Of a stretch of 64,000 nt of DNA, positions 1 to 64,000 are shown piece after piece. The first letter of the stretch is position 1. Every line of letters begins with the position of its first letter. The position numbers and the translations under genes were made by a program. Source of the stretch: Halopiger aswanensis (lineage in GTDB: Archaea; Halobacteriota; Halobacteria; Halobacteriales; Natrialbaceae); assembly GCF_003610195.1 (NCBI RefSeq), contig NZ_RAPO01000004.1, positions 186,001 to 250,000 on the forward strand, read 5' to 3'. The notes beneath the pieces are model-generated. The model saw only the letters and a program-made list of their open reading frames with translations. It did no database searches and was not told where the DNA came from.

Positions 1-653
1 CCGACGAGCGCGACCTCGAGATAGTCGGCGTCGCGGATACCCACGCCCACGCGGACCACGTCTCGGGCGCTCGCCGACTCGCCGGGGAACTCGACGTGCC
101 GTACTACCTTCACGGCGACGACGCCGGTGACCTCGAGCGGATGACGGAACTCGCGGACGGCGAGACGATTTCCGTCGGCGATCGCGAACTCGACGTTCTC
201 CACACGCCGGGACACACGCCGGGCAGCGTCTCGTTCCGGATCGGCGACGCGCTGCTGGCCGGCGACACGCTGTTCCTCCGCAGCGTGGGCCGCCCCGACC
301 TCGAGGACGGCGCGACGGAAACCGTCCGCGAGGCCGCCGGCCGACTGTTCGCCAGTCTCGATCGGCTGACCGACCTCGAGGACGAGACCGTTGTGTTACC
401 TGGCCACTTTAGCGACGAATCGGTTCGTCCCCTCGCGACCGAACTCGGCGACCTCCGGACGGAGTCCACCAACGAACTCCTGAGTTACGTCGAGGGCGGC
501 GACGAGGCGGCGTTCGTCGAGACGATCGTCGAGAGCCTCGCGGACGAACCGGCCAACTACAACGAGATCAAGCAGATCAACTGGGGGAGGGAACAGCCGG
601 ACGGCGACGTAGCGGCGCTCGAACTGGGGCCGAACAACTGCGCGGCCAACTGA
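1..653 (+). CDS. MBL-fold metallohydrolase, persulfide dioxygenase-like (5' end missing)
   Basis: The frame is open from the window edge (codons from base 3), so the N-terminus lies outside. The visible protein starts just before a THAHADH metal-binding signature (the HxHxDH motif of metallo-beta-lactamase-fold hydrolases). Further ligands are visible in HTPGHTPGS, LLAGDTLF and VLPGH, and the protein ends in LELGPNNCAAN. This pattern is typical of the glyoxalase II/ETHE1 persulfide dioxygenase group, which oxidises glutathione or protein persulfides or hydrolyses thioesters in the cytoplasm. The substrate cannot be told from sequence. It is followed by a metal transporter gene with its own promoter. 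The same unusual C-terminal motif reappears as an orphan fragment near 40.6 kb. Confidence 0.85.
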   Translation, partial: DERDLEIVGVADTHAHADHVSGARRLAGELDVPYYLHGDDAGDLERMTELADGETISVGDRELDVLHTPGHTPGSVSFRIGDALLAGDTLFLRSVGRPDLEDGATETVREAAGRLFASLDRLTDLEDETVVLPGHFSDESVRPLATELGDLRTESTNELLSYVEGGDEAAFVETIVESLADEPANYNEIKQINWGREQPDGDVAALELGPNNCAAN

Positions 654-708
654 CGCCGTCTGTGGCGTGGCCTCAGGGGAAGCCCGCGAGCGGTCCCGAA
701 ATGATTTA

Positions 709-743
709 GGTTAACCAAAACAATTTTCCAGTTTCGGAAAATT
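709..743. promoter_or_regulatory. Two palindromes in the promoter of the ZIP transporter gene
   Basis: Upstream of the ATG at 772 there is GGTTAACC (709-716) inside a longer imperfect dyad, then a perfect 8-bp inverted repeat AATTTTCC / GGAAAATT with a 6-base spacer (722-743). The position, about 30-60 bases before the start, overlaps where the haloarchaeal core promoter should lie. A metal-sensing repressor (DtxR/SirR-like) site is a reasonable inference for a ZIP gene, but no binding protein is shown. Confidence 0.5.
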
Positions 744-771
744 ACTTTACCTTTCCGTTCATACAGGGCGT

Positions 772-1722
772 ATGGTACTCGTGGAAAACCTCGCCATCGT
801 GTTCATCGCGGGGTTTATCACCGCGCTGGCGACGGGAATCGGCGCGTTGCCGTTTTTCTTCGTCGACGACTTCAGCGACCGATGGAACGTCGGACTGTGG
901 GGAATCGCGTCGGGCATCATGGTGACGGTATCCGTCTTCGGTCTGGCCGACGAGGGGCTCGCGTACGCCTCGAGCGGGTTTCCGACGCTGCTGGTCGGGG
1001 GATTACTTGCGGGGATCGTCCTGGTCGAAGTCTCCGATCGGGTACTCGATCGCGTCGATGTCGGGACCGACGCGGATCACGAGGACAGAGGCGAACGGGA
1101 CCACGACCACGACCACGATCACGATACCGAGCACGAGGCGACAGATTCCGAAGCGGTCCGCGCGAACGGCGCCGGTCACGGGCACGGTCACGACGGGCCG
1201 CCGATCGAGGCGACGGCGTTCGCCGAGGGCGACCTGAAGAAACTCGTTCTCATTCTGGGCATCCTCACGGTTCACAGTTTCCCCGAGGGCGTAGCCGTCG
1301 GCGTCTCGTTCGCCGAACTGGGACTGGCCGGCGGCGCGTCGATACTCGGGGTTTCGATCCCGCTGCTCGCGGTGTTCATGACGATCGCCATCTCGATCCA
1401 CAACGTTCCGGAGGGGACCGCCATCGCCATCCCGATGCGAGCGATGGGGCTGTCCAACTGGCGGATGGTCGGCGCGGCGGTCTTCTCGAGTCTCCCGCAG
1501 CCGATCGGCGCCGTCATCGCGTTCGCGTTCGTCTCGTGGGCCGAGGCGTTCCTGCCGTTCGGCTTCGGCTTCGCGGCCGGCGCGATGGTCTATCTGGTCG
1601 CGACGGAGTTCATTCCCGAAGCGCTGGCAACCGGCGCGGATCTGCCGGGCGGCGGCCGCCGCGAACTCCTCGCCGGATTCGGCGCGGGCGTCGTGGCGAT
1701 GTTACCCGTCCTGTTCGTGTAA
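772..1722 (+). CDS. ZIP-family divalent metal transporter
   Basis: This 316-aa integral membrane protein has about eight hydrophobic segments and the ZIP signatures in the second half: VHSFPEGVAVG and SIHNVPEGTAIA (metal-binding His and Glu of TM4 and TM5). Between TM3 and TM4 lies a long acidic and His-rich cytoplasmic loop (roughly residues 100-145, repeated DH pairs then GHGHGH), the usual metal-buffering loop of ZIP proteins. The likely role is uptake or redistribution of Zn2+ or another divalent metal across the membrane, in the manner of ZupT/GufA. It lies just upstream of a flavoprotein gene with its own His-rich tail. The start at 772 follows an AT-rich promoter with two palindromes. 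Confidence 0.88.
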   Translation: MVLVENLAIVFIAGFITALATGIGALPFFFVDDFSDRWNVGLWGIASGIMVTVSVFGLADEGLAYASSGFPTLLVGGLLAGIVLVEVSDRVLDRVDVGTDADHEDRGERDHDHDHDHDTEHEATDSEAVRANGAGHGHGHDGPPIEATAFAEGDLKKLVLILGILTVHSFPEGVAVGVSFAELGLAGGASILGVSIPLLAVFMTIAISIHNVPEGTAIAIPMRAMGLSNWRMVGAAVFSSLPQPIGAVIAFAFVSWAEAFLPFGFGFAAGAMVYLVATEFIPEALATGADLPGGGRRELLAGFGAGVVAMLPVLFV

Positions 1723-1853
1723 CCGGTGTTTCGACGGGGTCTCGCGAGCGAAACGGACGGCCGGCTCGAGCGCTTCGGGAACGACCCGATTCACCGACGA
1801 GCGAACCGGCCGTCGGTGTGAGTTTAATCGGGCTGGCCGTAGTCGATCGACGC

Positions 1854-3368
1854 ATGGACGCAGGCACTGCGGAGTTCGACTTCCTCGTTATCGGCTCGGG
1901 GTCCGGTCTCGACGTCGCGAGCGCCGCCGCGAGTCGCGGTCAGTCGGTCGCCGTCGTCGAGAAGGGCCCGCTCGGCGGCACCTGTCTCAATCGCGGCTGC
2001 ATTCCCTCGAAGCAACTGCTGTACCACGCCGAAGTGATGGAAACCGTCGAGCGCGCCGACGAGTTCGGCATCCGCGCCGACGTGACCGGCGTCGACTTCG
2101 CCGACATCGTCCGCGAGGTCAACGAGGACGTCTCGAGCAGCGCCGAGTCGATCCACCACGGGTTGCGGACCTCGAGTCAGCACACGCTGCTCGAGGGCGA
2201 AGGCCGGTTCGTCGACGACCGGACGATCGAAATCGTCGACGGACTCGACGCGGGGAAGCGCGCACGGGCCGAGACGGTTCTCGTGGCAGCAGGGACACGA
2301 CCGGCGATTCCGCCGATCGACGGAATCGAGACCGTGGACTACCTCACCAGCAGGGAGGCGCTCCAGTTAGAAACGCCGCCGGACGAACTCGTGATCGTCG
2401 GCGGCGGCTACATCGCGGCCGAACTCGCGCACTTCTTCGGGACGTTCGGCAGCGACGTGTCGATCGTCGGCCGTCGCCCACAACTCCTCCCGACGGCCGA
2501 CGAGGCCGTCGCGGCCGCGTTCACCGAGCGCTACGCCGATCGGTTCGACGTCCACACGGGCTACGAGGCCGTCGCGGTCGAGGAAGCCGACGGAACGGTG
2601 ACCGTCGAGTCGCGCCCGTACCCGCCGGCGTGGGACGATTCGTCCGGCCGCGACGACGTAACCGTGACCGGCGACACCCTGCTCGTCGCGGCGGGCCGCC
2701 GACCGAATTCCGACCGACTGAACCTCGAGGCGACCGGCGTCGAGACCGACGAGCGAGGCTTCGTCGAGACCGACGCGTACCTCCGGACCACGGCCGACGG
2801 CGTCTGGGCGCTCGGGGATATCGTCGGCGAGTACCTGCTGAAACACAACGCGAACCACGAGGCTCGCACCGTCGTTGGGAACCTATTCGGCGACGAACTC
2901 GAGGCGGTCGACTACACCGCGATGCCGTTTGCCGTCTTCGGCTCGCCGGAGGTCGCGGGCGTCGGCGCGCGCGAACAGGAGCTCCGCGACGCCGACCGCG
3001 AGTACGCCACCGCGACCTACCGGTACGAGGACACGGCCCGCGGCAAGGCGATGAAGACGGAAGGGTTCGTGAAGGTCCTGGTCGAGCCGAACGGCGAAAT
3101 TCTGGGCTGTCACATCCTCGGCCCCGAGGCGTCGAACCTGATCGAGGAGGTCGTCGTCGCGATGAAAGCGGGAACGGGAACCGTCTGGGACGTACGTGAG
3201 TCGGTTCACATTCATCCCGCGCTGTCGGAAGTGGTCGATCGGGCGTTCTCCGGGCGGTTCACCCGACGCGGCGCGGGCGGACACGAGCACGACCACGACC
3301 ACGACCATCACCATCAACACGAGCACGAACACCACGGCCACGGCGAGCACGACCACGATCACGAATGA
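1854..3368 (+). CDS. FAD-dependent disulfide reductase (dihydrolipoamide dehydrogenase/mycothione reductase type) with His-rich tail
   Basis: This is a 504-aa class I pyridine nucleotide-disulfide oxidoreductase. It shows an N-terminal FAD motif (VIGSGSGLDVASAAA), the redox-active GGTCLNRGCIPSK (Cys44 and Cys49), a NAD(P)H-binding GGGYIAAELAHFFG, the second FAD motif WALGDIVG and the C-terminal active-site HIHPALSEVV. The last 28 residues are almost only His, Asp and Glu, an extension that is not part of the family core and looks metal-binding. The frame is open far upstream, but the ATG at 1854 fits the FAD-domain start. The candidate substrate is a low-molecular-weight disulfide or lipoamide. 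The neighbouring ZIP transporter suggests a metal-linked role (inference). Confidence 0.85.
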   Translation: MDAGTAEFDFLVIGSGSGLDVASAAASRGQSVAVVEKGPLGGTCLNRGCIPSKQLLYHAEVMETVERADEFGIRADVTGVDFADIVREVNEDVSSSAESIHHGLRTSSQHTLLEGEGRFVDDRTIEIVDGLDAGKRARAETVLVAAGTRPAIPPIDGIETVDYLTSREALQLETPPDELVIVGGGYIAAELAHFFGTFGSDVSIVGRRPQLLPTADEAVAAAFTERYADRFDVHTGYEAVAVEEADGTVTVESRPYPPAWDDSSGRDDVTVTGDTLLVAAGRRPNSDRLNLEATGVETDERGFVETDAYLRTTADGVWALGDIVGEYLLKHNANHEARTVVGNLFGDELEAVDYTAMPFAVFGSPEVAGVGAREQELRDADREYATATYRYEDTARGKAMKTEGFVKVLVEPNGEILGCHILGPEASNLIEEVVVAMKAGTGTVWDVRESVHIHPALSEVVDRAFSGRFTRRGAGGHEHDHDHDHHHQHEHEHHGHGEHDHDHE

Positions 3369-3448
3369 GGGAAGCGCCGTCCGGCGGCTCGATCGGGGAT
3401 AACAGAGCGCGGAACGAGAGTCGGCAGACGCGGTTCAGCGCGGGCGCG

Positions 3449-3817
3449 TTACTCGGCCGCGTGCGCCTCGAGCGCGTCCACGAGCGATTCGGCTGGCTGG
3501 AACCCGTCGTCGAAGCGAGCGACTTCCTCGCCGTCTCGCAGGACGACGAGCGTCGGGACGCTCCGGACGTCGAACTCGGCGGCGAGGTCGGGGACGAGAC
3601 CGGCGTTCACCGTCGCGACGGCGCCCGGCGCGCTGCGGGCGACGGTTCCGAGCACCGGCTCCATCGACGCGCAGATGCCACAGCCGGACGTGACGAACTC
3701 GAGGAGGACGAGGTCCTGTTCCTCCAGCAAGTCCTCGTAGTCGGCGACGTCGGTCAACTGAACGGGCTTTCGCGGTGGCTGGCCGTCGGTCGGCTCCGAA
3801 GCGGTCGATTCGGTCAT
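3449..3817 (-). CDS. Thioredoxin-family protein with CGIC active site
   Basis: The 122-aa cytoplasmic protein has a thioredoxin fold: LLEFVTSGCGICASMEP (active-site Cys46 and Cys49) and the cis-Pro segment RSVPTLVVLRDGEEV. Gly-Ile replaces the Gly-Pro of classical thioredoxin, and a Ser-Gly replaces the Trp before the first Cys, so its redox potential and partners may differ. An in-frame ATG also exists at 3844. I chose 3817 because it places the start 31 bases from a promoter motif that is 32 bases from the start of the other thioredoxin gene at 42034. It is convergent with the flavoprotein gene. Confidence 0.82.
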   Translation of the reverse strand: MTESTASEPTDGQPPRKPVQLTDVADYEDLLEEQDLVLLEFVTSGCGICASMEPVLGTVARSAPGAVATVNAGLVPDLAAEFDVRSVPTLVVLRDGEEVARFDDGFQPAESLVDALEAHAAE

Positions 3818-3848
3818 CGTCGTCTGTAGGGCTCGAGCGCACATGAGT

Positions 3849-3871
3849 GTTTTGTGCGAATTACACAATAT
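3849..3871 (-). promoter_or_regulatory. Promoter motif shared by the two thioredoxin genes (copy 1)
   Basis: Read on the minus strand, this 23-base stretch follows the pattern ATATTGT-NN-AAT-NNN-CACAAAAC. The stretch at 41979-42001 upstream of the TrxA gene matches it without gaps at 18 of 23 positions. It lies about 31 bases before the chosen start, where a haloarchaeal TATA element and an operator would be. Confidence 0.5.
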
Positions 3872-4324
3872 CGCCGCGCTCGTAGCCGAACGACGACAGT
3901 GATGACTGGATGACTGAACGCCGGGCGCTCTCACTATCTCCCCACCACGGTTTATGCGGCTACTGAAGGTACGAACGTGTCCAATCCGCCCGCCGACGGT
4001 TTCGGTCACAGAATTCACACGAGGCGGACCATCGAACCGCCCGTGAGACTGCGGCTGCAGCGACCGAAATCGGACGAGATCGAAAGCCGAGACCAACAGC
4101 GTGATTCCCGCGGAGCATACCGGAAACTATTACTGGTATCTGTGACGGTTCGTTTTGGAATAGAGTCTACTAAGCCGGCACAAGAGGTCCGCAATCGACG
4201 GTCTTACGAACTGCCGGCGACTCGAGACGAGCGGATTTTCGCCGACTCGTACAGGGAAATACGTACGGAGCGGCAATCCCATCGAAACGGCGACGGCGTG
4301 TCGTCTCTCCCTATTCGAACCAGT

Positions 4325-5248
4325 ATGAGCACCACAGAATCCAGAGTCGACGTCGAACAGTTCTTCGCCAATCTCCGTGAGCTTCGCTACCGCGAAGTGA
4401 CGATGGTCGGTGCGACGCTGGCCGTCCTCGTCGCCTCGGTCGCGTTTTTCCCCGGTTTCGAGAACGTCGGGAACGGCGTCCAGTCTGATCTCTCGAGCGG
4501 GTTGCTCGCCGGGGTCGTCCTCGTCGCGATCGTCGCCGGCGCCGTCAAGGGGATGACCGGTTTCGGCTACTCGCTCATCATGACGCCGATCGTCGCGTCG
4601 GTGATCGATCCGACCATCGCCGTCGTCGTCTTAGCGATCCCGCCGTGGATGCTCAACATGTTCCAGATCGCCGAAACCGGAACGGGACGGGCGTTCGTTC
4701 GCGAGGAGTGGCCGCTGTTGGTGCTCGCGATCGTCGGGACCGTCATCGGCGTCGCGGCGCTGGCGACGTTTCGCGCCGGTCCGGTCGTCGCGTTCGCGAT
4801 CGGCCTCGTCCTCCTCGGTTACGTGGCCTTCCAACTCGTACAGAACTTCGTCACGGTCGAGGAAGCACACCACCCGTTCGCCCTCGGCGCCGCCGGGTTC
4901 TCCCAGGGGTTCCTGCTTGCGTTCGCGAATCTCGGGCCGCTGCTCCCGGCGTACTTCCACACCTTCGAGCGGGACGCCGAACGATACATCGGCGGCCTGT
5001 CGATGGTACTCGGGACGATATTCACGGTTCGAATCGTCCAGATGGCGCTGTTCACCGACCTCCTGACGACCTACCGGCTCTGGCTCGGGTCCGTCATCGC
5101 CGTCGTCACCATCGTCGGATTGCTGCTCGGTACATACCTTCGGCGCCTCGAGTTCGACGAGCGGACGTTCAACCGGTTCGTCGTGGGACTGCTCTTCGTG
5201 ATCTCGCTCAATATCTTCCGGAACACCGTTCCGGCGCTGTTCTTTTAG
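4325..5248 (+). CDS. TauE/SafE-family membrane transporter (sulfite or sulfonate exporter type)
   Basis: The 307-aa protein has an N-terminal cytoplasmic stretch of about 30 residues and then about eight membrane segments. The family pattern is recognisable in AGAVKGMTGFGYSLIMTPIVA (first repeat) and the matching second half around AAGFSQGFLLAFANLGPLLP. TauE/SafE proteins are thought to move sulfite, sulfoacetate or related anions across the membrane. The frame is open upstream to 3977, but the ATG at 4325 gives a conventional N-terminus and the upstream part has no protein-like character. It stands alone, between thioredoxin and SCO1 genes, which fits a sulfur or thiol theme. Confidence 0.82.
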   Translation: MSTTESRVDVEQFFANLRELRYREVTMVGATLAVLVASVAFFPGFENVGNGVQSDLSSGLLAGVVLVAIVAGAVKGMTGFGYSLIMTPIVASVIDPTIAVVVLAIPPWMLNMFQIAETGTGRAFVREEWPLLVLAIVGTVIGVAALATFRAGPVVAFAIGLVLLGYVAFQLVQNFVTVEEAHHPFALGAAGFSQGFLLAFANLGPLLPAYFHTFERDAERYIGGLSMVLGTIFTVRIVQMALFTDLLTTYRLWLGSVIAVVTIVGLLLGTYLRRLEFDERTFNRFVVGLLFVISLNIFRNTVPALFF

Positions 5249-5298
5249 CCGGGCGTCGATCGGCGCTGGATTCCGCCCAGCGTTCGCCTCCGTCTCGG

Positions 5299-5988
5299 TT
5301 ACGACGTCGCCACCGTCTCGACGTCGTCGACGACCGTCGACGTCGCGATGGTCGCGCCGTTCGGATACGCGCGTTCGACCAGTCCGCGCTTGTTGACGAG
5401 GAAGATGTAGGCGAAGTGCGGAAACATGTACTCGAGATCGTCGTACTCCTCGGCGTCTCGCTTCTCGAGCGGGAGTCCGTACCGGTCGGCGACGATCGAT
5501 TTGGCGTCCTCGTAGCGCTCCGGGCGCAGGAAGTGCCAGTTTCCGGCTTCGAGGTCGACGCCCCGTTGACCGGCGTACGTTCGCAACACGTCTTCGGTGT
5601 CCCGTTCGGGATCGAACGTCATCGCGAGGAACGCCGCGTCGTCGCCGTACCCGTTCTCGGCCGCGACTTCCTGTGCGCGTCGTAACCGGAGTATCAGCGC
5701 CGGGCAGACGCCGTCGGGACACGACGTGTAGAAGAACGTCACTAGCATCGCTCGCTCGCCCTCGAACTGATCGGTCGAAACGGTCTCACCGGTCAGGGGG
5801 TTCGGGACGCTCGCCGCGGGAAATTCGTCACCGTAACTGGGATGGCTCGCCTCGCTCAGGTCGCGTTCCGGCGGCTCGAGGATCACGTCGTCGGTACCGG
5901 CTCCTGCGAAAGAGAGGGTATCTAAACACCCCGCAGTGGCGGCGACGCTCGAGGCGGCGATCGATCGGAGATACAGTCGTCGGTTCAC
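5299..5988 (-). CDS. SCO1/SenC-family copper chaperone-like thioredoxin-fold lipoprotein
   Basis: The 229-aa protein begins with an arginine-containing signal ending in AATAGC (lipobox, Cys21), so it is probably anchored outside the membrane. The SCO motif is YTSCPDGVCP (Cys90 and Cys95), one residue longer than the usual CxxxC, and the third copper ligand is the His at about residue 191 in MFPHFAYIF. SCO proteins deliver Cu or reduce the CuA site of cytochrome oxidase. Transcription runs in the same direction as DUF7521 and the winged-helix regulator upstream, with a gap of about 140 bases. No oxidase genes are in this window, so the recipient is unknown. Confidence 0.85.
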   Translation of the reverse strand: MNRRLYLRSIAASSVAATAGCLDTLSFAGAGTDDVILEPPERDLSEASHPSYGDEFPAASVPNPLTGETVSTDQFEGERAMLVTFFYTSCPDGVCPALILRLRRAQEVAAENGYGDDAAFLAMTFDPERDTEDVLRTYAGQRGVDLEAGNWHFLRPERYEDAKSIVADRYGLPLEKRDAEEYDDLEYMFPHFAYIFLVNKRGLVERAYPNGATIATSTVVDDVETVATS

Positions 5989-6129
5989 GGGTCAGCGTTT
6001 CGGTTCCACACCTAAATCCGAGACGGCGATTCCTCGAGTCGGAAAATCGGGGCGAACTGCGAGGCGGTCGGACGGGTTTTCCCACCCTCGATCGTCGTCG
6101 GCAGGATCGTCCGCCAGCCGACGACGCGA

Positions 6130-6393
6130 TCACTTCGTCAGCGACAGGAGCACGAGCACCATCCCGCTCGAGACGATGACCGCCTGTACGAGCGCGGCGG
6201 ACGCGATCGTCGTCCCGAACACGTGGTAGATGAGTCCCTCGCAGATCGCGCCGGCGCCGATGAAGACGAACCCGCCGGAGACGTACAGCATCGGCGTTTG
6301 CCCGCTCCGGCGGTAGCCGTGATACGCCAGATATGCGACCACGAGGCTGAGAACGAGCGTGATCAGCTTGGCGAGCAGGAACGACGTCTCCAT
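6130..6393 (-). CDS. DUF7521-family small membrane protein
   Basis: This 87-aa protein consists of three hydrophobic helices (about residues 6-24, 36-56 and 62-84) with a short YHGYRRSGQ loop. It matches my recollection of the haloarchaeal DUF7521 family, which is usually encoded directly after a winged-helix regulator, as here: its ATG overlaps the regulator stop codon. The function is unknown. The translational coupling suggests that it works with, or senses for, that regulator. Confidence 0.8.
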   Translation of the reverse strand: METSFLLAKLITLVLSLVVAYLAYHGYRRSGQTPMLYVSGGFVFIGAGAICEGLIYHVFGTTIASAALVQAVIVSSGMVLVLLSLTK

Positions 6394-6773
6394 CAGTCCT
6401 CACCCCGGAGATCGCTCCAGAGGGACGTAAAGTTGTCCGCGAGCTCGTCGCGCGTCTCCAGCGTCAGCGAGAGTTGGCCGTCGGAAATCTCGACGTGGAG
6501 TTCCTCGAGCGACGTTTCGAACTTGCTTCGGTGGGAGCCGTCCTCGTCGACGGTGTTGTGTTCCTCGACGAGACCGAGCGCTTGTAACCTCGAGACGCGG
6601 CGGTAAACCGTCGTGAGCGACGCGTCGCACTCCTCGCTGAGGGTTTTCGCGGTCTTCGGCCCGTGATCCGCGGCGAGGAGTATCTTCCGCGCGTACTCGT
6701 CCGCGAGGATCTGAAAGATTTCCGCCGAGTCCGAAGCGCCTCCCTGTTGCACACGATATACCCCGTCGTTCAC
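6393..6773 (-). CDS. Winged-helix (ArsR-like) transcriptional regulator
   Basis: The core is a winged HTH: EIFQILADEYARKILL, then KTAKTLSEECDASLTTVYRRVSRLQALGLV, then a beta-wing and a C-terminal helix. The open frame extends to an ATG at 6875, but a perfect palindrome (6788-6810) lies inside that extension. I therefore start at the GTG at 6773; the GTG at 6752 is also possible. This gives about 126 aa. It is coupled to the DUF7521 gene and upstream of SCO1. Autoregulation through the palindrome, which is also found in front of the DsbA-like gene, is the simplest model (inference). The effector is unknown. Confidence 0.8.
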   Translation of the reverse strand: MNDGVYRVQQGGASDSAEIFQILADEYARKILLAADHGPKTAKTLSEECDASLTTVYRRVSRLQALGLVEEHNTVDEDGSHRSKFETSLEELHVEISDGQLSLTLETRDELADNFTSLWSDLRGED

Positions 6774-6787
6774 CGGCAAATAGGCCA

Positions 6788-6810
6788 CGATTTGCTGACT
6801 CAGCAAATCG
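6788..6810. promoter_or_regulatory. 23-bp palindromic operator, copy 1
   Basis: This is a perfect inverted repeat of 11 bases: CGATTTGCTGA, one base, then TCAGCAAATCG. It ends 15 bases before the GTG chosen for the winged-helix regulator, where the core promoter of a nearly leaderless transcript would be. The same palindrome, with a 3-base centre that differs at a single position, occurs at 8164-8186. Confidence 0.75.
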
Positions 6811-7065
6811 CCGCGAACGTCTTGTATCCCCGTCGCGCCGCCGATCTTCCCCGCCCGGTTCGTCGCTCGGCGCACTCACACGGTATCGCCCCGGCCGTCT
6901 CGAGACCCTCGAGAAAGCGCCGGGCGTCCTCGGCGTTCGGATTGTTGACGGGGGAGAGCTGACGTGGCCGATTTGCCGGCGTCCTACCGAGCTACGTGGG
7001 CCGACTGTATGAAGGGGTGTCGAGCTGAATCGCTCTCCTCACGATCCGGCGGCGAGTGACGCGAA
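6811..7065. other. Intergenic region, no convincing gene
   Basis: About 255 bases between the regulator promoter and the end of the CxxC membrane protein gene. A plus-strand frame (about 6890-7007) reads like a short protein tail (LETLEKAPGVLGVRIVDGG) ending in TGA at 7007-7009, but it has no start. It may be a gene fragment, and I could not identify it. Confidence 0.3.
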
Positions 7066-7578
7066 TCACGGCGCACAGGTCGGACACGACCGACTGTGAC
7101 GGACGTATATCAGCCCCGCCAGCAGCGTCACCGAGAGGACGCCGAGGACCGGCCGCAACGGATCGAAGTAGGTCATGAGCGCGGACGAACTGAACAGCGC
7201 CAGCAGGACGACGTTACAGATCGGACACCCGACGGCCAGGAACCCGCCGACGAGGCCGCCGATAGCCAAGCGATCCTCGCCGAAGTCGCCGACCGTTCCG
7301 CTCCCGTCGGCGTTCCCGGCATCGGCGTCGTGATCGGAGTCGGCACCGACCACCCGGGTCGCCAGCCGCTGTGCGGTGTAGACGCCCGCCAGCAGTGCGG
7401 TTAGCGTCAGCAACAGGTAGTCCACCGGCGTCCGCGGAACCATACGAACGTACAGCGGGTTCGGAATCAAGCCGGTAACGAGCCCGAACAGTAGGAACAC
7501 GCCGACTCCGGCGGCCCCACCGTACGCCATCGCCTGCCGATCCGACAGGATCGGTCGGACGAACTCGCGTCCCCTCAT
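7066..7578 (-). CDS. Polytopic membrane protein with GCPIC motif and C-terminal CPTC
   Basis: The 170-aa protein has about five membrane segments. Two Cys pairs stand out: GCPICNVV within or at the edge of a transmembrane helix, and SCPTC three residues before the C-terminus. A short acidic and His-containing loop (DSDHDADAGNADG) lies in the middle. I do not recognise a characterised family. Its ATG overlaps the stop codon of the upstream gene (7575-8123), which carries a comparable membrane-embedded GCASC, so the two are probably partners. The context (SCO1, DsbA-like, shared operator) suggests transfer of thiol electrons or metal across the membrane, which is inference only. Confidence 0.8.
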   Translation of the reverse strand: MRGREFVRPILSDRQAMAYGGAAGVGVFLLFGLVTGLIPNPLYVRMVPRTPVDYLLLTLTALLAGVYTAQRLATRVVGADSDHDADAGNADGSGTVGDFGEDRLAIGGLVGGFLAVGCPICNVVLLALFSSSALMTYFDPLRPVLGVLSVTLLAGLIYVRHSRSCPTCAP

Positions 7579-8123
7579 TTCGCCCCCTCCGTCGCGACCC
7601 CACACCGTTCGGGATGGCCCGCCCGTCCGAGGAAGAACAGCAACAGGCCGAGACCGCCGACGCGGAGCAAGGCGCCGTCGTAGGGGAGCACAGCGAGTCC
7701 GCCGGCGAACCCGAGAACGCCGAGCAGCCCCGCGCCGCAGCTCGCACAGCCCGACGCGAGGAGCCCCGGAACGATGCCGGTGAGGTCGGCGAGACTCGAG
7801 GTGCCGACGAATCGGAACTGGGCGACGGCGTTGACGACGGCGACGCCCGAGAGGAGGGCGTAGAGGACGACGACTGCGAGCCCCGTCCAGCCGTCGGTGC
7901 GATACACCGTTTCCGTCAGGGAGACGAGGACGTACTCGAACCAGTGGAGGCCGTCGCCGAGCATCTGGATCGAGAACTCGGGCATCGTAGTCAGGATCAG
8001 CAGCGCGTACGTGGCGACCGTGACGAGCACGAATCCGATCGTTCCCCGCCACGTCTCGAACGGATACGATACCGCCGCAGAGAGGTTCACGATGTGCGTC
8101 TCGATTACGTCGCGCGGAGCCAT
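7575..8123 (-). CDS. Polytopic membrane protein with GCASC motif
   Basis: The 182-aa protein has about five or six predicted membrane helices. A GCASCGAGLLG motif sits at the start of a hydrophobic helix after a short loop, and a further Cys is near the C-terminus (HPERCG). The arrangement mirrors the GCPIC helix of the following gene, with which it overlaps by four bases (ATGA). This suggests a heteromeric pair or an old duplication. No catalytic family is recognised; MerT-like or VKOR-like membrane thiol proteins are loose analogues. It is transcribed divergently from the DsbA-like gene across a palindromic operator. Confidence 0.8.
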   Translation of the reverse strand: MAPRDVIETHIVNLSAAVSYPFETWRGTIGFVLVTVATYALLILTTMPEFSIQMLGDGLHWFEYVLVSLTETVYRTDGWTGLAVVVLYALLSGVAVVNAVAQFRFVGTSSLADLTGIVPGLLASGCASCGAGLLGVLGFAGGLAVLPYDGALLRVGGLGLLLFFLGRAGHPERCGVATEGAK

Positions 8124-8163
8124 CTAGGCGGTCAAACGGCGGGAGGTGGGAAAGCCCCGACTC

Positions 8164-8186
8164 CGATTTGCTGACCCAGCAAATCG
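8164..8186. promoter_or_regulatory. 23-bp palindromic operator, copy 2
   Basis: CGATTTGCTG, three bases, then CAGCAAATCG, nearly identical to the palindrome at 6788-6810. It lies in the middle of the 107-base divergent promoter region, about 41 bases from the minus-strand gene start (8123) and 45 bases from the plus-strand DsbA-like start (8231), so one dimer could control both. Confidence 0.75.
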
Positions 8187-8230
8187 ACGATTCCGTTACG
8201 GGTATCGGGTGAAACCGTCCAAAACGACCG

Positions 8231-8953
8231 ATGTCACTCGATCAGCCGTCCCGGCGCGCCTTCCTCGCCGGGTCAGTCGTCACGCTCGGTGGTGGCGCAT
8301 ACTACCTCACGCGTTCCGACGAAACCGCGCACGAACTCTCGCCCTCGCTTCACTCGAGCGACGAGACGTCCGCACTGGGGGTCGACCTCGCCGGAAAGCC
8401 GATCGTTGGGTCGCCCGACGCGCCGCTCGAGATCTACTACTGGACGGACTTCCAGTGCCCGTTCTGCGAGCGGTTCGAACGGGGGACGTTTCCCGATCTC
8501 GTTCGGGAGTACGTCGAGCCCGGCGACGTGCGCGTCGTGGTGATTACGGTGCCGTACTTCGGCGCGGACTCGATGACCGCCGCGGTCGCGAGCAAGTGCG
8601 TCTGGGAGCAGGTTCGCGACGACGAGCTCTCCGCCTATTGGGACTGGCACGCGGCGATCTTCGAGGAACAGGGCGAGAAGAATTCGGGGTGGGCGTCGGC
8701 CGAGAACCTCCTCGAGTACACCCGTTCGGTCTCCGGCGTCGACGCGGACGCCCTCGAGTCGTGTCTCGAGGACCGACGGTCGGAACTCGAGGACGAGGTC
8801 GGCGCGGACGCGGACCGAGCGCGTTCGATCGGCGTGACGGGGACGCCGACGTTCGTCGTCTTCGATCCGGAGACCGAAGCCGCCGGCTCGCTCGTCGGCG
8901 CACAGCCGCTGGAACGGTTCGACGAGGCGATCGAACGGATCGAGGACGCGTGA
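8231..8953 (+). CDS. DsbA-like thioredoxin-domain protein, Tat-exported
   Basis: The 240-aa protein has an N-terminal Tat signal (SRRAFLAGSVVTLGGG). A DsbA/BdbD-type domain follows: IYYWTDFQCPFCERF (Cys76 and Cys79), a helical insertion and the cis-Pro loop GVTGTPTFVVFD. It should act outside the membrane as a thiol-disulfide oxidoreductase, either making or isomerising disulfides or keeping metal-site cysteines reduced. It diverges from two membrane proteins with Cys pairs and shares the palindromic operator with them, so these could be its electron donor or acceptor (inference). Confidence 0.88.
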   Translation: MSLDQPSRRAFLAGSVVTLGGGAYYLTRSDETAHELSPSLHSSDETSALGVDLAGKPIVGSPDAPLEIYYWTDFQCPFCERFERGTFPDLVREYVEPGDVRVVVITVPYFGADSMTAAVASKCVWEQVRDDELSAYWDWHAAIFEEQGEKNSGWASAENLLEYTRSVSGVDADALESCLEDRRSELEDEVGADADRARSIGVTGTPTFVVFDPETEAAGSLVGAQPLERFDEAIERIEDA

Positions 8954-9001
8954 TACCGGTCACGATTTATCGTCGATTGGGTGGTACCGCCGTGCAGGAC
9001 G

Positions 9002-9910
9002 ATGGTTCAGCGGATCCCGTTTTCGTTTCGTAGCGCAGGAGTTACGTGTCGCGGGGAGCAGTACGCGCCGGCCGATGCAGCCGACGGCAGCGAGTACCCC
9101 GCCGTCGTGATGGCGCACGGATTCGGCGGCGAACGCTCGTGGCGACTCCCCGCGTTCGCTCGCCGATTCGCCGACCGCGGTATCGCAACGTTCGTCTTCG
9201 ATTATCGCACGTTCGGCGACAGCGACGGTACTCCCCGGAATCTGATCAGCCCGCGGCGCCACCTCGAGGACTGGCGCGCTGCGCTCTCGTCCGTCCGGTC
9301 TCGACCCGACATCGACGACGAGCGAGTCGCGCTCTGGGGGACGTCCTTCAGCGGCGGCCACGCCGTCGCAACCGCTGCTCGCGATCCCGACGTCGCGGCG
9401 GTCGTCGCACAGGTCCCGTTCTCCGACGGACTCGCGACGGCGGGCGACCTGATCCGGCGGGGCGGTCTCTCCTACGCTCGCGGTGCGCTCCTCGGCGCGA
9501 TCACCGATCTCGCGCGGGCAGCGGTCGGTCGCGATCCCCACTACATCCAGCTCGTCGGCGACTCGAACGAGTTCGCCGTATTGAACACGCCCGACGCGAA
9601 GCCCGGGTTCGAGTCGATCGTACCCGCTGACGCGAACGTCCGCAACGAGTGTCCGGGGCGGATCATCGCGACCGTCCCCTTCTATCGTCCGATCACCGCA
9701 GCTACGGACGTCGCCTGTCCGGCGTTCGTCGTCGAGGCGGCGCGAGACACGATCGTCCCGCCGTGGACAGTCGACCGACTCGTTTCGAAACTCGACGACG
9801 TCGAACGACTCAGACTCCCGGTCGGTCACTTCGACGTCTACCGCGGCGACGCGTTCGAACGCGTCATCGATCGCCAGCTCACATTCTTCGAACGGACGCT
9901 GGTCCCCTGA
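9002..9910 (+). CDS. Alpha/beta hydrolase
   Basis: This 302-aa cytoplasmic alpha/beta-hydrolase fold protein has an oxyanion-type VVMAHGFGGER, a nucleophile elbow GTSFSGGH (GxSxG), an acid residue in VVEAARDTIVPP and the catalytic His in LPVGHFDVY. The pattern resembles the YcjY/DLH-like acyl hydrolases. The substrate is unknown. I prefer the ATG at 9002 to an upstream GTG at 8981, because the family core starts shortly after. It follows the DsbA-like gene by 48 bases but may have its own promoter. Confidence 0.82.
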   Translation: MVQRIPFSFRSAGVTCRGEQYAPADAADGSEYPAVVMAHGFGGERSWRLPAFARRFADRGIATFVFDYRTFGDSDGTPRNLISPRRHLEDWRAALSSVRSRPDIDDERVALWGTSFSGGHAVATAARDPDVAAVVAQVPFSDGLATAGDLIRRGGLSYARGALLGAITDLARAAVGRDPHYIQLVGDSNEFAVLNTPDAKPGFESIVPADANVRNECPGRIIATVPFYRPITAATDVACPAFVVEAARDTIVPPWTVDRLVSKLDDVERLRLPVGHFDVYRGDAFERVIDRQLTFFERTLVP

Positions 9911-9979
9911 CGGCGCGGACGCCAGGATCGACCACAGCGAGACGGCCGATCGCTCGACGCGATCGCGGATCGACGTCGA

Positions 9980-11602
9980 TCACCGGTATTCGAACACGCG
10001 AGCCATCCCCCGCTCGAGGTGGTAGACGTTGTGGCAGTGAAAGAGCCAGTCGCCAGGGTTGTCCGCGCGGAAGTCGAACGTCACCCGACCGCCGTGCGGT
10101 TCGACGAGGACGGTGTCCTTGACCGCGTCGCCGACCTGAAAGAAGTGGCCGTGAAGGTGCATCGGGTGGATCGCCGGACTGCGGTTTACCATCCGCACGC
10201 GGACGTGGTCGCCCTCGCTGATCTCGAGGGGATCGGCATCCGGGTACACCTCGCCGTCGATGGTCCACGCGTCGGCGTCGGCGCCGCTCATCATCCCGCC
10301 CGACAGCGTGAGATCGAACGTCCGATCCGGTTCCCCGTCTACGTCCAGCGGTTCGAGTGCCGTCAGGTCGCCGTACTCGAGTTCTCGCCCGTCGAACTCC
10401 GGCCCTTCAGCGGATCCGTTCTCGGACCCGTTCCCGTACCGGAGTCTCGCCTCCGCGGGGTCCTCCTTGCCGACGACTGGTTCCGCAACGACGGCCCATT
10501 CGCCAGGGGAGTCGGCCTCGAGGATCGCGTCGTAGCGCTCGCCCATGCTTATCACGAACGAATCCACCTCGACGGGTTCGACCGGTCGACCGTCGGCGTG
10601 CGTGATTGTCAGCGAGTGGCCGCCGACGCCGACGCGATAGGTCGTGGCGCTGCTCGGGTTAATAAATCGTAGTCGGACGCGCTCGCCCGCTTCGACGTCG
10701 AACACCGGCGGGTCCGACGGAAGGCGGCCGTTGACGAGCAGTCCCTCGTACGGCGGTCGCTGGCTCATCATCTGATTATCCGGCACCATGCCGTCACCGG
10801 GCCCCATCCCATCGCCAGGCCCCATTCCGCTGCCCGGTCCGGAATCGCCATCTGGTCCACCGTCGCCGCTCGGTCCCGTACCGTCGCCGTTCCCGCCCGG
10901 ACCCATTCCGTTACCCGGTCCGCGACCGCCGCCCCGTCCGTCGCCATCGCCGGGGCCCGTCCTGTTTCCGTCTCCCCCTGGTCCGCCGCCGGGCCCCACG
11001 CCGTCACCGTCGCCCGGCGGCGCTTCGGTCGAATCCAGCGTCGGTTCCTCGGCGAGGTAGTCGTCGAGTTGCAGCGCGTACTCGCGGTCGTACTCGACGT
11101 GGGGCGACTCCTCCTCGACGATCAGCGGTCCGTAGAGTCCCCTGTCGAGTTGTAACCCGACGTGGCTGTGGTAGACGTACGTTCCCGCCGGCGACGCCTC
11201 GAACTCGTACTCGAACGTCTCGTCGGTCGAGACGGACTCTTGCGTAACGTCCGGAACGCCGTCCATCGGGTTCGGCACGGGGACGCCGTGCCAGTGGATC
11301 GTCGTCCCCTCGGGTAACCCGTTCTCGAGCGAGACGCGGAGGGTTTCTCCCTCGCTCACCCGGAGCTCCGGCCCGGGGAACTGCTCCTCGTACAGCCACG
11401 TCTCGCGGCTCTCGTCCGCGCCGACGTCGACTTCCCCGCTTGAGGCGGCCAGCGTTTCCTCCTGTGTACCGCCGTCGTCCTCCTGAGCAGGACGCTCGAG
11501 GGTGGCTGATCCGATTCCGCTCGATAGTCCCGCGATCCCGAACAGCGTCGCGCCGGCGCGCAGTGCCCGCCGTCGCGGGACGGTTCGATCGTTCTCGTCC
11601 AT
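9980..11602 (-). CDS. Multicopper oxidase (laccase/CopA-like) with Gly/Pro/Met-rich insert
   Basis: This 540-aa Tat-exported multicopper oxidase has the signal PRRRALRAGATLFG and an acidic linker. The copper sites follow: TIHWHGVPVPN (about 102-111), YVYHSHVGL (about 143-150), HPMHLHGHFF, and HCHNVYHLERGM (about 522-533, T1 Cys with axial Met). Between the first and second cupredoxin domains, residues about 194-281 form a low-complexity stretch of GPG and DGD repeats ending in Met-rich GSGMGPGDGM units. Such Met-rich inserts bind Cu(I) in CueO-type enzymes, so a cuprous oxidase role is plausible. The start at 11602 precedes the RR motif; the longer open frame upstream looks non-coding. Confidence 0.9.
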   Translation of the reverse strand: MDENDRTVPRRRALRAGATLFGIAGLSSGIGSATLERPAQEDDGGTQEETLAASSGEVDVGADESRETWLYEEQFPGPELRVSEGETLRVSLENGLPEGTTIHWHGVPVPNPMDGVPDVTQESVSTDETFEYEFEASPAGTYVYHSHVGLQLDRGLYGPLIVEEESPHVEYDREYALQLDDYLAEEPTLDSTEAPPGDGDGVGPGGGPGGDGNRTGPGDGDGRGGGRGPGNGMGPGGNGDGTGPSGDGGPDGDSGPGSGMGPGDGMGPGDGMVPDNQMMSQRPPYEGLLVNGRLPSDPPVFDVEAGERVRLRFINPSSATTYRVGVGGHSLTITHADGRPVEPVEVDSFVISMGERYDAILEADSPGEWAVVAEPVVGKEDPAEARLRYGNGSENGSAEGPEFDGRELEYGDLTALEPLDVDGEPDRTFDLTLSGGMMSGADADAWTIDGEVYPDADPLEISEGDHVRVRMVNRSPAIHPMHLHGHFFQVGDAVKDTVLVEPHGGRVTFDFRADNPGDWLFHCHNVYHLERGMARVFEYR

Positions 11603-11735
11603 CACAGAATCGCCCACGACTGCCGCGAAAAAGGAGGGGCATGACAGCGCGGGCAGATCTCGACCCGTGTCCGAGAACTGTGATCTCGAGACCTGCCGGA
11701 GACCACGACTGCGTTCGAACAGGCCGTACACGACC

Positions 11736-12296
11736 TCACTCGAGCGTCGCGATCAGCAGAAAGGTCTCCGGGCGGACGGCCCGGTGTTCGATCGCGAACC
11801 CGGCGTCGCGGAGCGCGTCAGCCGCTTCGTCGGCGCTGTAGCGCTCGTCGACCGGCGGCCCATCCTCGCCGGAGCCGGTCGCCGCCCAGTCGACGACGAC
11901 GAAGCGGCCGCCGGGTGCGAGGACCCGTCGGATCTCCGCGAGCGCGTCGTCGCTCGCGAACTCGTGGTAGGTCATCGTCGAAAACGCGGCGTCGACGCCG
12001 TCGTCCTCGAAGGGCAGGTCGCTCACGTCGCTGGTCACGAGGTCGACGTTCTCCGGAACGCCCTTCTCGCGGTAGTACTCGTGCATCTCCTCCTGGACGT
12101 CGACCGCGTAGACCGTGCCGGCGTTGGGCGCGACGTCGTCGGTGAAGAAGCCGGTCCCGCTGCCGAGGTCGGCGACGGTGTCGGCCGGCGAAGGCGAGAG
12201 CGCCCACAGCAGTTCCTCGGCCGAGACGAACCGGTATCGCCGTCCGGCTTCCTCCAGTTTGTCCGCTCGGGACGCGTCGAAGGTATGGTAGCCCAT
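11736..12296 (-). CDS. Class I SAM-dependent methyltransferase
   Basis: The 186-aa protein has motif I VADLGSGTGFFTDDVAP, motif II VYAVDVQEEM, motif III-like TSDVSDLPF and the post-motif RRVLAPGGRFVVVDW, the pattern of UbiE/ArsM-like small-molecule methyltransferases. The substrate is not evident. It starts two bases after the stop of the DUF302 gene, so they form an operon. The multicopper oxidase follows in the same direction after 133 bases. Confidence 0.87.
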   Translation of the reverse strand: MGYHTFDASRADKLEEAGRRYRFVSAEELLWALSPSPADTVADLGSGTGFFTDDVAPNAGTVYAVDVQEEMHEYYREKGVPENVDLVTSDVSDLPFEDDGVDAAFSTMTYHEFASDDALAEIRRVLAPGGRFVVVDWAATGSGEDGPPVDERYSADEAADALRDAGFAIEHRAVRPETFLLIATLE

Positions 12297-12298
12297 GG

Positions 12299-12736
12299 TT
12301 ACAGTTCCTCGAAGGCTTCATCGACGAGTTCGCCGGTCTCCGCGACGATGTCCGCCATCTCATCGTCGTCGGGGGCCATCCCCACGAGACGCGCGATCCG
12401 CATGATCGAAACGTGGTAGACGCGCTGTCGACCCGGCTCCTCCTCCCAGATGACGACGTTACACGGGAACAGCGCGCCGAGTTTTCCGTCGGTGACCTCG
12501 AGCGCCCGGTCGGCCACCGCGGGGTTACACGCGCCGAGGACGTAGTAGGGATCGCGGTCGGCGCCGACCTTCTCGTTGAGCAACTCGGAGGGCGAAAACT
12601 CGACCGGAACGCCGAAGCCGGCGTCGGTGAACACCTCGCGTACGCGTTCGATCGCCTCCTCGTGGTCCATCTCGAGGACGGTCTGCGTTTGACCGATGTC
12701 GTCCGGGTCTAGTTGCGCGGGATCGATCGGAAGCAT
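12299..12736 (-). CDS. DUF302-domain protein
   Basis: The 145-aa protein has the DUF302 layout: a helix with KxxL-like EAIERVREVFTDAGFGVPVEF, then YYVLGACNPAVADRAL and LFPCNVVIWEE. Two conserved cysteines (in GACNP and FPCN) are visible. The function is unknown. In bacteria, DUF302 proteins often occur beside copper or sulfur genes. It is the first gene of an operon with the methyltransferase. Confidence 0.85.
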   Translation of the reverse strand: MLPIDPAQLDPDDIGQTQTVLEMDHEEAIERVREVFTDAGFGVPVEFSPSELLNEKVGADRDPYYVLGACNPAVADRALEVTDGKLGALFPCNVVIWEEEPGRQRVYHVSIMRIARLVGMAPDDDEMADIVAETGELVDEAFEEL

Positions 12737-12853
12737 TGTTCGTGTAGAGTATTGGGCCGTATACGAAAGTCAGTTCCGGATCTCGACGTCGCCATTTCGC
12801 CGGCCCGGAAAATCGACCGAATACATATCCGTCTCGTTTGCGGAGACTTCCCT

Positions 12854-13066
12854 ATGGATTCGGACGCTGCGTCCCGGCGGACGCTCCTCAGCGTTGCAGG
12901 TATCGCGAGCCTCTGTTGTGTCGGACCCGGCGCCGCTGCCGTTACCGGCGGCACCACCGTCGGGTTGGTCGCCGGGCTCGTACAGGGACTCGTCGTGTTC
13001 GTCGTTCTCGGTGCCGTCGCGTTGCTGTTCCGACGACGGTCCGACTGCTCGTCCTGCGATACCTAA
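12854..13066 (+). CDS. Small two-helix membrane protein, MerT-like N-terminal motif
   Basis: The 70-aa protein starts with a polar RR-containing segment, then LLSVAGIASLCCVGPGAAAV, a second hydrophobic helix and a C-terminal CSSC. The vicinal CC-V-GP in the first helix resembles the mercury transporters MerT/MerF (ACCVGP), and the terminal CxxC could pass the metal on. The frame is open upstream to 12713, but the ATG at 12854 follows a TATA-like ATACATATCC by about 25 bases. Metal transport is inference; the protein is too short to rank with confidence. Confidence 0.65.
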   Translation: MDSDAASRRTLLSVAGIASLCCVGPGAAAVTGGTTVGLVAGLVQGLVVFVVLGAVALLFRRRSDCSSCDT

Positions 13067-13183
13067 CCGCATTCGATAGACGGCACCACGAGCGGTTGTT
13101 CCGCTGGTCTCGACGGTCGTAACGTCGATTTCGAAATCGGTTTGCGACCGGGAGCGAACGAATCCGACCACGGCTGCGACGCG

Positions 13184-13963
13184 TCATCCGGTTTCCGCGT
13201 CCGTTCCGTCACCGTCGAGGTCGCGCGCGTGCCACGCCGCCGCCGTCCGGGCGAGCGCGGCCGTCGCCGCGAACACGCCGTCTCCGTCGGCGTCCGCAAC
13301 AGCCTCGTGGAACGAATCGAGCCAGCCCAGCTGCGTCAACGTCTCGTCCTGAAGGCGCTCGAACCGTTCGGCGGCGTCTTCGTCACCGCGGTCACGCCGC
13401 AGCGCCGCCGCGCGGGTCGTCGCCGCGAGGAACTCGAGTTGCGCCGCGACGTGGTCGGGGAAGTCGCCGCGCTCCGGACGGAATCCGGCCCGGTCGTACA
13501 GCGACGCCATCGCCGCGGCCGGATCGCCGAGCAACTCGCCCGCCGCGCCCTCGTCGTGAAACGGCGAGTCGGACTCGAACGATTCCGACGGCCGATCCCG
13601 GTGTGCGGAAGCGATCGGCGGGACGTACCGCGGCCCCGGGACGACGAACAGATTGTCGTAGGCGATCGACAGTGCGTCCGCATCGACTGCCGTGCGTCCG
13701 AGCGCGTCCGGTTCGGAGCCGATCGGTAGCGTCGCCGCGACGTCGACTAGCGCACCGTCCTCGATCGCCGTCGCGAGAACGTCGACCTCGCCGTCGAACG
13801 CAGCTGCGAGCAGTTCGTACAGGGTGGCTCGAGCGTCCGCGATGCCCCCGGGCTCGAGTGCTGGTCCGGAGTCTGACGCGGATTCGGAGTCGGGGTCGAC
13901 GCCGCACGGCGCTGCGGCTTCCGCGTCGCCCGTGCGCTCCGAGTTCGAATCTGTCGGTGTCAT
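13184..13963 (-). CDS. TorD/DmsD-family molybdoenzyme chaperone
   Basis: The 259-aa, mostly helical acidic protein carries the TorD signature YDNLFVVPGPRYVPPIASAHRD and, further on, DFPDHVAAQLEFLAATT. These chaperones bind the Tat signal of the catalytic molybdoenzyme and help to insert the cofactor. Its ATG overlaps the stop codon of the catalytic subunit (13960-13963), making it the last gene of a four-gene operon. An N-terminal extension of about 40 acidic residues is haloarchaeal in style. Confidence 0.87.
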   Translation of the reverse strand: MTPTDSNSERTGDAEAAAPCGVDPDSESASDSGPALEPGGIADARATLYELLAAAFDGEVDVLATAIEDGALVDVAATLPIGSEPDALGRTAVDADALSIAYDNLFVVPGPRYVPPIASAHRDRPSESFESDSPFHDEGAAGELLGDPAAAMASLYDRAGFRPERGDFPDHVAAQLEFLAATTRAAALRRDRGDEDAAERFERLQDETLTQLGWLDSFHEAVADADGDGVFAATAALARTAAAWHARDLDGDGTDAETG

Positions 13964-16900
13964 CGATCGCTCACCCGTTCGATCTCGACGTAGGCGGCGA
14001 ACTGCGCGTTGCTGCCGCCGACGGGGTCGCTCAGACCGACGTCGCCGAGTTCGGAATCGAGGGGCTGGACGTGGTTGACCGCGAAGCCGGCGTCGCGGCC
14101 CGTCGCGTAGCCGCCCGTGTCCTCGCCCGGCGTGTCGAACGCGTGGTCGGCGTGGCCGTACCGCTCGGTCGCACCCGTCCGGCGCTCGCCGTCGATAGTG
14201 GTGTCGGTCGCACCACCGCCGGCGCGGCCGAATCCCCAGGCGGCGCCGACTACGCCGGGGCGGATCCCGCCGGTGACGCGAGCGGTCGCCTGGACGGTGC
14301 GGCGGCCGGCGTCGATCCGAATCAGATCGCCGTTCTCGATGCCGCGTTCGGCGGCATCTCGAGGGTTGATCCACACGGCGTTTCCGGGCTCGGTCTCGCG
14401 GAGCCACGCCGAACCGGTCGTCCGGTGCATCCCCTGTGTCCGGGGCTTCCAGTTCGTCAGCTGGAGCGGCCGGTCGTGGTCCGGCTCGCCGTCGCTCGTC
14501 ACCGGGACCTGCACCTCGCCGTCGAAGTGGACGACGTCCTCGACGCGGGGCAGTGGATCGAACCGCTCGCCGTCGTAGGCGTGTTTCCCGTTCGGGGCGA
14601 CTTCGTCGTAGAAGTTCACCCGACTCGCGAGTTTGTACCGCATGTGATCGCCGTCGTAGGCGTTCGTGTCCGGGTGCCGGCCCGCGTAATCGTAGTCGTG
14701 GCCCCGCTCGGCGAAGGTCTCCGCGTAGTCGTCGATCGGCTCCTCGAACCGGCCGCCCCGGTTGAGGACGGTCACGGCCTTGCGCCACTCCTCGTCGGTC
14801 ACCGCGCCGCGCCAGTTCTCGAGGTCGAACTGCTCGCCGAGGCCCTTTTCGTGGGCCTCTCGGAACAATTCGAGTTCCTCGTCGTCGGCGTCTGGGACGG
14901 GGTCGCGGTCGTAGGCGATGTTCGTCGCGAGCTTGACGTAGAAGTCCTCGGCGGTGTCCAGCGGCCACAGGTCGCCGTCGGCGTCGGGGATCGCGTCTTC
15001 ACCGACGCCCGGCAGGTCCAGTTCCGTCCAGATGTCGATCAGCACCTCCTCGAACGGCCGCGCGTCGGGAACGACGCTGATCGTCGGCTGACTGATCTTC
15101 TCGTCGGCCAGGCGCTTGTTCGGGTAGGTGCCGAAGTTCTCCCAGCGCTCGAGGTAGGTCGGCTCGGGGAGGACGTAATCGGCGTAGCGGCTGGTCTCCC
15201 CGAGGACGGTATCGGAAGCGACGATCAGTCCGATGGCGTCCTCGTCTTTCAGCACGTCGGGGATCGTGTCCCCGCCGGCCGCGGACATGACGTGGTTGTT
15301 CGAGTACGGGCGGATGAACAGCGCCTCGACGCCGTACGGGTACTCGTCGTCGGCGCTGGCGTAGAGTTCCTGGGTCGCCATCGGCGGTGCGACCGGGAAC
15401 CACGGCCGTTTGGCCGGATAGCCGTCGTCGCGCTCGAACAGCGACGTGTCCTCGTAGTTGACGCCACCTCGGAGCAGCGGAATCCCCCACGGTTCGTGAC
15501 CGTCGGGGACCGCGCCGAGTTCGTACCGGCCGCTCATCGTCTCGTAGCCCGCGTAGGGGGTGATCTGCCCGCCCTTCCAGTCGAAGTTGCCGATCAGGTG
15601 CTGCAGCGTCGATATCGCCCGCGTGGCGTAGAAGCCGTTCGTGTGTTTGGCCGGGCCGCGGTAGGCCATGATCGCCGCGCGCTTGCCGTGGCTCGTGAAC
15701 TCGTCGGCGAGCCGATCGATCGTCTCGACGTCGACGCCGGCCATCTCGGCGTACTCCGCGAGGTCGTGCTCGAAGACCCGTTCGCGATACAGCGTCCAGA
15801 CGCTCTTGACCGACTGTCCGTCGACGGTGGTATCGACCTCGAGCGTGCCCTCCGTGACGTCGCTCGCGGGGCCCAATTCGCCGGTTTCGGCGTCGACGGC
15901 GACGAACGACTCGGGGTCGTCGGCCTCGAGGCCCAGATCCGACGCCCGCGCTTTGGGACGCTCCTCGTCGTCGACGAGCACGAGGTGGGTCGCGTCGCTC
16001 CAGGTCGGTTCGTCGTCGTCCGCCGCGGCGTCCTCGCCGGGGTTGCGGAGGTACGTCTCGTCGTAGCGTTCGTGCTCGATGATCCAGCGGGCCATCCCGA
16101 GCGCGAGCGCGGCGTCGGCGCCGGGTTTGACCGGGACCCACTCGTCGGCCTTTTCGGCGGTCTTCGAGAGGCGAGGGTCGACGACGTCCATCCGCATGCC
16201 GTCCTCGATCGCGTTCGTCAGTTTCGGGGCGAGCCACGTCGGTCCCTTGTTCGCGACCATCGGGTTGGTGCCCCAGACCAGCAGGTACTCGCAGTTCTCG
16301 ATATCGGGGTACTGGCGTTTCTTCTGCCCGTCGTGCGAGCGGTTGAAGCCCATGACGCCCGAGAGGCCGCAAACGCCCGCGTGGTGGATGCTGTTGATCG
16401 AGCCCAGCCCCTGGTGCCAGAGCCGATTCCGGATGAAGTTTCGCCGGAAGCCGCCGACGTCGACGATCTGGTTGGCCTTCGGCCCGAGGTCGGGATGGTC
16501 GGTATCGATCAGGACGTCCTCGTATCGCTCGTCGAACTCAGCACGGCTCAACTCGCCCTCTTGGACGGCCTCCCAGTCGTCCATCACCTCGTCTTCGGGC
16601 GCGTACGCCCACATATTTCGAAGGCCGTCGTGGCCGAGTTCGTCGTCGCCCTCGACGATTTCCTCGATAGCCTGCTCCCAGGAGATGGTCTTCCACTCGT
16701 CGCTGCCCCGCGGACCGACGCGTTTCATCGGCTTGCGCAGCCGGTAGGTGTCGAAAGCCGTCTGGATGCCGGCCTGACCCTTCAGGCAGATGCGCCCGCC
16801 TGAGAGCGACCACTTGCTCACGTCGACGTCGCCGGTTCCCTCGAGATCGCCGGTCGCGACGTCCTCGGGATCGCTCCCGTAGGGGACCTGCGCGTTCGGC

Positions 16901-17292
16901 TGCGTGTTGAGAAACGAGTACGGGTTGCCCGCGAGCTTGCGCACGAGCGAACTGTACTCGCCGGTCCCGCTCTCGTCGGCCAGGCGAACCTTGATCGGGC
17001 AGAACGTGTTGCACTGCCCGCAGGTCGTGTAGAGGACGTCCGAACCCTCGTAGTCGCCGTACTCGGTCCCGACGCCGTGGCCGTCGTCGCCGAACCAGTC
17101 GCCGGTCTCGAGGACGGTGCTCCCGAGGCCGCCGGACAGCGAGAGCGCGCCGATGCCGCCGACCGCCTTGACGAAGTCGCGGCGTTCGATGCCGTCGTCG
17201 GTACGCTCGGGGTGGGGGCCGGATTCGGTCTCGCTCGATTCTGCATCCGTCGTCGTCTCGGTCGTCGTGTTCGAATCAGTCGTATCAGTCAT
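13960..17292 (-). CDS. Molybdopterin oxidoreductase catalytic subunit (TtrA/PsrA/ArrA-like)
   Basis: The 1110-aa protein of the DMSO-reductase superfamily starts with an atypical Tat signal (IERRDFVKAVGGIGALSL). It has the [4Fe-4S] motif TTCGQCNTFCPIKV (Cys91, 94, 98) with a fourth Cys at 169 (GGRICLKGQ), a possible Mo-ligating Cys308 in HHAGVCGLSG, VWGTNPMVANKG, and C-terminal pterin-binding LTNWKPRTQGMH. The length and the Cys-type ligand fit the tetrathionate/polysulfide/arsenate reductase branch better than Ser-ligated DMSO reductase, but the substrate is not decided. It overlaps the NrfD gene by 8 bases. The start at 17292 is chosen by the Tat motif. Confidence 0.88.
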   Translation of the reverse strand: MTDTTDSNTTTETTTDAESSETESGPHPERTDDGIERRDFVKAVGGIGALSLSGGLGSTVLETGDWFGDDGHGVGTEYGDYEGSDVLYTTCGQCNTFCPIKVRLADESGTGEYSSLVRKLAGNPYSFLNTQPNAQVPYGSDPEDVATGDLEGTGDVDVSKWSLSGGRICLKGQAGIQTAFDTYRLRKPMKRVGPRGSDEWKTISWEQAIEEIVEGDDELGHDGLRNMWAYAPEDEVMDDWEAVQEGELSRAEFDERYEDVLIDTDHPDLGPKANQIVDVGGFRRNFIRNRLWHQGLGSINSIHHAGVCGLSGVMGFNRSHDGQKKRQYPDIENCEYLLVWGTNPMVANKGPTWLAPKLTNAIEDGMRMDVVDPRLSKTAEKADEWVPVKPGADAALALGMARWIIEHERYDETYLRNPGEDAAADDDEPTWSDATHLVLVDDEERPKARASDLGLEADDPESFVAVDAETGELGPASDVTEGTLEVDTTVDGQSVKSVWTLYRERVFEHDLAEYAEMAGVDVETIDRLADEFTSHGKRAAIMAYRGPAKHTNGFYATRAISTLQHLIGNFDWKGGQITPYAGYETMSGRYELGAVPDGHEPWGIPLLRGGVNYEDTSLFERDDGYPAKRPWFPVAPPMATQELYASADDEYPYGVEALFIRPYSNNHVMSAAGGDTIPDVLKDEDAIGLIVASDTVLGETSRYADYVLPEPTYLERWENFGTYPNKRLADEKISQPTISVVPDARPFEEVLIDIWTELDLPGVGEDAIPDADGDLWPLDTAEDFYVKLATNIAYDRDPVPDADDEELELFREAHEKGLGEQFDLENWRGAVTDEEWRKAVTVLNRGGRFEEPIDDYAETFAERGHDYDYAGRHPDTNAYDGDHMRYKLASRVNFYDEVAPNGKHAYDGERFDPLPRVEDVVHFDGEVQVPVTSDGEPDHDRPLQLTNWKPRTQGMHRTTGSAWLRETEPGNAVWINPRDAAERGIENGDLIRIDAGRRTVQATARVTGGIRPGVVGAAWGFGRAGGGATDTTIDGERRTGATERYGHADHAFDTPGEDTGGYATGRDAGFAVNHVQPLDSELGDVGLSDPVGGSNAQFAAYVEIERVSDR

Positions 17293-18553
17293 GAGCCTCA
17301 CCTCGAGGAACGAGTGGCAGCAGTTCCGTGCCGATCGTGTAGACGAGCACGCCGAAAGCGACGATGCCGGCGGAGAGGATCCACTCCGGCATCGACGGGA
17401 CGTAATAGCCCGTCGGCAACCCGTACAGCGTCGGCTCGATCTGTGCGGGGACAACGATGTTGAACCGCGTTCCGATCACGCCGAGGACGACGCTCGCACC
17501 CGCCGCGGCCACGAACGCCGGTCGCCGTCGCCAGTCGCGTCGGGACAAGAGGACGACCGGAGCGACCCATCCCATGCCGACCATCACCAGCCAGAACGAC
17601 CACCACATCTCGCCGGTCATGATCGTCAGCCACGACTCGACGTGTCCCGGGTGGAGACTGTACAGCCCGACGAACGCCTCGAGGACCTTCAGCGAGGCGT
17701 CGAGGACGATAAAGCCCGCCAGCAGCGCCGCCATGCGCTCGAGCAGTGGCGTCTCGAGCGTTCGACCACCCAGCCACGCACGGAGCACGTACAGCAGGGC
17801 GATCAGCGCCATGCCGCTGACGACCGCCGACGTGATGAAGATCACCGGGAACAGGGCGCTAAACCAGTAACTCCGTGCGGCTGCGACCGCGAACAGGTTC
17901 CCGGTGCCGCCGTGGACGAAGACGATCGCCAGCGGGATGCCGACGATGCCGAGCCGTTTCAGCCACGTGCGATCGGCCTCGAGGGCCTCGTCGCTCGTGT
18001 CGGTCCGGCCGAGCGTCAGCAGGCCGGCGATCCGGCCGCGGAGGCCGTCGTCTTCCTCGCTCCGCGCGACGAGGTCGCGCCGCATCGAGAAGTACAGTTC
18101 GCCCATCAGGACCCCGACGTAGAGGACGTACGCGTGGACCTCCCAGGAGAGGACCGACAGCGGCTGGCGCCACGCGAAGGGGTGCCAGAGCCGCCCCATC
18201 CGGCCGAGGTCGACCATGACGAACGTCAGCGCGACGATCATCGAGACGATCGCGACGAACAGCGCCTCGCGTTCGATCTCGTGCATGCCCTCGACGTCGA
18301 AGACGTTCGAGAGCGTGCTCACGAGGAACGCGCCCGCGGACAGGCCGACGAAGTAGATGTAGAAGGCGACCCACGCGCCCCACGGGACCGTACTCGTGAG
18401 GTTCGTCGATCGGAGTCCCTCGGTGACGCGCAGGTAGCCGCCGTACGCGCCGATCCCGAGCAGGACCACGAGCAGCGCGTACCAGGCGATCCGGAGGCGG
18501 TTCCCGCCGATTCGTTTCGTGACGGTCGGTGTGTTGGTTGCCATGAGGATCAC
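17285..18553 (-). CDS. NrfD/PsrC-type membrane anchor subunit
   Basis: The 422-aa protein has about nine or ten transmembrane helices with NrfD/PsrC features ([23 protein letters not shown] near the N-terminus). It anchors the catalytic and Fe-S subunits and exchanges electrons with menaquinone. The gene can start at GTG 18553, which overlaps the Fe-S gene stop, or at ATG 18544. The tight overlaps on both sides show one transcript. Confidence 0.9.
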
Positions 18554-19584
18554 TTGAGGTAGTACACGTTCGGATCGGTCCCTTCCTTCTCCTTGAGCTG
18601 GAACGCGCGGGAGGAAGCGGCCAGTTCGTTCACCTCGCTGTCGTCGTCCTCGAGGTCGCCCATGTAGCGGGCGTCGCCGACGCAGGTCTCGACGCAGGCC
18701 GGCTCCTCGCCGCGCTCCAAGCGGTGGTGACAGAAGTTACACTTCCGGACGTTGCCGATCGGCGACTCGCCGTCTTCGCGCGGGCCGCGATCCATCCCGT
18801 ACTCGGGACTGGTCACCTCGCCGTTCTCCGCGAACTCGCCGTCGTAGTTCTCCCCGAAGTCGAAGTAGCGCGCGTCGTACGGACAGGCGACCATGCAGTA
18901 CCGACAGCCGATACAGCGGTCGTAGTCGATGTTGACGACGCCGTTGTCCATCTTGTAGGTCGCGCTGACCGGACACACCTGTACGCAGGGCGGTTTCTCA
19001 CACTGCATGCACGGCCGGGGGACGTTCGTCCGGGTGACGTTCGGGTATTCGCCCTTCTCGCGCTCCATGACGACATTGTACGAGACGCCCGGCGGCGTCC
19101 GATTCTCGGCCTTACACGCGACCGTACACGACTCGCAACCGATGCACTTCTGGAGGTCGATGACCATTCCCCACGTCCGCTCGTCGTCCGCATCGGCCGC
19201 GTCGGCGTCTCCGTCGTCCGTACCACCCTCCGACAGCCCCGCCGCGACGCTGGCCATCGAACCCACCGCGCAGCCGAGCGATGCCGCGGTCTCCTCGGCG
19301 ATCGCTCCGGTGGCGGAATCGACTGCGGGGTTCGGCGTCTCGCGGTAGTCGTCGCCGAACTCCGCCGCGGCGGCGTCGTCGTACCGCTCCCAGAAGGCCT
19401 CGCTCGAGAGCTCGCCGCGGCTGACGCGACGCGCGTCCGCGGCCATCTCGAGGCCCAGGTCGGTCCGGTACGTCGTTTTCGCGAGCTCTTCCTCGGGATC
19501 CGTCTTCTCGACGTCGAGCATCTCGTCGGCCGACGACTGCGCGGACGAGTCCGGCACGGACGGCTGGGGCTCGTCTGCGCTCAT
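18550..19584 (-). CDS. Four-cluster ferredoxin-type electron-transfer subunit (DmsB/PsrB/TtrB)
   Basis: The 344-aa protein has four Cys clusters: [46 protein letters not shown] and KCNFCHHRL with CVETCV. This is the pattern of the [4Fe-4S]x4 subunit of complex iron-sulfur molybdoenzymes. A longer N-terminal region (about 135 residues) includes a Gly/Ala-rich hydrophobic stretch and an acidic linker, so the subunit may be exported or peripheral. It is the first gene of the operon, transcribed divergently from the Bat-like regulator gene at 19971. Confidence 0.9.
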
Positions 19585-19670
19585 CGCGACTCACCGGGGG
19601 ACGCCCGTGACGCGTTCGGCTGGTTCGAGATCATACAGATAGTAAAAGGAGCCCCGGGGGACTGAGCGTT

Positions 19671-19688
19671 CTACCGATACTCTTGGGG
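19671..19688. promoter_or_regulatory. UAS-like element, copy 1
   Basis: CTACCGATACTCTTGGGG, one mismatch from the copy at 19723-19740 (start-to-start distance 52 bases, near five helical turns). On the side of the Fe-S gene it sits some 20-30 bases upstream of a TATA-like element (TTTTACTATCT on the minus strand, near 19640-19650). The ACC...TTGG arrangement resembles the bop upstream activating sequence bound by Bat in Halobacterium, from memory. Confidence 0.55.
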
Positions 19689-19722
19689 CCGGTTTCGCCC
19701 CGGTTGTCCCCGGATGAACCGA

Positions 19723-19740
19723 CTACCGATACTGTTGGGG
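19723..19740. promoter_or_regulatory. UAS-like element, copy 2
   Basis: CTACCGATACTGTTGGGG, differing from copy 1 at one base. It lies in the 386-base region between the molybdoenzyme operon and the divergent Bat-like regulator gene, the expected place for that regulator's binding sites. Confidence 0.55.
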
Positions 19741-19970
19741 TCCGCAACTCCATCCTCGCCGGGAAATGTCGGAAAGGTCGTATTGATCGCGTTTTCAGAC
19801 CATCTATACGCTATTTCCTACGGGATAGGAATCCAACCAGTTCATATGTCCCGAGCGGTGCAACCGCTACCTATGCTTGGGAACCCGGTGGTATTGCCGA
19901 CCGCTCGGCGGGAACGGGGGCGAGGCCGAGCGCAAGCGCGAGCGCGAGGGAACGACTGGAGGTGGGGGCA

Positions 19971-21911
19971 ATGAGCGTGGTCCTCGCCAGTTCGATCCTG
20001 CTTCGGCTCGCTGGAACCGGGTACTCGCTCGTGTTGCTGTATCGCAGCGGTGACCACCGGTTCGCGTTCCTGACCGTGATGCTCGGGCTGATGGCATCGC
20101 GGCAGGCCTGGACGTTCGCAACCGCCGGCACGACCGGGCTCGAGGAACTCCCCGGGCTCGTCGTGAGCGGATTGGCGGTGGCGACGGTCCACTATCTCGC
20201 GGCGTACGTCGAGGAGGAGAACCGCATCAAAAGCGAGTTGTCGAGCGCGAACGAGCAACTGCGACGCTTCAGGAAAGCCGTCGAACACGCCGGGCACGCG
20301 ATCTTTCTGACCGACGCCGACGGGACGATCGAGTACGCGAACCCGGCGACGGAGGACGTAACGGGCTACGCACCGGCGGAAGCCGTCGGAGAGACGCCCC
20401 GCCTGTGGAAATCGGGCGAACACGACGAGGCGTTCTACGCGGAGCTGTGGGAGACCATTACCGACGGCGACGTCTGGGACGGCGAGATCGTCAACCGACG
20501 GAAAAACGGCGACCTGTGCTGGGTCGACATGACGATCGCGCCGATCACCGACGAGACCGGGGCGGTCGACGGCTTCGTCGCCGTCGACACCGACGTCACC
20601 GAGCGCAAGGAGCGTGAACTACAAATCCGGGAACAACACGCCGAACTCGAGGTGTTGAACACGACCAACGAGGTCATCCGCGACGTCAACCGGGAACTGC
20701 TTCAGGCGGATTCGAAAGCCGAAGTCGAGGCGGTCGCCTGCGAGCGATTCGCGAGCGCCGGCCCCTACGAATCGGCCTGGTTCGCTACCCGGAACGCCGT
20801 CACGGACACCGTTCGCGCACAGACCAGCGCCGGAATCGACGCGGACACGCTGTCGGGAATCGTCGACGCCGTCAACGACACCGGCCACGAGACGGTCGTC
20901 GATCGGGCCCTCGAGACCGAGACGACCCACGCCGTTCGGACCTGCGGCGAACAACGACCAGCATGTGAACGAAAGGTCTGTGAGTGCCACTCCTACGGCG
21001 GCGCGGCTGCAACGGTCGCCATTCCACTGTCCTACCGCGACGCCCACTACGGTGCCCTCGTCCTCCACGCGAGCGACGCCGGGACGCCAGACGTGATCGA
21101 CGGCGAGATCCTGGACGAACTCGGCGAGACGATCGCGTACGCCATTACTGCGGTCGAGAGCCAGCGGTCGCTGGTGGCCGACCGCGTCACCGAATTGACG
21201 TTCGAAGTGGATCCCACCGACGCACCGCTCCCGTCACTAGCAGCGGCGCTCGAGTGCGACCTCGAACTCGAGCAGATCACGGCGACCGACGACGGAGACG
21301 GGGACCTCGTCGCGTTCGTCACCCTCCGCGAGACGACCCTCGAGGCCGTTCGCGAGTACGTCGACGCGGTCGACGACATAGGCCCGGTCGAACTGGTTCG
21401 GGAGGGCGACTCGCTGCTGGTCCGACTCGCGGTATCGGACGCGTCGATCATCGCGACCCTCGCCGATTACGGCGCCGTCGTTCGATCGGTCACCGCCGAC
21501 GCGGACGGCGGGCGGGTCGTCGCCGACCTCGCCGAGACGGGGGCCGTCCGGAGCGTCGTCGACGCCGTCGCCGAGACGCACTCGGGGGTAACCCTCGTCG
21601 GCCAACGCGAGCGTGACCGGCCGCCGGAGACGCACGGGCAGTTCCGGTCGGCGGTCGACGAACGCGTCACCGGTCGCCAACTCGAGGCGCTCCGGCTGGC
21701 TCACTTCGGCGGCTTCTTCGAGTGGCCCCGGGAGTCCAGCGGCGACGACCTCGCCGAGCGCATGGGCGTCTGTCAGTCGACGTACCTCCAGCACCTCCGG
21801 GCCGCCCAGCGGAAGGTCTTCGAGGCGTTTTTCGACGCCGATCGCGCGACGGACTCGAGAGCGCCCGCCGGAAGGTCGGCCGATCCCACGACACAGTTCG
21901 GACGATCGTAG
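19971..21911 (+). CDS. Bat/DmsR-like regulator: membrane helices, PAS, GAF, HTH-10
   Basis: The 646-aa protein starts with two or three hydrophobic segments (residues about 4-75). A PAS domain follows (KAVEHAGHAIFLTDADGTIEYAN to VDTDVTERKER), then a GAF-like domain containing CGEQRPACERKVCECHSYGG, and a C-terminal bacterio-opsin-activator HTH (TGRQLEALRLAHFGGFFEWP ... STYLQHLRAAQRKVFEAFF). The ATG at 19971 is preceded by GGAGGTGGGGG, a clear ribosome binding site, although the frame is open to 19683. DmsR of Halobacterium is a comparable regulator beside a molybdoenzyme operon. The clustered Cys residues in the GAF part could sense redox state (inference). Confidence 0.87.
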   Translation: MSVVLASSILLRLAGTGYSLVLLYRSGDHRFAFLTVMLGLMASRQAWTFATAGTTGLEELPGLVVSGLAVATVHYLAAYVEEENRIKSELSSANEQLRRFRKAVEHAGHAIFLTDADGTIEYANPATEDVTGYAPAEAVGETPRLWKSGEHDEAFYAELWETITDGDVWDGEIVNRRKNGDLCWVDMTIAPITDETGAVDGFVAVDTDVTERKERELQIREQHAELEVLNTTNEVIRDVNRELLQADSKAEVEAVACERFASAGPYESAWFATRNAVTDTVRAQTSAGIDADTLSGIVDAVNDTGHETVVDRALETETTHAVRTCGEQRPACERKVCECHSYGGAAATVAIPLSYRDAHYGALVLHASDAGTPDVIDGEILDELGETIAYAITAVESQRSLVADRVTELTFEVDPTDAPLPSLAAALECDLELEQITATDDGDGDLVAFVTLRETTLEAVREYVDAVDDIGPVELVREGDSLLVRLAVSDASIIATLADYGAVVRSVTADADGGRVVADLAETGAVRSVVDAVAETHSGVTLVGQRERDRPPETHGQFRSAVDERVTGRQLEALRLAHFGGFFEWPRESSGDDLAERMGVCQSTYLQHLRAAQRKVFEAFFDADRATDSRAPAGRSADPTTQFGRS

Positions 21912-22075
21912 GAACGCGCCGTCTCGACGCCTCGGTATTCTCGTCTCGTCGTGGTACGCTCGTTCTGCGTCCGGTTTTGCCGAACCCGACGCCACGGTCC
22001 GTGTCGCGCTCTCGAGGCCGCTCGGGTGACTCGAGCACCGGACACTAACGTCGTTCCGTCCGGAACACACTGTGT

Positions 22076-22105
22076 TTTCATAGTATTGGGAATTTCGGGA
22101 AATAC
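22076..22105. promoter_or_regulatory. AT-rich promoter with inverted ends before the CoADR gene
   Basis: TTTCATAGTATT (22076-22087) runs into a stretch with inverted ends GTATT (22083) and AATAC (22101) around GGGAATTTCGGG. It lies about 30-60 bases before the ATG at 22135 and probably holds the core promoter and an operator. The dodecamer TTTCATAGTATT also occurs at 35443-35454 before the class V aminotransferase gene. Confidence 0.35.
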
Positions 22106-22134
22106 TTTAGTCGTTACCGTGCCAATGATTACGC

Positions 22135-23481
22135 ATGAGCGACACGTTCGTCGTCGTCGGCGGTGACGCCGCGGGAATGAGCGCAGCGAGCAAGGCGAAA
22201 CGCGAGGACCCGGACCTGGACGTGATCGTGTTCGAGAAGGGCGAGTGGGTTTCCTACGCAGCCTGCGGGATGCCCTACTACGTCAAGGGCGACGTCGACG
22301 AGTTGGACGATCTCGTGACCGTGACGCCCGAGGAGTTCCGTGAGAAACGGGATATCGACCTGCGAACGAATGCCGAGGTCGTCGACATCGATCGCGAGGC
22401 GAAGACCGTGACGGTCGAGACGCGCGAGGGAACCGAGGAGCAGCCCTACGACGACCTTCTCGTCGCGACCGGCGCCAGCGCGATCGAACCGCCGTTCGAC
22501 GGGTTCGAACTCGAGGGCGTGTTCACCATCCACGACATGGGCGAGGCCGACGCCATCGAGGACGACGTTTCCGAGCGCGACCTCGAGACCGCCGCGATCG
22601 TCGGCGGTGGGTACGTCGGCATCGAGATGGCCGAGGCGCTGGCGGCCCGCGGGTTCGACGTTCACCTCTACGAGATGCTCCCACACGTCCTCCAGCCGTT
22701 CGGCGAGGCCGTGGCCGAAATCGTCGAGGACCACCTTCGCGAACAGGGCGTCGAGCTACACCTCGAGACGGCCGTTTCCGGATTCGTCGGCGACGGGCGG
22801 ATCGAGGCCGTCGAACTCGAGGACGAGACCGTTCCCGCGGACGTCGCGATCGTCGGCGTCGGCGTGACGCCGAACACCGATCTCGCCGAGCGCGCGGGCA
22901 TCGAACTCGGGCCGACCGGCGCGATCGCGACCGACCAGTACGGTCGAACGAACGACGAGCACGTCTACGCGGCGGGCGATTGCGCGGAGGCGACCAACGT
23001 CGTGACCGGCGAACCCGACCACGTCCCGCTGGCGCTGACCGCTAACCGCGCGGGTCGGGCGATCGGCCAGACCGTCACCGGCGATCCCACGCCGACCGGC
23101 GGCACCGCGGGCACCGCGATCGTGAAGGCGTTCGACCTCGGGGCCGCACGCACGGGGATCGTCGACGAAGGCCGGGCCCGCGAAGCGGGCTTCGATCCCG
23201 TCTCAGTCACGATTTCGGCGTCGACCCGCGCCCACTACTACCCCGACGGCGCGGAGCTTACGGTCACGCTGGTCGCCGATCGAGAGAGCGGGAAACTGCT
23301 CGGCGGTACCGTCGTTGGTCGTGACGGAGCGAAGCGGATCGATACGGTCGCGACGGCGCTGACTGCCGGCATGACCGTCGCGGAACTGCAGAACGCGGAC
23401 CTGGCGTACGCCCCGCCCTTTAGTCCCGTCTGGGATCCGATTCTGACCGCGGCGAAGGTGCTCAACGGAAAACTCGAGTGA
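22135..23481 (+). CDS. CoA-disulfide reductase / NADH oxidase-family flavoprotein
   Basis: The 448-aa protein has an N-terminal FAD motif VVVGGDAAGMSAAS, a single redox-active Cys44 in SYAACGMPYYV, NAD(P)H motif IVGGGYVGIEMAEAL, second FAD motif YAAGDCAEA and a C-terminal dimerisation domain ending in PPFSPVWDPI. This is the single-cysteine group of CoADR/Nox enzymes. The probable reaction is NAD(P)H-dependent reduction of CoA disulfide, with polysulfide or O2 as alternatives. An M20 peptidase gene follows after 15 bases, possibly co-transcribed. Confidence 0.87.
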   Translation: MSDTFVVVGGDAAGMSAASKAKREDPDLDVIVFEKGEWVSYAACGMPYYVKGDVDELDDLVTVTPEEFREKRDIDLRTNAEVVDIDREAKTVTVETREGTEEQPYDDLLVATGASAIEPPFDGFELEGVFTIHDMGEADAIEDDVSERDLETAAIVGGGYVGIEMAEALAARGFDVHLYEMLPHVLQPFGEAVAEIVEDHLREQGVELHLETAVSGFVGDGRIEAVELEDETVPADVAIVGVGVTPNTDLAERAGIELGPTGAIATDQYGRTNDEHVYAAGDCAEATNVVTGEPDHVPLALTANRAGRAIGQTVTGDPTPTGGTAGTAIVKAFDLGAARTGIVDEGRAREAGFDPVSVTISASTRAHYYPDGAELTVTLVADRESGKLLGGTVVGRDGAKRIDTVATALTAGMTVAELQNADLAYAPPFSPVWDPILTAAKVLNGKLE

Positions 23482-23496
23482 GACGCGATACCCACC

Positions 23497-24774
23497 ATGA
23501 CCGACGACTCCAGTAAACTCGAAACCTACGTCGCCGACCACCGCGAGGAACTGATCGACCTCGCACTCGACCTGCTGGCGGTCGACACAGCGAATCCGCC
23601 CGGCGATACACGAGAGATCGTCTCGCTGCTCGAAGAGTACCTGTCACCGCTTCCGGTCGGCGTCGACCGGTTCGCCGTCGATCCGGCGAAGCCGAACCTG
23701 CTCGTGACGGTACCGGGTGCTAGCGATGGAACTCGGACGCTGTTGTACAACGGCCACCTCGATACGGTTCCGTTCGACGCTGACGCGTGGACGTTCGATC
23801 CGCTCGGAGAACGAGTCGATGACCGGGTCTACGGGCGCGGCGCAACGGACATGAAGGGTGCGGTCGCCTCGATGCTGTTCGCGATCCGCGCGTTCGCAGC
23901 GACAGCGACTGAACCGCCCGTCGACCTCGCATTTGCGTTCGTCAGCGACGAGGAGGTCGGCGGCGACGCAGGGCTCCCCGCGTTGCTCGAGGCCGATAGA
24001 CTCGCTGCCGACGCCTGCGTCATCGGCGAGCCGACCTGCGAGAACGACCGCCACTCGGTGACGGTCGCCGATCGCGGCAGCATTTGGCTGACCCTCGAGG
24101 CGACGGGCGAGGCTGTACACGGCTCGCGGCCCGTGCTCGGCGAGAACGCCATCGATCGGCTCTATGGGGCGGTCGCGACGCTGCGGGAGCGATTCGGAAC
24201 GCGGCGACTCGAACTCGATCCCGCGATCGAGCCGATCCTCGACGAATCAGTCGCGTTCTACGAGCCGACGATGGGTGCCGAGACCGCCCGCGAACTGTTC
24301 GCGACGCCGACGATCAATCTCGGCGTCCTCGAGGGGGGCGAGGCGATCAATAGCGTCCCGCGGACAGCCCGCGCGGAGATCGATATCCGAGTAACCGCGA
24401 ACGTGCAGACGCCCGACCTCCTCTCGGAGATCCGGGAGTGCGTCGCCGACTGCGACGGGATCACGGTCGCCGACGTCTCCTGGAGCGTCGGCACCGCCGA
24501 ACCGATCGAGAGTCCGCTCGTCGAGGCCGTGGCCTCGAGCGCCGAAGCGACGACCGGCGAACGGGTGTACCGCCGAAGTGCGACCGGCGGCGGTGACGCG
24601 AAGAAGCTTCGAAACGCCGGGATTCCGACCGTCGAGTTCGCGCTCGGAACGGACACCGTCCACGCGGTCGACGAGTACACGACCGTCGACGCACTCGTGG
24701 GGAACGCAACGATATACGCACGCCTCCCTGAACGATGGGTGGCCGCAGTCGACAGGACGGTGGCGTCGGGATAG
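23497..24774 (+). CDS. M20-family metallopeptidase (ArgE/DapE/ACY1 type)
   Basis: The 425-aa protein has metal ligands and catalytic residues in LLYNGHLDTVPF, GRGATDMKGA, SDEEVGGDAG and near the C-terminus TDTVHAVDEY, with the dimerisation domain inserted between. The family hydrolyses N-acyl amino acids or succinyl-diaminopimelate. The substrate cannot be set from sequence. The start is 15 bases after the CoADR gene. Confidence 0.88.
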   Translation: MTDDSSKLETYVADHREELIDLALDLLAVDTANPPGDTREIVSLLEEYLSPLPVGVDRFAVDPAKPNLLVTVPGASDGTRTLLYNGHLDTVPFDADAWTFDPLGERVDDRVYGRGATDMKGAVASMLFAIRAFAATATEPPVDLAFAFVSDEEVGGDAGLPALLEADRLAADACVIGEPTCENDRHSVTVADRGSIWLTLEATGEAVHGSRPVLGENAIDRLYGAVATLRERFGTRRLELDPAIEPILDESVAFYEPTMGAETARELFATPTINLGVLEGGEAINSVPRTARAEIDIRVTANVQTPDLLSEIRECVADCDGITVADVSWSVGTAEPIESPLVEAVASSAEATTGERVYRRSATGGGDAKKLRNAGIPTVEFALGTDTVHAVDEYTTVDALVGNATIYARLPERWVAAVDRTVASG

Positions 24775-24832
24775 CTCCCTGGCGGTCGGAATTCGAGAAA
24801 CGCTTAACTCGACTGTGTGCGTACTTGTGGGC

Positions 24833-25051
24833 ATGGAACACAATATTGGTTCGACGGATCGAAACGTTCGCGCGGTCGGCGGTGCGGTCCTGGCCGTCCT
24901 CGGCATCGCGATTCTCATCGGCGCACTCGAGTTCGGAACGGCGGCGGGTGCCGTCGCGCTGTTGATCGGGGCCGTCCTCCTCGGGACGGCGCTGACGCGA
25001 ACCTGTCTCGCGTACCGACTTCTGGGCGTCGATACGTGCGAGACCGCGTAG
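24833..25051 (+). CDS. DUF2892 (YgaP-type) small membrane protein
   Basis: The 72-aa protein matches the DUF2892 inner-membrane family: polar MEHNIGSTDRNVR, two hydrophobic helices, then TRTCLAYRLLGVDTC. The two terminal Cys are conserved in the family. These domains are often fused to or encoded with rhodaneses in sulfur trafficking. The ATG at 24833 follows a CTTAACT box by about 30 bases. An in-frame opening reaches upstream into the peptidase gene and is not used. Confidence 0.82.
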   Translation: MEHNIGSTDRNVRAVGGAVLAVLGIAILIGALEFGTAAGAVALLIGAVLLGTALTRTCLAYRLLGVDTCETA

Positions 25052-25315
25052 CAGTCGTTGACTACACGATTTCATTATTCAGCGAGTTAGTCGCCCGAAA
25101 AGGGGCAGCGTCCACGATATCGCATCGATCTACAGCTAGCGGTCGGAAGTCTCGTCGATCGCCGTGACGAAGTCCTCGAATCGTTGCGATCCGATGAGAA
25201 TTGTGTGTCCGTTCGTTCGATCCAGACGCTTCGATCGCCGCTGACGTTGTACGCGAATCACGCCACGCTGCAATTCTCTACGCGGCACTCACAGATCGCA
25301 GATCGGACTCGGCAC
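25052..25315. other. Intergenic region, nothing recognised
   Basis: This 264-base stretch lies between convergent genes. I see no protein-like frame and no strong hairpin. Confidence 0.5.
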
Positions 25316-26545
25316 TTATCGCTTCGAGTCGGTAACCCCAAGCACACCGGCGATCCGTCTCGCGAAGCCCGCTTCGACGACGACCGTGACGAGAATGACG
25401 AGAAAGACCGTACCGAGCAGTAAATGCGCCCCCGACGGATCCGATGGAGGTGCCTCCGTCTGCAGTCGGACGGCGAACAGCGTCGCGACCGACGCCGGAA
25501 TAATCCCGCGCGGACCGACAAAGCTCATGAACAACCGTTCGCTCGTCGTGAAGCCGACCCCGACCGTCGAGACGAAAACGGCCAGCGGACGGATCACGGC
25601 CATCAGGACCGCGACGACGGCGAGCCCGGCGATTCCCAGCGCGAGGAGTTCCGCGAACTCGAGCAGCGCCGCCAGCGTGATGAAGACGAACGAGAGCACG
25701 AGCAACGTCACATCCTGCATGAACTGCAGGATCCCCTCCTGATGGGGTAGTTCGAGGGTTCCGAGGGTAAATCCCGCAGTGGCGGCGGCTACGATCCCGG
25801 CCTCCGAGAACACCGAGTCAGCGGCAGCAAACGCGATGACGGCACCGGCCAGCGCGAGCAGTCGAGCCGTCCGCGGCGCGGTCTCCGACGGGTGTTCGAC
25901 CTGCGTAAGGAGGTACCAAACGACCCCGGCGACCACCGATCCGATGATCACCCCTATCGCGAGACGCTGGACGAAGAGCCACACGTACTCGCCCGGTGCG
26001 AGCTGTCGGGCTGTCATGGCCTTGAAGAGGACGACAGCCAGCACCGCGGCCGTGACGTCGTTGACGATCCCTTCGACTTCGAGCGTCGTCGCGACCTCCT
26101 GGCGAACGGGAACCACCGCGAGAATCGGCGCGACGACCGTCGGTCCGGTGGCGACCAGCAGCGCGCCGATGAGAAACGCGATATCCCAACTCGCACCCAG
26201 TAACAGGCGCACGGTCAGCGCCGTCCCGACGAACGCGATGACCGCTCCGACCGTGATCATCCGGCTGACCGCCTTCGACGTCTTCCAGATGGCCCCGTAC
26301 TCGAGGCGAAACGTGCCTTCGAAGATGATGATGGCGACGCTCACGCCGACGATGGTCGAGAGCGTATCGCCGGCGACGTCGGGCGGTATCAGCCCGAGGC
26401 CCTCGGGACCGATGGCGACGCCCATGAGAAGTAGAAACAACACGCTCGGCACCCGGTACTTCGCGGCGAGAAACTGCGCCGTCACACCGAGGCCGACGAT
26501 GGCCGCAATGAGGGCGACGGCGTCGAGGCTGACGTGAATGGACAC
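25316..26545 (-). CDS. Na+/H+ antiporter (CPA1 family)
   Basis: The 409-aa protein has about 12 transmembrane segments. Visible motifs are VGVSVAIIIFEGTFRL, ALLVATGPTVVAPIL, and EVEGIVNDVTAAVLA with the Asn-Asp pair of the cation site. CPA1 antiporters exchange Na+ (or K+) for H+ and support pH and salt balance. No cytoplasmic regulatory domain is present. It is monocistronic. A second antiporter of the same superfamily is at 56822-58108. Confidence 0.88.
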   Translation of the reverse strand: MSIHVSLDAVALIAAIVGLGVTAQFLAAKYRVPSVLFLLLMGVAIGPEGLGLIPPDVAGDTLSTIVGVSVAIIIFEGTFRLEYGAIWKTSKAVSRMITVGAVIAFVGTALTVRLLLGASWDIAFLIGALLVATGPTVVAPILAVVPVRQEVATTLEVEGIVNDVTAAVLAVVLFKAMTARQLAPGEYVWLFVQRLAIGVIIGSVVAGVVWYLLTQVEHPSETAPRTARLLALAGAVIAFAAADSVFSEAGIVAAATAGFTLGTLELPHQEGILQFMQDVTLLVLSFVFITLAALLEFAELLALGIAGLAVVAVLMAVIRPLAVFVSTVGVGFTTSERLFMSFVGPRGIIPASVATLFAVRLQTEAPPSDPSGAHLLLGTVFLVILVTVVVEAGFARRIAGVLGVTDSKR

Positions 26546-26950
26546 CGGTTATCGACCTCCAAGAGAGGACGTATGGCTATCCGTGCACCGCGCACTCAAC
26601 GAGCGACGGCTCCACGGGTAGTTCTCGACCCGTACGACCGACATGCGACGTGCTCCCACATCCAGTCACAAATATCCGCAGACTCAGCGACAACCGACCG
26701 CTATCGAGTATTGCCCAGTGTCGGTTCGAGAACCGTTCGGAACCACTACGGTCCGTCACGGGCGTTCTCCGGATCGAATGGGTAGGTAGCCCGGATCGGA
26801 GCTGTCGACCCATTTGGAACGGAGAGAACCGCCGCACTGCGTAGAGAGGGTGCGTTCAGCGCGATCACGGGTACAAACGGGTGTCGAGCCAACGGTCGAT
26901 ATCGCACGATTCAGTCGCCAGAGGGTCTAAGGTGGTGACTTGAGACCGTA
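26546..26950. other. Intergenic region
   Basis: These 405 bases carry no convincing gene. The last 60-70 bases resemble the 3' flank of the paralogous gene at 31641 (common CGATATCG...GATTCAGTCG and TCACTCGAGCGGCTCGG), showing that the duplication reaches beyond the coding region. Confidence 0.5.
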
Positions 26951-28081
26951 TCACTCGAGCGGCTCGGCGTCGGGGAACTGATAGCTCCCATCGAGAATCT
27001 CCTCGCGCGGACCGTAGAGCCGGACCACGTAGAACCACTCCGCTGGCGTGTAGAGGAAGTTCGGTTCATCGGGGTCACCGCCGAAATGGATCGTGACACT
27101 CCCGTCATCGTTCGGCTCTGCAGTCACGTTGTTGAACGAGTACGCGTCGTACTCGTTCTCCTCGAGAAACCCGTCGCTGTTGTAGACGGTGACCGACCAG
27201 AATCCGTCGACGGGGACGTCCTGGACGGTGAACGTGTGTGGCGTGTCACCGTCGTTCTGGTCGGGAATCCGTTGCAAATAGATCGTTTCTGGCTCCGGAA
27301 CGCCGCCCGGTGTCACACTACCGAGCAAGTACTTCACGGGGTTGACCTCCCCGACGTCGCCAATCGCGCCGCTGAAGTCCTCCATCGTTTTCATGACGGT
27401 GACGAGCGCGTCGAAGAGTTCGTCGTGTGCTTGACGATCCCAGTTGGGAATCTCGAACGCGCCGGCTGAGTTCTGTCTCACTGCGAGTTCGTCCTGTAAT
27501 TCATTGACAGTTGCTACGTCGTCCGGATCGTTCGGGTCGACGAACGTGCGGACGATGACCCACACGTACCGCGTCCCGACCCCGTCCTGGGTCAACGTGT
27601 ACTCGCCGGAATCCTGGTACGCCTCTTTCACGTACGCGTCCTCATCCATGACAACCATCGACTGGTGACGATCACCGGTGTCCGGCTTGGTAATGGTGAC
27701 CGGCTCGGTCAAGTCGAAGACGCCGATCGAATAGATCGTGTCGCGATTGGGCAAGGCCGCGATCCGCACCTCGGGGCCGACTATCGTCGGGAAATGATAA
27801 AATTCGCCGAACCCGCCTTGTTCGACGATGTTCTCCATCATTAGATGTATCTGTGACCGTGGGAAGTTCTCCCATGTGACCGGAACTGACTCGTCAGCTG
27901 CTGACGTCTCGGTTTCAGCCTCCTGGGTGTTCGCCTCCGAGGAGTTTCGGCTGGCAGTGGCACTGCCACCACCCAGCGCGAGCATTCCGGCAAGGCCCGC
28001 CCCGCGAAGTGCGTTTCGGCGTGTTGCCCGCAGCAGTTCGGAACTCGATTCTGGCGTCGTGTGATTTGTCTCGTTGCTCAT
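26951..28081 (-). CDS. Tat-exported DUF1254/DUF1214 protein, paralog 1
   Basis: The 376-aa protein begins with a Tat signal (ATRRNALRGAGLAGMLALGGG), then an acidic linker. The DUF1254 part follows (PTIVGPEVRIAALPNRDTIYSIGVFDLTEPVTI) and the DUF1214 part at the C-terminus (VPVDGFWSVTVYNSDGFLEENEYDAYSFNN to PNFLYTPAEWFYVVRLYGP). The function of the family is not known. It is a close paralog of 31641-32777; promoter, leader and signal peptide are also copied. The start at 28081 lies 66 bases downstream of the shared ATCCCATATAATAC box. Confidence 0.85.
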   Translation of the reverse strand: MSNETNHTTPESSSELLRATRRNALRGAGLAGMLALGGGSATASRNSSEANTQEAETETSAADESVPVTWENFPRSQIHLMMENIVEQGGFGEFYHFPTIVGPEVRIAALPNRDTIYSIGVFDLTEPVTITKPDTGDRHQSMVVMDEDAYVKEAYQDSGEYTLTQDGVGTRYVWVIVRTFVDPNDPDDVATVNELQDELAVRQNSAGAFEIPNWDRQAHDELFDALVTVMKTMEDFSGAIGDVGEVNPVKYLLGSVTPGGVPEPETIYLQRIPDQNDGDTPHTFTVQDVPVDGFWSVTVYNSDGFLEENEYDAYSFNNVTAEPNDDGSVTIHFGGDPDEPNFLYTPAEWFYVVRLYGPREEILDGSYQFPDAEPLE

Positions 28082-28320
28082 GGCTCATGCCTCTCTGAGT
28101 GGCCCACAGCAGCAGTTGTTACCGACTCACGCGCTCGTACTCCAGTATCCCATATAATACAGTGACGATACTCGAGAAGGGTTTCATGACATGATGACCG
28201 TAATAGATAGCTGACCATATCTGAATTCTTGATCAGCTCTCTGTACCTGTAGTGAGCGATCATACAGATCAACTCGTGCTGCATTTGCGCGCTGTAGTCA
28301 GCACGGTCGCTACGATCTGC
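27950..28320 (-). repeat. Promoter/leader/Tat-signal cassette, copy A
   Basis: This region covers the signal-peptide codons of the DUF1254 gene, its 5' leader, the TATA region (ATCCCATATAATACAGTGAC at 28147 onward) and about 150 bases upstream. It aligns with copy C (32650-33005) over nearly its full length and with copy B (29895-30175) up to about 30170. Confidence 0.8.
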
Positions 28321-28460
28321 CATCGATTGAGGGCTTCAACAAGGCCGTTCCGTTGTGTTCGGCCTGGCGTTGGAGTTTCGTCGCTTCAGTATCCCCGCCC
28401 ACGGAACCCAGCCCCGCCGTGTCCTTGTGCTCCTGACGGCGCCGCTTCTCGCGTGCCCCG
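28226..28460. other. Region between copy A and the photolyase gene
   Basis: About 235 bases. The minus strand at 28310-28460 has a protein-like tail frame (GGDTEATKLQRQAEHNG ... KPSIDG) without a start. It could be the end of a lost gene, possibly a transposase, but I cannot prove this. Confidence 0.25.
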
Positions 28461-30038
28461 TCAGCCGTCGCCGCGCGCGGCCTCGAACGCCCCGATTGCG
28501 CGATCGCGGTACTCGCCGAGCTCGACGATGGGAGCGGGGTAGTCGGGCGCAATAGCGGCGCGTGTCTCGTCGTCCAGCGTGGGCCACTCGTGGATAGCGT
28601 CGGTCGGTGCATCCCGGAGTTCGGGGACGTGTTCCCTGACGTACTCGCCGTCTGGGTCGTACTCCTCGGCCTGTGTTGTGGGGTCGAGGACGCGGAAATC
28701 CGGCTGGGCGTTCGCTCCCGTCGAGGCGGCCCACTGCCAGCCGCCGGCGGCGTGGGCGGTGTCGTGGTCCACGAGCTTTCGGCGATACCAGTCGTACCCC
28801 TCGCGCCAGTCTATCAGCAGATCCTTCGTGAGGAACGAGGCGGCCACCATCCGGACGCGATTGTGAACCCACGCCTCGGCGCGCAACTGCCGCATCCCGG
28901 CGTCGACGAGCGGATATCCCGTCTCGCCGTCCTTCCACGCCCGAAGTCCCTCGGGATCGTCGCGCCACCGGATTTCGTCCGGGTACTCGCGGTAGTTCTC
29001 GGTAACGACGTCGGGACGCGCGTCGAGGACGTGCGCGTAGAACTCCCGCCAGGCGAGCCGTCGCCGGAACGCCTCGACCGACTCCCGGGCGTCCCCGTTG
29101 CTGGCGGCGGCTGCCGCGTCCTCGGTGGCTTGCCAGACCGTCCGGACGCCGATTGTCCCGAACTTCAGGTGCGGCGAGAGGCGCGAGGTCGACTCCCGGG
29201 CGGGGTACTCGCGGTCGTCCCCGTAGCGGTAAATCGTGTCCTCGCGGAAGTCGTCGAGTAGGTCGTAGGCGACGTCGGTGCCCGCTGGCTGCACGTCGGC
29301 TTCGGGATCGTCGAAGCCCAGGTCGGCGAGTGACGGGAGCGCGCCGGCGGTCTCGGAGGCCTCGCCGAGCCACTCCTCGTCGAGGCTGTCGCGAGGATCG
29401 ACGACGTCACCGCGAACTGGCGCGGCGACGGGGCCGGCCTTCTCCCGGTTGCGCCACTCCCGCCAGAAGTCCGAGAAGTCGGAGTGGTGGCTCCCGTCGT
29501 TCGTCGTAACCTGCTCTGGTTCGTGAAGGAGCGTGCCGCCGGACCGCTCGACGTCGACGCTGACGCCGGCGTCGGCGAGCGCCGCCGCGACCGCACGGTC
29601 GCGTTCACCCGCCAATCCGGAGTAGTCGCGGTTCCAAGTGACCGTATCGGCGTCGCAGGCCGCGGCGAGGTCGGGAAGCACCGCCCGTGGGTCGCCGCGA
29701 GCGAGGAGCAGTTCGCCGCCACGCTCGCGGTACTGCTCGCGCAACGAGTCGAGCGCATCGAGCAGGAACGCCACCACGGGCGGCGCGCCGTAGGTGAATA
29801 TCGCGGGATCGTGGACGAACACCGGGAGTAGACGATCGTCGCCCGCCAGCGCCGGGTTGTCGGTCACACGAAGGTCCCGGCGGTGCCAGTGGAGTTGCAG
29901 ACCGGAGTTTTGGCGGGCGCTGGCACTGCCCATCGCGAGCAGTCCGGCGAGGCCCGCCCCGCGAAGTGCGGTTCGGCGGGTTGCCCGCAGCGGTTGGGAG
30001 TCCGATACTGGTGTCTCGTGTTTTGTCTCCTTGCTCAT
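28461..30038 (-). CDS. Class I DNA photolyase fused to a Tat-type leader
   Basis: The 525-aa protein has residues 1-42 nearly the same as the Tat leader of the DUF1254 paralogs (ATRRTALRGAGLAGLLAMG). It then joins directly to a complete photolyase: LHWHRRDLRVTDNPAL at the antenna/Rossmann start, and in the FAD domain HNRVRMVAASFLTKDLLIDW and GANAQPDFRVLDPTTQAEEYD. Photolyases repair pyrimidine dimers in the cytoplasm, so a Tat leader is out of place. The position where the native Met would be is Leu (CTG). An in-frame ATG at 29933 (MGSASARQ) could give an almost leaderless enzyme. The start at 30038 is set by the shared cassette and 66-base spacing. Confidence 0.88.
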   Translation of the reverse strand: MSKETKHETPVSDSQPLRATRRTALRGAGLAGLLAMGSASARQNSGLQLHWHRRDLRVTDNPALAGDDRLLPVFVHDPAIFTYGAPPVVAFLLDALDSLREQYRERGGELLLARGDPRAVLPDLAAACDADTVTWNRDYSGLAGERDRAVAAALADAGVSVDVERSGGTLLHEPEQVTTNDGSHHSDFSDFWREWRNREKAGPVAAPVRGDVVDPRDSLDEEWLGEASETAGALPSLADLGFDDPEADVQPAGTDVAYDLLDDFREDTIYRYGDDREYPARESTSRLSPHLKFGTIGVRTVWQATEDAAAAASNGDARESVEAFRRRLAWREFYAHVLDARPDVVTENYREYPDEIRWRDDPEGLRAWKDGETGYPLVDAGMRQLRAEAWVHNRVRMVAASFLTKDLLIDWREGYDWYRRKLVDHDTAHAAGGWQWAASTGANAQPDFRVLDPTTQAEEYDPDGEYVREHVPELRDAPTDAIHEWPTLDDETRAAIAPDYPAPIVELGEYRDRAIGAFEAARGDG

Positions 30039-30175
30039 GGCTCGTGGCGCTCCGAGTGGCCTATAGCAGCGGTTGGGGCCGACTCACACGTTCGCACTCC
30101 TGCATCCCATATAATACAGTGACGAGGCTCGAGAAGGATTTCATGACATAGTGACAGTGTTAGAAGACGAGAGTG
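29895..30175 (-). repeat. Promoter/leader/Tat-signal cassette, copy B (before the photolyase)
   Basis: This includes the signal codons and upstream promoter of the photolyase chimera. A run of about 40 bases in the signal region (around 29937-29980) is identical to copy C. The TATA block ATCCCATATAATACAGTGAC at 30104 is at the same 66-base distance from the ATG as in copies A and C. Confidence 0.8.
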
Positions 30176-30234
30176 GATCGCCGTTCTCGGCTCACGTTCA
30201 CCCGTGGGAAACGCAGTCTCTTCCGGGTTGGTGA

Positions 30235-30525
30235 TGACGTTTAGATCGGCGCGTGCACGGATCGATTCGGTCCCGCCGACATGGTCCCGTCGTGGTGAAT
30301 TAGGGTCACCAGCCAGATGTCCTTGGGGCCGTAGCCCAGCTCCGAGAGATTGACCTCGAGGGCGTCGGGGTCCTCTCGGGGCCGACGCCGGTCAGGACGA
30401 GGCCACGTTCCGTCTTGACGGCGACGGCAGGTCGTGAACGTCCGAATTCTCCCATAGCGGGTGGTTGGCTCGGAAGGCCCAACGCGTTCGATATCGAGCC
30501 TCGGAACGGCATCGACCTACGCCTG
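30235..30525 (-). pseudogene. Relic of an MBL-fold metallohydrolase gene (frameshifted)
   Basis: On the minus strand one frame reads AVAVKTERGLVLTGVGPE. After a frameshift near 30368-30381 the next frame reads DPDALEVNLSELGYGPKDIW and LVTLIHHDG, the recognisable N-terminal part of a metallo-beta-lactamase-fold protein up to the HxHxD region (here IHHDG). The rest of the gene is missing, cut off near copy B of the cassette. It is non-functional. Confidence 0.55.
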
Positions 30526-30569
30526 CAAGTGGTTGCACTATTACCGACATCGCCGTTGATGACAATCGC

Positions 30570-31367
30570 ATGACTGGAAATGGCGTGAGCCGACGACGAA
30601 CTATACAGATCGGTGGCGGCCTCGTGGTGGTCAGCGGCGTCGGAGGTACTACGGCCGCCTCGAGCGACCACGAAACGAACGACCAGCCAACCGATACTGG
30701 CTTCCGGACTCGAGTTGCACACCTCTCACCTGACGCACCCAGCGTCGACGTCTACGTCGACGGAGAGCGGGTCCGCGAGGGCATCCCATACGGGACGGTC
30801 ACCGACTACCGCGACCTCGCACCTGGCACGTACAGGATTCAGATCGTTCCCGCCGGTGACGATCCGGCCGAAGCAGTGCTCGAGGAGACCGTCGAGGCCG
30901 GCGTGGACCCCACCCTCGACGGACTCCTCGCAGTGCTCGGCGAAGTGGCCGCCGAAAACCAGCCCCTCGAGGCGCTGTTCCTCGACGACGACAACAGCCC
31001 GGTCGATCCGGGTACCGCTCGCGTTCGCGTCGTCCACGCCTCACCCGATGCGCCTGCGGTGGACGTCGTTGCCGGTGAAAACGAGGACGCGCTGTTCGAG
31101 AACGTCGCGTTCGGTGAATCCGGCTACACCGAGGTCCCGGAGGGCGAGTATCCACTCGTCATCTATCCAACGGGTGATCGAGAGACCAGCGTCTTCGAAA
31201 TCGACGTTTCACTCGCCGGAGGAACCGTCTACTCCGCGTTCGCGATTGGCTACCTCGAGACGGAGGGGGCACCCGCCGATGAGCCGTTCGGGATCCTTCT
31301 CACGGAGGATGCCCTCCCGGACGAGAAAGACCACGAGAAGGACGAAAAAGAGAGAAAGGCTACGTGA
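30570..31367 (+). CDS. Tat-exported protein with two DUF4397 domains
   Basis: The 265-aa protein has a signal with SRRRTIQIGGGLVVVSG. Two related beta-rich repeats follow, marked by RVAHLSPDAPSVDVYVDG (first) and RVRVVHASPDAPAVDVVAGE (second), the DUF4397 signature. The C-terminus is a charged, Lys/Glu-rich tail (DEKDHEKDEKERKAT), odd for a halophile. The function is unknown; DUF4397 proteins are extracellular and adhesin-like. The start at 30570 is set by the signal peptide. Confidence 0.82.
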   Translation: MTGNGVSRRRTIQIGGGLVVVSGVGGTTAASSDHETNDQPTDTGFRTRVAHLSPDAPSVDVYVDGERVREGIPYGTVTDYRDLAPGTYRIQIVPAGDDPAEAVLEETVEAGVDPTLDGLLAVLGEVAAENQPLEALFLDDDNSPVDPGTARVRVVHASPDAPAVDVVAGENEDALFENVAFGESGYTEVPEGEYPLVIYPTGDRETSVFEIDVSLAGGTVYSAFAIGYLETEGAPADEPFGILLTEDALPDEKDHEKDEKERKAT

Positions 31368-31640
31368 TACTGCCGCCTGTCTGCGGTGGAAAATTCTCGC
31401 TGGCATGGAGTAGTGAGTGTTTTCACGCAGGTACAGCCGAACGTATGAAGGCGTGACATATTCGCGCTCTGCGTTCAGCACGTCTCGCTCGATCTATCCA
31501 GTAATTGGTCGGATCGGCGTGACCGATACAGAGCATACGTTCAGCATATGACCGTCGGTAGAAGGGGCGGACGAGTCGATGTTCGATATCGCGGCGATTC
31601 AGTCGTCTAAAGCGTCAAGACCGATATCAGCGCGTTTGCC

Positions 31641-32777
31641 TCACTCGAGCGGCTCGGCCTCGGGGAACTGATAGCTCCCGTCGAGGATGGGCTCGCGCGG
31701 CTGGTAGAGCCGAACCGTGTAGTTCCATCCCGCTGGTGTATAGAGGAAGTTCGGCTTGTCTGGGTCACCACCGAAGTGAATCGTGATACTGCCGTCGTCG
31801 TTTGGCTCTGCGGTCGCGTTACTCACAGTATAGGCATCGTACTCGTTCTCCTCGAAGTAGAAGTCGCTGTTGTAGACGCTGATCGACCAGAACCCGTCGA
31901 CGGGGACGTCCTCGACGGTAAGTGTGTGTGGCGTCGTGCCGTCATTCTGGGCGGGAGTCCGTTGAAGAACGAACGCTTCTGATGGGTTCGGAACGCCGGT
32001 CCACCCTGCCGTACTGGCGATGAAATGCTTCACTGGGTCGACCTCATCGACGTCGCCATACGCGCCCGAGTAGTCGTCAAATGTGAGTCCAACCGTTACG
32101 AGCGCGTCGGTGAGTTGTTCGTGTGATCGCAGATCCCAGTTGGGTATCTCGAACGTGCCAGCCGACGATTGCTCCGCGTCGGTCTCGTCTTGGAGTTGCC
32201 GGGCTTGTTCCAGATCGTCTGGATCGGTCGGGTCGACGAACGCACGAATCACGACGCCAGCATACCGGGTGCCGACGAGCTCTTGGGTTATCGTGTACTC
32301 GCCGGGGTCGGTGGCGAACATCTTCACGTACTGGTCCTCGTTCTGGACGTTCATCGACCGGTATCGGTCACCGCTGTTTGGGAGCGTGATGGTGACCGGC
32401 TCGGTCAGATCGAAGACACCGAACGAGGCGAGCACGTCCCGGTCCTCCCCGATAGCAACCTGCTCTTCGATGGGAGAGACATTTCTGCGATGGTAGAACT
32501 GTCCGAACCCGCCAGCGTCGACGATTGACTGGAACACGACATGACAGTTGGCGCGCGGGTAGTTCTCCCACGTTACTGGGACTGTCTCGTCACTTTCTAA
32601 CGGCTCGTTCTGGTCCTCTAAGGCGTTAGGCCTCGGGGGATCCGTCTGGGCAGTGGCACTGCCACCACCCAGCGCGAGCAGTCCGGCGAGGCCCGCCCCG
32701 CGAAGTGCGGTTCGCCGGGTTGCTTGAAGCGGTTTGGAGTCCGGTTCTGGCGTCGTGTGGTGTGTTTCGTTGCTCAT
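31641..32777 (-). CDS. Tat-exported DUF1254/DUF1214 protein, paralog 2
   Basis: The 378-aa protein follows paralog 1 (26951-28081) throughout: Tat signal ATRRTALRGAGLAGLLALGGG, ESDETVPVTWENYPR, IGEDRDVLASFGVFDLTEPVTI, VPVDGFWSISVYNSDFYFEENEYDAY and PNFLYTPAGWNYTVRLYQP. The mature parts have diverged clearly while the signal and promoter stayed close, which suggests gene conversion or selection on the leader. The function is unknown. Confidence 0.85.
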   Translation of the reverse strand: MSNETHHTTPEPDSKPLQATRRTALRGAGLAGLLALGGGSATAQTDPPRPNALEDQNEPLESDETVPVTWENYPRANCHVVFQSIVDAGGFGQFYHRRNVSPIEEQVAIGEDRDVLASFGVFDLTEPVTITLPNSGDRYRSMNVQNEDQYVKMFATDPGEYTITQELVGTRYAGVVIRAFVDPTDPDDLEQARQLQDETDAEQSSAGTFEIPNWDLRSHEQLTDALVTVGLTFDDYSGAYGDVDEVDPVKHFIASTAGWTGVPNPSEAFVLQRTPAQNDGTTPHTLTVEDVPVDGFWSISVYNSDFYFEENEYDAYTVSNATAEPNDDGSITIHFGGDPDKPNFLYTPAGWNYTVRLYQPREPILDGSYQFPEAEPLE

Positions 32778-33005
32778 GGCTCATGCCACTCTGAGTGGCC
32801 CACAGCAGCGATTAGGACCGACTCAGACGTTCACACTCCTGCATCCCATATAATACAGTGACGAGATTCGAGAACAATTTCACGGCACGATGATAGTGGT
32901 AGATGGATAAACATCTCTGAGTTCTCGATTGTCTATCTGTACGTATAGTGGGCGATCACGGGCCGTAGTTCGTGCCCCATTCGCGCCTCCTATTCAGCAC
33001 GGCTC
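32650..33005 (-). repeat. Promoter/leader/Tat-signal cassette, copy C
   Basis: Same block as copies A and B, with the TATA block at 32843, again 66 bases from the ATG. The homology with copy A continues upstream to about 33005 (TTCAGCACGG end). In this copy the leader has a perfect hairpin GCCACT-CTG-AGTGGC just before the start codon; copies A and B have mismatches there. Confidence 0.8.
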
Positions 33006-33354
33006 TGTCAACACTACCGGTGTTTGATAGAAGCAACGGCGGTAGGCGCGCATGCGTTCCGTAGCGACTCGCACCCTCCTTCGCGGGATCGGGGTATAAT
33101 GTCGGTGGAACGCGTGTCGACCGACGGTTGCATGAGTACAGTGAGCGAACTCGTGATCCTCGTCTTCGTCGCGATCACCGTCAACATCTCGTCGGCTGAC
33201 TCGAGATGCTACGGTGCTCGAGAGGCGGTTTCCGCACGTCCTTCGATCGGGTTCGTGGGGGTGCGAGCGCACAGCTCGTCTCATCGGTCTCCGACGAGCC
33301 GCCGCAGTCGGTCACGTCCCGGTTATTTGACGGGCAAACGCGTGAGGCTACTTC
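33006..33354. other. Intergenic region before the MFS gene
   Basis: About 350 bases. I see no convincing gene in it. GGTTATTTGACGG near 33322 is a reasonable TATA element for the MFS gene at 33355, leaving a nearly leaderless transcript. Confidence 0.4.
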
Positions 33355-35085
33355 ATGACCCCGGACGAGCCTCCTTCGAACGGGGATACGTCTATATCCG
33401 AGGTAGTACAGACGAGGGTACAGTACTGGGCGCCGGCGATCGCCGCGAGTCTGACGACGTTCGTTCTGGTCGTCAATGCGTCGCTGATGAACGTGGCGAT
33501 CCCCACGATGGTGGCGGAGTTCGATACTACGGTCACCGTGATCCAGGGGGCCGTTTCGCTCTACTCGCTGGTGATCGCGGCGCTGATTCTGCCAGCCGGT
33601 ACGCTGCCGTCTCGGCACAGTACGAGGCGTGTAATGGCGGTCGCCCTGATCGTCTACGCCGGCGGGACGCTGGTGGCGTCGATTAGCTGGAACACGACGA
33701 TCCTCTATCTCGGCTGGTCGCTCATCGAGGGTGCCGCGGCTGCCGTGTTATTTCCCCTGACGTTCACTGTGTTGACGGTCAGCTACGAAGACGACGATCG
33801 GGCGAAGGCGTTCGGACTGTTGGCCGGCGTGCACGGAGTCGGATCGACGCTCGGACCGATTATCGGTGGCGCCCTAACTACCTACGCGAGTTGGCGGTGG
33901 GGGTTTTCGCTCCAAATCGTCGGTGTGGGTGTTATTCTCTTCTTCGTCCGATACGTGACTCCGAAGCCGCTGTCTGAAACGCGCAGTTCGCTGGACAAAG
34001 GCGGGACAGTGCTGTCCGTCGTCGGTGCAACGTCGCTCGTCACCGGATTCCTTCTTACCGGGAAGTACGGGTGGGTAGTCGAACGGCGGCCGTTCGTCGT
34101 CGGCGAGCTGCAGTTCAATCCGTTCGGGACGTCGCCGGCGATCTGGTTTCTCGGGATCGGACTGCTCGCGTTCGCCGCGTTCGTTCAGTACGAACGTCGA
34201 ATGGAACGCGCCGGGACGTCGCCGCTCGTTCCGTTGCACGTACTGGCGAACCGTCCCTTCTTAGCCGGTATCATTACGTACAACATTCGCTCGATAGTCT
34301 CGGCCGGCTTCATGTTCATCTTCCCGGTCTATCTCCAGGCGGTACTCGGATACTCCGCCTTCGAAACCGGGCTCGCGTTGTTACCATATTCGATCGCGTC
34401 GATCCTCTTTGCGACGGTGACGACCAGTTGGCGGAAGTACATCTCGCCGAAGACGCTCGTCCAACTCGGCATCGTGTGTATGGGCTCCGGACTGGTGGTA
34501 CTGTACGAGCAGACGGGCCCCGGGCAGACGATCGGCACGATGCTCGTTCCGGTTGCGATTTACGGAGCCGGTGTCGGACTCATCGTGGCTCAGATCGGCA
34601 ATATGACGATGTCGGCCGTCCCGACCGCGGACTCCCCCGAGGCGTCCGGCGTGCTGAACGTGAGCAGTTCGATCGGATTTTCCCTGGGGACGGCGGTCGT
34701 CGGCTCGTTCTTTCTCGGACGGTTCTACGGGAGCGTCGTCGACGGTGTACTGCGAGCGGAACACGTGACCGCTTCGACGGAGCAACGAAACGAGCTAGTG
34801 CTCGCTCTCGAGGACGCAGCCGAGACGGCGACCGAAGCTACGCAGCAACAGTTCCTGAACGGACTCACCCCGTCGCAGCGACGGTTGCTCGAGGGGATCT
34901 TCGAGGCTGCGATGTTCGACGCGCAACGGGCGACGCTGCTGCTCCTCGTACTGTTCGTGCTGCTCTTGCTCGTCGCATCGACATTCTTGCCGCGCCAGAT
35001 CCCGGAGGCCGACGAACGACCCGACCGCCCCGACTCACCCCGAAGTTCGACGCGCGAAACGTCCGAACCGGCCGCGGAGGACTGA
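33355..35085 (+). CDS. MFS transporter, DHA2 (14-TM) drug:H+ antiporter type
   Basis: The 576-aa protein has about 14 transmembrane segments. DHA2 features are FVLVVNASLMNVAIPTM (TM1), LYSLVIAALILPAG and the antiporter motif C-like GVHGVGSTLGPIIGGALTTY. It has an extracellular or cytoplasmic loop after TM13 (about residues 455-510) and a charged C-terminal tail. The likely role is export of a drug or metabolite. Its 3' end touches the decayed fourth cassette copy on the opposite strand. Confidence 0.87.
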   Translation: MTPDEPPSNGDTSISEVVQTRVQYWAPAIAASLTTFVLVVNASLMNVAIPTMVAEFDTTVTVIQGAVSLYSLVIAALILPAGTLPSRHSTRRVMAVALIVYAGGTLVASISWNTTILYLGWSLIEGAAAAVLFPLTFTVLTVSYEDDDRAKAFGLLAGVHGVGSTLGPIIGGALTTYASWRWGFSLQIVGVGVILFFVRYVTPKPLSETRSSLDKGGTVLSVVGATSLVTGFLLTGKYGWVVERRPFVVGELQFNPFGTSPAIWFLGIGLLAFAAFVQYERRMERAGTSPLVPLHVLANRPFLAGIITYNIRSIVSAGFMFIFPVYLQAVLGYSAFETGLALLPYSIASILFATVTTSWRKYISPKTLVQLGIVCMGSGLVVLYEQTGPGQTIGTMLVPVAIYGAGVGLIVAQIGNMTMSAVPTADSPEASGVLNVSSSIGFSLGTAVVGSFFLGRFYGSVVDGVLRAEHVTASTEQRNELVLALEDAAETATEATQQQFLNGLTPSQRRLLEGIFEAAMFDAQRATLLLLVLFVLLLLVASTFLPRQIPEADERPDRPDSPRSSTRETSEPAAED

Positions 35086-35350
35086 ACGAAAAGTCGCTTT
35101 CCGCGGTTACCGGAACCGTCTCGTCACCTTCCGGCGTCTTTCGTCGGGGCCGGCGAGCAGCGGCACCGTCGATGCCCGTCGCGAACGCGTAGGCGACGCC
35201 CGCTCCGGGACCGGCGGTACGCCGCGTCACCCGTAGCGGTTCCGAGTCCGACTCCGTCGTGGTGTGGCGCGGCGCCGTACTCACAGCGGCTGTCCCTCCG
35301 AGTGTCCCGCAGCAGCGATCGGGTCGACGCAGACGACCGAACGCCCACGT
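35086..35350 (-). pseudogene. Decayed fourth copy of the Tat-leader cassette
   Basis: On the minus strand, from a GTG at 35284 where the other copies have ATG, the frame reads HTTTESDSEPLRVTRRTAGPG, then a hydrophobic remnant, and EGDETVPVT before it runs into the MFS gene end. Compare HTTPEPDSKPLQATRRTALRG and ESDETVPVT in paralog 2. The upstream flank also matches (GAGTGTCCCGCAGCAGCGAT against GAGTGGCCCACAGCAGCGAT). The rest of the DUF1254 gene is gone. Confidence 0.7.
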
Positions 35351-35491
35351 TACAGACAGACCGCTATCCGACTCTCCTTCCCACTCCACTCACTGCGTTT
35401 CACCACCGACCGAATCGTTCGCTCGCTCCGGGCGCACCAGTATTTCATAGTATTCCCAAGACTATTGTGTTCTAGGGCCGTAGCGTAACGT

Positions 35492-36625
35492 ATGCAACCG
35501 AGTACGCCGATGACCCCGACCGAACTCAGGGCGGATATCCCCGCGCTACAGGAGGGAACCTATCTCAACTTCGGCGCACACGGGCCGAGTCCCAAGTACG
35601 TCGTCGACGCCGCCGACGAGTTCGTCCGCACACACGAGTACGAGTCGCCGGTGGCGGACGATCCATACGAGACGGCGTTTCGCGCCTTCGACCGCACTCG
35701 AGCGGCGGTCGCGTCGTTCGTCGGCGCCGAGCCGGACGAGATCGCGCTCACCGAGAGCACGACCGCCGGGATCAACGCCGTCGCCACCGCGATCGACTGG
35801 CAACCCGGCGACGTCGTCGTCCGGACGGATCTCGAGCATCCGGCCGGCACGCTCCCGTGGCAGCGCCTCCAGCGGGAGGGCGTCGAGGTTCGCGTCGTCG
35901 AGACGACGGGCGGCCGGATCGACCTCGAGCGGTTCGCCGAGGCCGTCGCGGACGCCAGGCTCGCCTGTTTCAGCGCGGTGACGTGGACCCACGGGACGCA
36001 ACTCCCGGTGGCGGAGCTGGTCGAGATCGCCCACGAGCACGACGCGTTCGCGCTCGTCGACGCCGTGCAGGTGCCCGGACAGCTACCGATGGACGTTCGA
36101 GCGTGGGGCGCCGATGCGGTCGCCGCTGCCGGCCACAAATGGCTCCTCGGGCTGTGGGGCAGCGGCTTCCTCTACGTCGACCGCGACGCCGCCGCCGGCC
36201 TCGAGCCGCGGACGGTCGGCTACCGGAGCGTCGAGACGCCGACGGCGGACCCGTTCGAGTACGCCGCCGGCGCGCGCCGATTCGAAGTCGGGTCGGCGAA
36301 CCCGGCGCCGCACGTCGCGCTCCGGGAAGCGATCGACGCGATCGGCGACGTCGGGATCGACCGGATCGAGGACCGCGTCCGCCGACTGGCCGGGCGGCTG
36401 GCGGACGGCGTTCCCGACGGGCGACTCCTGAGTCCGTCGGAGCCGGAATCCGGACTGGTAACGATCGATGTCGACGACCCGGCGGCGACGGTCGAACGCC
36501 TCACCGCCGACGGGATCGTCGTTCGTGCGCTCCCGCGACCGAACGCCGTTCGCGCGTCCGTCCACGCGGTCAATACCGCCGGGGACGTCGATCGACTGCT
36601 CGAGGGGCTGGAGCGCGAGTGGTAG
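35492..36625 (+). CDS. Class V aminotransferase (cysteine desulfurase-like fold)
   Basis: The 377-aa PLP enzyme has an early YLNFGAHGPSP, TESTTAGINAVATAI, TWTHGTQLPV, the Asp in FALVDAVQVPGQ and the PLP-Lys in AAGHKWLLGLWGSGFLY. I see no flexible active-site Cys loop near the C-terminus, so a true cysteine desulfurase is less likely than an aminotransferase or epimerase-type member. The start may be 35492 or the ATG at 35510. The promoter has TTTCATAGTATT at 35443. Confidence 0.85.
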   Translation: MQPSTPMTPTELRADIPALQEGTYLNFGAHGPSPKYVVDAADEFVRTHEYESPVADDPYETAFRAFDRTRAAVASFVGAEPDEIALTESTTAGINAVATAIDWQPGDVVVRTDLEHPAGTLPWQRLQREGVEVRVVETTGGRIDLERFAEAVADARLACFSAVTWTHGTQLPVAELVEIAHEHDAFALVDAVQVPGQLPMDVRAWGADAVAAAGHKWLLGLWGSGFLYVDRDAAAGLEPRTVGYRSVETPTADPFEYAAGARRFEVGSANPAPHVALREAIDAIGDVGIDRIEDRVRRLAGRLADGVPDGRLLSPSEPESGLVTIDVDDPAATVERLTADGIVVRALPRPNAVRASVHAVNTAGDVDRLLEGLEREW

Positions 36626-36647
36626 AACGAAAGCGGCCGAGCGGGAC

Positions 36648-36974
36648 TCACTCGATTCGAACGTCGAGTCGGGTCGGACACGACCCGATACGGGTCGTTT
36701 CCGGCGAGTACTCGATCACGCCGAACGAATCGATCATCGGGAGGTGAACGTGGTGAAGCGAACACGCCACGCGGGCGACGGTCTCGTCGTCGACCGCGTC
36801 CGCGCCGCGTTCGCGGGCGGCGATTCCGGACGCGAGTTCGGTCAGTTCGATGGGCGGCTCCTGTCCCGAGAGGATGTCGATCGTCATTCTGCGTCGGTCG
36901 CTCCCGAGCAGCCGACACCAATCGCTCTCGGTCGGTTCGTTCGCGCCGGCGGATTCGCGTGTAGGGGAACTCAT
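36648..36974 (-). CDS. DUF7344-type winged-helix protein
   Basis: The 108-aa protein is like the small haloarchaeal HTH proteins: LLGSDRRRMTIDILSGQEPPIELTELASGIAARE (HTH part), then VARVACSLHHVHLPMIDSFGVIEYSPE. It is likely a DNA-binding regulator with unknown targets. It is convergent with the aminotransferase gene. The Bat-like regulator starts 200 bases beyond its 5' end. Confidence 0.8.
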   Translation of the reverse strand: MSSPTRESAGANEPTESDWCRLLGSDRRRMTIDILSGQEPPIELTELASGIAARERGADAVDDETVARVACSLHHVHLPMIDSFGVIEYSPETTRIGSCPTRLDVRIE

Positions 36975-37174
36975 CTGGAAGCCGTATCCGTTACTCAGAA
37001 TTCGGTCGTCCGTAAGGACACAGTAAAACCACTTCGGGTCGACACGGTGAGGTGGTCGCCCGTGCTGCAGTACGGAGCCGCCCTATCGGCCTTGAATTGG
37101 CAGTGAACCGGCGGGCCACGGACTGACCTCCGCCGGCGGAGGCTTGACAACCGTGCGGCCCCACTCTCGTTCTA

Positions 37175-39037
37175 ATGGCCGGGCAATCCTTGACCGACAG
37201 TCTTCGGGAGACCCTCGCTCTCTTCGACGGCTCGGGAACGCCGCGGACGACCGCGGAGCTCGCTGACGACCTCGAGATCGGTCGCCGGAGCACCTACGAG
37301 CGCCTCGAGCGACTCGTCGAGCGCGGCGAACTCGAGACCAAACGCGTCGGCGCGAGCGCCCGCGTGTGGTGGCGCCCGCGGTCGTCGGCCGAGACACCCG
37401 ATTCCGCGTCCGACGCGGAAACCCGGTCGAGTCGGGACCGGTCCGGGTCGATCGTCGATGGGCTCGAGCGGTTCGCGATCTGTCTGCTCGATCCGAACGG
37501 CCGCGTCCGCACTTGGAACGCGGGCGCCGAGCGAATCACGGGCTCCGCGACCGGCGACGCGCTGGGCGAACACGTCTCGACGTTCTACACCGCAGCGGAC
37601 CGGCAGGCGACAGGACCCGAAGCGGCGCTCGAAACCGCCGCGGACGCGGGAGCGGTCGAAACGGACCGGTGGCGCGTTCGAGGGGACGGTTCGACGGACC
37701 GGGCAGCTGGCATCGTCGAGGCGATCCGCGACGGCAGTGGCAACCTCGATGGGTTCGCGGCGGTCCTGCGAGACGCGGCCGAGCAGCAGGAGACGACGCC
37801 CCGCGAGACGGCGGATCGACTCCGCCGCCAGCGCGAGCAACTCGAGGCGCTCAACACCCTCAACGACGTCGTTCGAGAGATTATCGACGCGATTACCCAA
37901 CGGTCGACCCGAGGAGAGATCGAGCGGGTCGTCTGCGAGCACCTGGCCGCGACGGAGTCGTACCTCTTCGCCTGGATCGGGGACGTCGACGTCACCTCCC
38001 AGACCGTGGTCGGGCGGACGGAAGCCGGCGTCGAGGGCTACCTCGACGGGATCTCGATTTCCGTCGACCCGGACGACGAACGGAGCAACGGTCCGACCGG
38101 GAGAGCGATTCTGGAACGCGAGATCCAGACCACGCAGGACATCCGCGCCGACGACAGGCACGACCCCTGGCGAAGCCACATCGAGAAGTACGGCTTCCGA
38201 TCGTCGGCCGCGATCCCGATCGTCCACGAGGAGACCGTCTACGGCGTGTTGAACGTCTACGCCGAGCGACCCAGAGCGTTCGAGGGTCGCGAGCGAGACG
38301 TGATTAGTCAACTCGGCGAGGTTGTCGGGCACGCCATCGCGGCGGCCGAACGCAAGCGAGCGCTGATGAGCGACACCGTCGTCGAGCTCCAGTTTCGAAT
38401 CCGGGACGTCTTCGCCGCACTCGACGTCGACACGCCGACGACCGGCACCATCACGCTCGATCACGTGGTTTCCATCGAGGACGACGAGTACCTCGTCTAC
38501 GGGAACGTCACCGCGGACGCGGTCGACGGACTCGAGTCGCTCGTCGAAACGCTCCCACACTGGGTGAGCGTGACGTACCGGACCGGCGGCGACGAGCGGG
38601 GATTCGAGCTTCGCCTCTCCGAGCCACCGGTCCTGTCGACGGTCGCGTCGCTCGGTGGCTCCGTCGAGACAGCCGTCATCGAGGACGGCGACTACCTGAT
38701 GACGCTTCACGCGGCGCCGGGGGCGGACGTCCGACAGGTCGTCGACACCGTGCAAGAAGCGTACCACAATGCGAAGCTGCTGAAGCAACGCCAACTCCGG
38801 ATCGACACGCCCGAACGGGTCCGCGACGTGCTCGAGGCGGATCTCACCGACCGTCAGCGGGCGGCGCTCGAGGCGACGTACCACGCGGGCTACTACGAGT
38901 GGCCGCGGGACGCGTCCGGCGAGGACGTCGCCGAGTCGCTGGACATCGCCCCGCCGACGTTCAACCAGCACCTTCGAAAGGCGCAGCGAAAGGTGTTCGA
39001 CTCGCTGTTGTCGAGCCCCGGCCGGCCGGCGGAGTAA
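37175..39037 (+). CDS. Bat-like regulator: N-terminal HTH, PAS, GAF, HTH-10
   Basis: The 620-aa soluble protein has an N-terminal winged HTH (TTAELADDLEIGRRSTYERLERLVERGELETKRV), then PAS (LERFAICLLDPNGRVRTWNAGAERI), coiled linker, GAF (SSAAIPIVHEETVYGVLNVYAERP) and the C-terminal bacterio-opsin-activator HTH (RQRAALEATYHAGYYEWPRDASGEDVAESLDIA). Having DNA-binding motifs at both ends distinguishes it from the regulator at 19971, which has membrane helices instead. Target genes are not clear. It is convergent with the SRPBCC gene. Confidence 0.87.
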   Translation: MAGQSLTDSLRETLALFDGSGTPRTTAELADDLEIGRRSTYERLERLVERGELETKRVGASARVWWRPRSSAETPDSASDAETRSSRDRSGSIVDGLERFAICLLDPNGRVRTWNAGAERITGSATGDALGEHVSTFYTAADRQATGPEAALETAADAGAVETDRWRVRGDGSTDRAAGIVEAIRDGSGNLDGFAAVLRDAAEQQETTPRETADRLRRQREQLEALNTLNDVVREIIDAITQRSTRGEIERVVCEHLAATESYLFAWIGDVDVTSQTVVGRTEAGVEGYLDGISISVDPDDERSNGPTGRAILEREIQTTQDIRADDRHDPWRSHIEKYGFRSSAAIPIVHEETVYGVLNVYAERPRAFEGRERDVISQLGEVVGHAIAAAERKRALMSDTVVELQFRIRDVFAALDVDTPTTGTITLDHVVSIEDDEYLVYGNVTADAVDGLESLVETLPHWVSVTYRTGGDERGFELRLSEPPVLSTVASLGGSVETAVIEDGDYLMTLHAAPGADVRQVVDTVQEAYHNAKLLKQRQLRIDTPERVRDVLEADLTDRQRAALEATYHAGYYEWPRDASGEDVAESLDIAPPTFNQHLRKAQRKVFDSLLSSPGRPAE

Positions 39038-39071
39038 CGCGCCGAAGGTGCGATAGTTACGCTCGATAGCG

Positions 39072-40433
39072 TCACACGCTCGCGTCCGCCGTCGTCCGTC
39101 CGACCCGTTCGGCGCGGCGCTTGATCCCGCGGAGCATCTTCCGCTCCATGACGAAATGGGCCGGCTCCCAGACGCAGTAGTCGATCGCCGTACGGAGGAG
39201 CGTCGTCTGCGGTCCGATCGACGACCGCTCCGGGTTCGACCGCGTGCGGGCGAACAGCCGCGTCCGCCCCTCGCCGCTCGGCTCGAGCACGAACGCCCAC
39301 GTCCACGCCGGCGACTCGCCGGGCGGCCTGAGGACGAGCGCTCGTCCGGGATCGAGCCGCGCGACTTCCGGCGCGGATTCGGGCGAGGAGACGGGATAGT
39401 CCTCGGGTGCCAACCTGACCACGTCGCCCTCCTCGAGGTCCTGGTACTCCGGGACGATCCGTTCGACGTTGTGAATGTCGGCGCCGACGGCCCGCTCGAT
39501 CCAGTCGTAGCTGTAGAAGCCGCCGCGATCCTGTCCGATCTGGACGAGCCACGGCCAGATCGCCTCGGCGGGGGCGTCGATCTCGATCGCGTGGGTGACC
39601 TGATCCGTTGCGTCCGGGAGGAGATCGTCTCCCGGGAGCGGACCTCGCGCTTCGGCCACCGTCACGCCCCACCGACGATGCCAGGGGCGAATCGCGAAGT
39701 GGTACGCGCCCGCGACGAGGAACGCGAGCGCAGCGACGATCCGTTTGCCGGCTCCGTTCGGACGGTCTCGGTTTCCGCCTTCGATCCCTGTCGCCGCCGA
39801 GTCCGTGCTCGCTCGAGCCGCCGCGTCGGCCCGAATGCGCTCGAGCGCACGCGACATCAGGTAGCCCGCGAACGGACCGATGACTCGCCAGTATCGTCGG
39901 AACCGTCTGCGCGCGCGGTCGTCGGTCGTCGCCGTGCGCGCCTCGTAGGACACCAGCGTCCGCCCCTCGCCGTACGGCCGGACGGACAGGCTAATCGCGA
40001 GCTTCGCGTACCCCGGTTCGTCGAACGACGCGAACGCGTCCGCATCGACCCGTCGCCACTCGATCGCCGGCCGCCAGAACTTCCCGACCGCACCGAAGAC
40101 GAACTCCTCGCCCGGCGCCGCCTCGAGCAGCGTCCACTCGTCGGTCTCCGGAACGTCGGCGAACCGCAGCCGCTCGGGCGGCGACGCGCCGGTGGTCCCG
40201 CGGAACCGACGAGCCGTTGCCGTCGGGAGGGTTCGCAACCAGCCGAGCGCTCGAACGATCGGCCCGGTATCCAGCAGATCGGCGGTCAGCATCGCCGCGT
40301 AGGTCGTTTCGGGGTCGGCCTCGACGACCGCGTGTCGAATCGCCGTGACGTCGTACTCGGGCAGGTACCGGTCGATCAGCATCGACGAATCGGGAGCGGA
40401 CGATGCGCCGCCGGTGAACGTATGGCGTCTCAT
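39072..40433 (-). CDS. Protein with two SRPBCC-type domains joined by a membrane helix
   Basis: The 453-aa protein has a first START/SRPBCC-like half (residues about 15-200, AIRHAVVEADPETTYAAML ... KFWRPAIEWRRVD), a hydrophobic helix near residue 240 (VAALAFLVAGAYHFAI) and a second SRPBCC half (HAIEIDAPAEAIWPWLVQIGQDRGGFYSYDW). Both halves should form lipid or hydrophobic ligand pockets. The function is unknown. I start at the ATG at 40433; the open frame further upstream (to 40775) runs antisense to a relic and a small gene and is not credible. Confidence 0.78.
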   Translation of the reverse strand: MRRHTFTGGASSAPDSSMLIDRYLPEYDVTAIRHAVVEADPETTYAAMLTADLLDTGPIVRALGWLRTLPTATARRFRGTTGASPPERLRFADVPETDEWTLLEAAPGEEFVFGAVGKFWRPAIEWRRVDADAFASFDEPGYAKLAISLSVRPYGEGRTLVSYEARTATTDDRARRRFRRYWRVIGPFAGYLMSRALERIRADAAARASTDSAATGIEGGNRDRPNGAGKRIVAALAFLVAGAYHFAIRPWHRRWGVTVAEARGPLPGDDLLPDATDQVTHAIEIDAPAEAIWPWLVQIGQDRGGFYSYDWIERAVGADIHNVERIVPEYQDLEEGDVVRLAPEDYPVSSPESAPEVARLDPGRALVLRPPGESPAWTWAFVLEPSGEGRTRLFARTRSNPERSSIGPQTTLLRTAIDYCVWEPAHFVMERKMLRGIKRRAERVGRTTADASV

Positions 40434-40553
40434 GGTTCCGTCCTCCGTCACACTCCACCGAGCGGGGACGTAAATCGATGCCCGGCGGTCGTCCCGCACC
40501 CGCTCGAGAACGCGCCCGAAAAGCGCCGACTCCGAGCCCGTTATCGAGATTGA

Positions 40554-40667
40554 CACCGAACGGAGGCGCTCGAGGACGAGTCCGAGGCGACGGAACTCGA
40601 GGTCGGGCCGAACAACTGCGCGGCCCGTCTCGCCGAGACGGAGCGGAAGTGCCCCGCGCAGTTCTGA
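40554..40667 (+). pseudogene. Orphan C-terminal fragment of an MBL-fold enzyme
   Basis: After a stop at 40551, this frame reads to TGA at 40665-40667 and contains LEVGPNNCAARLAETERKC. The gene at 1-653 ends in LELGPNNCAAN. There is no start codon and no MBL core, so this is the tail of a lost paralog. Confidence 0.55.
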
Positions 40668-40716
40668 CGGTCCTATCGACCGGAGCGTTTTCATCGCTTT
40701 GCGGCAATCGATTCGT

Positions 40717-40965
40717 ATGGGCGAGGAAACCGTCGTCGTCGAGTGTCGCGACTGCGAGTTCCGCGAGTCGTTCACGAACCTCCGGCGGGCGCGCGTTGCG
40801 CTCGACGATCACGAGTCAACGGGACACGACGTCGACTGGCAAATCGATCGCGTCGCCGCCGGCGTGGAACGGGCGGGAGCCGACGCCGGTATCTGCGGAA
40901 TGCCCGACTGCGAGAATCCGGATACCCCGCTTCTCGACCGGCAGCCGTCCGACGACGAGTCGTGA
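40717..40965 (+). CDS. Small Cys-rich (zinc-ribbon-like) haloarchaeal protein
   Basis: The 82-aa acidic protein has an N-terminal CRDCEF, a DHESTGHDVDW segment and a later CGMPDCENPD, giving a likely C2H2 or C4 metal site. It resembles small DUF-type haloarchaeal zinc-finger proteins. I do not recognise a function. The ATG at 40717 is preferred to an in-frame ATG at 40699. Confidence 0.7.
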   Translation: MGEETVVVECRDCEFRESFTNLRRARVALDDHESTGHDVDWQIDRVAAGVERAGADAGICGMPDCENPDTPLLDRQPSDDES

Positions 40966-41152
40966 CGACCGTCGGCACCGCCGGCGGTGGGCCGGACGAG
41001 CCCCGTATCTCTCACCGCAACCGCGTCCCTCGCTCGAGGATCGAGTTGCTCGTCGGAGACGGCCGTCCCCTCGAGTTGGCTTCGCGGAGTTTTCGGACGC
41101 GACGGTCCGGTTTCGGGGAAGACTGTAGTCTGTCCGCGGCGAAGGCGTCGCC

Positions 41153-41815
41153 ATGATCTCTCGCCGAACGTCGCGAGCGGTCGCCGCACTGCTCGGACTC
41201 GTCGCGCTCGCCATACTCGGCTACGCGCTCCGGTGGCGATCGAATCCGTCGCCGTGTCCGTACTCCCAGCGCTACGCGATCGACCTTCCGCGGCCGATCA
41301 TCACTCGTTCGCGGTTGCGCGAGGTTCTCGAGCCCCGTCCCGGCGAACGGGTTCTCGAGGTTGGCCCGGGAACGGGCCACTACACCGGAACGGTCGCGCG
41401 GGCGATCGACCCGTCGGGAACGCTACACGCCGTCGACGTCCAATCGGAGATGGTCGAGCACCTCCGGACGCGGACGCGCGAGGAGGGACGGTCCAACGTC
41501 GAAGCGATCCGCGGCGACGCACGGTCGCTTCCGTATTCGGACGACACGTTCGACGCCGCGTATCTGGTGCTCGTCCTCGGCGAGATTCCCGATCAGCAGC
41601 GAGCGCTCGACGAACTCGAGCGGGTCCTGAAGCCGGACGGCCGACTCGTCGTCGGCGAATCGCTCCCCGACCCTCACTTCGTCGGGTTCGAACGGTTACG
41701 CCGCCGCGTCGAACGGCGTGGATTGGCGTTAGATGCGCGCGTCGGGACTCGAGCCGGGTATTTCGCGCGCTTCGACGCGGACACCTCGGAGCGGTCGGCC
41801 GATCCCGTCGAATAA
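41153..41815 (+). CDS. Membrane-anchored SAM-dependent methyltransferase
   Basis: The 220-aa protein has an N-terminal helix (AVAALLGLVALAILGYAL) anchoring it. The methyltransferase domain shows motif I VLEVGPGTGHYTGTVA, LHAVDVQSEMV and LERVLKPDGRLVVGE. It is UbiE-like, and the membrane anchor points to a lipophilic substrate, which is inference. The gene stands alone. Confidence 0.85.
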   Translation: MISRRTSRAVAALLGLVALAILGYALRWRSNPSPCPYSQRYAIDLPRPIITRSRLREVLEPRPGERVLEVGPGTGHYTGTVARAIDPSGTLHAVDVQSEMVEHLRTRTREEGRSNVEAIRGDARSLPYSDDTFDAAYLVLVLGEIPDQQRALDELERVLKPDGRLVVGESLPDPHFVGFERLRRRVERRGLALDARVGTRAGYFARFDADTSERSADPVE

Positions 41816-41978
41816 GTGGTTGTTATAGATTCGTGCAAAACTGACTGGACTGTACTGATGATCGAATCGCCGATTCAGACTTCCCACAGCGATCGAATTA
41901 ACCATACTTCCGGTTTAAACGGCCTGAGCAAATCCCCCCTCCGATACGATGACGAACCGCTCGATAGACGTCGCAACT

Positions 41979-42001
41979 ATATTGTACAATATTCACAAAA
42001 C
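41979..42001 (+). promoter_or_regulatory. Promoter motif shared by the two thioredoxin genes (copy 2)
   Basis: Matches the motif at 3849-3871 (minus strand) at 18 of 23 positions without gaps. Here its first part is a perfect 14-base palindrome ATATTGT/ACAATAT. It ends 32 bases before the TrxA start at 42034. Confidence 0.55.
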
Positions 42002-42033
42002 CTTTAAACAGCGTCGGTCCGTACGTGGTGGTG

Positions 42034-42393
42034 ATGGCAACTGATGCACGCGACGACGTTTCGGCGGGATCGCTCGACGAACCGATCTACATCGACGGGA
42101 GGAGTCACCTCGAGGAGGTCACGGCGGCACACGACGTCGTCCTCGTGGACTTCTACGCCGACTGGTGTGGCCCCTGTCAGATGCTCAATCCCGTCCTCGA
42201 GCGACTGGCGGGCGAGACCGAGGCCGCGATCGCGAAGGTCGACGTCGACGAACACCAGCAGCTCGCGGGGTCGTTCGGCGTTCGCGGCGTGCCGACGCTG
42301 GTCCTCTTCGCGGACGGCGAGCAGGTCGAACAGCAGTCCGGCGCGCTGCCGGAAGACCGACTCCGCACCCTGATCGAGAGGTACACCGAATGA
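42034..42393 (+). CDS. trxA: Thioredoxin
   Basis: The 119-aa protein is a classical thioredoxin: VLVDFYADWCGPCQMLNPV (Cys45 and Cys48), then DVDEHQQLAGSFGVRGVPTLVLF with the cis-Pro. It reduces protein disulfides in the cytoplasm. Its stop overlaps the ATG of the thioredoxin reductase gene, so the pair is an operon with a dedicated electron donor. I use ATG 42034; an ATG at 42025 is also in frame. Confidence 0.93.
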   Translation: MATDARDDVSAGSLDEPIYIDGRSHLEEVTAAHDVVLVDFYADWCGPCQMLNPVLERLAGETEAAIAKVDVDEHQQLAGSFGVRGVPTLVLFADGEQVEQQSGALPEDRLRTLIERYTE

Positions 42394-43433
42394 ACGAGGA
42401 AACTGAAACGACCGCGGACGTTCGCAACGTGGTGATCGTGGGGTCCGGCGTCGCCGGGCTCTCGGCGGCCGTCTACGCCGCGCGAGCCGACCTCGAGCCG
42501 CTGGTACTCGAAGGCCCCGAACCGGGCGGCCAGCTGACGCTGACGACGGACGTCGAGAACTACCTCGGCTTCCCCGAGGGCGTCGGCGGGATGGAGCTGA
42601 TCCAGAACGGCAAGGAGCAGGCCGAGCGTTTCGGCGCCGAGTTCACTCACGGCACCGTCGAAAATGCGACGCTCGAGGAACGGCCGTTCGAACTCGAACT
42701 CTCGAACGGCGATCGGCTGCGAACGCGCGCGCTGATCGTCGCGAGCGGCGCGAGCGCTCGCTGGGTCGGCGCCGAGAACGAAGACGAACTGATGGGGTAC
42801 GGCCTCTCGACGTGTGCGACCTGCGACGGCGCGTTCCACCGCGGCGACGACGTCCTCGTGATCGGCGGCGGCGATTCGGCGATGGAAGAGGCGCTGTTCC
42901 TCGCGAAGTTCGCCGACAGCGTGACGGTCGTTCACCGCCGCGAGGAGCTGCGCGCCTCCGAGATCATGGCTGACCGCGCCCGCAATCACGAGGCTATCGA
43001 GTTCCGCTGGAACACGGAACTCGAGGCGCTCCGCGGCTCGCAGGAGGAGGGCGTCACCGGCGCGACGCTCGTCTCCCATCCCGACGGCTACCCCAGCGAG
43101 AAAGCCGCGAACGGCGTCGACGTGGATCGGGAGACCGTCGAGGTCGGCGGCGTGTTCTACGCGATCGGTCACACGCCGAACACGGAGTTCCTCGAGGGGA
43201 CCGCCGTCGAACGCGACGAGCGCGGCTACCTCTACACTCGAACCGACGACGCCGGCCGCGCGACGACCGAGACGACGGTCGAGGGCGTCTTCGCCGCCGG
43301 CGACGTCGCCGATCCGGACTATCAACAGGCGATCACCGCCGCCGGAACCGGCAGCATGGCGGCGCTCGACGCCGAAGCGTACCTCGAGACGCTCGAGCGG
43401 ACGACTGCGGCTGCGCTCGAGGTGTCTCCGTAG
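42390..43433 (+). CDS. trxB: Thioredoxin-disulfide reductase
   Basis: The 347-aa low-Mr flavoprotein has FAD motif VVIVGSGVAGLSAAVYAAR, GGQLTLTTDVENYLGFPEG, the redox Cys pair STCATCDGAFH (Cys142 and Cys145), nucleotide motif VIGGGDSAMEEALFLAKF and the C-terminal FAD motif VFAAGDVADPDYQQAITAAGTG. It transfers electrons from NAD(P)H to thioredoxin. It is coupled to the upstream trxA by a 4-base overlap. The open frame before 42390 is the trxA gene in another phase. Confidence 0.93.
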   Translation: MNEETETTADVRNVVIVGSGVAGLSAAVYAARADLEPLVLEGPEPGGQLTLTTDVENYLGFPEGVGGMELIQNGKEQAERFGAEFTHGTVENATLEERPFELELSNGDRLRTRALIVASGASARWVGAENEDELMGYGLSTCATCDGAFHRGDDVLVIGGGDSAMEEALFLAKFADSVTVVHRREELRASEIMADRARNHEAIEFRWNTELEALRGSQEEGVTGATLVSHPDGYPSEKAANGVDVDRETVEVGGVFYAIGHTPNTEFLEGTAVERDERGYLYTRTDDAGRATTETTVEGVFAAGDVADPDYQQAITAAGTGSMAALDAEAYLETLERTTAAALEVSP

Positions 43434-43640
43434 TCGCACCCGCCGCGTTTCTCCGTAGTCACACCCGCCGCTGGTGAAGAGTCGGATCGCGGACAGCTGC
43501 TCCGTCGGCGTCAACTCCGTCCAGAAACCCGGCTTCGCCGCCGTCGAGCGGCTCTTTCAACATGAAGTCACCGCGGTCGAACAGCGAGTTGGAGGGGCCA
43601 GCCCGGAAGGCGCTGTCTCAGTCCGCAATCTCGATTCCGC

Positions 43641-44219
43641 TCATTCGGCGGCAGTCCCGGGAGCGACGCCGAGCCGCCCCTCGACGAACGCGGCCACGTC
43701 GGCGGCGAACGCCTCGACTTCGTCCCAATCCGTGAACTCGACGTCCCCCGAGTCGTCGGCAGGGGGCACGTCCGAGATCGTTCGCGTAGCGATCTGTTTC
43801 ATCATCAGTCGCTTGAGGAACCCGTATTTCGAGTACCGCAGCGCACCGCCGAAGAATCCGATTCGATCGGGATGCCACCCCGTTTCGTCGGCGAACGCCT
43901 CGAAGTAGCCCGCGGCCTGCGCCCGTCCGTCCTCGGTCGCGGACGACAGCGATACCTGGAAAAACGCCGTCGGCATCGCGTTCAGAGCCGCCCGATTCGA
44001 CCGCGCGAAATCGACCACCGAGGACTGGTGCGTGCCGAAGTGGATCGACGCGCCGACGAGAGCCGCGTCGAACTCGCCGACGTCGAACTCCGCCGGGAGT
44101 TCCGTCACCTCGAGCGTCGACACCTCGTAGCCGCGCTCCTCGAGCGCATCACCGATTCGTCCGGCGACGGTCGCCGTCTGCCCCTCGCCGGTGCCGTAGA
44201 GGACGAGAACCGAGACCAT
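43641..44219 (-). CDS. Flavodoxin-domain protein, HemG-like
   Basis: The 192-aa protein binds FMN by VLVLYGTGEGQTATVAGRI. ALVGASIHFGTHQSSVVDF and AFFQVSLSSATEDGRAQA follow, with the GWHPDRIGFFGGALRYSKYGFLKRLMMK segment that is typical of menaquinone-dependent protoporphyrinogen oxidase (HemG). The role may be haem synthesis or another quinone-linked flavin reaction. Confidence 0.82.
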   Translation of the reverse strand: MVSVLVLYGTGEGQTATVAGRIGDALEERGYEVSTLEVTELPAEFDVGEFDAALVGASIHFGTHQSSVVDFARSNRAALNAMPTAFFQVSLSSATEDGRAQAAGYFEAFADETGWHPDRIGFFGGALRYSKYGFLKRLMMKQIATRTISDVPPADDSGDVEFTDWDEVEAFAADVAAFVEGRLGVAPGTAAE

Positions 44220-44421
44220 CGTAGCGGGACGTACCCCGAGCAGATGTATAAAACGATCACGGAGGGTATAACTGGGCGGCCGTCGGATCGGTCTCGCTCC
44301 GCACTCGATCCGCCCGACCGATGCCGGCTCAGCGGGGACGGCGAATCGACGGGGACCTGAGCACCGATAGTCGTGTTTCGTGTTTCGTATTCCGTATTTC
44401 GATGGCTGTCACTACCTCCTC

Positions 44422-46146
44422 TCAGGTCGGAACGCTGACCGTGACGGTCGTTCCGGCCGGCGACGTCTCGAACTGAACCTCTCCGCCGACCGCGTCGATA
44501 CCCCAACTGACGATCCAGAGGCCGAGGCCGCTCCCGTGATCGAGCGCGTCTTCGGCTCCCTCGTCGAGCACCGCCAGTTCGTCCTCCGGGATCCCCGAGC
44601 CGTTATCTTCGATCGTGATTATGTACTGGGAGTCGTCACTTCGGCACCCGCGGACGGCCACGGTCGGATCGTCGTCGTCGTTGTGGACGAGCGCGTTCTC
44701 GAGGAGATTCGTTAGTACGACCTCGAGGATTTCGGGGTCTGTTCGAACGGTCGCCGACTCCGTCCGTTCGACGGCTGTCGTCGCGTCCGGGTAGCGGTCG
44801 CGAACATCACGTGCGAGTCCGGACAGCGTTTCGTCGATATCGATCGAGACGAGCTGGAGGTCCCGTTGTCGAACGCGTTCGAACTCGTGGGCTCGCTCGC
44901 CAATTTCGATCAGTTCCCGCCCGCTCTCGCGTAACTGACCGAGCCAGGACTCGATCTCCGTATGATCGCTAACGCTCTCTATTACATCGGCCGCGCCCAT
45001 GATCACGGTCATTTCGTTGCGGAGGTTGTGGCGGAGGATTCTGTTGAGAACGGTCAACTGCTGCTTTCGCTCGAGTTCGGTGGTGACGTCTTGGAGGACG
45101 ATCGTTCGTCCGACGGTCGCTCCGGCGGGTTCGGTCAGCGCCGTCGTTGAGATCGAAAACGTGCGGTCCGACCGTTCGCCGCGTGTCGGAATCGTCTGAA
45201 TTTCATCGGTCGGTCGTCCGTCGGGCCCGATTTCGACGTCGAATCGGTCCGATAGCGGCTCGTAGAGCACGTCGTTCGTTTCACAGTCGAAGAGGGCCTC
45301 GGCTTCAGTGTTGAGTTCGACGATCCGTTCGTCGGTGTCGACGATGACGATGGGATTCGGGAGGTCGTCGATCGCGGTCCGTTCGGCCGACCGCATCGTC
45401 GTCGGATTCGTCTCGAATATGTTGGTTCCCACGAACGCGTAGGCATCGAGTCCGACGTGAGCGAGAAAGAGGGGTGGGACGAGGAATACGTCCGGGTACG
45501 GTCCCACCCCAGTCATCCAGATGGCGAACCCGATCGCCGGCGGGAGCGTACTGAGTGTGATCGCAACCGCTTCGCGTCTGTACAGCGGTCCGTAACTGAC
45601 CACCGTTTCGATCAAGAGGAGAATACCGACGCTGGCACAGACGACGCCGAAGAAGATAGTGGCGTATCCCAACGGTTGGATCGTATACAGCACCGTCGAA
45701 ATGCCCAGCGATCCAACGAGCCGAAAGTCAGTCCATAGCAGATCTGAGTACGGATACGTGAAGGTGACAACCGTCACGAGACCGGAAACGGTCAACAACG
45801 AACGAAACGACCGCGTTTGGATGAGATGTCCCCTGCCGGTATAATCAAGCCCGAAGGCGAGGAAGGTCGGGCCGAGCCAAATCATTCCGACCCACACGAG
45901 CGCTTCGAACAGCACCCGCCAGGTCGGATCCGAGACGAACAGTCCGATGCCGTACGCGAGACACCAAAGTGCCTGTGCACCGAGTGTGATCATAAACCAC
46001 CCTGCACCCGGTCTGCCTCGGTGGCGATTCAGATACCAAATTAAGCCCACGGTCCCGACTCCGGCACCGAGTGAGCCGACGGTGACGGCGATGGCAATTC
46101 CTGTACTTCCCAACAAGTCCTTTCGAATCACTGAATCAAAATACAA
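44422..46146 (-). CDS. Histidine kinase with N-terminal 7TM domain and PAS
   Basis: The 574-aa protein has an N-terminal seven-helix membrane domain (residues about 15-225, the his-kinase N-terminal 7TM type), a PAS domain (LPNPIVIVDTDERIVELNTEAEALFDCE), an H-box NRILRHNLRNEMTVIMG, N-box NLLENALVHNDDD, G1 IEDNGSGIPEDE and G2 GSGLGLWIVSWG. All catalytic parts are present. No receiver gene is adjacent. It is divergent from another kinase at 46388. Confidence 0.88.
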   Translation of the reverse strand: MYFDSVIRKDLLGSTGIAIAVTVGSLGAGVGTVGLIWYLNRHRGRPGAGWFMITLGAQALWCLAYGIGLFVSDPTWRVLFEALVWVGMIWLGPTFLAFGLDYTGRGHLIQTRSFRSLLTVSGLVTVVTFTYPYSDLLWTDFRLVGSLGISTVLYTIQPLGYATIFFGVVCASVGILLLIETVVSYGPLYRREAVAITLSTLPPAIGFAIWMTGVGPYPDVFLVPPLFLAHVGLDAYAFVGTNIFETNPTTMRSAERTAIDDLPNPIVIVDTDERIVELNTEAEALFDCETNDVLYEPLSDRFDVEIGPDGRPTDEIQTIPTRGERSDRTFSISTTALTEPAGATVGRTIVLQDVTTELERKQQLTVLNRILRHNLRNEMTVIMGAADVIESVSDHTEIESWLGQLRESGRELIEIGERAHEFERVRQRDLQLVSIDIDETLSGLARDVRDRYPDATTAVERTESATVRTDPEILEVVLTNLLENALVHNDDDDPTVAVRGCRSDDSQYIITIEDNGSGIPEDELAVLDEGAEDALDHGSGLGLWIVSWGIDAVGGEVQFETSPAGTTVTVSVPT

Positions 46147-46387
46147 TAAAGGTTGGTAACTGGGACAGTTGATCGGCGTGAGGACGGATAGAACGCCCCG
46201 TCGTGAAGAACGACAGAAGCAGGTACCGCTGCTCCACGCCGATCAGCGCGCCCGCGGAGCAGTCGGTGTCGAGTACGTTGGTTCAGTTAGGGCCCTTGAA
46301 TCGGATGGCGGCTCTCGATCGCTAAATAGCCGAGTATAGAGCTATTAGTAGCGAATATCTAGTAGACGGCGGGAATCACCGTACTAG
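46147..46387. other. Divergent promoter region with a long inverted repeat
   Basis: TGATCGGCGTG (46170-46180) is repeated inverted as CACGCCGATCA (46235-46245), with 54 bases between. The region separates the two divergent kinase genes. An AT-rich CGAATATCTAG near 46350 could be the plus-strand TATA element. Confidence 0.4.
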
Positions 46388-47437
46388 ATGCCTGATTCTA
46401 TCACCAGCAAACTATCGACGGAGTACGAAAACCTGCACATCGGAATTGCACTGTACGATCCGGAGTCCGGCACGATTTTGGACGCGAACGAACGATTGGA
46501 GTCACTGTTCGGATACGCGACTGCTGAACTCCGCGAACTCTCCATCGAGACGTATTCTGCAAACACCTACTCCCTTTCGGAAGCTGATTTCATCGATCGA
46601 CTTCGGACGAGTGCAGCGGGGTCGTCGCACCAATTTAGCTGGCGAGTCAAACGGGCGGACGGAGAGTTAATTTGGGTACAGATCCAGCTGTCTCAAACAT
46701 CCGACGACGACGAGTACGTCTTAGCAGAAATCAGGGACGTGACTGAAGATTACAACACCGGCCATCGTGAAGAACTCTTCTGGCGTATCCTTCGACACAA
46801 TCTCCGAAACAAGGCGAATACGCTCATGGGGTATAGCGAGTTCGTCACCGTGAATGCGGAGACCGATGAACTGTCCGACGCCGCCGAAAAAATCGAATCC
46901 TGCGCGACGGAACTCGGCACCCTTACGGAGTCGATCAAACAGATCCAGTATGCGGTAGAACAGGCCGACTCTCAGCGAATCACTCGAGATGCTACCACTG
47001 CCGTAAGAGAGATTATCGACGAGGTGACAGCCACCTACCCGTCTGCGGAGATCTCGCTGGAAGAACGGGAGCAGATGTGGGTCACCGTCGATGAGGGGTT
47101 CAGATATGCGCTCACGCAGGCCCTCGAGAACGCTATCGTTCACAGCGAAACGGAAGCGCCTGTTGTGACGGTCGTAATCGGTCCCTCGCCGAATACGGGC
47201 CGCGTCGAAATACGGATTCAAGACAGGAACCCCCTGATTTCAGAGACCGAGATCGAGAGCATCTACACGCGAAACGAGGTCACGAACACCTCTCACGGGT
47301 CCGGCGTCGGGTTGTTCGTCATGAAGTGGTGTATCGAATCGCTCGGCGGTGAGCTCACGTTCGAACGACGAGCGCCGCGAGGAAACACGGTGTACTTTTA
47401 TTTGCCGCCACAGGAGTCTCCGCATCGATCGTCGTAA
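46388..47437 (+). CDS. Soluble PAS histidine kinase with degenerate G1 box
   Basis: The 349-aa protein has an N-terminal PAS (LHIGIALYDPESGTILDANERLESLFGY), H-box RILRHNLRNKANTLMGY, N-box ALENAIVHSETE and G2 SHGSGVGLFVMKWC. In the G1 position it reads IRIQDRNPLISETE, where DxGxG should be, so ATP binding may be weakened or altered. Codon use is somewhat less GC-rich than that of neighbours. The gene has no receiver partner nearby. Confidence 0.85.
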   Translation: MPDSITSKLSTEYENLHIGIALYDPESGTILDANERLESLFGYATAELRELSIETYSANTYSLSEADFIDRLRTSAAGSSHQFSWRVKRADGELIWVQIQLSQTSDDDEYVLAEIRDVTEDYNTGHREELFWRILRHNLRNKANTLMGYSEFVTVNAETDELSDAAEKIESCATELGTLTESIKQIQYAVEQADSQRITRDATTAVREIIDEVTATYPSAEISLEEREQMWVTVDEGFRYALTQALENAIVHSETEAPVVTVVIGPSPNTGRVEIRIQDRNPLISETEIESIYTRNEVTNTSHGSGVGLFVMKWCIESLGGELTFERRAPRGNTVYFYLPPQESPHRSS

Positions 47438-47824
47438 GTTGCCGTTCCGTGCGGTTGTTCTCGCGGTATCAAGGTGGTCGCTCACCTTCGTTTCACGAGC
47501 GTTCGACGCGTACAGCGCATCGATGACCCAGACACTATCGTGTAGACGCTCACGGCCGTCCGGACGCTCTCGGCGGATGTTGATCGGAGGTCACGCTTCG
47601 AGATCGCGTAAGACGGACCTGTCACTCCACGGATCGGCGGGTGGTATCGATCACAGCTCTGCTATCGGATCGCTTCTGCGTTCTCGAGAAACCGTTCCCC
47701 TCAGTGGAAGCTCGAATTCACGACGATTAGCCTCGTCGCTGGGTTTCGTTCTCGTTTTCGGACTTCGTGCTGTCCTCCCAGCGAATCCGAACGTATATCT
47801 ATCGGAGATTCCGTATGGTAATAC
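47438..47824. other. Intergenic region, no gene recognised
   Basis: These 387 bases contain a few open frames without recognisable protein character. Only the last 40 bases make sense, as the promoter (ACGTATATCTATCGG) of the small gene at 47825. Confidence 0.4.
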
Positions 47825-47998
47825 ATGAGGAGTTCTCAGGCAGAAGATAAAAATCGGGCAGCGGAGGTCGTCACCGGGTTTTTAGACCGAGACCTCGTTT
47901 CAAAAGAGGTTAGGGTTGACGCGGTCTCAAAGTTAGAGAACGACGATCCCTTCCGAGCCTTAGAAATTATTTTGGAAAGTCGAAACTCGGTCCAGTGA
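47825..47998 (+). CDS. Small acidic protein of 57 residues
   Basis: The frame encodes MRSSQAEDKNRAAEVVTGFL, then DRDLVSKEVRVDAVSKLEND and a final helix ending in ILESRNSVQ. It is compact, charged and helical, with a well-placed TATA-like ACGTATATCT about 30 bases upstream of the ATG. I do not recognise a family. It may be a small regulator or adaptor. It lies between a kinase and a chemoreceptor. Confidence 0.6.
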   Translation: MRSSQAEDKNRAAEVVTGFLDRDLVSKEVRVDAVSKLENDDPFRALEIILESRNSVQ

Positions 47999-48288
47999 GG
48001 GCCGACGTTTCTCGGCCGACGTGGTCAACGTAGATTCTGCAGTGAGGGTCGGTATTACCACTGTTTGCCCCTCGAGTAGCGATACCGATCACACGGGTTG
48101 GACCGAGACACCCACATTTGTACAGCACCGCTCGCGTGAGGGAGCGATCGGTAGCAGTAGATCAGGGAGCACTGGTCTCTAACTGTGGTTTCACGCGACA
48201 AACATCCGTCAGAACGGTCGAAAAATAAGATAGCAAAGAAGAATTTTAAACAGTCAACACTTTCCTTATAGGGACTTTCAGGATTAGC
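47999..48288. other. Intergenic region before the chemoreceptor gene
   Basis: About 290 bases, AT-rich near the end. TTCCTTATAGGGA (about 48265) is the probable TATA element of the chemoreceptor gene. No coding frame is evident. Confidence 0.4.
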
Positions 48289-50247
48289 ATGGGGACGACA
48301 GCCAACCCTGATACGAATCAGGGGAAACCGCGGGGATTGGGAGAAAAAGTCACCGAATTTATTAGATACATACCCGACGGAACGTCGATACCAGAGGAGA
48401 TGTGGAATAACCGCCATCGGAACATCCTCTTGCTGATCGCCGTACAGGTGCCACTGCTGTTACTACTCGGCCGCTACGAGGGGACCGAATCCGTTACCGG
48501 AGCGGAGATTCCAGCCACCCCACCGTGGATGCTCGGTGGACTTTTGACGGTTATCATCGCGACTACCGCGCTCTCGAGTTGGTCACGGTTCGGACGACGG
48601 CAACGGACCACGCTCGCAGCGTTCAGTGTGATGTCCGTCTCGATGGCGCTGGTGAAGTTTTCGGGCGGCTACATCGAGGCGCACTTCCACTTTTTCGTCT
48701 TCATCGCGATCCTCGCGCTGTACGAAGACTGGCTTCCGTTCGCGATCGGGATGGGGTATGTCGCGATCGGCCACGGTGCGTTCAGCTTGATCGACTCGAG
48801 CCTCGTCTATAACCACTCGGCGGCGATCGCGAACCCGATCGTCTGGGGCGGCATTCACGCCGTGTTCATCACCGGCCTCGCGGGGGCGCTCATGGTGAAC
48901 TGGTATTCGATCGAGAAGTCTCGCGAGGCAGCGCAACGACAACTCGAGTTGGTCGCCGAGCAGAAGGCCGAAATCAAAGACGCCGAGGAAGCGAAGGCTG
49001 AGGCTGAGGAGGCGAAAGCCGAGGCCGAAGCGGCCAAAGCAGAGGCCGAAGCGGCCAAAGCGCAGACCGAAAAGCGCCGCGAGGAAGTCGAGCGACTCAA
49101 TCACCATCTCGAGCAGAAGGCCAGCGCGTACAGTTCGGTAATGAATCAGGCGGCCGATGGCGATCTTACCGCTCGACTCGACGCCGACAGCGAGAGCGAG
49201 GCGATGGAACGGATCGGGCGTACGTTCAACGGCATGATGGACGACATCGAAGCGACGATGGCGGAAATTCAGTCGTTCGCCCGCGACGTATCGGCGGCGA
49301 GTGAGAAAACGATGGACGGCGCGACGACGGCTGAAGAACTCAGCGAGAACGTCACGCAGTCTATTTCGGAAATCGCCGACGGTGCGGACGAGCAGCGAGA
49401 GATGCTTGCGGAAGTTTCCGGCGAGATGAACACCCTCTCTGCGACGATCGAAGAGGTTGCCTCGTCCGCAGTGACCGTCGTCGAAACCTCACAGGAAACG
49501 GCGACCATTGCAGAAACCGGCGAGGCGACCGCGCGAAACGCGATCGAGAGCGTCGACGAGTCACAGGCTGCGATCGACTCTACTGCGGCGACGGTCCAGG
49601 AACTCGACGACCGGATGAGTGATATCGGCGAAATCGTCAACCTGATCGGCGACATCGCCGAGCAAACCAACCTACTCGCACTGAACGCTAACATCGAAGC
49701 CGCAAGAGCGGGAAGCGACGGCGGAACGAGCGACGGGTTCACGGTCGTCGCCAACGAGGTCAAACAGTTGGCCGAAGAAACGCAGGAAGCTGCGAAGGAT
49801 ATCGAAGAGATCATCGCCGGAACTCAAGAGCAAACGGCCGCAACCGTTGCGGAAGCCCGTACCGCGGAGAAGCATATGGAAAACACTGCTGACGCCGTTC
49901 AAGAGGCCGCTGCTGCGTTCACCGACGTCGCCGAAAACACTGCACGAACCAACGACGGCATTCGTGAGATAAGCGAGGCGACCGACGACCAGGCCGCGAG
50001 TACGGAGGAAACCGTCTCGATGGTTGAGGCGGTGGCGACGATCAGCCGGACGACCGCCGACGAAGCGAGCAGCGTCTCCGCAGCCGCAGATGACCAACTC
50101 TCCGCGATATCGCAAGCGACTGCCGAAGCCGGTTCGCTTACCGATCACGCCGAACGGCTCCAGCGACTCCTTCAGAAGTTCGAAGTCGGTGGCCAGTCAT
50201 CGGTAGGAAATGCGGCTCCGGGCCGTGGTGGTGCAACTAATACCTAA
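48289..50247 (+). CDS. Methyl-accepting chemotaxis transducer
   Basis: The 652-aa protein has an N-terminal membrane domain with about six helices (residues 45-215; [19 protein letters not shown] is the most characteristic part), a short coiled coil with AKAEAEx repeats, a HAMP-like segment, and a long cytoplasmic signalling domain with the conserved tip [23 protein letters not shown]. It has no extracellular ligand domain, so the membrane part itself may sense. Signal goes to CheA/CheW encoded elsewhere. Confidence 0.9.
48991..49074 (+). repeat. Four 21-base tandem repeats in the chemoreceptor gene
   Basis: Four units of 21 bases encode [21 protein letters not shown] and AKAQTEK. Each is one heptad, extending the coiled coil between the last membrane helix and the HAMP region. 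Unit number could vary between strains by slippage. Confidence 0.75.
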
Positions 50248-50326
50248 CTCCCTCGGTAGCGCTGTTCGAAATCGAGAACTCGAGGAGTTAGTTCACGAGG
50301 ACGGTTTCATTCGGCGACGCGGATTC

Positions 50327-50926
50327 GCAAGAGGATTTTCACGGGCGGGTTTCGAAGTCGATGAGCCGCCGCCTCGTCGAGGCGCTGGAACCGTACGGAT
50401 GTATCAACCGGTGTTACCGGAACACTCGGAGTTCCTCTCAACGCTAACTGAGCGGACGGGCGTCCCGATCGCCACCGGTGAACGGGTCCACTCGCGGTAC
50501 GATTTCAAACCGCTTCTCACTGAGGGTGCGGTGACGGTCATCCAGCCTGACGTAACGCACGTCGGCGGCATCACGGAACTACGGAAGATCTCGACGATGG
50601 CCGAGGCGTTCGACGTGGCCGTCGTTTCCTACTGTCCGTTGAGTCCGATCGCCTTCGCGGCGAACCTGCAAGTGGTCTTTTGCTCGCACAACGCCGTCAT
50701 GCAGGAGCAGGATCTCTCGCTTCACGACCCGACGGAGAGCGTCGGACTGCAGTATCTGGAAGATCCAGAGACGTTCGACTTTGACGATGGCTACGTCAGT
50801 CGACCGACCGACCCAGGGCTTGGCATCGACGTTGATGGGTCATACGTGCGCGAACAGTCACGTGGTGACGTAAGGTGGTATAACCCCGTCTGGCGTCACG
50901 AAGACGGCGGAATCGCCGAGTGGTGA
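50327..50926 (+). pseudogene. Truncated, frameshifted galactonate dehydratase-type gene
   Basis: From 50334 one frame reads DFHGRVSKSMSRRLVEALEPYG, typical of the enolase-superfamily galactonate dehydratase. A shift near 50390-50400 leads into a second frame with PVLPEHSEFLSTL, GVPIATGERVHSRYDFKPLL, QPDVTHVGGITELRKI and the family C-terminus ending in IAEW. About half of the usual 380 residues are missing at the N-terminus. The last 176 codons are intact but cannot make an active barrel alone. Confidence 0.75.
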
Positions 50927-51335
50927 CCGCGATCGCGACTGGTCACCCGGCCTGGGTACTGAGACGACAGCGGATATCGTCGGCCTCCGTTGTATGAGTA
51001 TCCCGAACAGCGACGGGCAATATCGTTTAGTAGGTTGGCACAAAAGACCCACTCGCTTCCGGTACGGAAGCGCGGTATGCGAGGGTGGTTTCGATGGTAG
51101 GGGCGACTCTCGCATACCGGGGCACCTTACGGTGCAGACATAGGTTTGTAGAGGCATTACTTAGGTATATGTGACTCGGCAGGCACCGTCCTCTCGAACG
51201 AGGTGCGGTTCCGGATCCGATCTAGTCTGACCCTCGCTCGAGAAGCGGTGCATGCCGCCACTATACTCCGATAGCTGCGACGCTATATCGACCCCGAAAA
51301 GCCGGCGCCGGTGCTCGGCGGCTACGGCGATCCCG
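50927..51335. other. Intergenic region with adjacent stem-loops
   Basis: These 409 bases have no protein-like frame. They contain an 11-base perfect inverted repeat CGGTATGCGAG (51073-51083) / CTCGCATACCG (51109-51119), directly followed by a short hairpin GCACC-TTAC-GGTGC (51122-51135). This could be a structured RNA, a bidirectional terminator or the end of a small mobile element. Confidence 0.45.
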
Positions 51336-52070
51336 CTAGAGAGTGACCTGCGATCCATCATCGGGAACGAGAACGTCTTCCGTCTCCGAGCGCAGTTCCT
51401 CGCGCGAGAGCAGGCAGTGATTGATGGCCTCCATGTGAACGACTGCGACCGCCGCGTCGGTCGCATCGCGGACGGCGGTGACGTCCTCGACGCCCATCGT
51501 AATCGGTTCGCCCTGTTCGAACTGTGCTTCGCCCCCGTTGAGGACGACCAAGTCCGGGTCGAACGCCCCGAGCGTCTGCTCGACCGGCTCATACCAGATC
51601 GTATCACCGGCGACGTACAGCGTTTCGTCGCTTTCGAAGACGAATCCGGAAACCGGTCCCATCTCCTCGGCTAACTGTCCGTGTCCGTGGCGACCGGGCG
51701 TCCGGTGGATAGTGACGCCGTCAAACGAGACCTCGTCGTCGACGGGGCGCACATCAGTAAACCCCTCGTCGGTGAACGCGTCCGCATCGTCGGGTTGGCA
51801 GAACAGCGGAACGTCCGCCTCGAGTTCTTCCATCGCCGCCTCGTCGAAGTGGTCGGGGTGACGGTGGGTAACGACCACGGCGTCGTGGGACAGGTCGACA
51901 TCGGGCATCGGGACGAGCGGGTTCCTTCGCTCGTTCGGCGAATTCGGTACGGGTGGATTATCACCGGGTGATGCAAACATCGGATCGACGAGGAACGTCG
52001 TCTCGCCGATGGTCACGAGAAGGGTAGCGTTCCGCACGAGTCGAACGCTACTATCGGAGTCGGTTGTCAT
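51336..52070 (-). CDS. UlaG-like MBL-fold metallohydrolase
   Basis: The 244-aa protein has the MBL signature VVVTHRHPDHFDE (His69, His71, Asp73, His74) and later ligands in TPGRHGHG, YVAGDTIWY and VVHMEAINHCLL. It belongs with the L-ascorbate-6-phosphate lactonase/UPF0173 group of Mn- or Zn-dependent hydrolases. The physiological substrate is unknown. The gene is monocistronic. Confidence 0.85.
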   Translation of the reverse strand: MTTDSDSSVRLVRNATLLVTIGETTFLVDPMFASPGDNPPVPNSPNERRNPLVPMPDVDLSHDAVVVTHRHPDHFDEAAMEELEADVPLFCQPDDADAFTDEGFTDVRPVDDEVSFDGVTIHRTPGRHGHGQLAEEMGPVSGFVFESDETLYVAGDTIWYEPVEQTLGAFDPDLVVLNGGEAQFEQGEPITMGVEDVTAVRDATDAAVAVVHMEAINHCLLSREELRSETEDVLVPDDGSQVTL

Positions 52071-52160
52071 ACGAGAGTCACTTGGAGCGGAGCCGGGTTG
52101 GGATTTGCGGCGAAATAGTGCAGCGTCGACACAGTGGACGGGATCCCTGTGTCGATTACG

Positions 52161-52565
52161 TTAGTCGTCTGCCGGCGCTGCGCTTTCTTGTTCTTCGACG
52201 TACGCCATGATCTCGTCCGTTTCGGCGACGAAGTTGTCGTAGTCAACCTCGTTTCCGTGAAGTATCGTCGAGAAGTAACTGGTAACGCTGGCCAGGTTCA
52301 CGGCTTCCTCGAGTTCGTCGTCCGTCACCGCCGACAGCCGCGCTTCTTCTTTGTGGAAGTAGGTGCAGTACGGACACTTCATCGCCGCTGCTGCACCTAG
52401 TTCGATGAGTGCTTTCTCGCGTGGGCTCAGCTCGGTTTCCCCGAGGCCGAGATCGCGAAAGATTCCCCAACTGTGCTCGCTGGCCGGCGCTGCCAGCATC
52501 TCCATCCAGCTCGGTACCTGCCCGAGGTACTCCTCGATCTCTTGGTGTATCTGCTCTGGTGCCAT
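52161..52565 (-). CDS. AhpD/carboxymuconolactone decarboxylase-family protein
   Basis: The 134-aa protein has the AhpD core EKALIELGAAAAMKCPYCTYFHKEEARL, with Cys64, Cys67 and His71 forming the redox site. Members reduce peroxiredoxin-type partners or act as general alkylhydroperoxidase-like thiol enzymes. The start at 52565 fits the family length; the open frame above it is not needed. Confidence 0.85.
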   Translation of the reverse strand: MAPEQIHQEIEEYLGQVPSWMEMLAAPASEHSWGIFRDLGLGETELSPREKALIELGAAAAMKCPYCTYFHKEEARLSAVTDDELEEAVNLASVTSYFSTILHGNEVDYDNFVAETDEIMAYVEEQESAAPADD

Positions 52566-52685
52566 GGTCTCGCCCCCCGTTCGTGTGAACGGCGATCGTG
52601 CCCGATACGGCGTCAACTGGTATCGAACACCACCGTCTTTACCACAATACATTACTTAATACTTTTTGGTGAAAATAATTGGTGA

Positions 52686-52862
52686 CTGGTACAGAGTATT
52701 TGCTGTGCAATCCAGTTGACTAGCCGACCACATGAGCGTCAGTTCTACGAATACTGGGCCAACAGCGCTGGATACAGAGACGACACGCTCACGGAATATG
52801 ACGAGGTCGTGCGACGCTGCTATGACCGAAACCGTCCTCGAGGAGCTCAGTGTACGGCGTGA
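52686..52862 (+). pseudogene. Possible gene fragment without a start
   Basis: The frame between TGA (52683-52685) and TGA (52860-52862) contains RPHERQFYEYWANSAGYRDD and LTEYDEVVRRCYDRNR. The composition is protein-like and haloarchaeal, but there is no usable start codon. I do not recognise it. It may be the end of a lost gene. Confidence 0.3.
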
Positions 52863-52865
52863 CCT

Positions 52866-53225
52866 TCACTCCGACGAGAGGAGGTCGCCGACGTACTGGT
52901 CTTCCCATTCGCGGCGGGCCTCGAGTTCGCGCTGGCCGCGCTTGGTAACGGTATAGAAGTTCGTTCGACGGTCGGCCTGTCCCTTCTCGACGAGCCCTTT
53001 ATCCACGAGCGTATCGAGATTCGGATACAGCCGGCCGTGGTGGATCTCCTTTTCGTAGTAGTTCTCGAGTTCCTCCTTGATCGCCAGGCCGTGTGGTTCC
53101 TCCTGACCAGCAATCGTGTACAGCAGGTCACGCTGGAATCCGGTCAAATCATACATGTCCAAGTCGAGATAGGTAAGATAATCAGATATAGGTATCGAAA
53201 ACCGGTCATCTGAACGCGTACTCAT
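52866..53225 (-). CDS. PadR-family transcriptional regulator
   Basis: The 119-aa protein has the PadR winged helix: MYDLTGFQRDLLYTIAGQEEPHGLAIKEELENYY, then HHGRLYPNLDTLVDKGLVEK and YTVTKRGQRELE. Targets are unknown. A later start at the Met before YDLTG is possible and would remove a poorly conserved N-terminal extension. It is convergent with the fragment at 52686. Confidence 0.87.
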   Translation of the reverse strand: MSTRSDDRFSIPISDYLTYLDLDMYDLTGFQRDLLYTIAGQEEPHGLAIKEELENYYEKEIHHGRLYPNLDTLVDKGLVEKGQADRRTNFYTVTKRGQRELEARREWEDQYVGDLLSSE

Positions 53226-53412
53226 CTACGGACTCTGACGGAAAGCGACCTCGCGATCTGACGTCGCCAGACAGCAAATTTGGTTCCGAATACTGTTTTC
53301 TTGTTGATGTTTAAGTCGTCTTGACCAGAGTCTCACTCAAGAGTCGTTATCGACCACGTACTGTACGGTGGTTTCACTCACTACTTTATGAGACGACAAC
53401 AGTTTACCAGTG

Positions 53413-54471
53413 ATGGACCCACTCGAGATCGGCGGACGAATACTGGCTGGTATCATCCTGATCGGCCTGAACGCCTACTTCGTCGCGATCGAATTTGGCC
53501 TTACACGCGCCCGCCAATACCCGAAGTCGGAGTTTAACACGCCGGGTCTCGAGCTCGCCTGGAAGATGACCGACGACCTCGAGTTCTACTTGACGACGTG
53601 TCAGATCTGGATCTCCGGCACGAGTATCGCACTCGGGATCGTCGCCGAGCCCGGGCTAGCGGCCCTGTTCGAACCGCTGTTCGCGAATACGGCGCTGGCG
53701 TCGGTCGGCGCCGGCTCCTTGCTGGGATTCTTACTCATCAACTTAATCCACCTCACGCACGGCGAACAGACGCCGACGTATCTCGGCGTCGAACGCTCGA
53801 AGCAGGTCTGTAAGTACGGCGCACGCCCGTTGTACTGGTTCGCGAAGGTGCTCGCTCCGGCGATCAAACTCGGCGACCTGGTCGCGAAGGGAACGCTGCG
53901 ACTGTTCGGCATCGAGATGACCGGTGCGTGGCGTGAGACCGAACGCGAGGTTATCGAATCGCGTGCCGATCTCCGCAACCGGCTCGGGTCGGTTCTCGAG
54001 GAAGGCGAACTTCCCGATGAACGACGCGAGGAGGTGATGAACGCCTTTCAGATCGGCGAACAGCCCATTAGTGAACTGATGGTCCCGCCGGACGAGATCG
54101 TCGCGCTGTCTACCGAAGCACGTCCGGAATCGAACTTTCAGAAAATGGAGGAGCGGCCCCAAACACGATACCCCCTCGTCGGCGACGACCTTACCGACTT
54201 CCGCGGCATCGTGTATACGCCGATCCTCGTCAGAAACCGTGAGGAAATGACCGACGGCAGCATCGATTTCACGGAAGTCGCTGCCCCACCGATGACGATG
54301 TCCCCTGATACGGACGTCAGCGATGCGATCGACCAGTTCCAGACGGAACAGCAGGAACTGGCGCTCGTGATCGAGGACGGTGCGGTGGTTGGGTTGATAA
54401 CCGTGACCGACCTCTTAGAAGCGGTTATGGGCGATATCGAGGATCCGATCGACCAGGGACGACTCTCGTAG
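53413..54471 (+). CDS. DUF21-CBS (CNNM/HlyC-CorC) membrane protein
   Basis: The 352-aa protein has four N-terminal helices forming the DUF21 domain (GLNAYFVAIEFGLTRARQYP, WISGTSIALGIVAEP) and then a CBS pair (ISELMVPPDEIVALS ... APPMTMSPDTDVSDAID ... GAVVGLITVTDLLEAVMGDI). CNNM-type proteins are linked with Mg2+ or Na+ transport. The C-terminal CorC domain of longer homologs is absent. Confidence 0.88.
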   Translation: MDPLEIGGRILAGIILIGLNAYFVAIEFGLTRARQYPKSEFNTPGLELAWKMTDDLEFYLTTCQIWISGTSIALGIVAEPGLAALFEPLFANTALASVGAGSLLGFLLINLIHLTHGEQTPTYLGVERSKQVCKYGARPLYWFAKVLAPAIKLGDLVAKGTLRLFGIEMTGAWRETEREVIESRADLRNRLGSVLEEGELPDERREEVMNAFQIGEQPISELMVPPDEIVALSTEARPESNFQKMEERPQTRYPLVGDDLTDFRGIVYTPILVRNREEMTDGSIDFTEVAAPPMTMSPDTDVSDAIDQFQTEQQELALVIEDGAVVGLITVTDLLEAVMGDIEDPIDQGRLS

Positions 54472-54505
54472 CGATCTCGGTCGGTTCGCCCTCACTCGAC
54501 GGAAC

Positions 54506-55378
54506 TCACTCCGCCGCGGCGCCGATCGTCAAGACCGGGACCGGTGCCGTTCGAAGCACCCGCTCCGTCGTCGACCCGAGCAACCGCTCGTCGAGTCCCC
54601 GTCGGCCGTGCGTCCCCATCACGATCAGATCGGCACCGACGTCGGTCGCGAACGAGCGAACCGTATCCGGCACTGAACCCGTTTCGACCGCTGTCTCGAC
54701 ATCGTCGATGCCCGCTTCTCTCGCAGTGTCCGCGCCGTCAGCGACGATTTCCTGTGCGTTCTCCTCGAGTCGATCGAGGACTGGCGAGGAGCCGACCGCA
54801 GCCCCGAGTGCGGGTTCGTCGACGACCGAAAGCAGGTGCAGCGTTGCATCGTACTGTGTCGCAACGTCCGCGGCGAACGCCATCGCTTTCCGCGCGTTAT
54901 CGCTCCCGTCGGTCGGGACGAGAATATCATCGTAGGGATACGGTTGCCTCGCGTCCTCGTCCGCCCGGACCGCCAGGACGGGAGTCTCGCACGCGTTGAC
55001 GACGTGTTCCGTGACGCTTCCGAGGACGTAGTTCTCGAGGCTGTCTCGGCCGTGTGTCCCCATGACGACGAGATCGATGAACTCCGGTTCGGCCGCCTCG
55101 ACGATCGCCTCCCGCGGATCACCCTGCACGATATCGTCGGTGACGGGAACGTCCTGCTGCGTCGCTTGCTCGCGCGCATCCGCGATGACGTCTTCGCCCT
55201 CCTGTTCGAGGGCGTCGACGACGGATCCCGCTTGCTGTGTGAGACTCGGTTTGTTCGTGTTCGCGACGTACAGCAACTGGACCGTCGCCCCGTTGGTGGC
55301 CGCGATCTCGAGAGCGTAGTCGAGTGCGGCAGCCGCTGGCTCACTGCCGTCGACAGGGACGAGAACGAAATCGATCAT
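54506..55378 (-). CDS. Tandem UspA universal stress protein
   Basis: The 290-aa protein has two Usp domains, each starting with a V-P-D/G-S motif (VLVPVDGSEPA and ILVPTDGSDNA) and each with the ATP-binding GTHGRDSLENYVLGS or GTHGRRGLDERLLGS. It probably binds ATP and responds to stress. The start at 55378 is preferred to the frame opening at 55402. Confidence 0.9.
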   Translation of the reverse strand: MIDFVLVPVDGSEPAAAALDYALEIAATNGATVQLLYVANTNKPSLTQQAGSVVDALEQEGEDVIADAREQATQQDVPVTDDIVQGDPREAIVEAAEPEFIDLVVMGTHGRDSLENYVLGSVTEHVVNACETPVLAVRADEDARQPYPYDDILVPTDGSDNARKAMAFAADVATQYDATLHLLSVVDEPALGAAVGSSPVLDRLEENAQEIVADGADTAREAGIDDVETAVETGSVPDTVRSFATDVGADLIVMGTHGRRGLDERLLGSTTERVLRTAPVPVLTIGAAAE

Positions 55379-55599
55379 ACAGGGTGTTCGGACAGGAGTC
55401 ACATATCGTTACTCCCGACTCGAGCGATCGGTGTACTCGCAAGGAAGTCGATCCTCGTTGCTCTCGAGGAGTTCGTTACGGCACCAACGGACGAGGGGTG
55501 AGCCGGATAAGGAGTGCGGTACCACTGATCCGGATTGCGCGCTGACCGGCGTCACGGCAGGGTTGGTCGATCGAGTCACCGCTACCGCACCGACCTCGA

Positions 55600-56163
55600 T
55601 TACGACTCGTCGGCGTCGGTCGCGTCCGCGTCGAGTTTCGCTCCGCAGTTCGGACAGTGGTCGTAGCGGAGGTCGCGACTCGCTCGATGGACGGCTTCCA
55701 TCGCCGTGCGAATCCGCTCCTCCGCGTCTCGTTCTGCGGTAGCCGAAAGCGATGCGCCTTCGACTTCGATCAGGAACCTCGCTACCTCGGTCGCCTCGTA
55801 CATGATATCGTCGAGTTCGTCGGCCGTGAAGAAATCGGCGTAGGCCCCGTAGAGAACCGTCGCGCCGGCGGTGCGAACCTTCTCCTCGAACGAGCGGCGC
55901 GACTGGTAGACGGCCTGGCGCGTGTACGGTTCGTCCATGAACGGGACGAGGTCGGGTAGGTTCTCGCCGATCTTCGTCATCTCGACGCCAGTACCGGTCC
56001 GGAAGTCGGAACAGAGGCGTGCAATCGCCCACTCGCGGGCCGTAAAGGCGACACGCTCGCGGAGAAAGTCGTTGACGCGGTCGTAGTCGGCGTGCTCGAG
56101 TCGTTCGAATCGATCGGGTGCGACTGCGCTGCGCTCGGGTGATGAATGCGTATCTTCGGGCAT
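55600..56163 (-). CDS. DUF5806-family protein with C-terminal zinc ribbon
   Basis: The 187-aa protein belongs to a haloarchaeal family (DUF5806, from memory): YDRVNDFLRERVAFTAREWAIARLCSDFRT, GTGVEMTKIGENLPDLVPFMDEPYTRQAVYQSRRSF, and a C-terminal half zinc ribbon YDHCPNCGAKLD. The function is unknown. Confidence 0.8.
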   Translation of the reverse strand: MPEDTHSSPERSAVAPDRFERLEHADYDRVNDFLRERVAFTAREWAIARLCSDFRTGTGVEMTKIGENLPDLVPFMDEPYTRQAVYQSRRSFEEKVRTAGATVLYGAYADFFTADELDDIMYEATEVARFLIEVEGASLSATAERDAEERIRTAMEAVHRASRDLRYDHCPNCGAKLDADATDADES

Positions 56164-56455
56164 GGTGGTTTTCTGCGGTTGCCCGCATCACGTACACGGC
56201 CCCGACGAGGATAACGTTGTCCGTCACGCCGTCCGTCGAATTCCACCTTACTCGGGGGTCGAATTTCGCCTGATCGAAGGCTGCTCGAGCTGGCCCTAAC
56301 GGGCCGTCATTTCGATGTCCGGATAGCGTTCCAAATTCACTTTCACTCCGCTACGCGAGCCCTTTTTGACGCCGAACCCGTTTCCGGGATATGGTCACCG
56401 GACGAAATCCAACCAGACCATCGTTCCAGCTTGAGCCCGAACGAGGTGGGGCTCG
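56164..56455. other. Intergenic region
   Basis: About 290 bases between divergent genes. Nothing recognisable beyond the two promoters. Confidence 0.4.
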
Positions 56456-56689
56456 ATGACGCGTCGTTCACCCTCCGACGCCGGGACAGCCGATGGCAGC
56501 CATTCCCGGCTCGAGAACGGTCGGACGCTGAATCGCATCACATTCCGAGCGACCGACGAGCAGCTCGCAGCCCTCGAATCGCTGGTCGAGGCTGACGTCT
56601 ACCACTCCCGAAGTGCGGCGATCCGAGCGGGGATTCAGCAGTTGCTCGAGTCTCAGGGGTCGCCCGATCGGAACCGCGACCGATCCTGA
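56456..56689 (+). CDS. Ribbon-helix-helix (CopG-like) protein
   Basis: The 77-aa protein has a disordered N-terminus, then NRITFRATDEQLAALESLVEADVYHSRSAAIRAGIQQLLES, the ribbon-helix-helix DNA-binding fold. No toxin gene lies next to it, so a plain regulator is more likely than an antitoxin. Confidence 0.82.
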   Translation: MTRRSPSDAGTADGSHSRLENGRTLNRITFRATDEQLAALESLVEADVYHSRSAAIRAGIQQLLESQGSPDRNRDRS

Positions 56690-56821
56690 CGAATTCGAGA
56701 CGGGCCGAGGCTTACGATCACGGCGGCGAATCTAGTCGAGACTCGCCCGAGGTTTCGAGCGATAGGCGTAGACCAGCGCATGGATCGTTTGTGTGATCGC
56801 TCATCGAGAGCGACTGCCCGG

Positions 56822-58108
56822 TTATCCTCCGTCCGTGAACACCGACGATTGGTCAGTTCCATCCGACGACTCCGACTGGACGCGGTCGATTACGCTTCCG
56901 TATAGTTTCGTAAAGGGCGTCGCCGTGATCCCGTGGATTAACACCGAACTCGCGATGACGAGGCTGGCTACACCCCAGACGAATTCATTGCCCAGTATCC
57001 GGTGGGCAACTGTTGCGTAGAACAGCGCTGCGATCCCGATCGGACCAAACCACCCTGCGAACAGTGCATCGCGGTCGTCCTCGACTGACGGAACCGTCTG
57101 GCGGAACACCACCATCATCGGCGCCCGTCGGAAGAGGAGGATGCCCGCTGCAAGAGCGACTCCCGCCCATCCTAACGAAACCCACTGATCGATCGGCAAC
57201 GCCATCCCGAAGAACACGAAGATCGGGAACGTAAACAAGCGAAGCACCGTCTCTTGGACCTTCTGCTCGTCGGCTTCGTCGGTTGCATCGGCGAACTGAT
57301 TGAACAGGAGTCCAGCGACGAAAGCGGCGAGAATGCCGTCGCTTCCCAGCAACTTGACGCCGCCTAACACAGCGACGGTGAGGGCGACGGTCACGCTCAG
57401 CAGCGACGTTTCCTCGAGGAAGTCGTGCGTTCGAGACTCGCTCTCGATCCACCCGGCGGCCGCCCCGATAACTGCGCCGACGAGAATCGCAGCGCCGACT
57501 TCCCAGAGAAGCGTCGAGAGCAGCCAATCGGTGAGCGCCCGTTCGGGCGAATGCTGGAGGACGAGCATCGGCAAGAAGACGATCGGATACGCTAATCCGT
57601 CGTTGGCACCCGATTCACCGGTGAGGAGGTTGCGAATCGGTGACGGGATATACTGCGTTGCCATGTCGCCCGTGACGATCGTTCCGGCGAGGACTGGATC
57701 CGTAGGCGTGACGATCGCGCCGATAAGCAGCGCTATCCAGAGCGGGGCATCGACGAGGAGATAGACGAGTCCGCTGCTGACAAGCCACATCCCGATCATT
57801 CCGGGAACGAGCACGGCGGCCATCGACCGCACGTGGTCCCGAAAGTATCGCTGCGGGAGCCGGAGCGCTGCCGCCATAACGGCGAGTCCGACCGTCAACC
57901 GGGCGAACTGCTCGAGGATCGTAAACGGATCCGCCCAGCCGGACAGGCGAATCAGGCCGAGCCCCGGGGGACCGATAAGAATCCCCAGCAGTACCGCTGC
58001 CATTGGCTCCGAGAGGAAGTACACCTTACTTCGCATAAACCCCGCGACGAGACTCAACACCAGCGTCAACCCACCGATCGTGACGAACGCAATGTTCAGT
58101 TCTTGCAT
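56822..58108 (-). CDS. Na+/H+ antiporter (CPA1, NhaP-type)
   Basis: The 428-aa protein has about 12 helices with NhaP motifs: SEPMAAVLLGILIGPPGLGL, GAIVTPTDPVLAGTIVTG and the active-site NLLTGESGANDGLAYP. It is more NhaP-like than the antiporter at 25316. The C-terminus ends with a polar, cytoplasmic tail. The start at 58108 is preferred to the frame opening at 58237. Confidence 0.9.
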   Translation of the reverse strand: MQELNIAFVTIGGLTLVLSLVAGFMRSKVYFLSEPMAAVLLGILIGPPGLGLIRLSGWADPFTILEQFARLTVGLAVMAAALRLPQRYFRDHVRSMAAVLVPGMIGMWLVSSGLVYLLVDAPLWIALLIGAIVTPTDPVLAGTIVTGDMATQYIPSPIRNLLTGESGANDGLAYPIVFLPMLVLQHSPERALTDWLLSTLLWEVGAAILVGAVIGAAAGWIESESRTHDFLEETSLLSVTVALTVAVLGGVKLLGSDGILAAFVAGLLFNQFADATDEADEQKVQETVLRLFTFPIFVFFGMALPIDQWVSLGWAGVALAAGILLFRRAPMMVVFRQTVPSVEDDRDALFAGWFGPIGIAALFYATVAHRILGNEFVWGVASLVIASSVLIHGITATPFTKLYGSVIDRVQSESSDGTDQSSVFTDGG

Positions 58109-58328
58109 AGTATCGATCCCGGAACCCGGACCTCCGGGATTGATCGCATCAAACGAGTTGTATTGAGCCGATTCAGCGATCAGTGAAATAGGGGTTCGGC
58201 CTGCAATCGACGTACGGCATTCGAGTTCTGGGTCCACCAGTTTCCATCTCGTCCGGTTCGAACCGCTCGACCGGAACGCCCGAATGCACGATCGAGCGCC
58301 GGTCAGCGGTCAGAGACGTCAGTGGTCG

Positions 58329-59429
58329 TTAGAACGGCGCCTCGGGCTCCGTCTCTTCCTGCGTCGCACTCGCATCCGTTCCGGGAACGCCGTCGTCCGT
58401 TTCCGCTTTTCCGATCAACACGCGGAACTCGTCGGGCTCTTTTCGGCGATACGTCCACCGGAACTCCGGTCCGGCCTCGGCGTCGAACTGGTGGTACAGC
58501 GGTTTCGGATCGTGATCGTTCACCAGCACGAATCCCGTACCGCCGTCCAGTTCGGCGTACGCTTTAAAGATCCGTTCGTGACGCTGGGCGGGTGGCAGGT
58601 CGCGAACATCGAGTTCATCGACGACCTCGAGCGATTCGTCGTCCGTCGTCGCCTCGTCCGCGTCCTCGTCCCTGTTTTCAACTTCATCAGCGTTGCTCGC
58701 GGTCGCCTCGCCGCCACCGCTTCGTTTCGTGATCTGGACGCGACAGCGGCCCGGTTCCTGTTCGACGATCTCCCAGTCGAAGGTATCGCCGTACTGCTGG
58801 CGGAACTCGCGGCGGAGCGGCCGCGGCTCGTGTGGCGCCACGAGTTCCATCGTCGCACCGTCGGGGAGCATTCCGTACCGGTGGTGAATCGTGGGATGGC
58901 GCTCCTGCTTCGGGATTTCGCGAACGTCGTACCGGGTAACGACGTCCTCGCTGTCGGCCGCTGAATCGGCCGTTTTCTCGATCTCGACGCGCCATTCTCC
59001 GTCGCCCTTGCTCGCGTACTGCCAGTCGACGATATCGCCGTGCATCGAGCGGAGTTCGTGGTACAACGGCTTGGGATCGTGGTCGTTTACGAGCACGAAC
59101 CCCTCGCCGGCAGAGAGGGTATCGAAGATTTCGAGGAGGACCCCGTGGCGACGCTGCGGTTTCAGGTCCCGGACGTCGATCGTCCCGTGCTCGTCCTCGA
59201 GCGGGTCACCCACCGTTACTCGAAGCTCCCGTGGTTCTTCGTCCGGATCATCGTACTCCCACTCGAGTGCGCGCTCGTGCTCGAGCTGGTACTGAACCAG
59301 GTGTGGATCGACGTCTTCCGCAGCGACGATTTCGAAGACGTCGCCGCGTTCGGCCTCGGTCAACGCATCGAAGAGTCGGGTCCGATACTCGTCGGCTGGT
59401 CGCCCGCGTAAGTCGATCTCGGTGGCCAT
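58329..59429 (-). CDS. Protein with four DUF2249 repeats
   Basis: The 366-aa protein is built of four related units. Two are typical, with LVNDHDPKPLYH (residues about 90-150 and 270-335). One is intermediate (VAPHEPRPLRREFRQQYG) and the first is degenerate (VAAEDVDPHLVQYQLEHE). Acidic linkers separate them. DUF2249 domains have a TusA/SirA-like fold and usually occur singly or in pairs, often near nitrite or sulfur redox genes. The function is unknown. Confidence 0.85.
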   Translation of the reverse strand: MATEIDLRGRPADEYRTRLFDALTEAERGDVFEIVAAEDVDPHLVQYQLEHERALEWEYDDPDEEPRELRVTVGDPLEDEHGTIDVRDLKPQRRHGVLLEIFDTLSAGEGFVLVNDHDPKPLYHELRSMHGDIVDWQYASKGDGEWRVEIEKTADSAADSEDVVTRYDVREIPKQERHPTIHHRYGMLPDGATMELVAPHEPRPLRREFRQQYGDTFDWEIVEQEPGRCRVQITKRSGGGEATASNADEVENRDEDADEATTDDESLEVVDELDVRDLPPAQRHERIFKAYAELDGGTGFVLVNDHDPKPLYHQFDAEAGPEFRWTYRRKEPDEFRVLIGKAETDDGVPGTDASATQEETEPEAPF

Positions 59430-59527
59430 CGTCGTAGTAGAAACTTTCCGGCCGGAGGGATGGCACCTGTGCCGAACCCGTTCGGGGATGTATCAGACGT
59501 CTCACTCTGCCTTCCGTTCGACTCGTG

Positions 59528-60031
59528 TTACCCTTCGATCCGGGACAGCGCGAGGTCTTTCGCGGTGTCATCCCCTACAAACGGCGTTTCGCCGATGCGG
59601 ATCTCCGAGACCCACTTGATGCTCTCCCAACAGTCGCGGTCGGTATCGAGCGGGACGAGCCGTGCTGGACCGCCGTGCTCGAGCGGAAGCGACTCGCCGT
59701 CGAGTTCGAGCGCGAGGATCGACTCCCGGAGTCGATCTAACGGGAACGAACAGGCGTACTCGCCGTCCATCGCGCGGACGAGGCCGTACTCGCTCGCTTC
59801 GGTCGGTTCGGCGTCCTCGAGGAGTCGCCCAACGCGGACGCCGCGCCACGAGAGCCCGTTCGCGACCCACCCCTCGGCGCACGCGAAGTCGTCGGCTGCC
59901 GTCTCGAGCGGGTATGCGACGAGGTCTTCGGCGGTGAGCCGAAGCGACTGATCGACCGCTCCGGTAAGCCGAAGCGTCCACCGGTCGGGGTCGACGTCGT
60001 CGGGAACGGCGTGTGGTTTGAGATCGCTCAT
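59528..60031 (-). CDS. Sulfite-oxidase-like molybdopterin-domain protein
   Basis: The 167-aa soluble protein has the SUOX/YedY Moco core: LRLTAEDLVAYPLE, FACAEGWVANGLSWRGVRV with the Mo-ligand Cys51, LPLEHGGPARLVPLD and WESIKWVSEIRI. It is much shorter than typical YedY and has no signal peptide, so it may be a cytoplasmic minimal oxidoreductase. The gene is 98 bases downstream of the DUF2249 gene start, in the same direction. Confidence 0.85.
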   Translation of the reverse strand: MSDLKPHAVPDDVDPDRWTLRLTGAVDQSLRLTAEDLVAYPLETAADDFACAEGWVANGLSWRGVRVGRLLEDAEPTEASEYGLVRAMDGEYACSFPLDRLRESILALELDGESLPLEHGGPARLVPLDTDRDCWESIKWVSEIRIGETPFVGDDTAKDLALSRIEG

Positions 60032-60220
60032 CGAATCCGTTTACGACGACATCACGTAAACGGTTGTTCCGAACATATTTCGGCCCCACCCGTACTCTCG
60101 CTCTCGAGTCCGGGGTACAACGTCGTTCTGGCGTAGTTCTGGGAGCGAAGGTATTCCGTCGGTTCCCACCCGGTAAGAATCGACTGACCCGCTATTCGAC
60201 GGGGATTCATATGTCGGTAT

Positions 60221-62032
60221 ATGAACGAACGTACTGAGCGGTCCGGACTCGGTCTCTCGCGGCGGACGCTTCTCCGTGCGGCTGGCGCCTCGAGCGTTTC
60301 GGCCATCGCAGGCTGTATCGCGCCGACCGGTACCGAAACGGAGACAACGGTTCCGACGACCGTCGCGGCTCACTCCTCGCCGGCCCTCGAGAAGTGGGTC
60401 GACGAAGTGCCCCGGCCCGGCGTCGTAGAGCCGACCGGCACGAAGGACGGCCATCCCTACTACGAGATCGAAATGCGCGAGGTCGAGCAGAAACTCCACA
60501 GCGACCTTCCACCGACGACCGTCTGGGGGTACGGCGGGCAGTTCCCCGGCCCGACGATCGAGGCCGAACAGGGCGAGCCGATCTACGTGCGGTGGCAAAA
60601 CGGCCTGCCCGACGACCACCTCTTGCCCGTCGACACGACGGTCCACGACGAGATGATTCCCTACGACATCGACGGCGTTCGGACCGTCCCTCACCTCCAC
60701 GGCGGGAACGTCGAATCCGCGAGCGACGGCAAAGCTCAGGGATGGTTTACCCGCGACTTCGCGGAGACGGGGCCGAAATTCGAGAACAAAGACTACTACT
60801 ACGTCAACGACCAGCCACCGGCGACGCTGTGGTACCACGACCATTCGGTCGGCATCACGCGGCTGAACGTCTACGCCGGTCTCGCCGGGTTCTACCTTCT
60901 TCGGAGCGACCACGAGCGCGAACTCGATCTGCCGGCCGGCGAGCACGAAATCCCGCTCGTCATACAGGATCGGAGTTTCAACGAGGACGGGTCGCTGTTC
61001 TATCCGTCGGCCGTTTCAGCGGACCGCGGTGGCGACGATTCGTATCCCGAGACGAGCATCGTGCCGGAGTTCTACGGGGATACACCGGTCGTCAACGGAA
61101 CGGCCTGGCCGCGACTCTCGGTCGACCCCGAGTCGTACCGGTTCCGCCTGCTCAACGGCTCCAACAGTCGCTACTACACTCTCAAACTGCTCGCGTACGA
61201 CGAGTCGGCCGGGGAGACCGGTACCGACGGCCCGTCGTTCGTCCAGATCGGGAACGACGGTGGCCTCCTCTCGGAGCCCGTCGCGGTCGACGGCCGCCTC
61301 GAGCTCGGCGCAGGACAGCGGGCAGACGTCGTCGTCGACTTCTCCGACTACGCGGGCGAGACGTTGCTGCTGCACAACGACGCACCGTCGCTGTACCGCG
61401 GCTCGCTCGAGGACAGCGACGAAACGAAGCCGCTTCCGGAGATCATGCTCGTCGACGTTGCGGACTCGACGACTGGCGATGCAACCGGGTCGGTACCCGA
61501 CGAATTGACGACCCTGCCCGAGCTTCCCGTAGAGTCGGTCGATACTCACCGCCATCTGACGCTTGCCGGCGGGACCGACGAGTACGGACGGATGAAACAC
61601 CACCTCGGGGACCAAGCGCAGCCGTCGGGGTACGCGCTCGACGATCCCGTCACCGAGAAACCGACGGTCGGAACGACCGAAATCTGGAGCATCGCCAACA
61701 ATACGCCGATGTCCCATCCGATGCACCTCCACCTCGTCCACTTCCAGGTGCTGGGCCGGGAGCCGCTGAGCGACTACGACCCGGAGACGGACGGCATCGA
61801 TCCGGAGACGCTCGAGGGGCCCGAGCCGTACGAACTGGGGTGGAACGACGTCGTGACCGTCGATCCCACGGAGGTGGTACACATAATCGTCCACTTCGGT
61901 GAGTTCGAGGGGCTGTTCAACGACCAGACGGGCGAGTACATGTGGCACTGCCACATGATCGAGCACGAGGACTACGACATGATGCGGCCGTTCGAGGTGC
62001 TCCCGGAAGACGACGAAACCGACGCGGCCTAA
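60221..62032 (+). CDS. Multicopper oxidase (CotA/bilirubin oxidase-like), lipoprotein
   Basis: The 603-aa protein has a Tat signal and lipobox (SRRTLLRAAGASSVSAIAGC). Copper sites follow: TVPHLHGGNVESASDG, LWYHDHSVGITRLNVYAG, HPMHLHLVHFQVLGR and MWHCHMIEHEDYDMMRPF (T1 Cys with Met). The pattern is CotA-like and different from the shorter multicopper oxidase at 9980. The probable location is the outer face of the membrane. Copper tolerance or phenol/bilirubin-type oxidation is possible. Confidence 0.9.
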   Translation: MNERTERSGLGLSRRTLLRAAGASSVSAIAGCIAPTGTETETTVPTTVAAHSSPALEKWVDEVPRPGVVEPTGTKDGHPYYEIEMREVEQKLHSDLPPTTVWGYGGQFPGPTIEAEQGEPIYVRWQNGLPDDHLLPVDTTVHDEMIPYDIDGVRTVPHLHGGNVESASDGKAQGWFTRDFAETGPKFENKDYYYVNDQPPATLWYHDHSVGITRLNVYAGLAGFYLLRSDHERELDLPAGEHEIPLVIQDRSFNEDGSLFYPSAVSADRGGDDSYPETSIVPEFYGDTPVVNGTAWPRLSVDPESYRFRLLNGSNSRYYTLKLLAYDESAGETGTDGPSFVQIGNDGGLLSEPVAVDGRLELGAGQRADVVVDFSDYAGETLLLHNDAPSLYRGSLEDSDETKPLPEIMLVDVADSTTGDATGSVPDELTTLPELPVESVDTHRHLTLAGGTDEYGRMKHHLGDQAQPSGYALDDPVTEKPTVGTTEIWSIANNTPMSHPMHLHLVHFQVLGREPLSDYDPETDGIDPETLEGPEPYELGWNDVVTVDPTEVVHIIVHFGEFEGLFNDQTGEYMWHCHMIEHEDYDMMRPFEVLPEDDETDAA

Positions 62033-62481
62033 CTCGAGTTCCCCTCGAACCGTTCGATCGGTCTCGCGTGGATTCTCAACGGACTGCTCCGAATGTGGGG
62101 TCCTGACTAGACGGAGGCGGCGATGCGTCGATCACCCCTCCAGACGAGCCGCCCAGACAGCCGTCGGCCGCCGACCGAATCCGGTGATACGCGTCTTCGT
62201 GTGGGCGTGCGATCGCTTCTCGAGGCGGCTCACCGCTGCACTCGAGAGGGAACGCCGATCCGGTACGCGATTCGACCGTCGGTTTCGTACTCGAGTCTCC
62301 TGTCTCGAGGGTGTCGCCAAGGCGACAGCGCCAAAAAATTACAGCGCCCCCGCCCGTATCCGCGCGAAAAATCTCCAGTTGAAGCTCACGAAACAGGGGA
62401 GGTAGACCGGACGAATAATGAAAATAATCTATCTATGAATATTCAATAAATATATCTGATTTGAATAGGAGATACTGGATA
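62033..62481. other. Intergenic region at a base-composition boundary
   Basis: The first 350 bases are GC-rich and contain a perfect hairpin TGTCGCC-AA-GGCGACA (62312-62327) before an A-rich run. From about 62400 the DNA turns AT-rich. AATAAATATATCTG near 62445 is the likely TATA region of the next gene. No coding frame is credible. Confidence 0.5.
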
Positions 62482-63714
62482 ATGTCTATTGATGCTAACC
62501 AAGCACTTATTGCACAGTTTTCCGGATTCATTTCTTCTAAACAGATATCGAAAGAAGAATGGGAGACTATCTCAATGGAGTTTGGTGTTTACGATATTGC
62601 CAAAAACACGGATAGATTTTTCAGAAGTTGGTATTTTGGCGATGAAGATAAAGCAAATAGGACGGCGAAGTTTTTGAAAAGTGTCCATGACGAAGATAAG
62701 GATTTGGCGATAGCGATCATGAATCGAGTTTATCAAAAAGTCGATGGAGCAGCTCAAGATGAACTCGATGAGTACCCCATGGTCCAACAGATTGAGGAGG
62801 GCGTTGACGAGGGATCACTAACAACTCCAAATATCGCATATCATTCAGACCCATTCATTAATGTGAGTAACTCACCCGAATCATTTTATCCTGGCCTAAT
62901 AAGCGAAATAAACACTTGCTATCAAGCAGAAGCCTATAATGCTACTTTGGTTTTATCTCGTAAGTTACTAGAAAATGCTTTGATAGAAACATTACGTTCG
63001 AGATTTGCCATGGAAGAAGGTATGCACTTATTCTTCAATGAAGATCGTAAACAGTTCGTACAATTCGGAGGGTTGATTGATAATTTTAAGGAGGAAATAG
63101 ACCATTTCAAACCGTTGTCTGATGCGGTCGATATGGAATTAATCAATAAACTTCACGAGATTCGCTATCAAGGAAATGCAGGCGCTCATTCGATCGAAAA
63201 GAAGGTGACAAAAAGTGATGTAGATGAATATTCGGAAATGATAGAAGAGACCGCAACGGTATTATTTAGCCTTCGAAGGAAATCTTTTGATGAAGATAAC
63301 GTAACACCTTCATCAGCTACTGATGAAGCTCAGTCTAATAATACAGAGTTAGACAAAGAACTTTTCCAGACATCAGATTCTGAGATTTTATCAGAGTATT
63401 CAACGGATGTTGATGATTTGTTCCGTTTCTCGAATGAAGGAGAATTATATATAACCGATAGCGAGAAGTACTCCCTAAAACAAAAGATAAGAATATACTT
63501 TTTAGCTCATCAATATGGAGCAGAAACGGAATTAGTTGACTCTCCAACAGTAACTGTCAATGAGCTCATAGAAGAGTACAATCTAGATATGGCAACTGTA
63601 TGGCAAATAATCGGAGAATTAGATTGTCTTCGGGATATAAATCGGAAAGATGGTGAGTTTGAGTTTGATGTTCAAAAACTTCCAGAAATCCTCCCAGAAA
63701 TCACCGATACATGA
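62482..63714 (+). CDS. AT-rich HEPN/DUF4145-like protein, probable defence gene
   Basis: The 410-aa protein uses AT-rich codons unlike every other gene in the window. The central part has a long helical region, AYNATLVLSRKLLENALIET, and RYQGNAGAHS, which match the DUF4145/HEPN pattern. The N-terminal domain (EEWETISMEFGVYDIAKNTDRF) and the C-terminal winged-helix-like domain (TVNELIEEYNLDMATVWQIIGEL) are not identified. HEPN proteins are often RNases in abortive infection, but the canonical RxxxxH is not clear here. The start at ATG 62482 follows GGAGATACTGGATA. Transfer from another source is likely. Confidence 0.75.
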   Translation: MSIDANQALIAQFSGFISSKQISKEEWETISMEFGVYDIAKNTDRFFRSWYFGDEDKANRTAKFLKSVHDEDKDLAIAIMNRVYQKVDGAAQDELDEYPMVQQIEEGVDEGSLTTPNIAYHSDPFINVSNSPESFYPGLISEINTCYQAEAYNATLVLSRKLLENALIETLRSRFAMEEGMHLFFNEDRKQFVQFGGLIDNFKEEIDHFKPLSDAVDMELINKLHEIRYQGNAGAHSIEKKVTKSDVDEYSEMIEETATVLFSLRRKSFDEDNVTPSSATDEAQSNNTELDKELFQTSDSEILSEYSTDVDDLFRFSNEGELYITDSEKYSLKQKIRIYFLAHQYGAETELVDSPTVTVNELIEEYNLDMATVWQIIGELDCLRDINRKDGEFEFDVQKLPEILPEITDT

Positions 63715-63841
63715 GTTAGATATTTAACCTATACACTAGCTGTTCCACACAACTTTTTGCGATCATACGCCGCGGTATTATAGGTACTAACGGGGATTTT
63801 CTACCCTGATGCTTATAAATAATAAAGTCAAAGACAAAGTT

Positions 63842-63952
63842 ATGGAAATAGATATAGATCCGCTCATATTGATCGTATTAGGTTTCATCTTGATTGGTGC
63901 AAGCGGATTAGCAGTACTGCTTCTGAATATTTTCTTCAGTCCGTTATTTTGA
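63842..63952 (+). CDS. Tiny membrane protein of 36 residues
   Basis: The frame reads MEIDIDPLILIVLGFI, then a single hydrophobic helix ending in FFSPLF. A good TATA box (GCTTATAAATAA, 63811 on) lies 26 bases before the ATG, the right distance for a leaderless transcript. It could be a small holin-like or toxin-like protein of the AT-rich element. No family recognised. Confidence 0.45.
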   Translation: MEIDIDPLILIVLGFILIGASGLAVLLLNIFFSPLF

Positions 63953-64000
63953 TTATATTATCCGATCCCCCTGTGGTCGTACATCGACAGAATTAGTTTC

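What the first reader, a model, noticed from the sequence alone, without database searches (positions are those of the whole stretch)
27950..30175. DNA photolyase expressed from a copied Tat-signal cassette
Seen: promoter, 5' leader and 42 N-terminal residues of the photolyase gene are nearly the same as those of two neighbouring Tat-exported DUF1254 genes, with an identical run of about 40 bases in the signal region. The native start Met is replaced by Leu (CTG) exactly at the junction. Known: class I photolyases are cytoplasmic DNA repair enzymes. Inference: a cassette recombination created a chimera that either exports a photolyase, leaves a non-cleaved leader on a cytoplasmic enzyme, or is rescued by internal initiation at the ATG at 29933.
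Basis: partly seen in the sequence, partly recalled or inferred. Interest (0 to 1): 0.85.

Follow-up and report, generated by a model that had tools for sequence, protein, structure and literature searches.

The report
Photolyase-like flavoprotein with conserved export signal
In at least 14 haloarchaeal species, a protein related to the light-driven DNA-repair enzyme photolyase carries a conserved tag for export out of the cell and has lost key repair residues, so it has probably been recruited for a new light or flavin job at the cell surface.

Summary
The photolyase gene (28461-30038, minus) shares promoter, 5' leader and about 41 codons with both neighbouring DUF1254 genes, including a 42-base identical run. 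The interpretation changes. This is not a local accident: all 14 close orthologs (86-92% identical) among 125 family genomes carry the leader, and the next homologs (at most about 67%) lack it. The leader upstream of the proposed internal ATG is under protein-level selection (codons 18-35: dN/dS 0.18; twin Arg and A-x-A kept), while the old start codon has drifted to six different codons. The leadered proteins form one clade with a long stem. It has changed photolyase residues that are fixed elsewhere: the flavin-N5 residue (Asp to Ala, 14/14 vs 0/81), the lesion-contact Gln to Arg, and the antenna-binding Arg to Val. Most genomes keep an ordinary leaderless copy. A published strain with these same substitutions lacks photoreactivation; its authors read this as loss of function. 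Selection, fixation, recent spread across genera and the conserved leader fit a repurposed, Tat-exported photolyase-family flavoprotein better. RefSeq trims the leader off in the one record checked. Export, cofactor state and function are untested.

The parts
28461..30038 (-). photolyase-family gene with N-terminal Tat-type leader, 525 aa
   Evidence: ORF; Pfam PF03441 E 2.6e-74, PF00875 E 1.1e-36; closest solved structure 1owl/1owm
29901..30038 (-). leader, codons 1-46: MSKETKHETPVSDSQPLRATRRTALRGAGLAGLLAMGSASARQNSG
   Evidence: Present in all 14 orthologs without indels, plus N. longum; twin Arg 14/14
29973..29978 (-). twin-arginine codons (residues 21-22) of the Tat-type motif TRRTAL
   Evidence: invariant in 14/14 photolyase orthologs
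29916..29924 (-). A-S-A (residues 39-41), predicted signal peptidase site before Arg42
   Evidence: Ala-Ser-Ala in 13/14, Thr-Ser-Ala in 1; cleavage itself inferred
   Evidence: ATG in 14/14, but codons 18-35 upstream of it are under protein-level selection
29898..29900 (-). junction codon 47 (CTG), the former photolyase start position
   Evidence: not kept as a start: CTG2 GTG6 ATG2 ATA2 GTA1 GCG1 in orthologs
30107..30114 (-). TATA-like element TTATATGG of the shared promoter, about 70 nt upstream of the ATG
   Evidence: TTATATG conserved in all 14 orthologs and in both DUF1254 cassettes; promoter role inferred
29934..29975 (-). 42-base run identical to the upstream DUF1254 gene
29775..29777 (-). 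Val88, at the position of the 8-HDF antenna-binding Arg (S. elongatus R50/51)
   Evidence: V 14/14 leadered, R 81/81 leaderless
29058..29060 (-). Arg327, at the lesion-contact position (E. coli E274)
   Evidence: R 13/14 leadered, Q 81/81 leaderless
28749..28754 (-). His429-Ala430, at the flavin-N5 position (E. coli A377-N378)
   Evidence: HA 14/14 leadered; N or S then D (80/81) leaderless
26951..28081 (-). DUF1254/DUF1214 Tat-leader gene A with the same cassette (cassette 27953-28252)
31641..32777 (-). DUF1254/DUF1214 Tat-leader gene B with the same cassette (cassette 32649-32948)

Best explanation
A photolyase related to those of Haladaptataceae was joined once to the promoter plus Tat signal of a DUF1254 gene (inferred from the tree and the cassette's distribution). 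The product diverged strongly and then spread horizontally through Natrialbaceae, partly on megaplasmids (supported by synonymous divergence). Today it is made from the upstream ATG (supported by the selection pattern). It most likely folds with FAD in the cytoplasm, is exported by Tat, and is cut after A-S-A (inferred). Its photolyase fold and Trp triad are kept, but the flavin-N5, lesion and antenna residues are changed, so it is probably not a CPD repair enzyme. The likeliest role is a cell-surface, light-responsive or redox-active flavoprotein, expressed together with the exported DUF1254 proteins (inference; no substrate is known).
For: All 14 orthologs among 125 family genomes carry the leader; similarity then falls to 61% or less within the family (67% outside), all without leader. 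Leader codons 18-35: differences at codon positions 1/2/3 are 0.053/0.040/0.214, dN/dS 0.18 against 0.255 in the body; 12 of 19 variable columns at position 3, P=0.007. Old start codon not kept. One clade, SH-aLRT 100, stem 0.33, sister a Haladaptataceae protein. 17 of 164 columns conserved in leaderless proteins are changed, against 0-8 (median 2) in any single leaderless protein. D378A, Q274R, R49V fixed or nearly so. Body dN/dS 0.23-0.25, within the leaderless range. In the same genome pairs dS is 0.21 for the leadered gene and 0.79 for the leaderless paralog, lower in 66 of 66. 12 of 14 genomes hold another photolyase. TatC present; Tat is the main export route in haloarchaea and carries folded cofactor proteins (PMC2910488). 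Haloterrigena salifodinae BOL5-1, with the same R50V/E282R/384H/385A set, shows little or no photoreactivation (PMC10052015).
Against: No export, cleavage, FAD content or activity was measured and no trained signal-peptide predictor was available. Lesion-clamp Trp (W277, W384), most DNA-contact Arg and the Trp triad are kept, so DNA binding or residual repair is possible. G087 and G105 have no other PF03441 protein, but 30 of 125 family genomes have no photolyase hit at all. Selection on the leader could be partly borrowed by cassette exchange with DUF1254 genes: upstream 150 nt are nearly as close to DUF cassettes (0.693) as to other photolyase ones (0.714), although leaders are closer to each other (0.845 vs 0.789). 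The link to missing photoreactivation in BOL5-1 is a correlation in one strain.
Confidence: 0.62

Rival explanations
1. Exported but still a DNA photolyase: it repairs UV lesions in DNA outside the membrane (incoming or extracellular DNA).
For: Photolyase fold, Trp triad, W277, W384, N341, R342 and most DNA-contact Arg are conserved; leader conserved.
Against: Lesion-contact residue is Arg in 13/14, N5 residue is Ala in 14/14, acidic residues (K194E, Y190D) near the DNA-contact loop; a strain with the same set lacks photoreactivation (PMC10052015).
Confidence: 0.12
2. Cytoplasmic enzyme: the leader is not used for export (uncleaved or inefficient), or translation starts mainly at Met36.
For: Met36 is ATG in 14/14 although most DUF1254 leaders have Leu there; the N. 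luteum RefSeq protein is annotated from codon 47.
Against: Codons 18-35 show protein-level selection with twin Arg invariant; the conserved TATA-like element lies upstream of the full ORF, and the stretch before Met36 is GC-rich without an obvious TATA; the RefSeq start is automatic annotation.
Confidence: 0.17
3. Decaying, non-functional photolyase in species that no longer need repair (close to the reading of Nag et al. 2023 for BOL5-1).
For: Loss of repair residues and poor photoreactivation in BOL5-1 (PMC10052015).
Against: 14/14 intact ORFs, the same substitutions fixed across 7 genera, body dN/dS 0.23-0.25, recent spread between genera, another photolyase kept in 12/14.
Confidence: 0.06
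4. Exact scheme of the first reader: a local, recent cassette recombination in this genome.
For: Cassette identity to neighbours; mixed affinities of the upstream part.
Against: Leader in every ortholog of the clade.
Confidence: 0.02

Closest known systems
Haloarchaeal Phr2-type, 8-HDF class I CPD photolyase (S. elongatus 1OWL, Halobacterium Phr2)
   Same: Fold (Foldseek best hits 1owm/1owl), FAD pocket frame, Trp triad, W277/W384, about 52-67% identity to haloarchaeal members
   Different: 46-residue Tat-type leader; N5 residue Ala, lesion residue Arg, antenna Arg replaced by Val; separate clade
Photolyase variant of Haloterrigena salifodinae BOL5-1 (Nag et al. 2023, PMC10052015)
   Same: Same substitutions R50V, E282R, 384H, 385A, so very probably a member of this clade
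   Different: Reported as a defective Phr2 in one strain; leader, clade, selection and spread not described in the text read
Cryptochromes (plant Asp, insect Cys at the N5 position)
   Same: Photolyase fold with changed N5 residue and altered repair residues, Trp chain kept
   Different: N5 residue is Ala, no C-terminal extension, predicted to be exported
Haloarchaeal Tat substrates, here the DUF1254/DUF1214 proteins and a HAD hydrolase with the same cassette
   Same: Promoter, n-region, twin Arg, hydrophobic stretch, A-x-A
   Different: Unrelated mature domain

Membership tests
Class I CPD photolyase, 8-HDF type | photolyase and FAD_binding_7 domains and fold | tested here: met
   Pfam PF00875, PF03441; 1owl TM-score 0.81/0.90
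Class I CPD photolyase, 8-HDF type | NCBIfam TIGR03556 above curated cut-off | tested here: not met
   406 bits, cut-off 884.6; ordinary haloarchaeal proteins were not scanned, so weak evidence
Class I CPD photolyase, 8-HDF type | Trp triad W306/W359/W382 | tested here: met
   14/14
Class I CPD photolyase, 8-HDF type | Glu (or Gln) at lesion-contact position 274 | tested here: not met
   Arg in 13/14 incl. window; Gln in 81/81 leaderless
Class I CPD photolyase, 8-HDF type | Asn/Asp at flavin N5 (378) | tested here: not met
   Ala 14/14
Class I CPD photolyase, 8-HDF type | Arg that binds 8-HDF | tested here: not met
   Val 14/14, Arg 81/81 leaderless (role of Arg51: PMC9178010)
Class I CPD photolyase, 8-HDF type | light-driven CPD repair | not testable with these tools
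   needs purified protein
Tat substrate | twin Arg followed by a hydrophobic residue, in the first 35 residues | tested here: met
   T-R21-R22-T-A-L25; RR 14/14
Tat substrate | uncharged, moderately hydrophobic stretch and A-x-A | tested here: met
   GAGLAGLLAMGSASA, 15 uncharged residues, mean Kyte-Doolittle 1.27
Tat substrate | actual Tat-dependent export and cleavage | not testable with these tools
   TatC homologs present in genome; TatFind/SignalP not available
Cryptochrome | light-dependent signalling without repair | not testable with these tools
   only sequence changes known
Cryptochrome | Asp (plant) or Cys (insect) at the flavin N5 position | tested here: not met
   Ala 14/14

The most novel reading that the evidence does not exclude
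A Tat-exported photolyase/cryptochrome-family flavoprotein that works outside the cytoplasm as a light sensor or photo-oxidase, a cellular location not known to me for this superfamily, created by capture of a promoter-plus-signal cassette that also sits on unrelated exported proteins.
Probability: 0.5. Interest if true: 0.88.

Novelty: new variant of a known kind. Interest (0 to 1): 0.74.

Why it matters
Photolyases and cryptochromes are treated as intracellular proteins that act on DNA or on signalling partners. A conserved clade with an export signal and an altered flavin site would put blue-light flavin chemistry on the outside of the cell, and would recast a published 'defective photolyase' as a repurposed one. 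At least one RefSeq record starts after the leader, which helps explain why it went unnoticed. It also shows a promoter-plus-signal-peptide cassette shared among unrelated genes (DUF1254, HAD hydrolase, photolyase) in haloarchaea.

Tried and rejected
Local recent recombination: rejected, all orthologs have the leader. Pseudogene or decay: rejected by intact frames and dN/dS. Disordered FAD loop as a clade feature: AlphaFold gave pLDDT below 50 at 427-449, but the leaderless sister L011 run with the same alignment shows the same weak loop at 377-398, so this is not evidence. Leaders on other haloarchaeal photolyases: a Tat-like pattern search upstream of about 81 leaderless proteins gave only one unconvincing hit, L033. 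Cys depletion as an export mark: 1.2 vs 2.35 Cys per protein, suggestive only. Literature on exported photolyases: one unrelated paper; on DUF1254 function: nothing useful in titles or abstracts.

Full report
Check of the observation. The gene at 28461-30038 (minus strand) encodes 525 residues with both photolyase domains. Its 5' region, from about 30209 to 29910, is a copy of the 5' regions of the two flanking DUF1254/DUF1214 genes. In the whole 4.87 Mb genome the cassette matches only these three places, with E values near 1e-70.

How widespread. A scan of genome contigs returned five proteins of 85-90% identity that match from residue 1, and the remaining listed loci at 67% identity or less without the leader (a few tblastn matches that begin before residue 40 were checked by eye and by pattern). 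Among 125 genomes of the family, 14 including this one hold a protein of 86-92% identity; the next best is 61%. All 14 have the leader in frame, without indels, with the twin Arg and Ala/Thr-Ser-Ala. A further copy, in Natribaculum longum, also has it, and three copies lie on megaplasmids.

The cassette itself. It occurs in 33 of 125 genomes. Downstream genes are mostly DUF1254 proteins of several subtypes, some of which keep only the first codons of the leader, plus a HAD-type hydrolase and the photolyases. Because all other haloarchaeal photolyases examined lack it, the direction DUF1254 to photolyase is inferred. In 9 of 14 genomes the photolyase still lies within about 10 kb of cassette-bearing genes (places). 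Photolyase leaders resemble each other more than DUF1254 leaders (0.845 vs 0.789), while the 150 bases upstream are mixed (0.714 vs 0.693), which suggests continuing exchange of the upstream part.

Is the leader translated? Between codons 18 and 35, upstream of the ATG at 29933, differences per codon position are 0.053, 0.040 and 0.214, and dN/dS is 0.18, below the body value of 0.255. Of 19 variable columns, 12 are third positions (P=0.007, columns treated as independent). The n-region (codons 2-17) is looser. The old start (codon 47) is now CTG, GTG, ATG, ATA, GTA or GCG. This favours translation from the upstream ATG and argues against internal initiation as the main route, although Met36 is invariant and a second product is not excluded. 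Exchange with DUF1254 leaders could add to the signal. In the Natribaculum luteum record the RefSeq protein starts at codon 47, so the leader is hidden by annotation there.

What has happened to the enzyme. In a tree of 96 proteins the leadered ones form one clade (SH-aLRT 100, stem 0.33) beside a Halomicrococcus protein, away from the ordinary Natrialbaceae photolyases ('quick' tree). Against 81 leaderless proteins the clade has fixed or nearly fixed changes: N5 position Asp to Ala (14/14, 0/81) with Asn to His before it, lesion position Gln to Arg (13/14), antenna Arg to Val (14/14), Lys to Glu at window residue 194 (14/14) and others. It departs at 17 of 164 columns that are at least 95% conserved elsewhere; any single leaderless protein departs at 0-8, median 2. 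The Trp triad, W277, W384 and N341 are kept. The role of the antenna Arg is taken from PMC9178010, and N5-proximal chemistry from PMC10940379 and general knowledge.

Selection and spread. Body dN/dS is 0.23-0.25, inside the leaderless range of 0.14-0.26. For the same 66 genome pairs, dS is 0.21 for the leadered gene and 0.79 for the leaderless paralog, lower in all 66. This points to recent horizontal spread of a working gene. Twelve of 14 genomes keep another photolyase-family protein; two (G087, G105) do not, which is not unusual for a family where 30 of 125 genomes have no hit.

Literature. Nag et al. 2023 (PMC10052015) list R50V, E282R, 384H and 385A in the photolyase of Haloterrigena salifodinae BOL5-1, a strain with little or no photoreactivation, and read it as loss of function in a subsurface organism. 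These are this clade's marks. The text I read does not mention the leader. Whether BOL5-1 also has an ordinary copy was not checked. Searches of the paper library found no report of an exported photolyase, but most subscription papers are missing from it.

Structure. AlphaFold gives the photolyase fold with an unstructured leader and best PDB matches 1owm and 1owl. The weak flavin loop is also weak in the leaderless control, so nothing is concluded from it.

Conclusion. Shown: the cassette, its conservation, the protein-level selection on the leader, the clade, the substitutions, and the low synonymous divergence. Inferred: Tat export and cleavage, FAD binding, loss of repair, horizontal spread as the cause of low dS, and a light or redox role at the cell surface. 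The statement as a whole is given 0.62; export alone I would put near 0.75 and loss of ordinary CPD repair near 0.7.

Noticed in passing
30150-30470 (minus): Just upstream of the cassette lies a fragment that matches 72 of 125 family genomes (up to 87-89% identical); it reads like the remnant of a conserved gene, perhaps MBL-fold.
   Followed up: partly
L010:5872-7551, L136:494-2176, L151:470-1927: The cassette promoter and the first codons are joined to long DUF1254 proteins (485-560 aa) after only part of the leader; some then carry a second twin-Arg motif (TRTLTRREALQRG), as if the cassette had been pasted in front of another signal.
   Followed up: partly
L132:847-1971 (minus): The same promoter and Tat leader sit on a HAD-superfamily hydrolase, a third unrelated fold.
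   Followed up: partly
L186:6139-7578 (NZ_CP095398.1): RefSeq WP_246976662.1 is annotated from codon 47, so the conserved 46-residue leader is missing from the protein record.
   Followed up: yes
30465-31367 (+): A DUF4397 protein gene lies between the photolyase and DUF1254 gene B; a relative lies next to a DUF1254 gene in N. ejinorense too (L008:6285-7124 beside 7310).
   Followed up: no
G000:C3:366579-369999: Three TatC domains, two in one 797-aa frame, lie in a row in the same genome.
   Followed up: no
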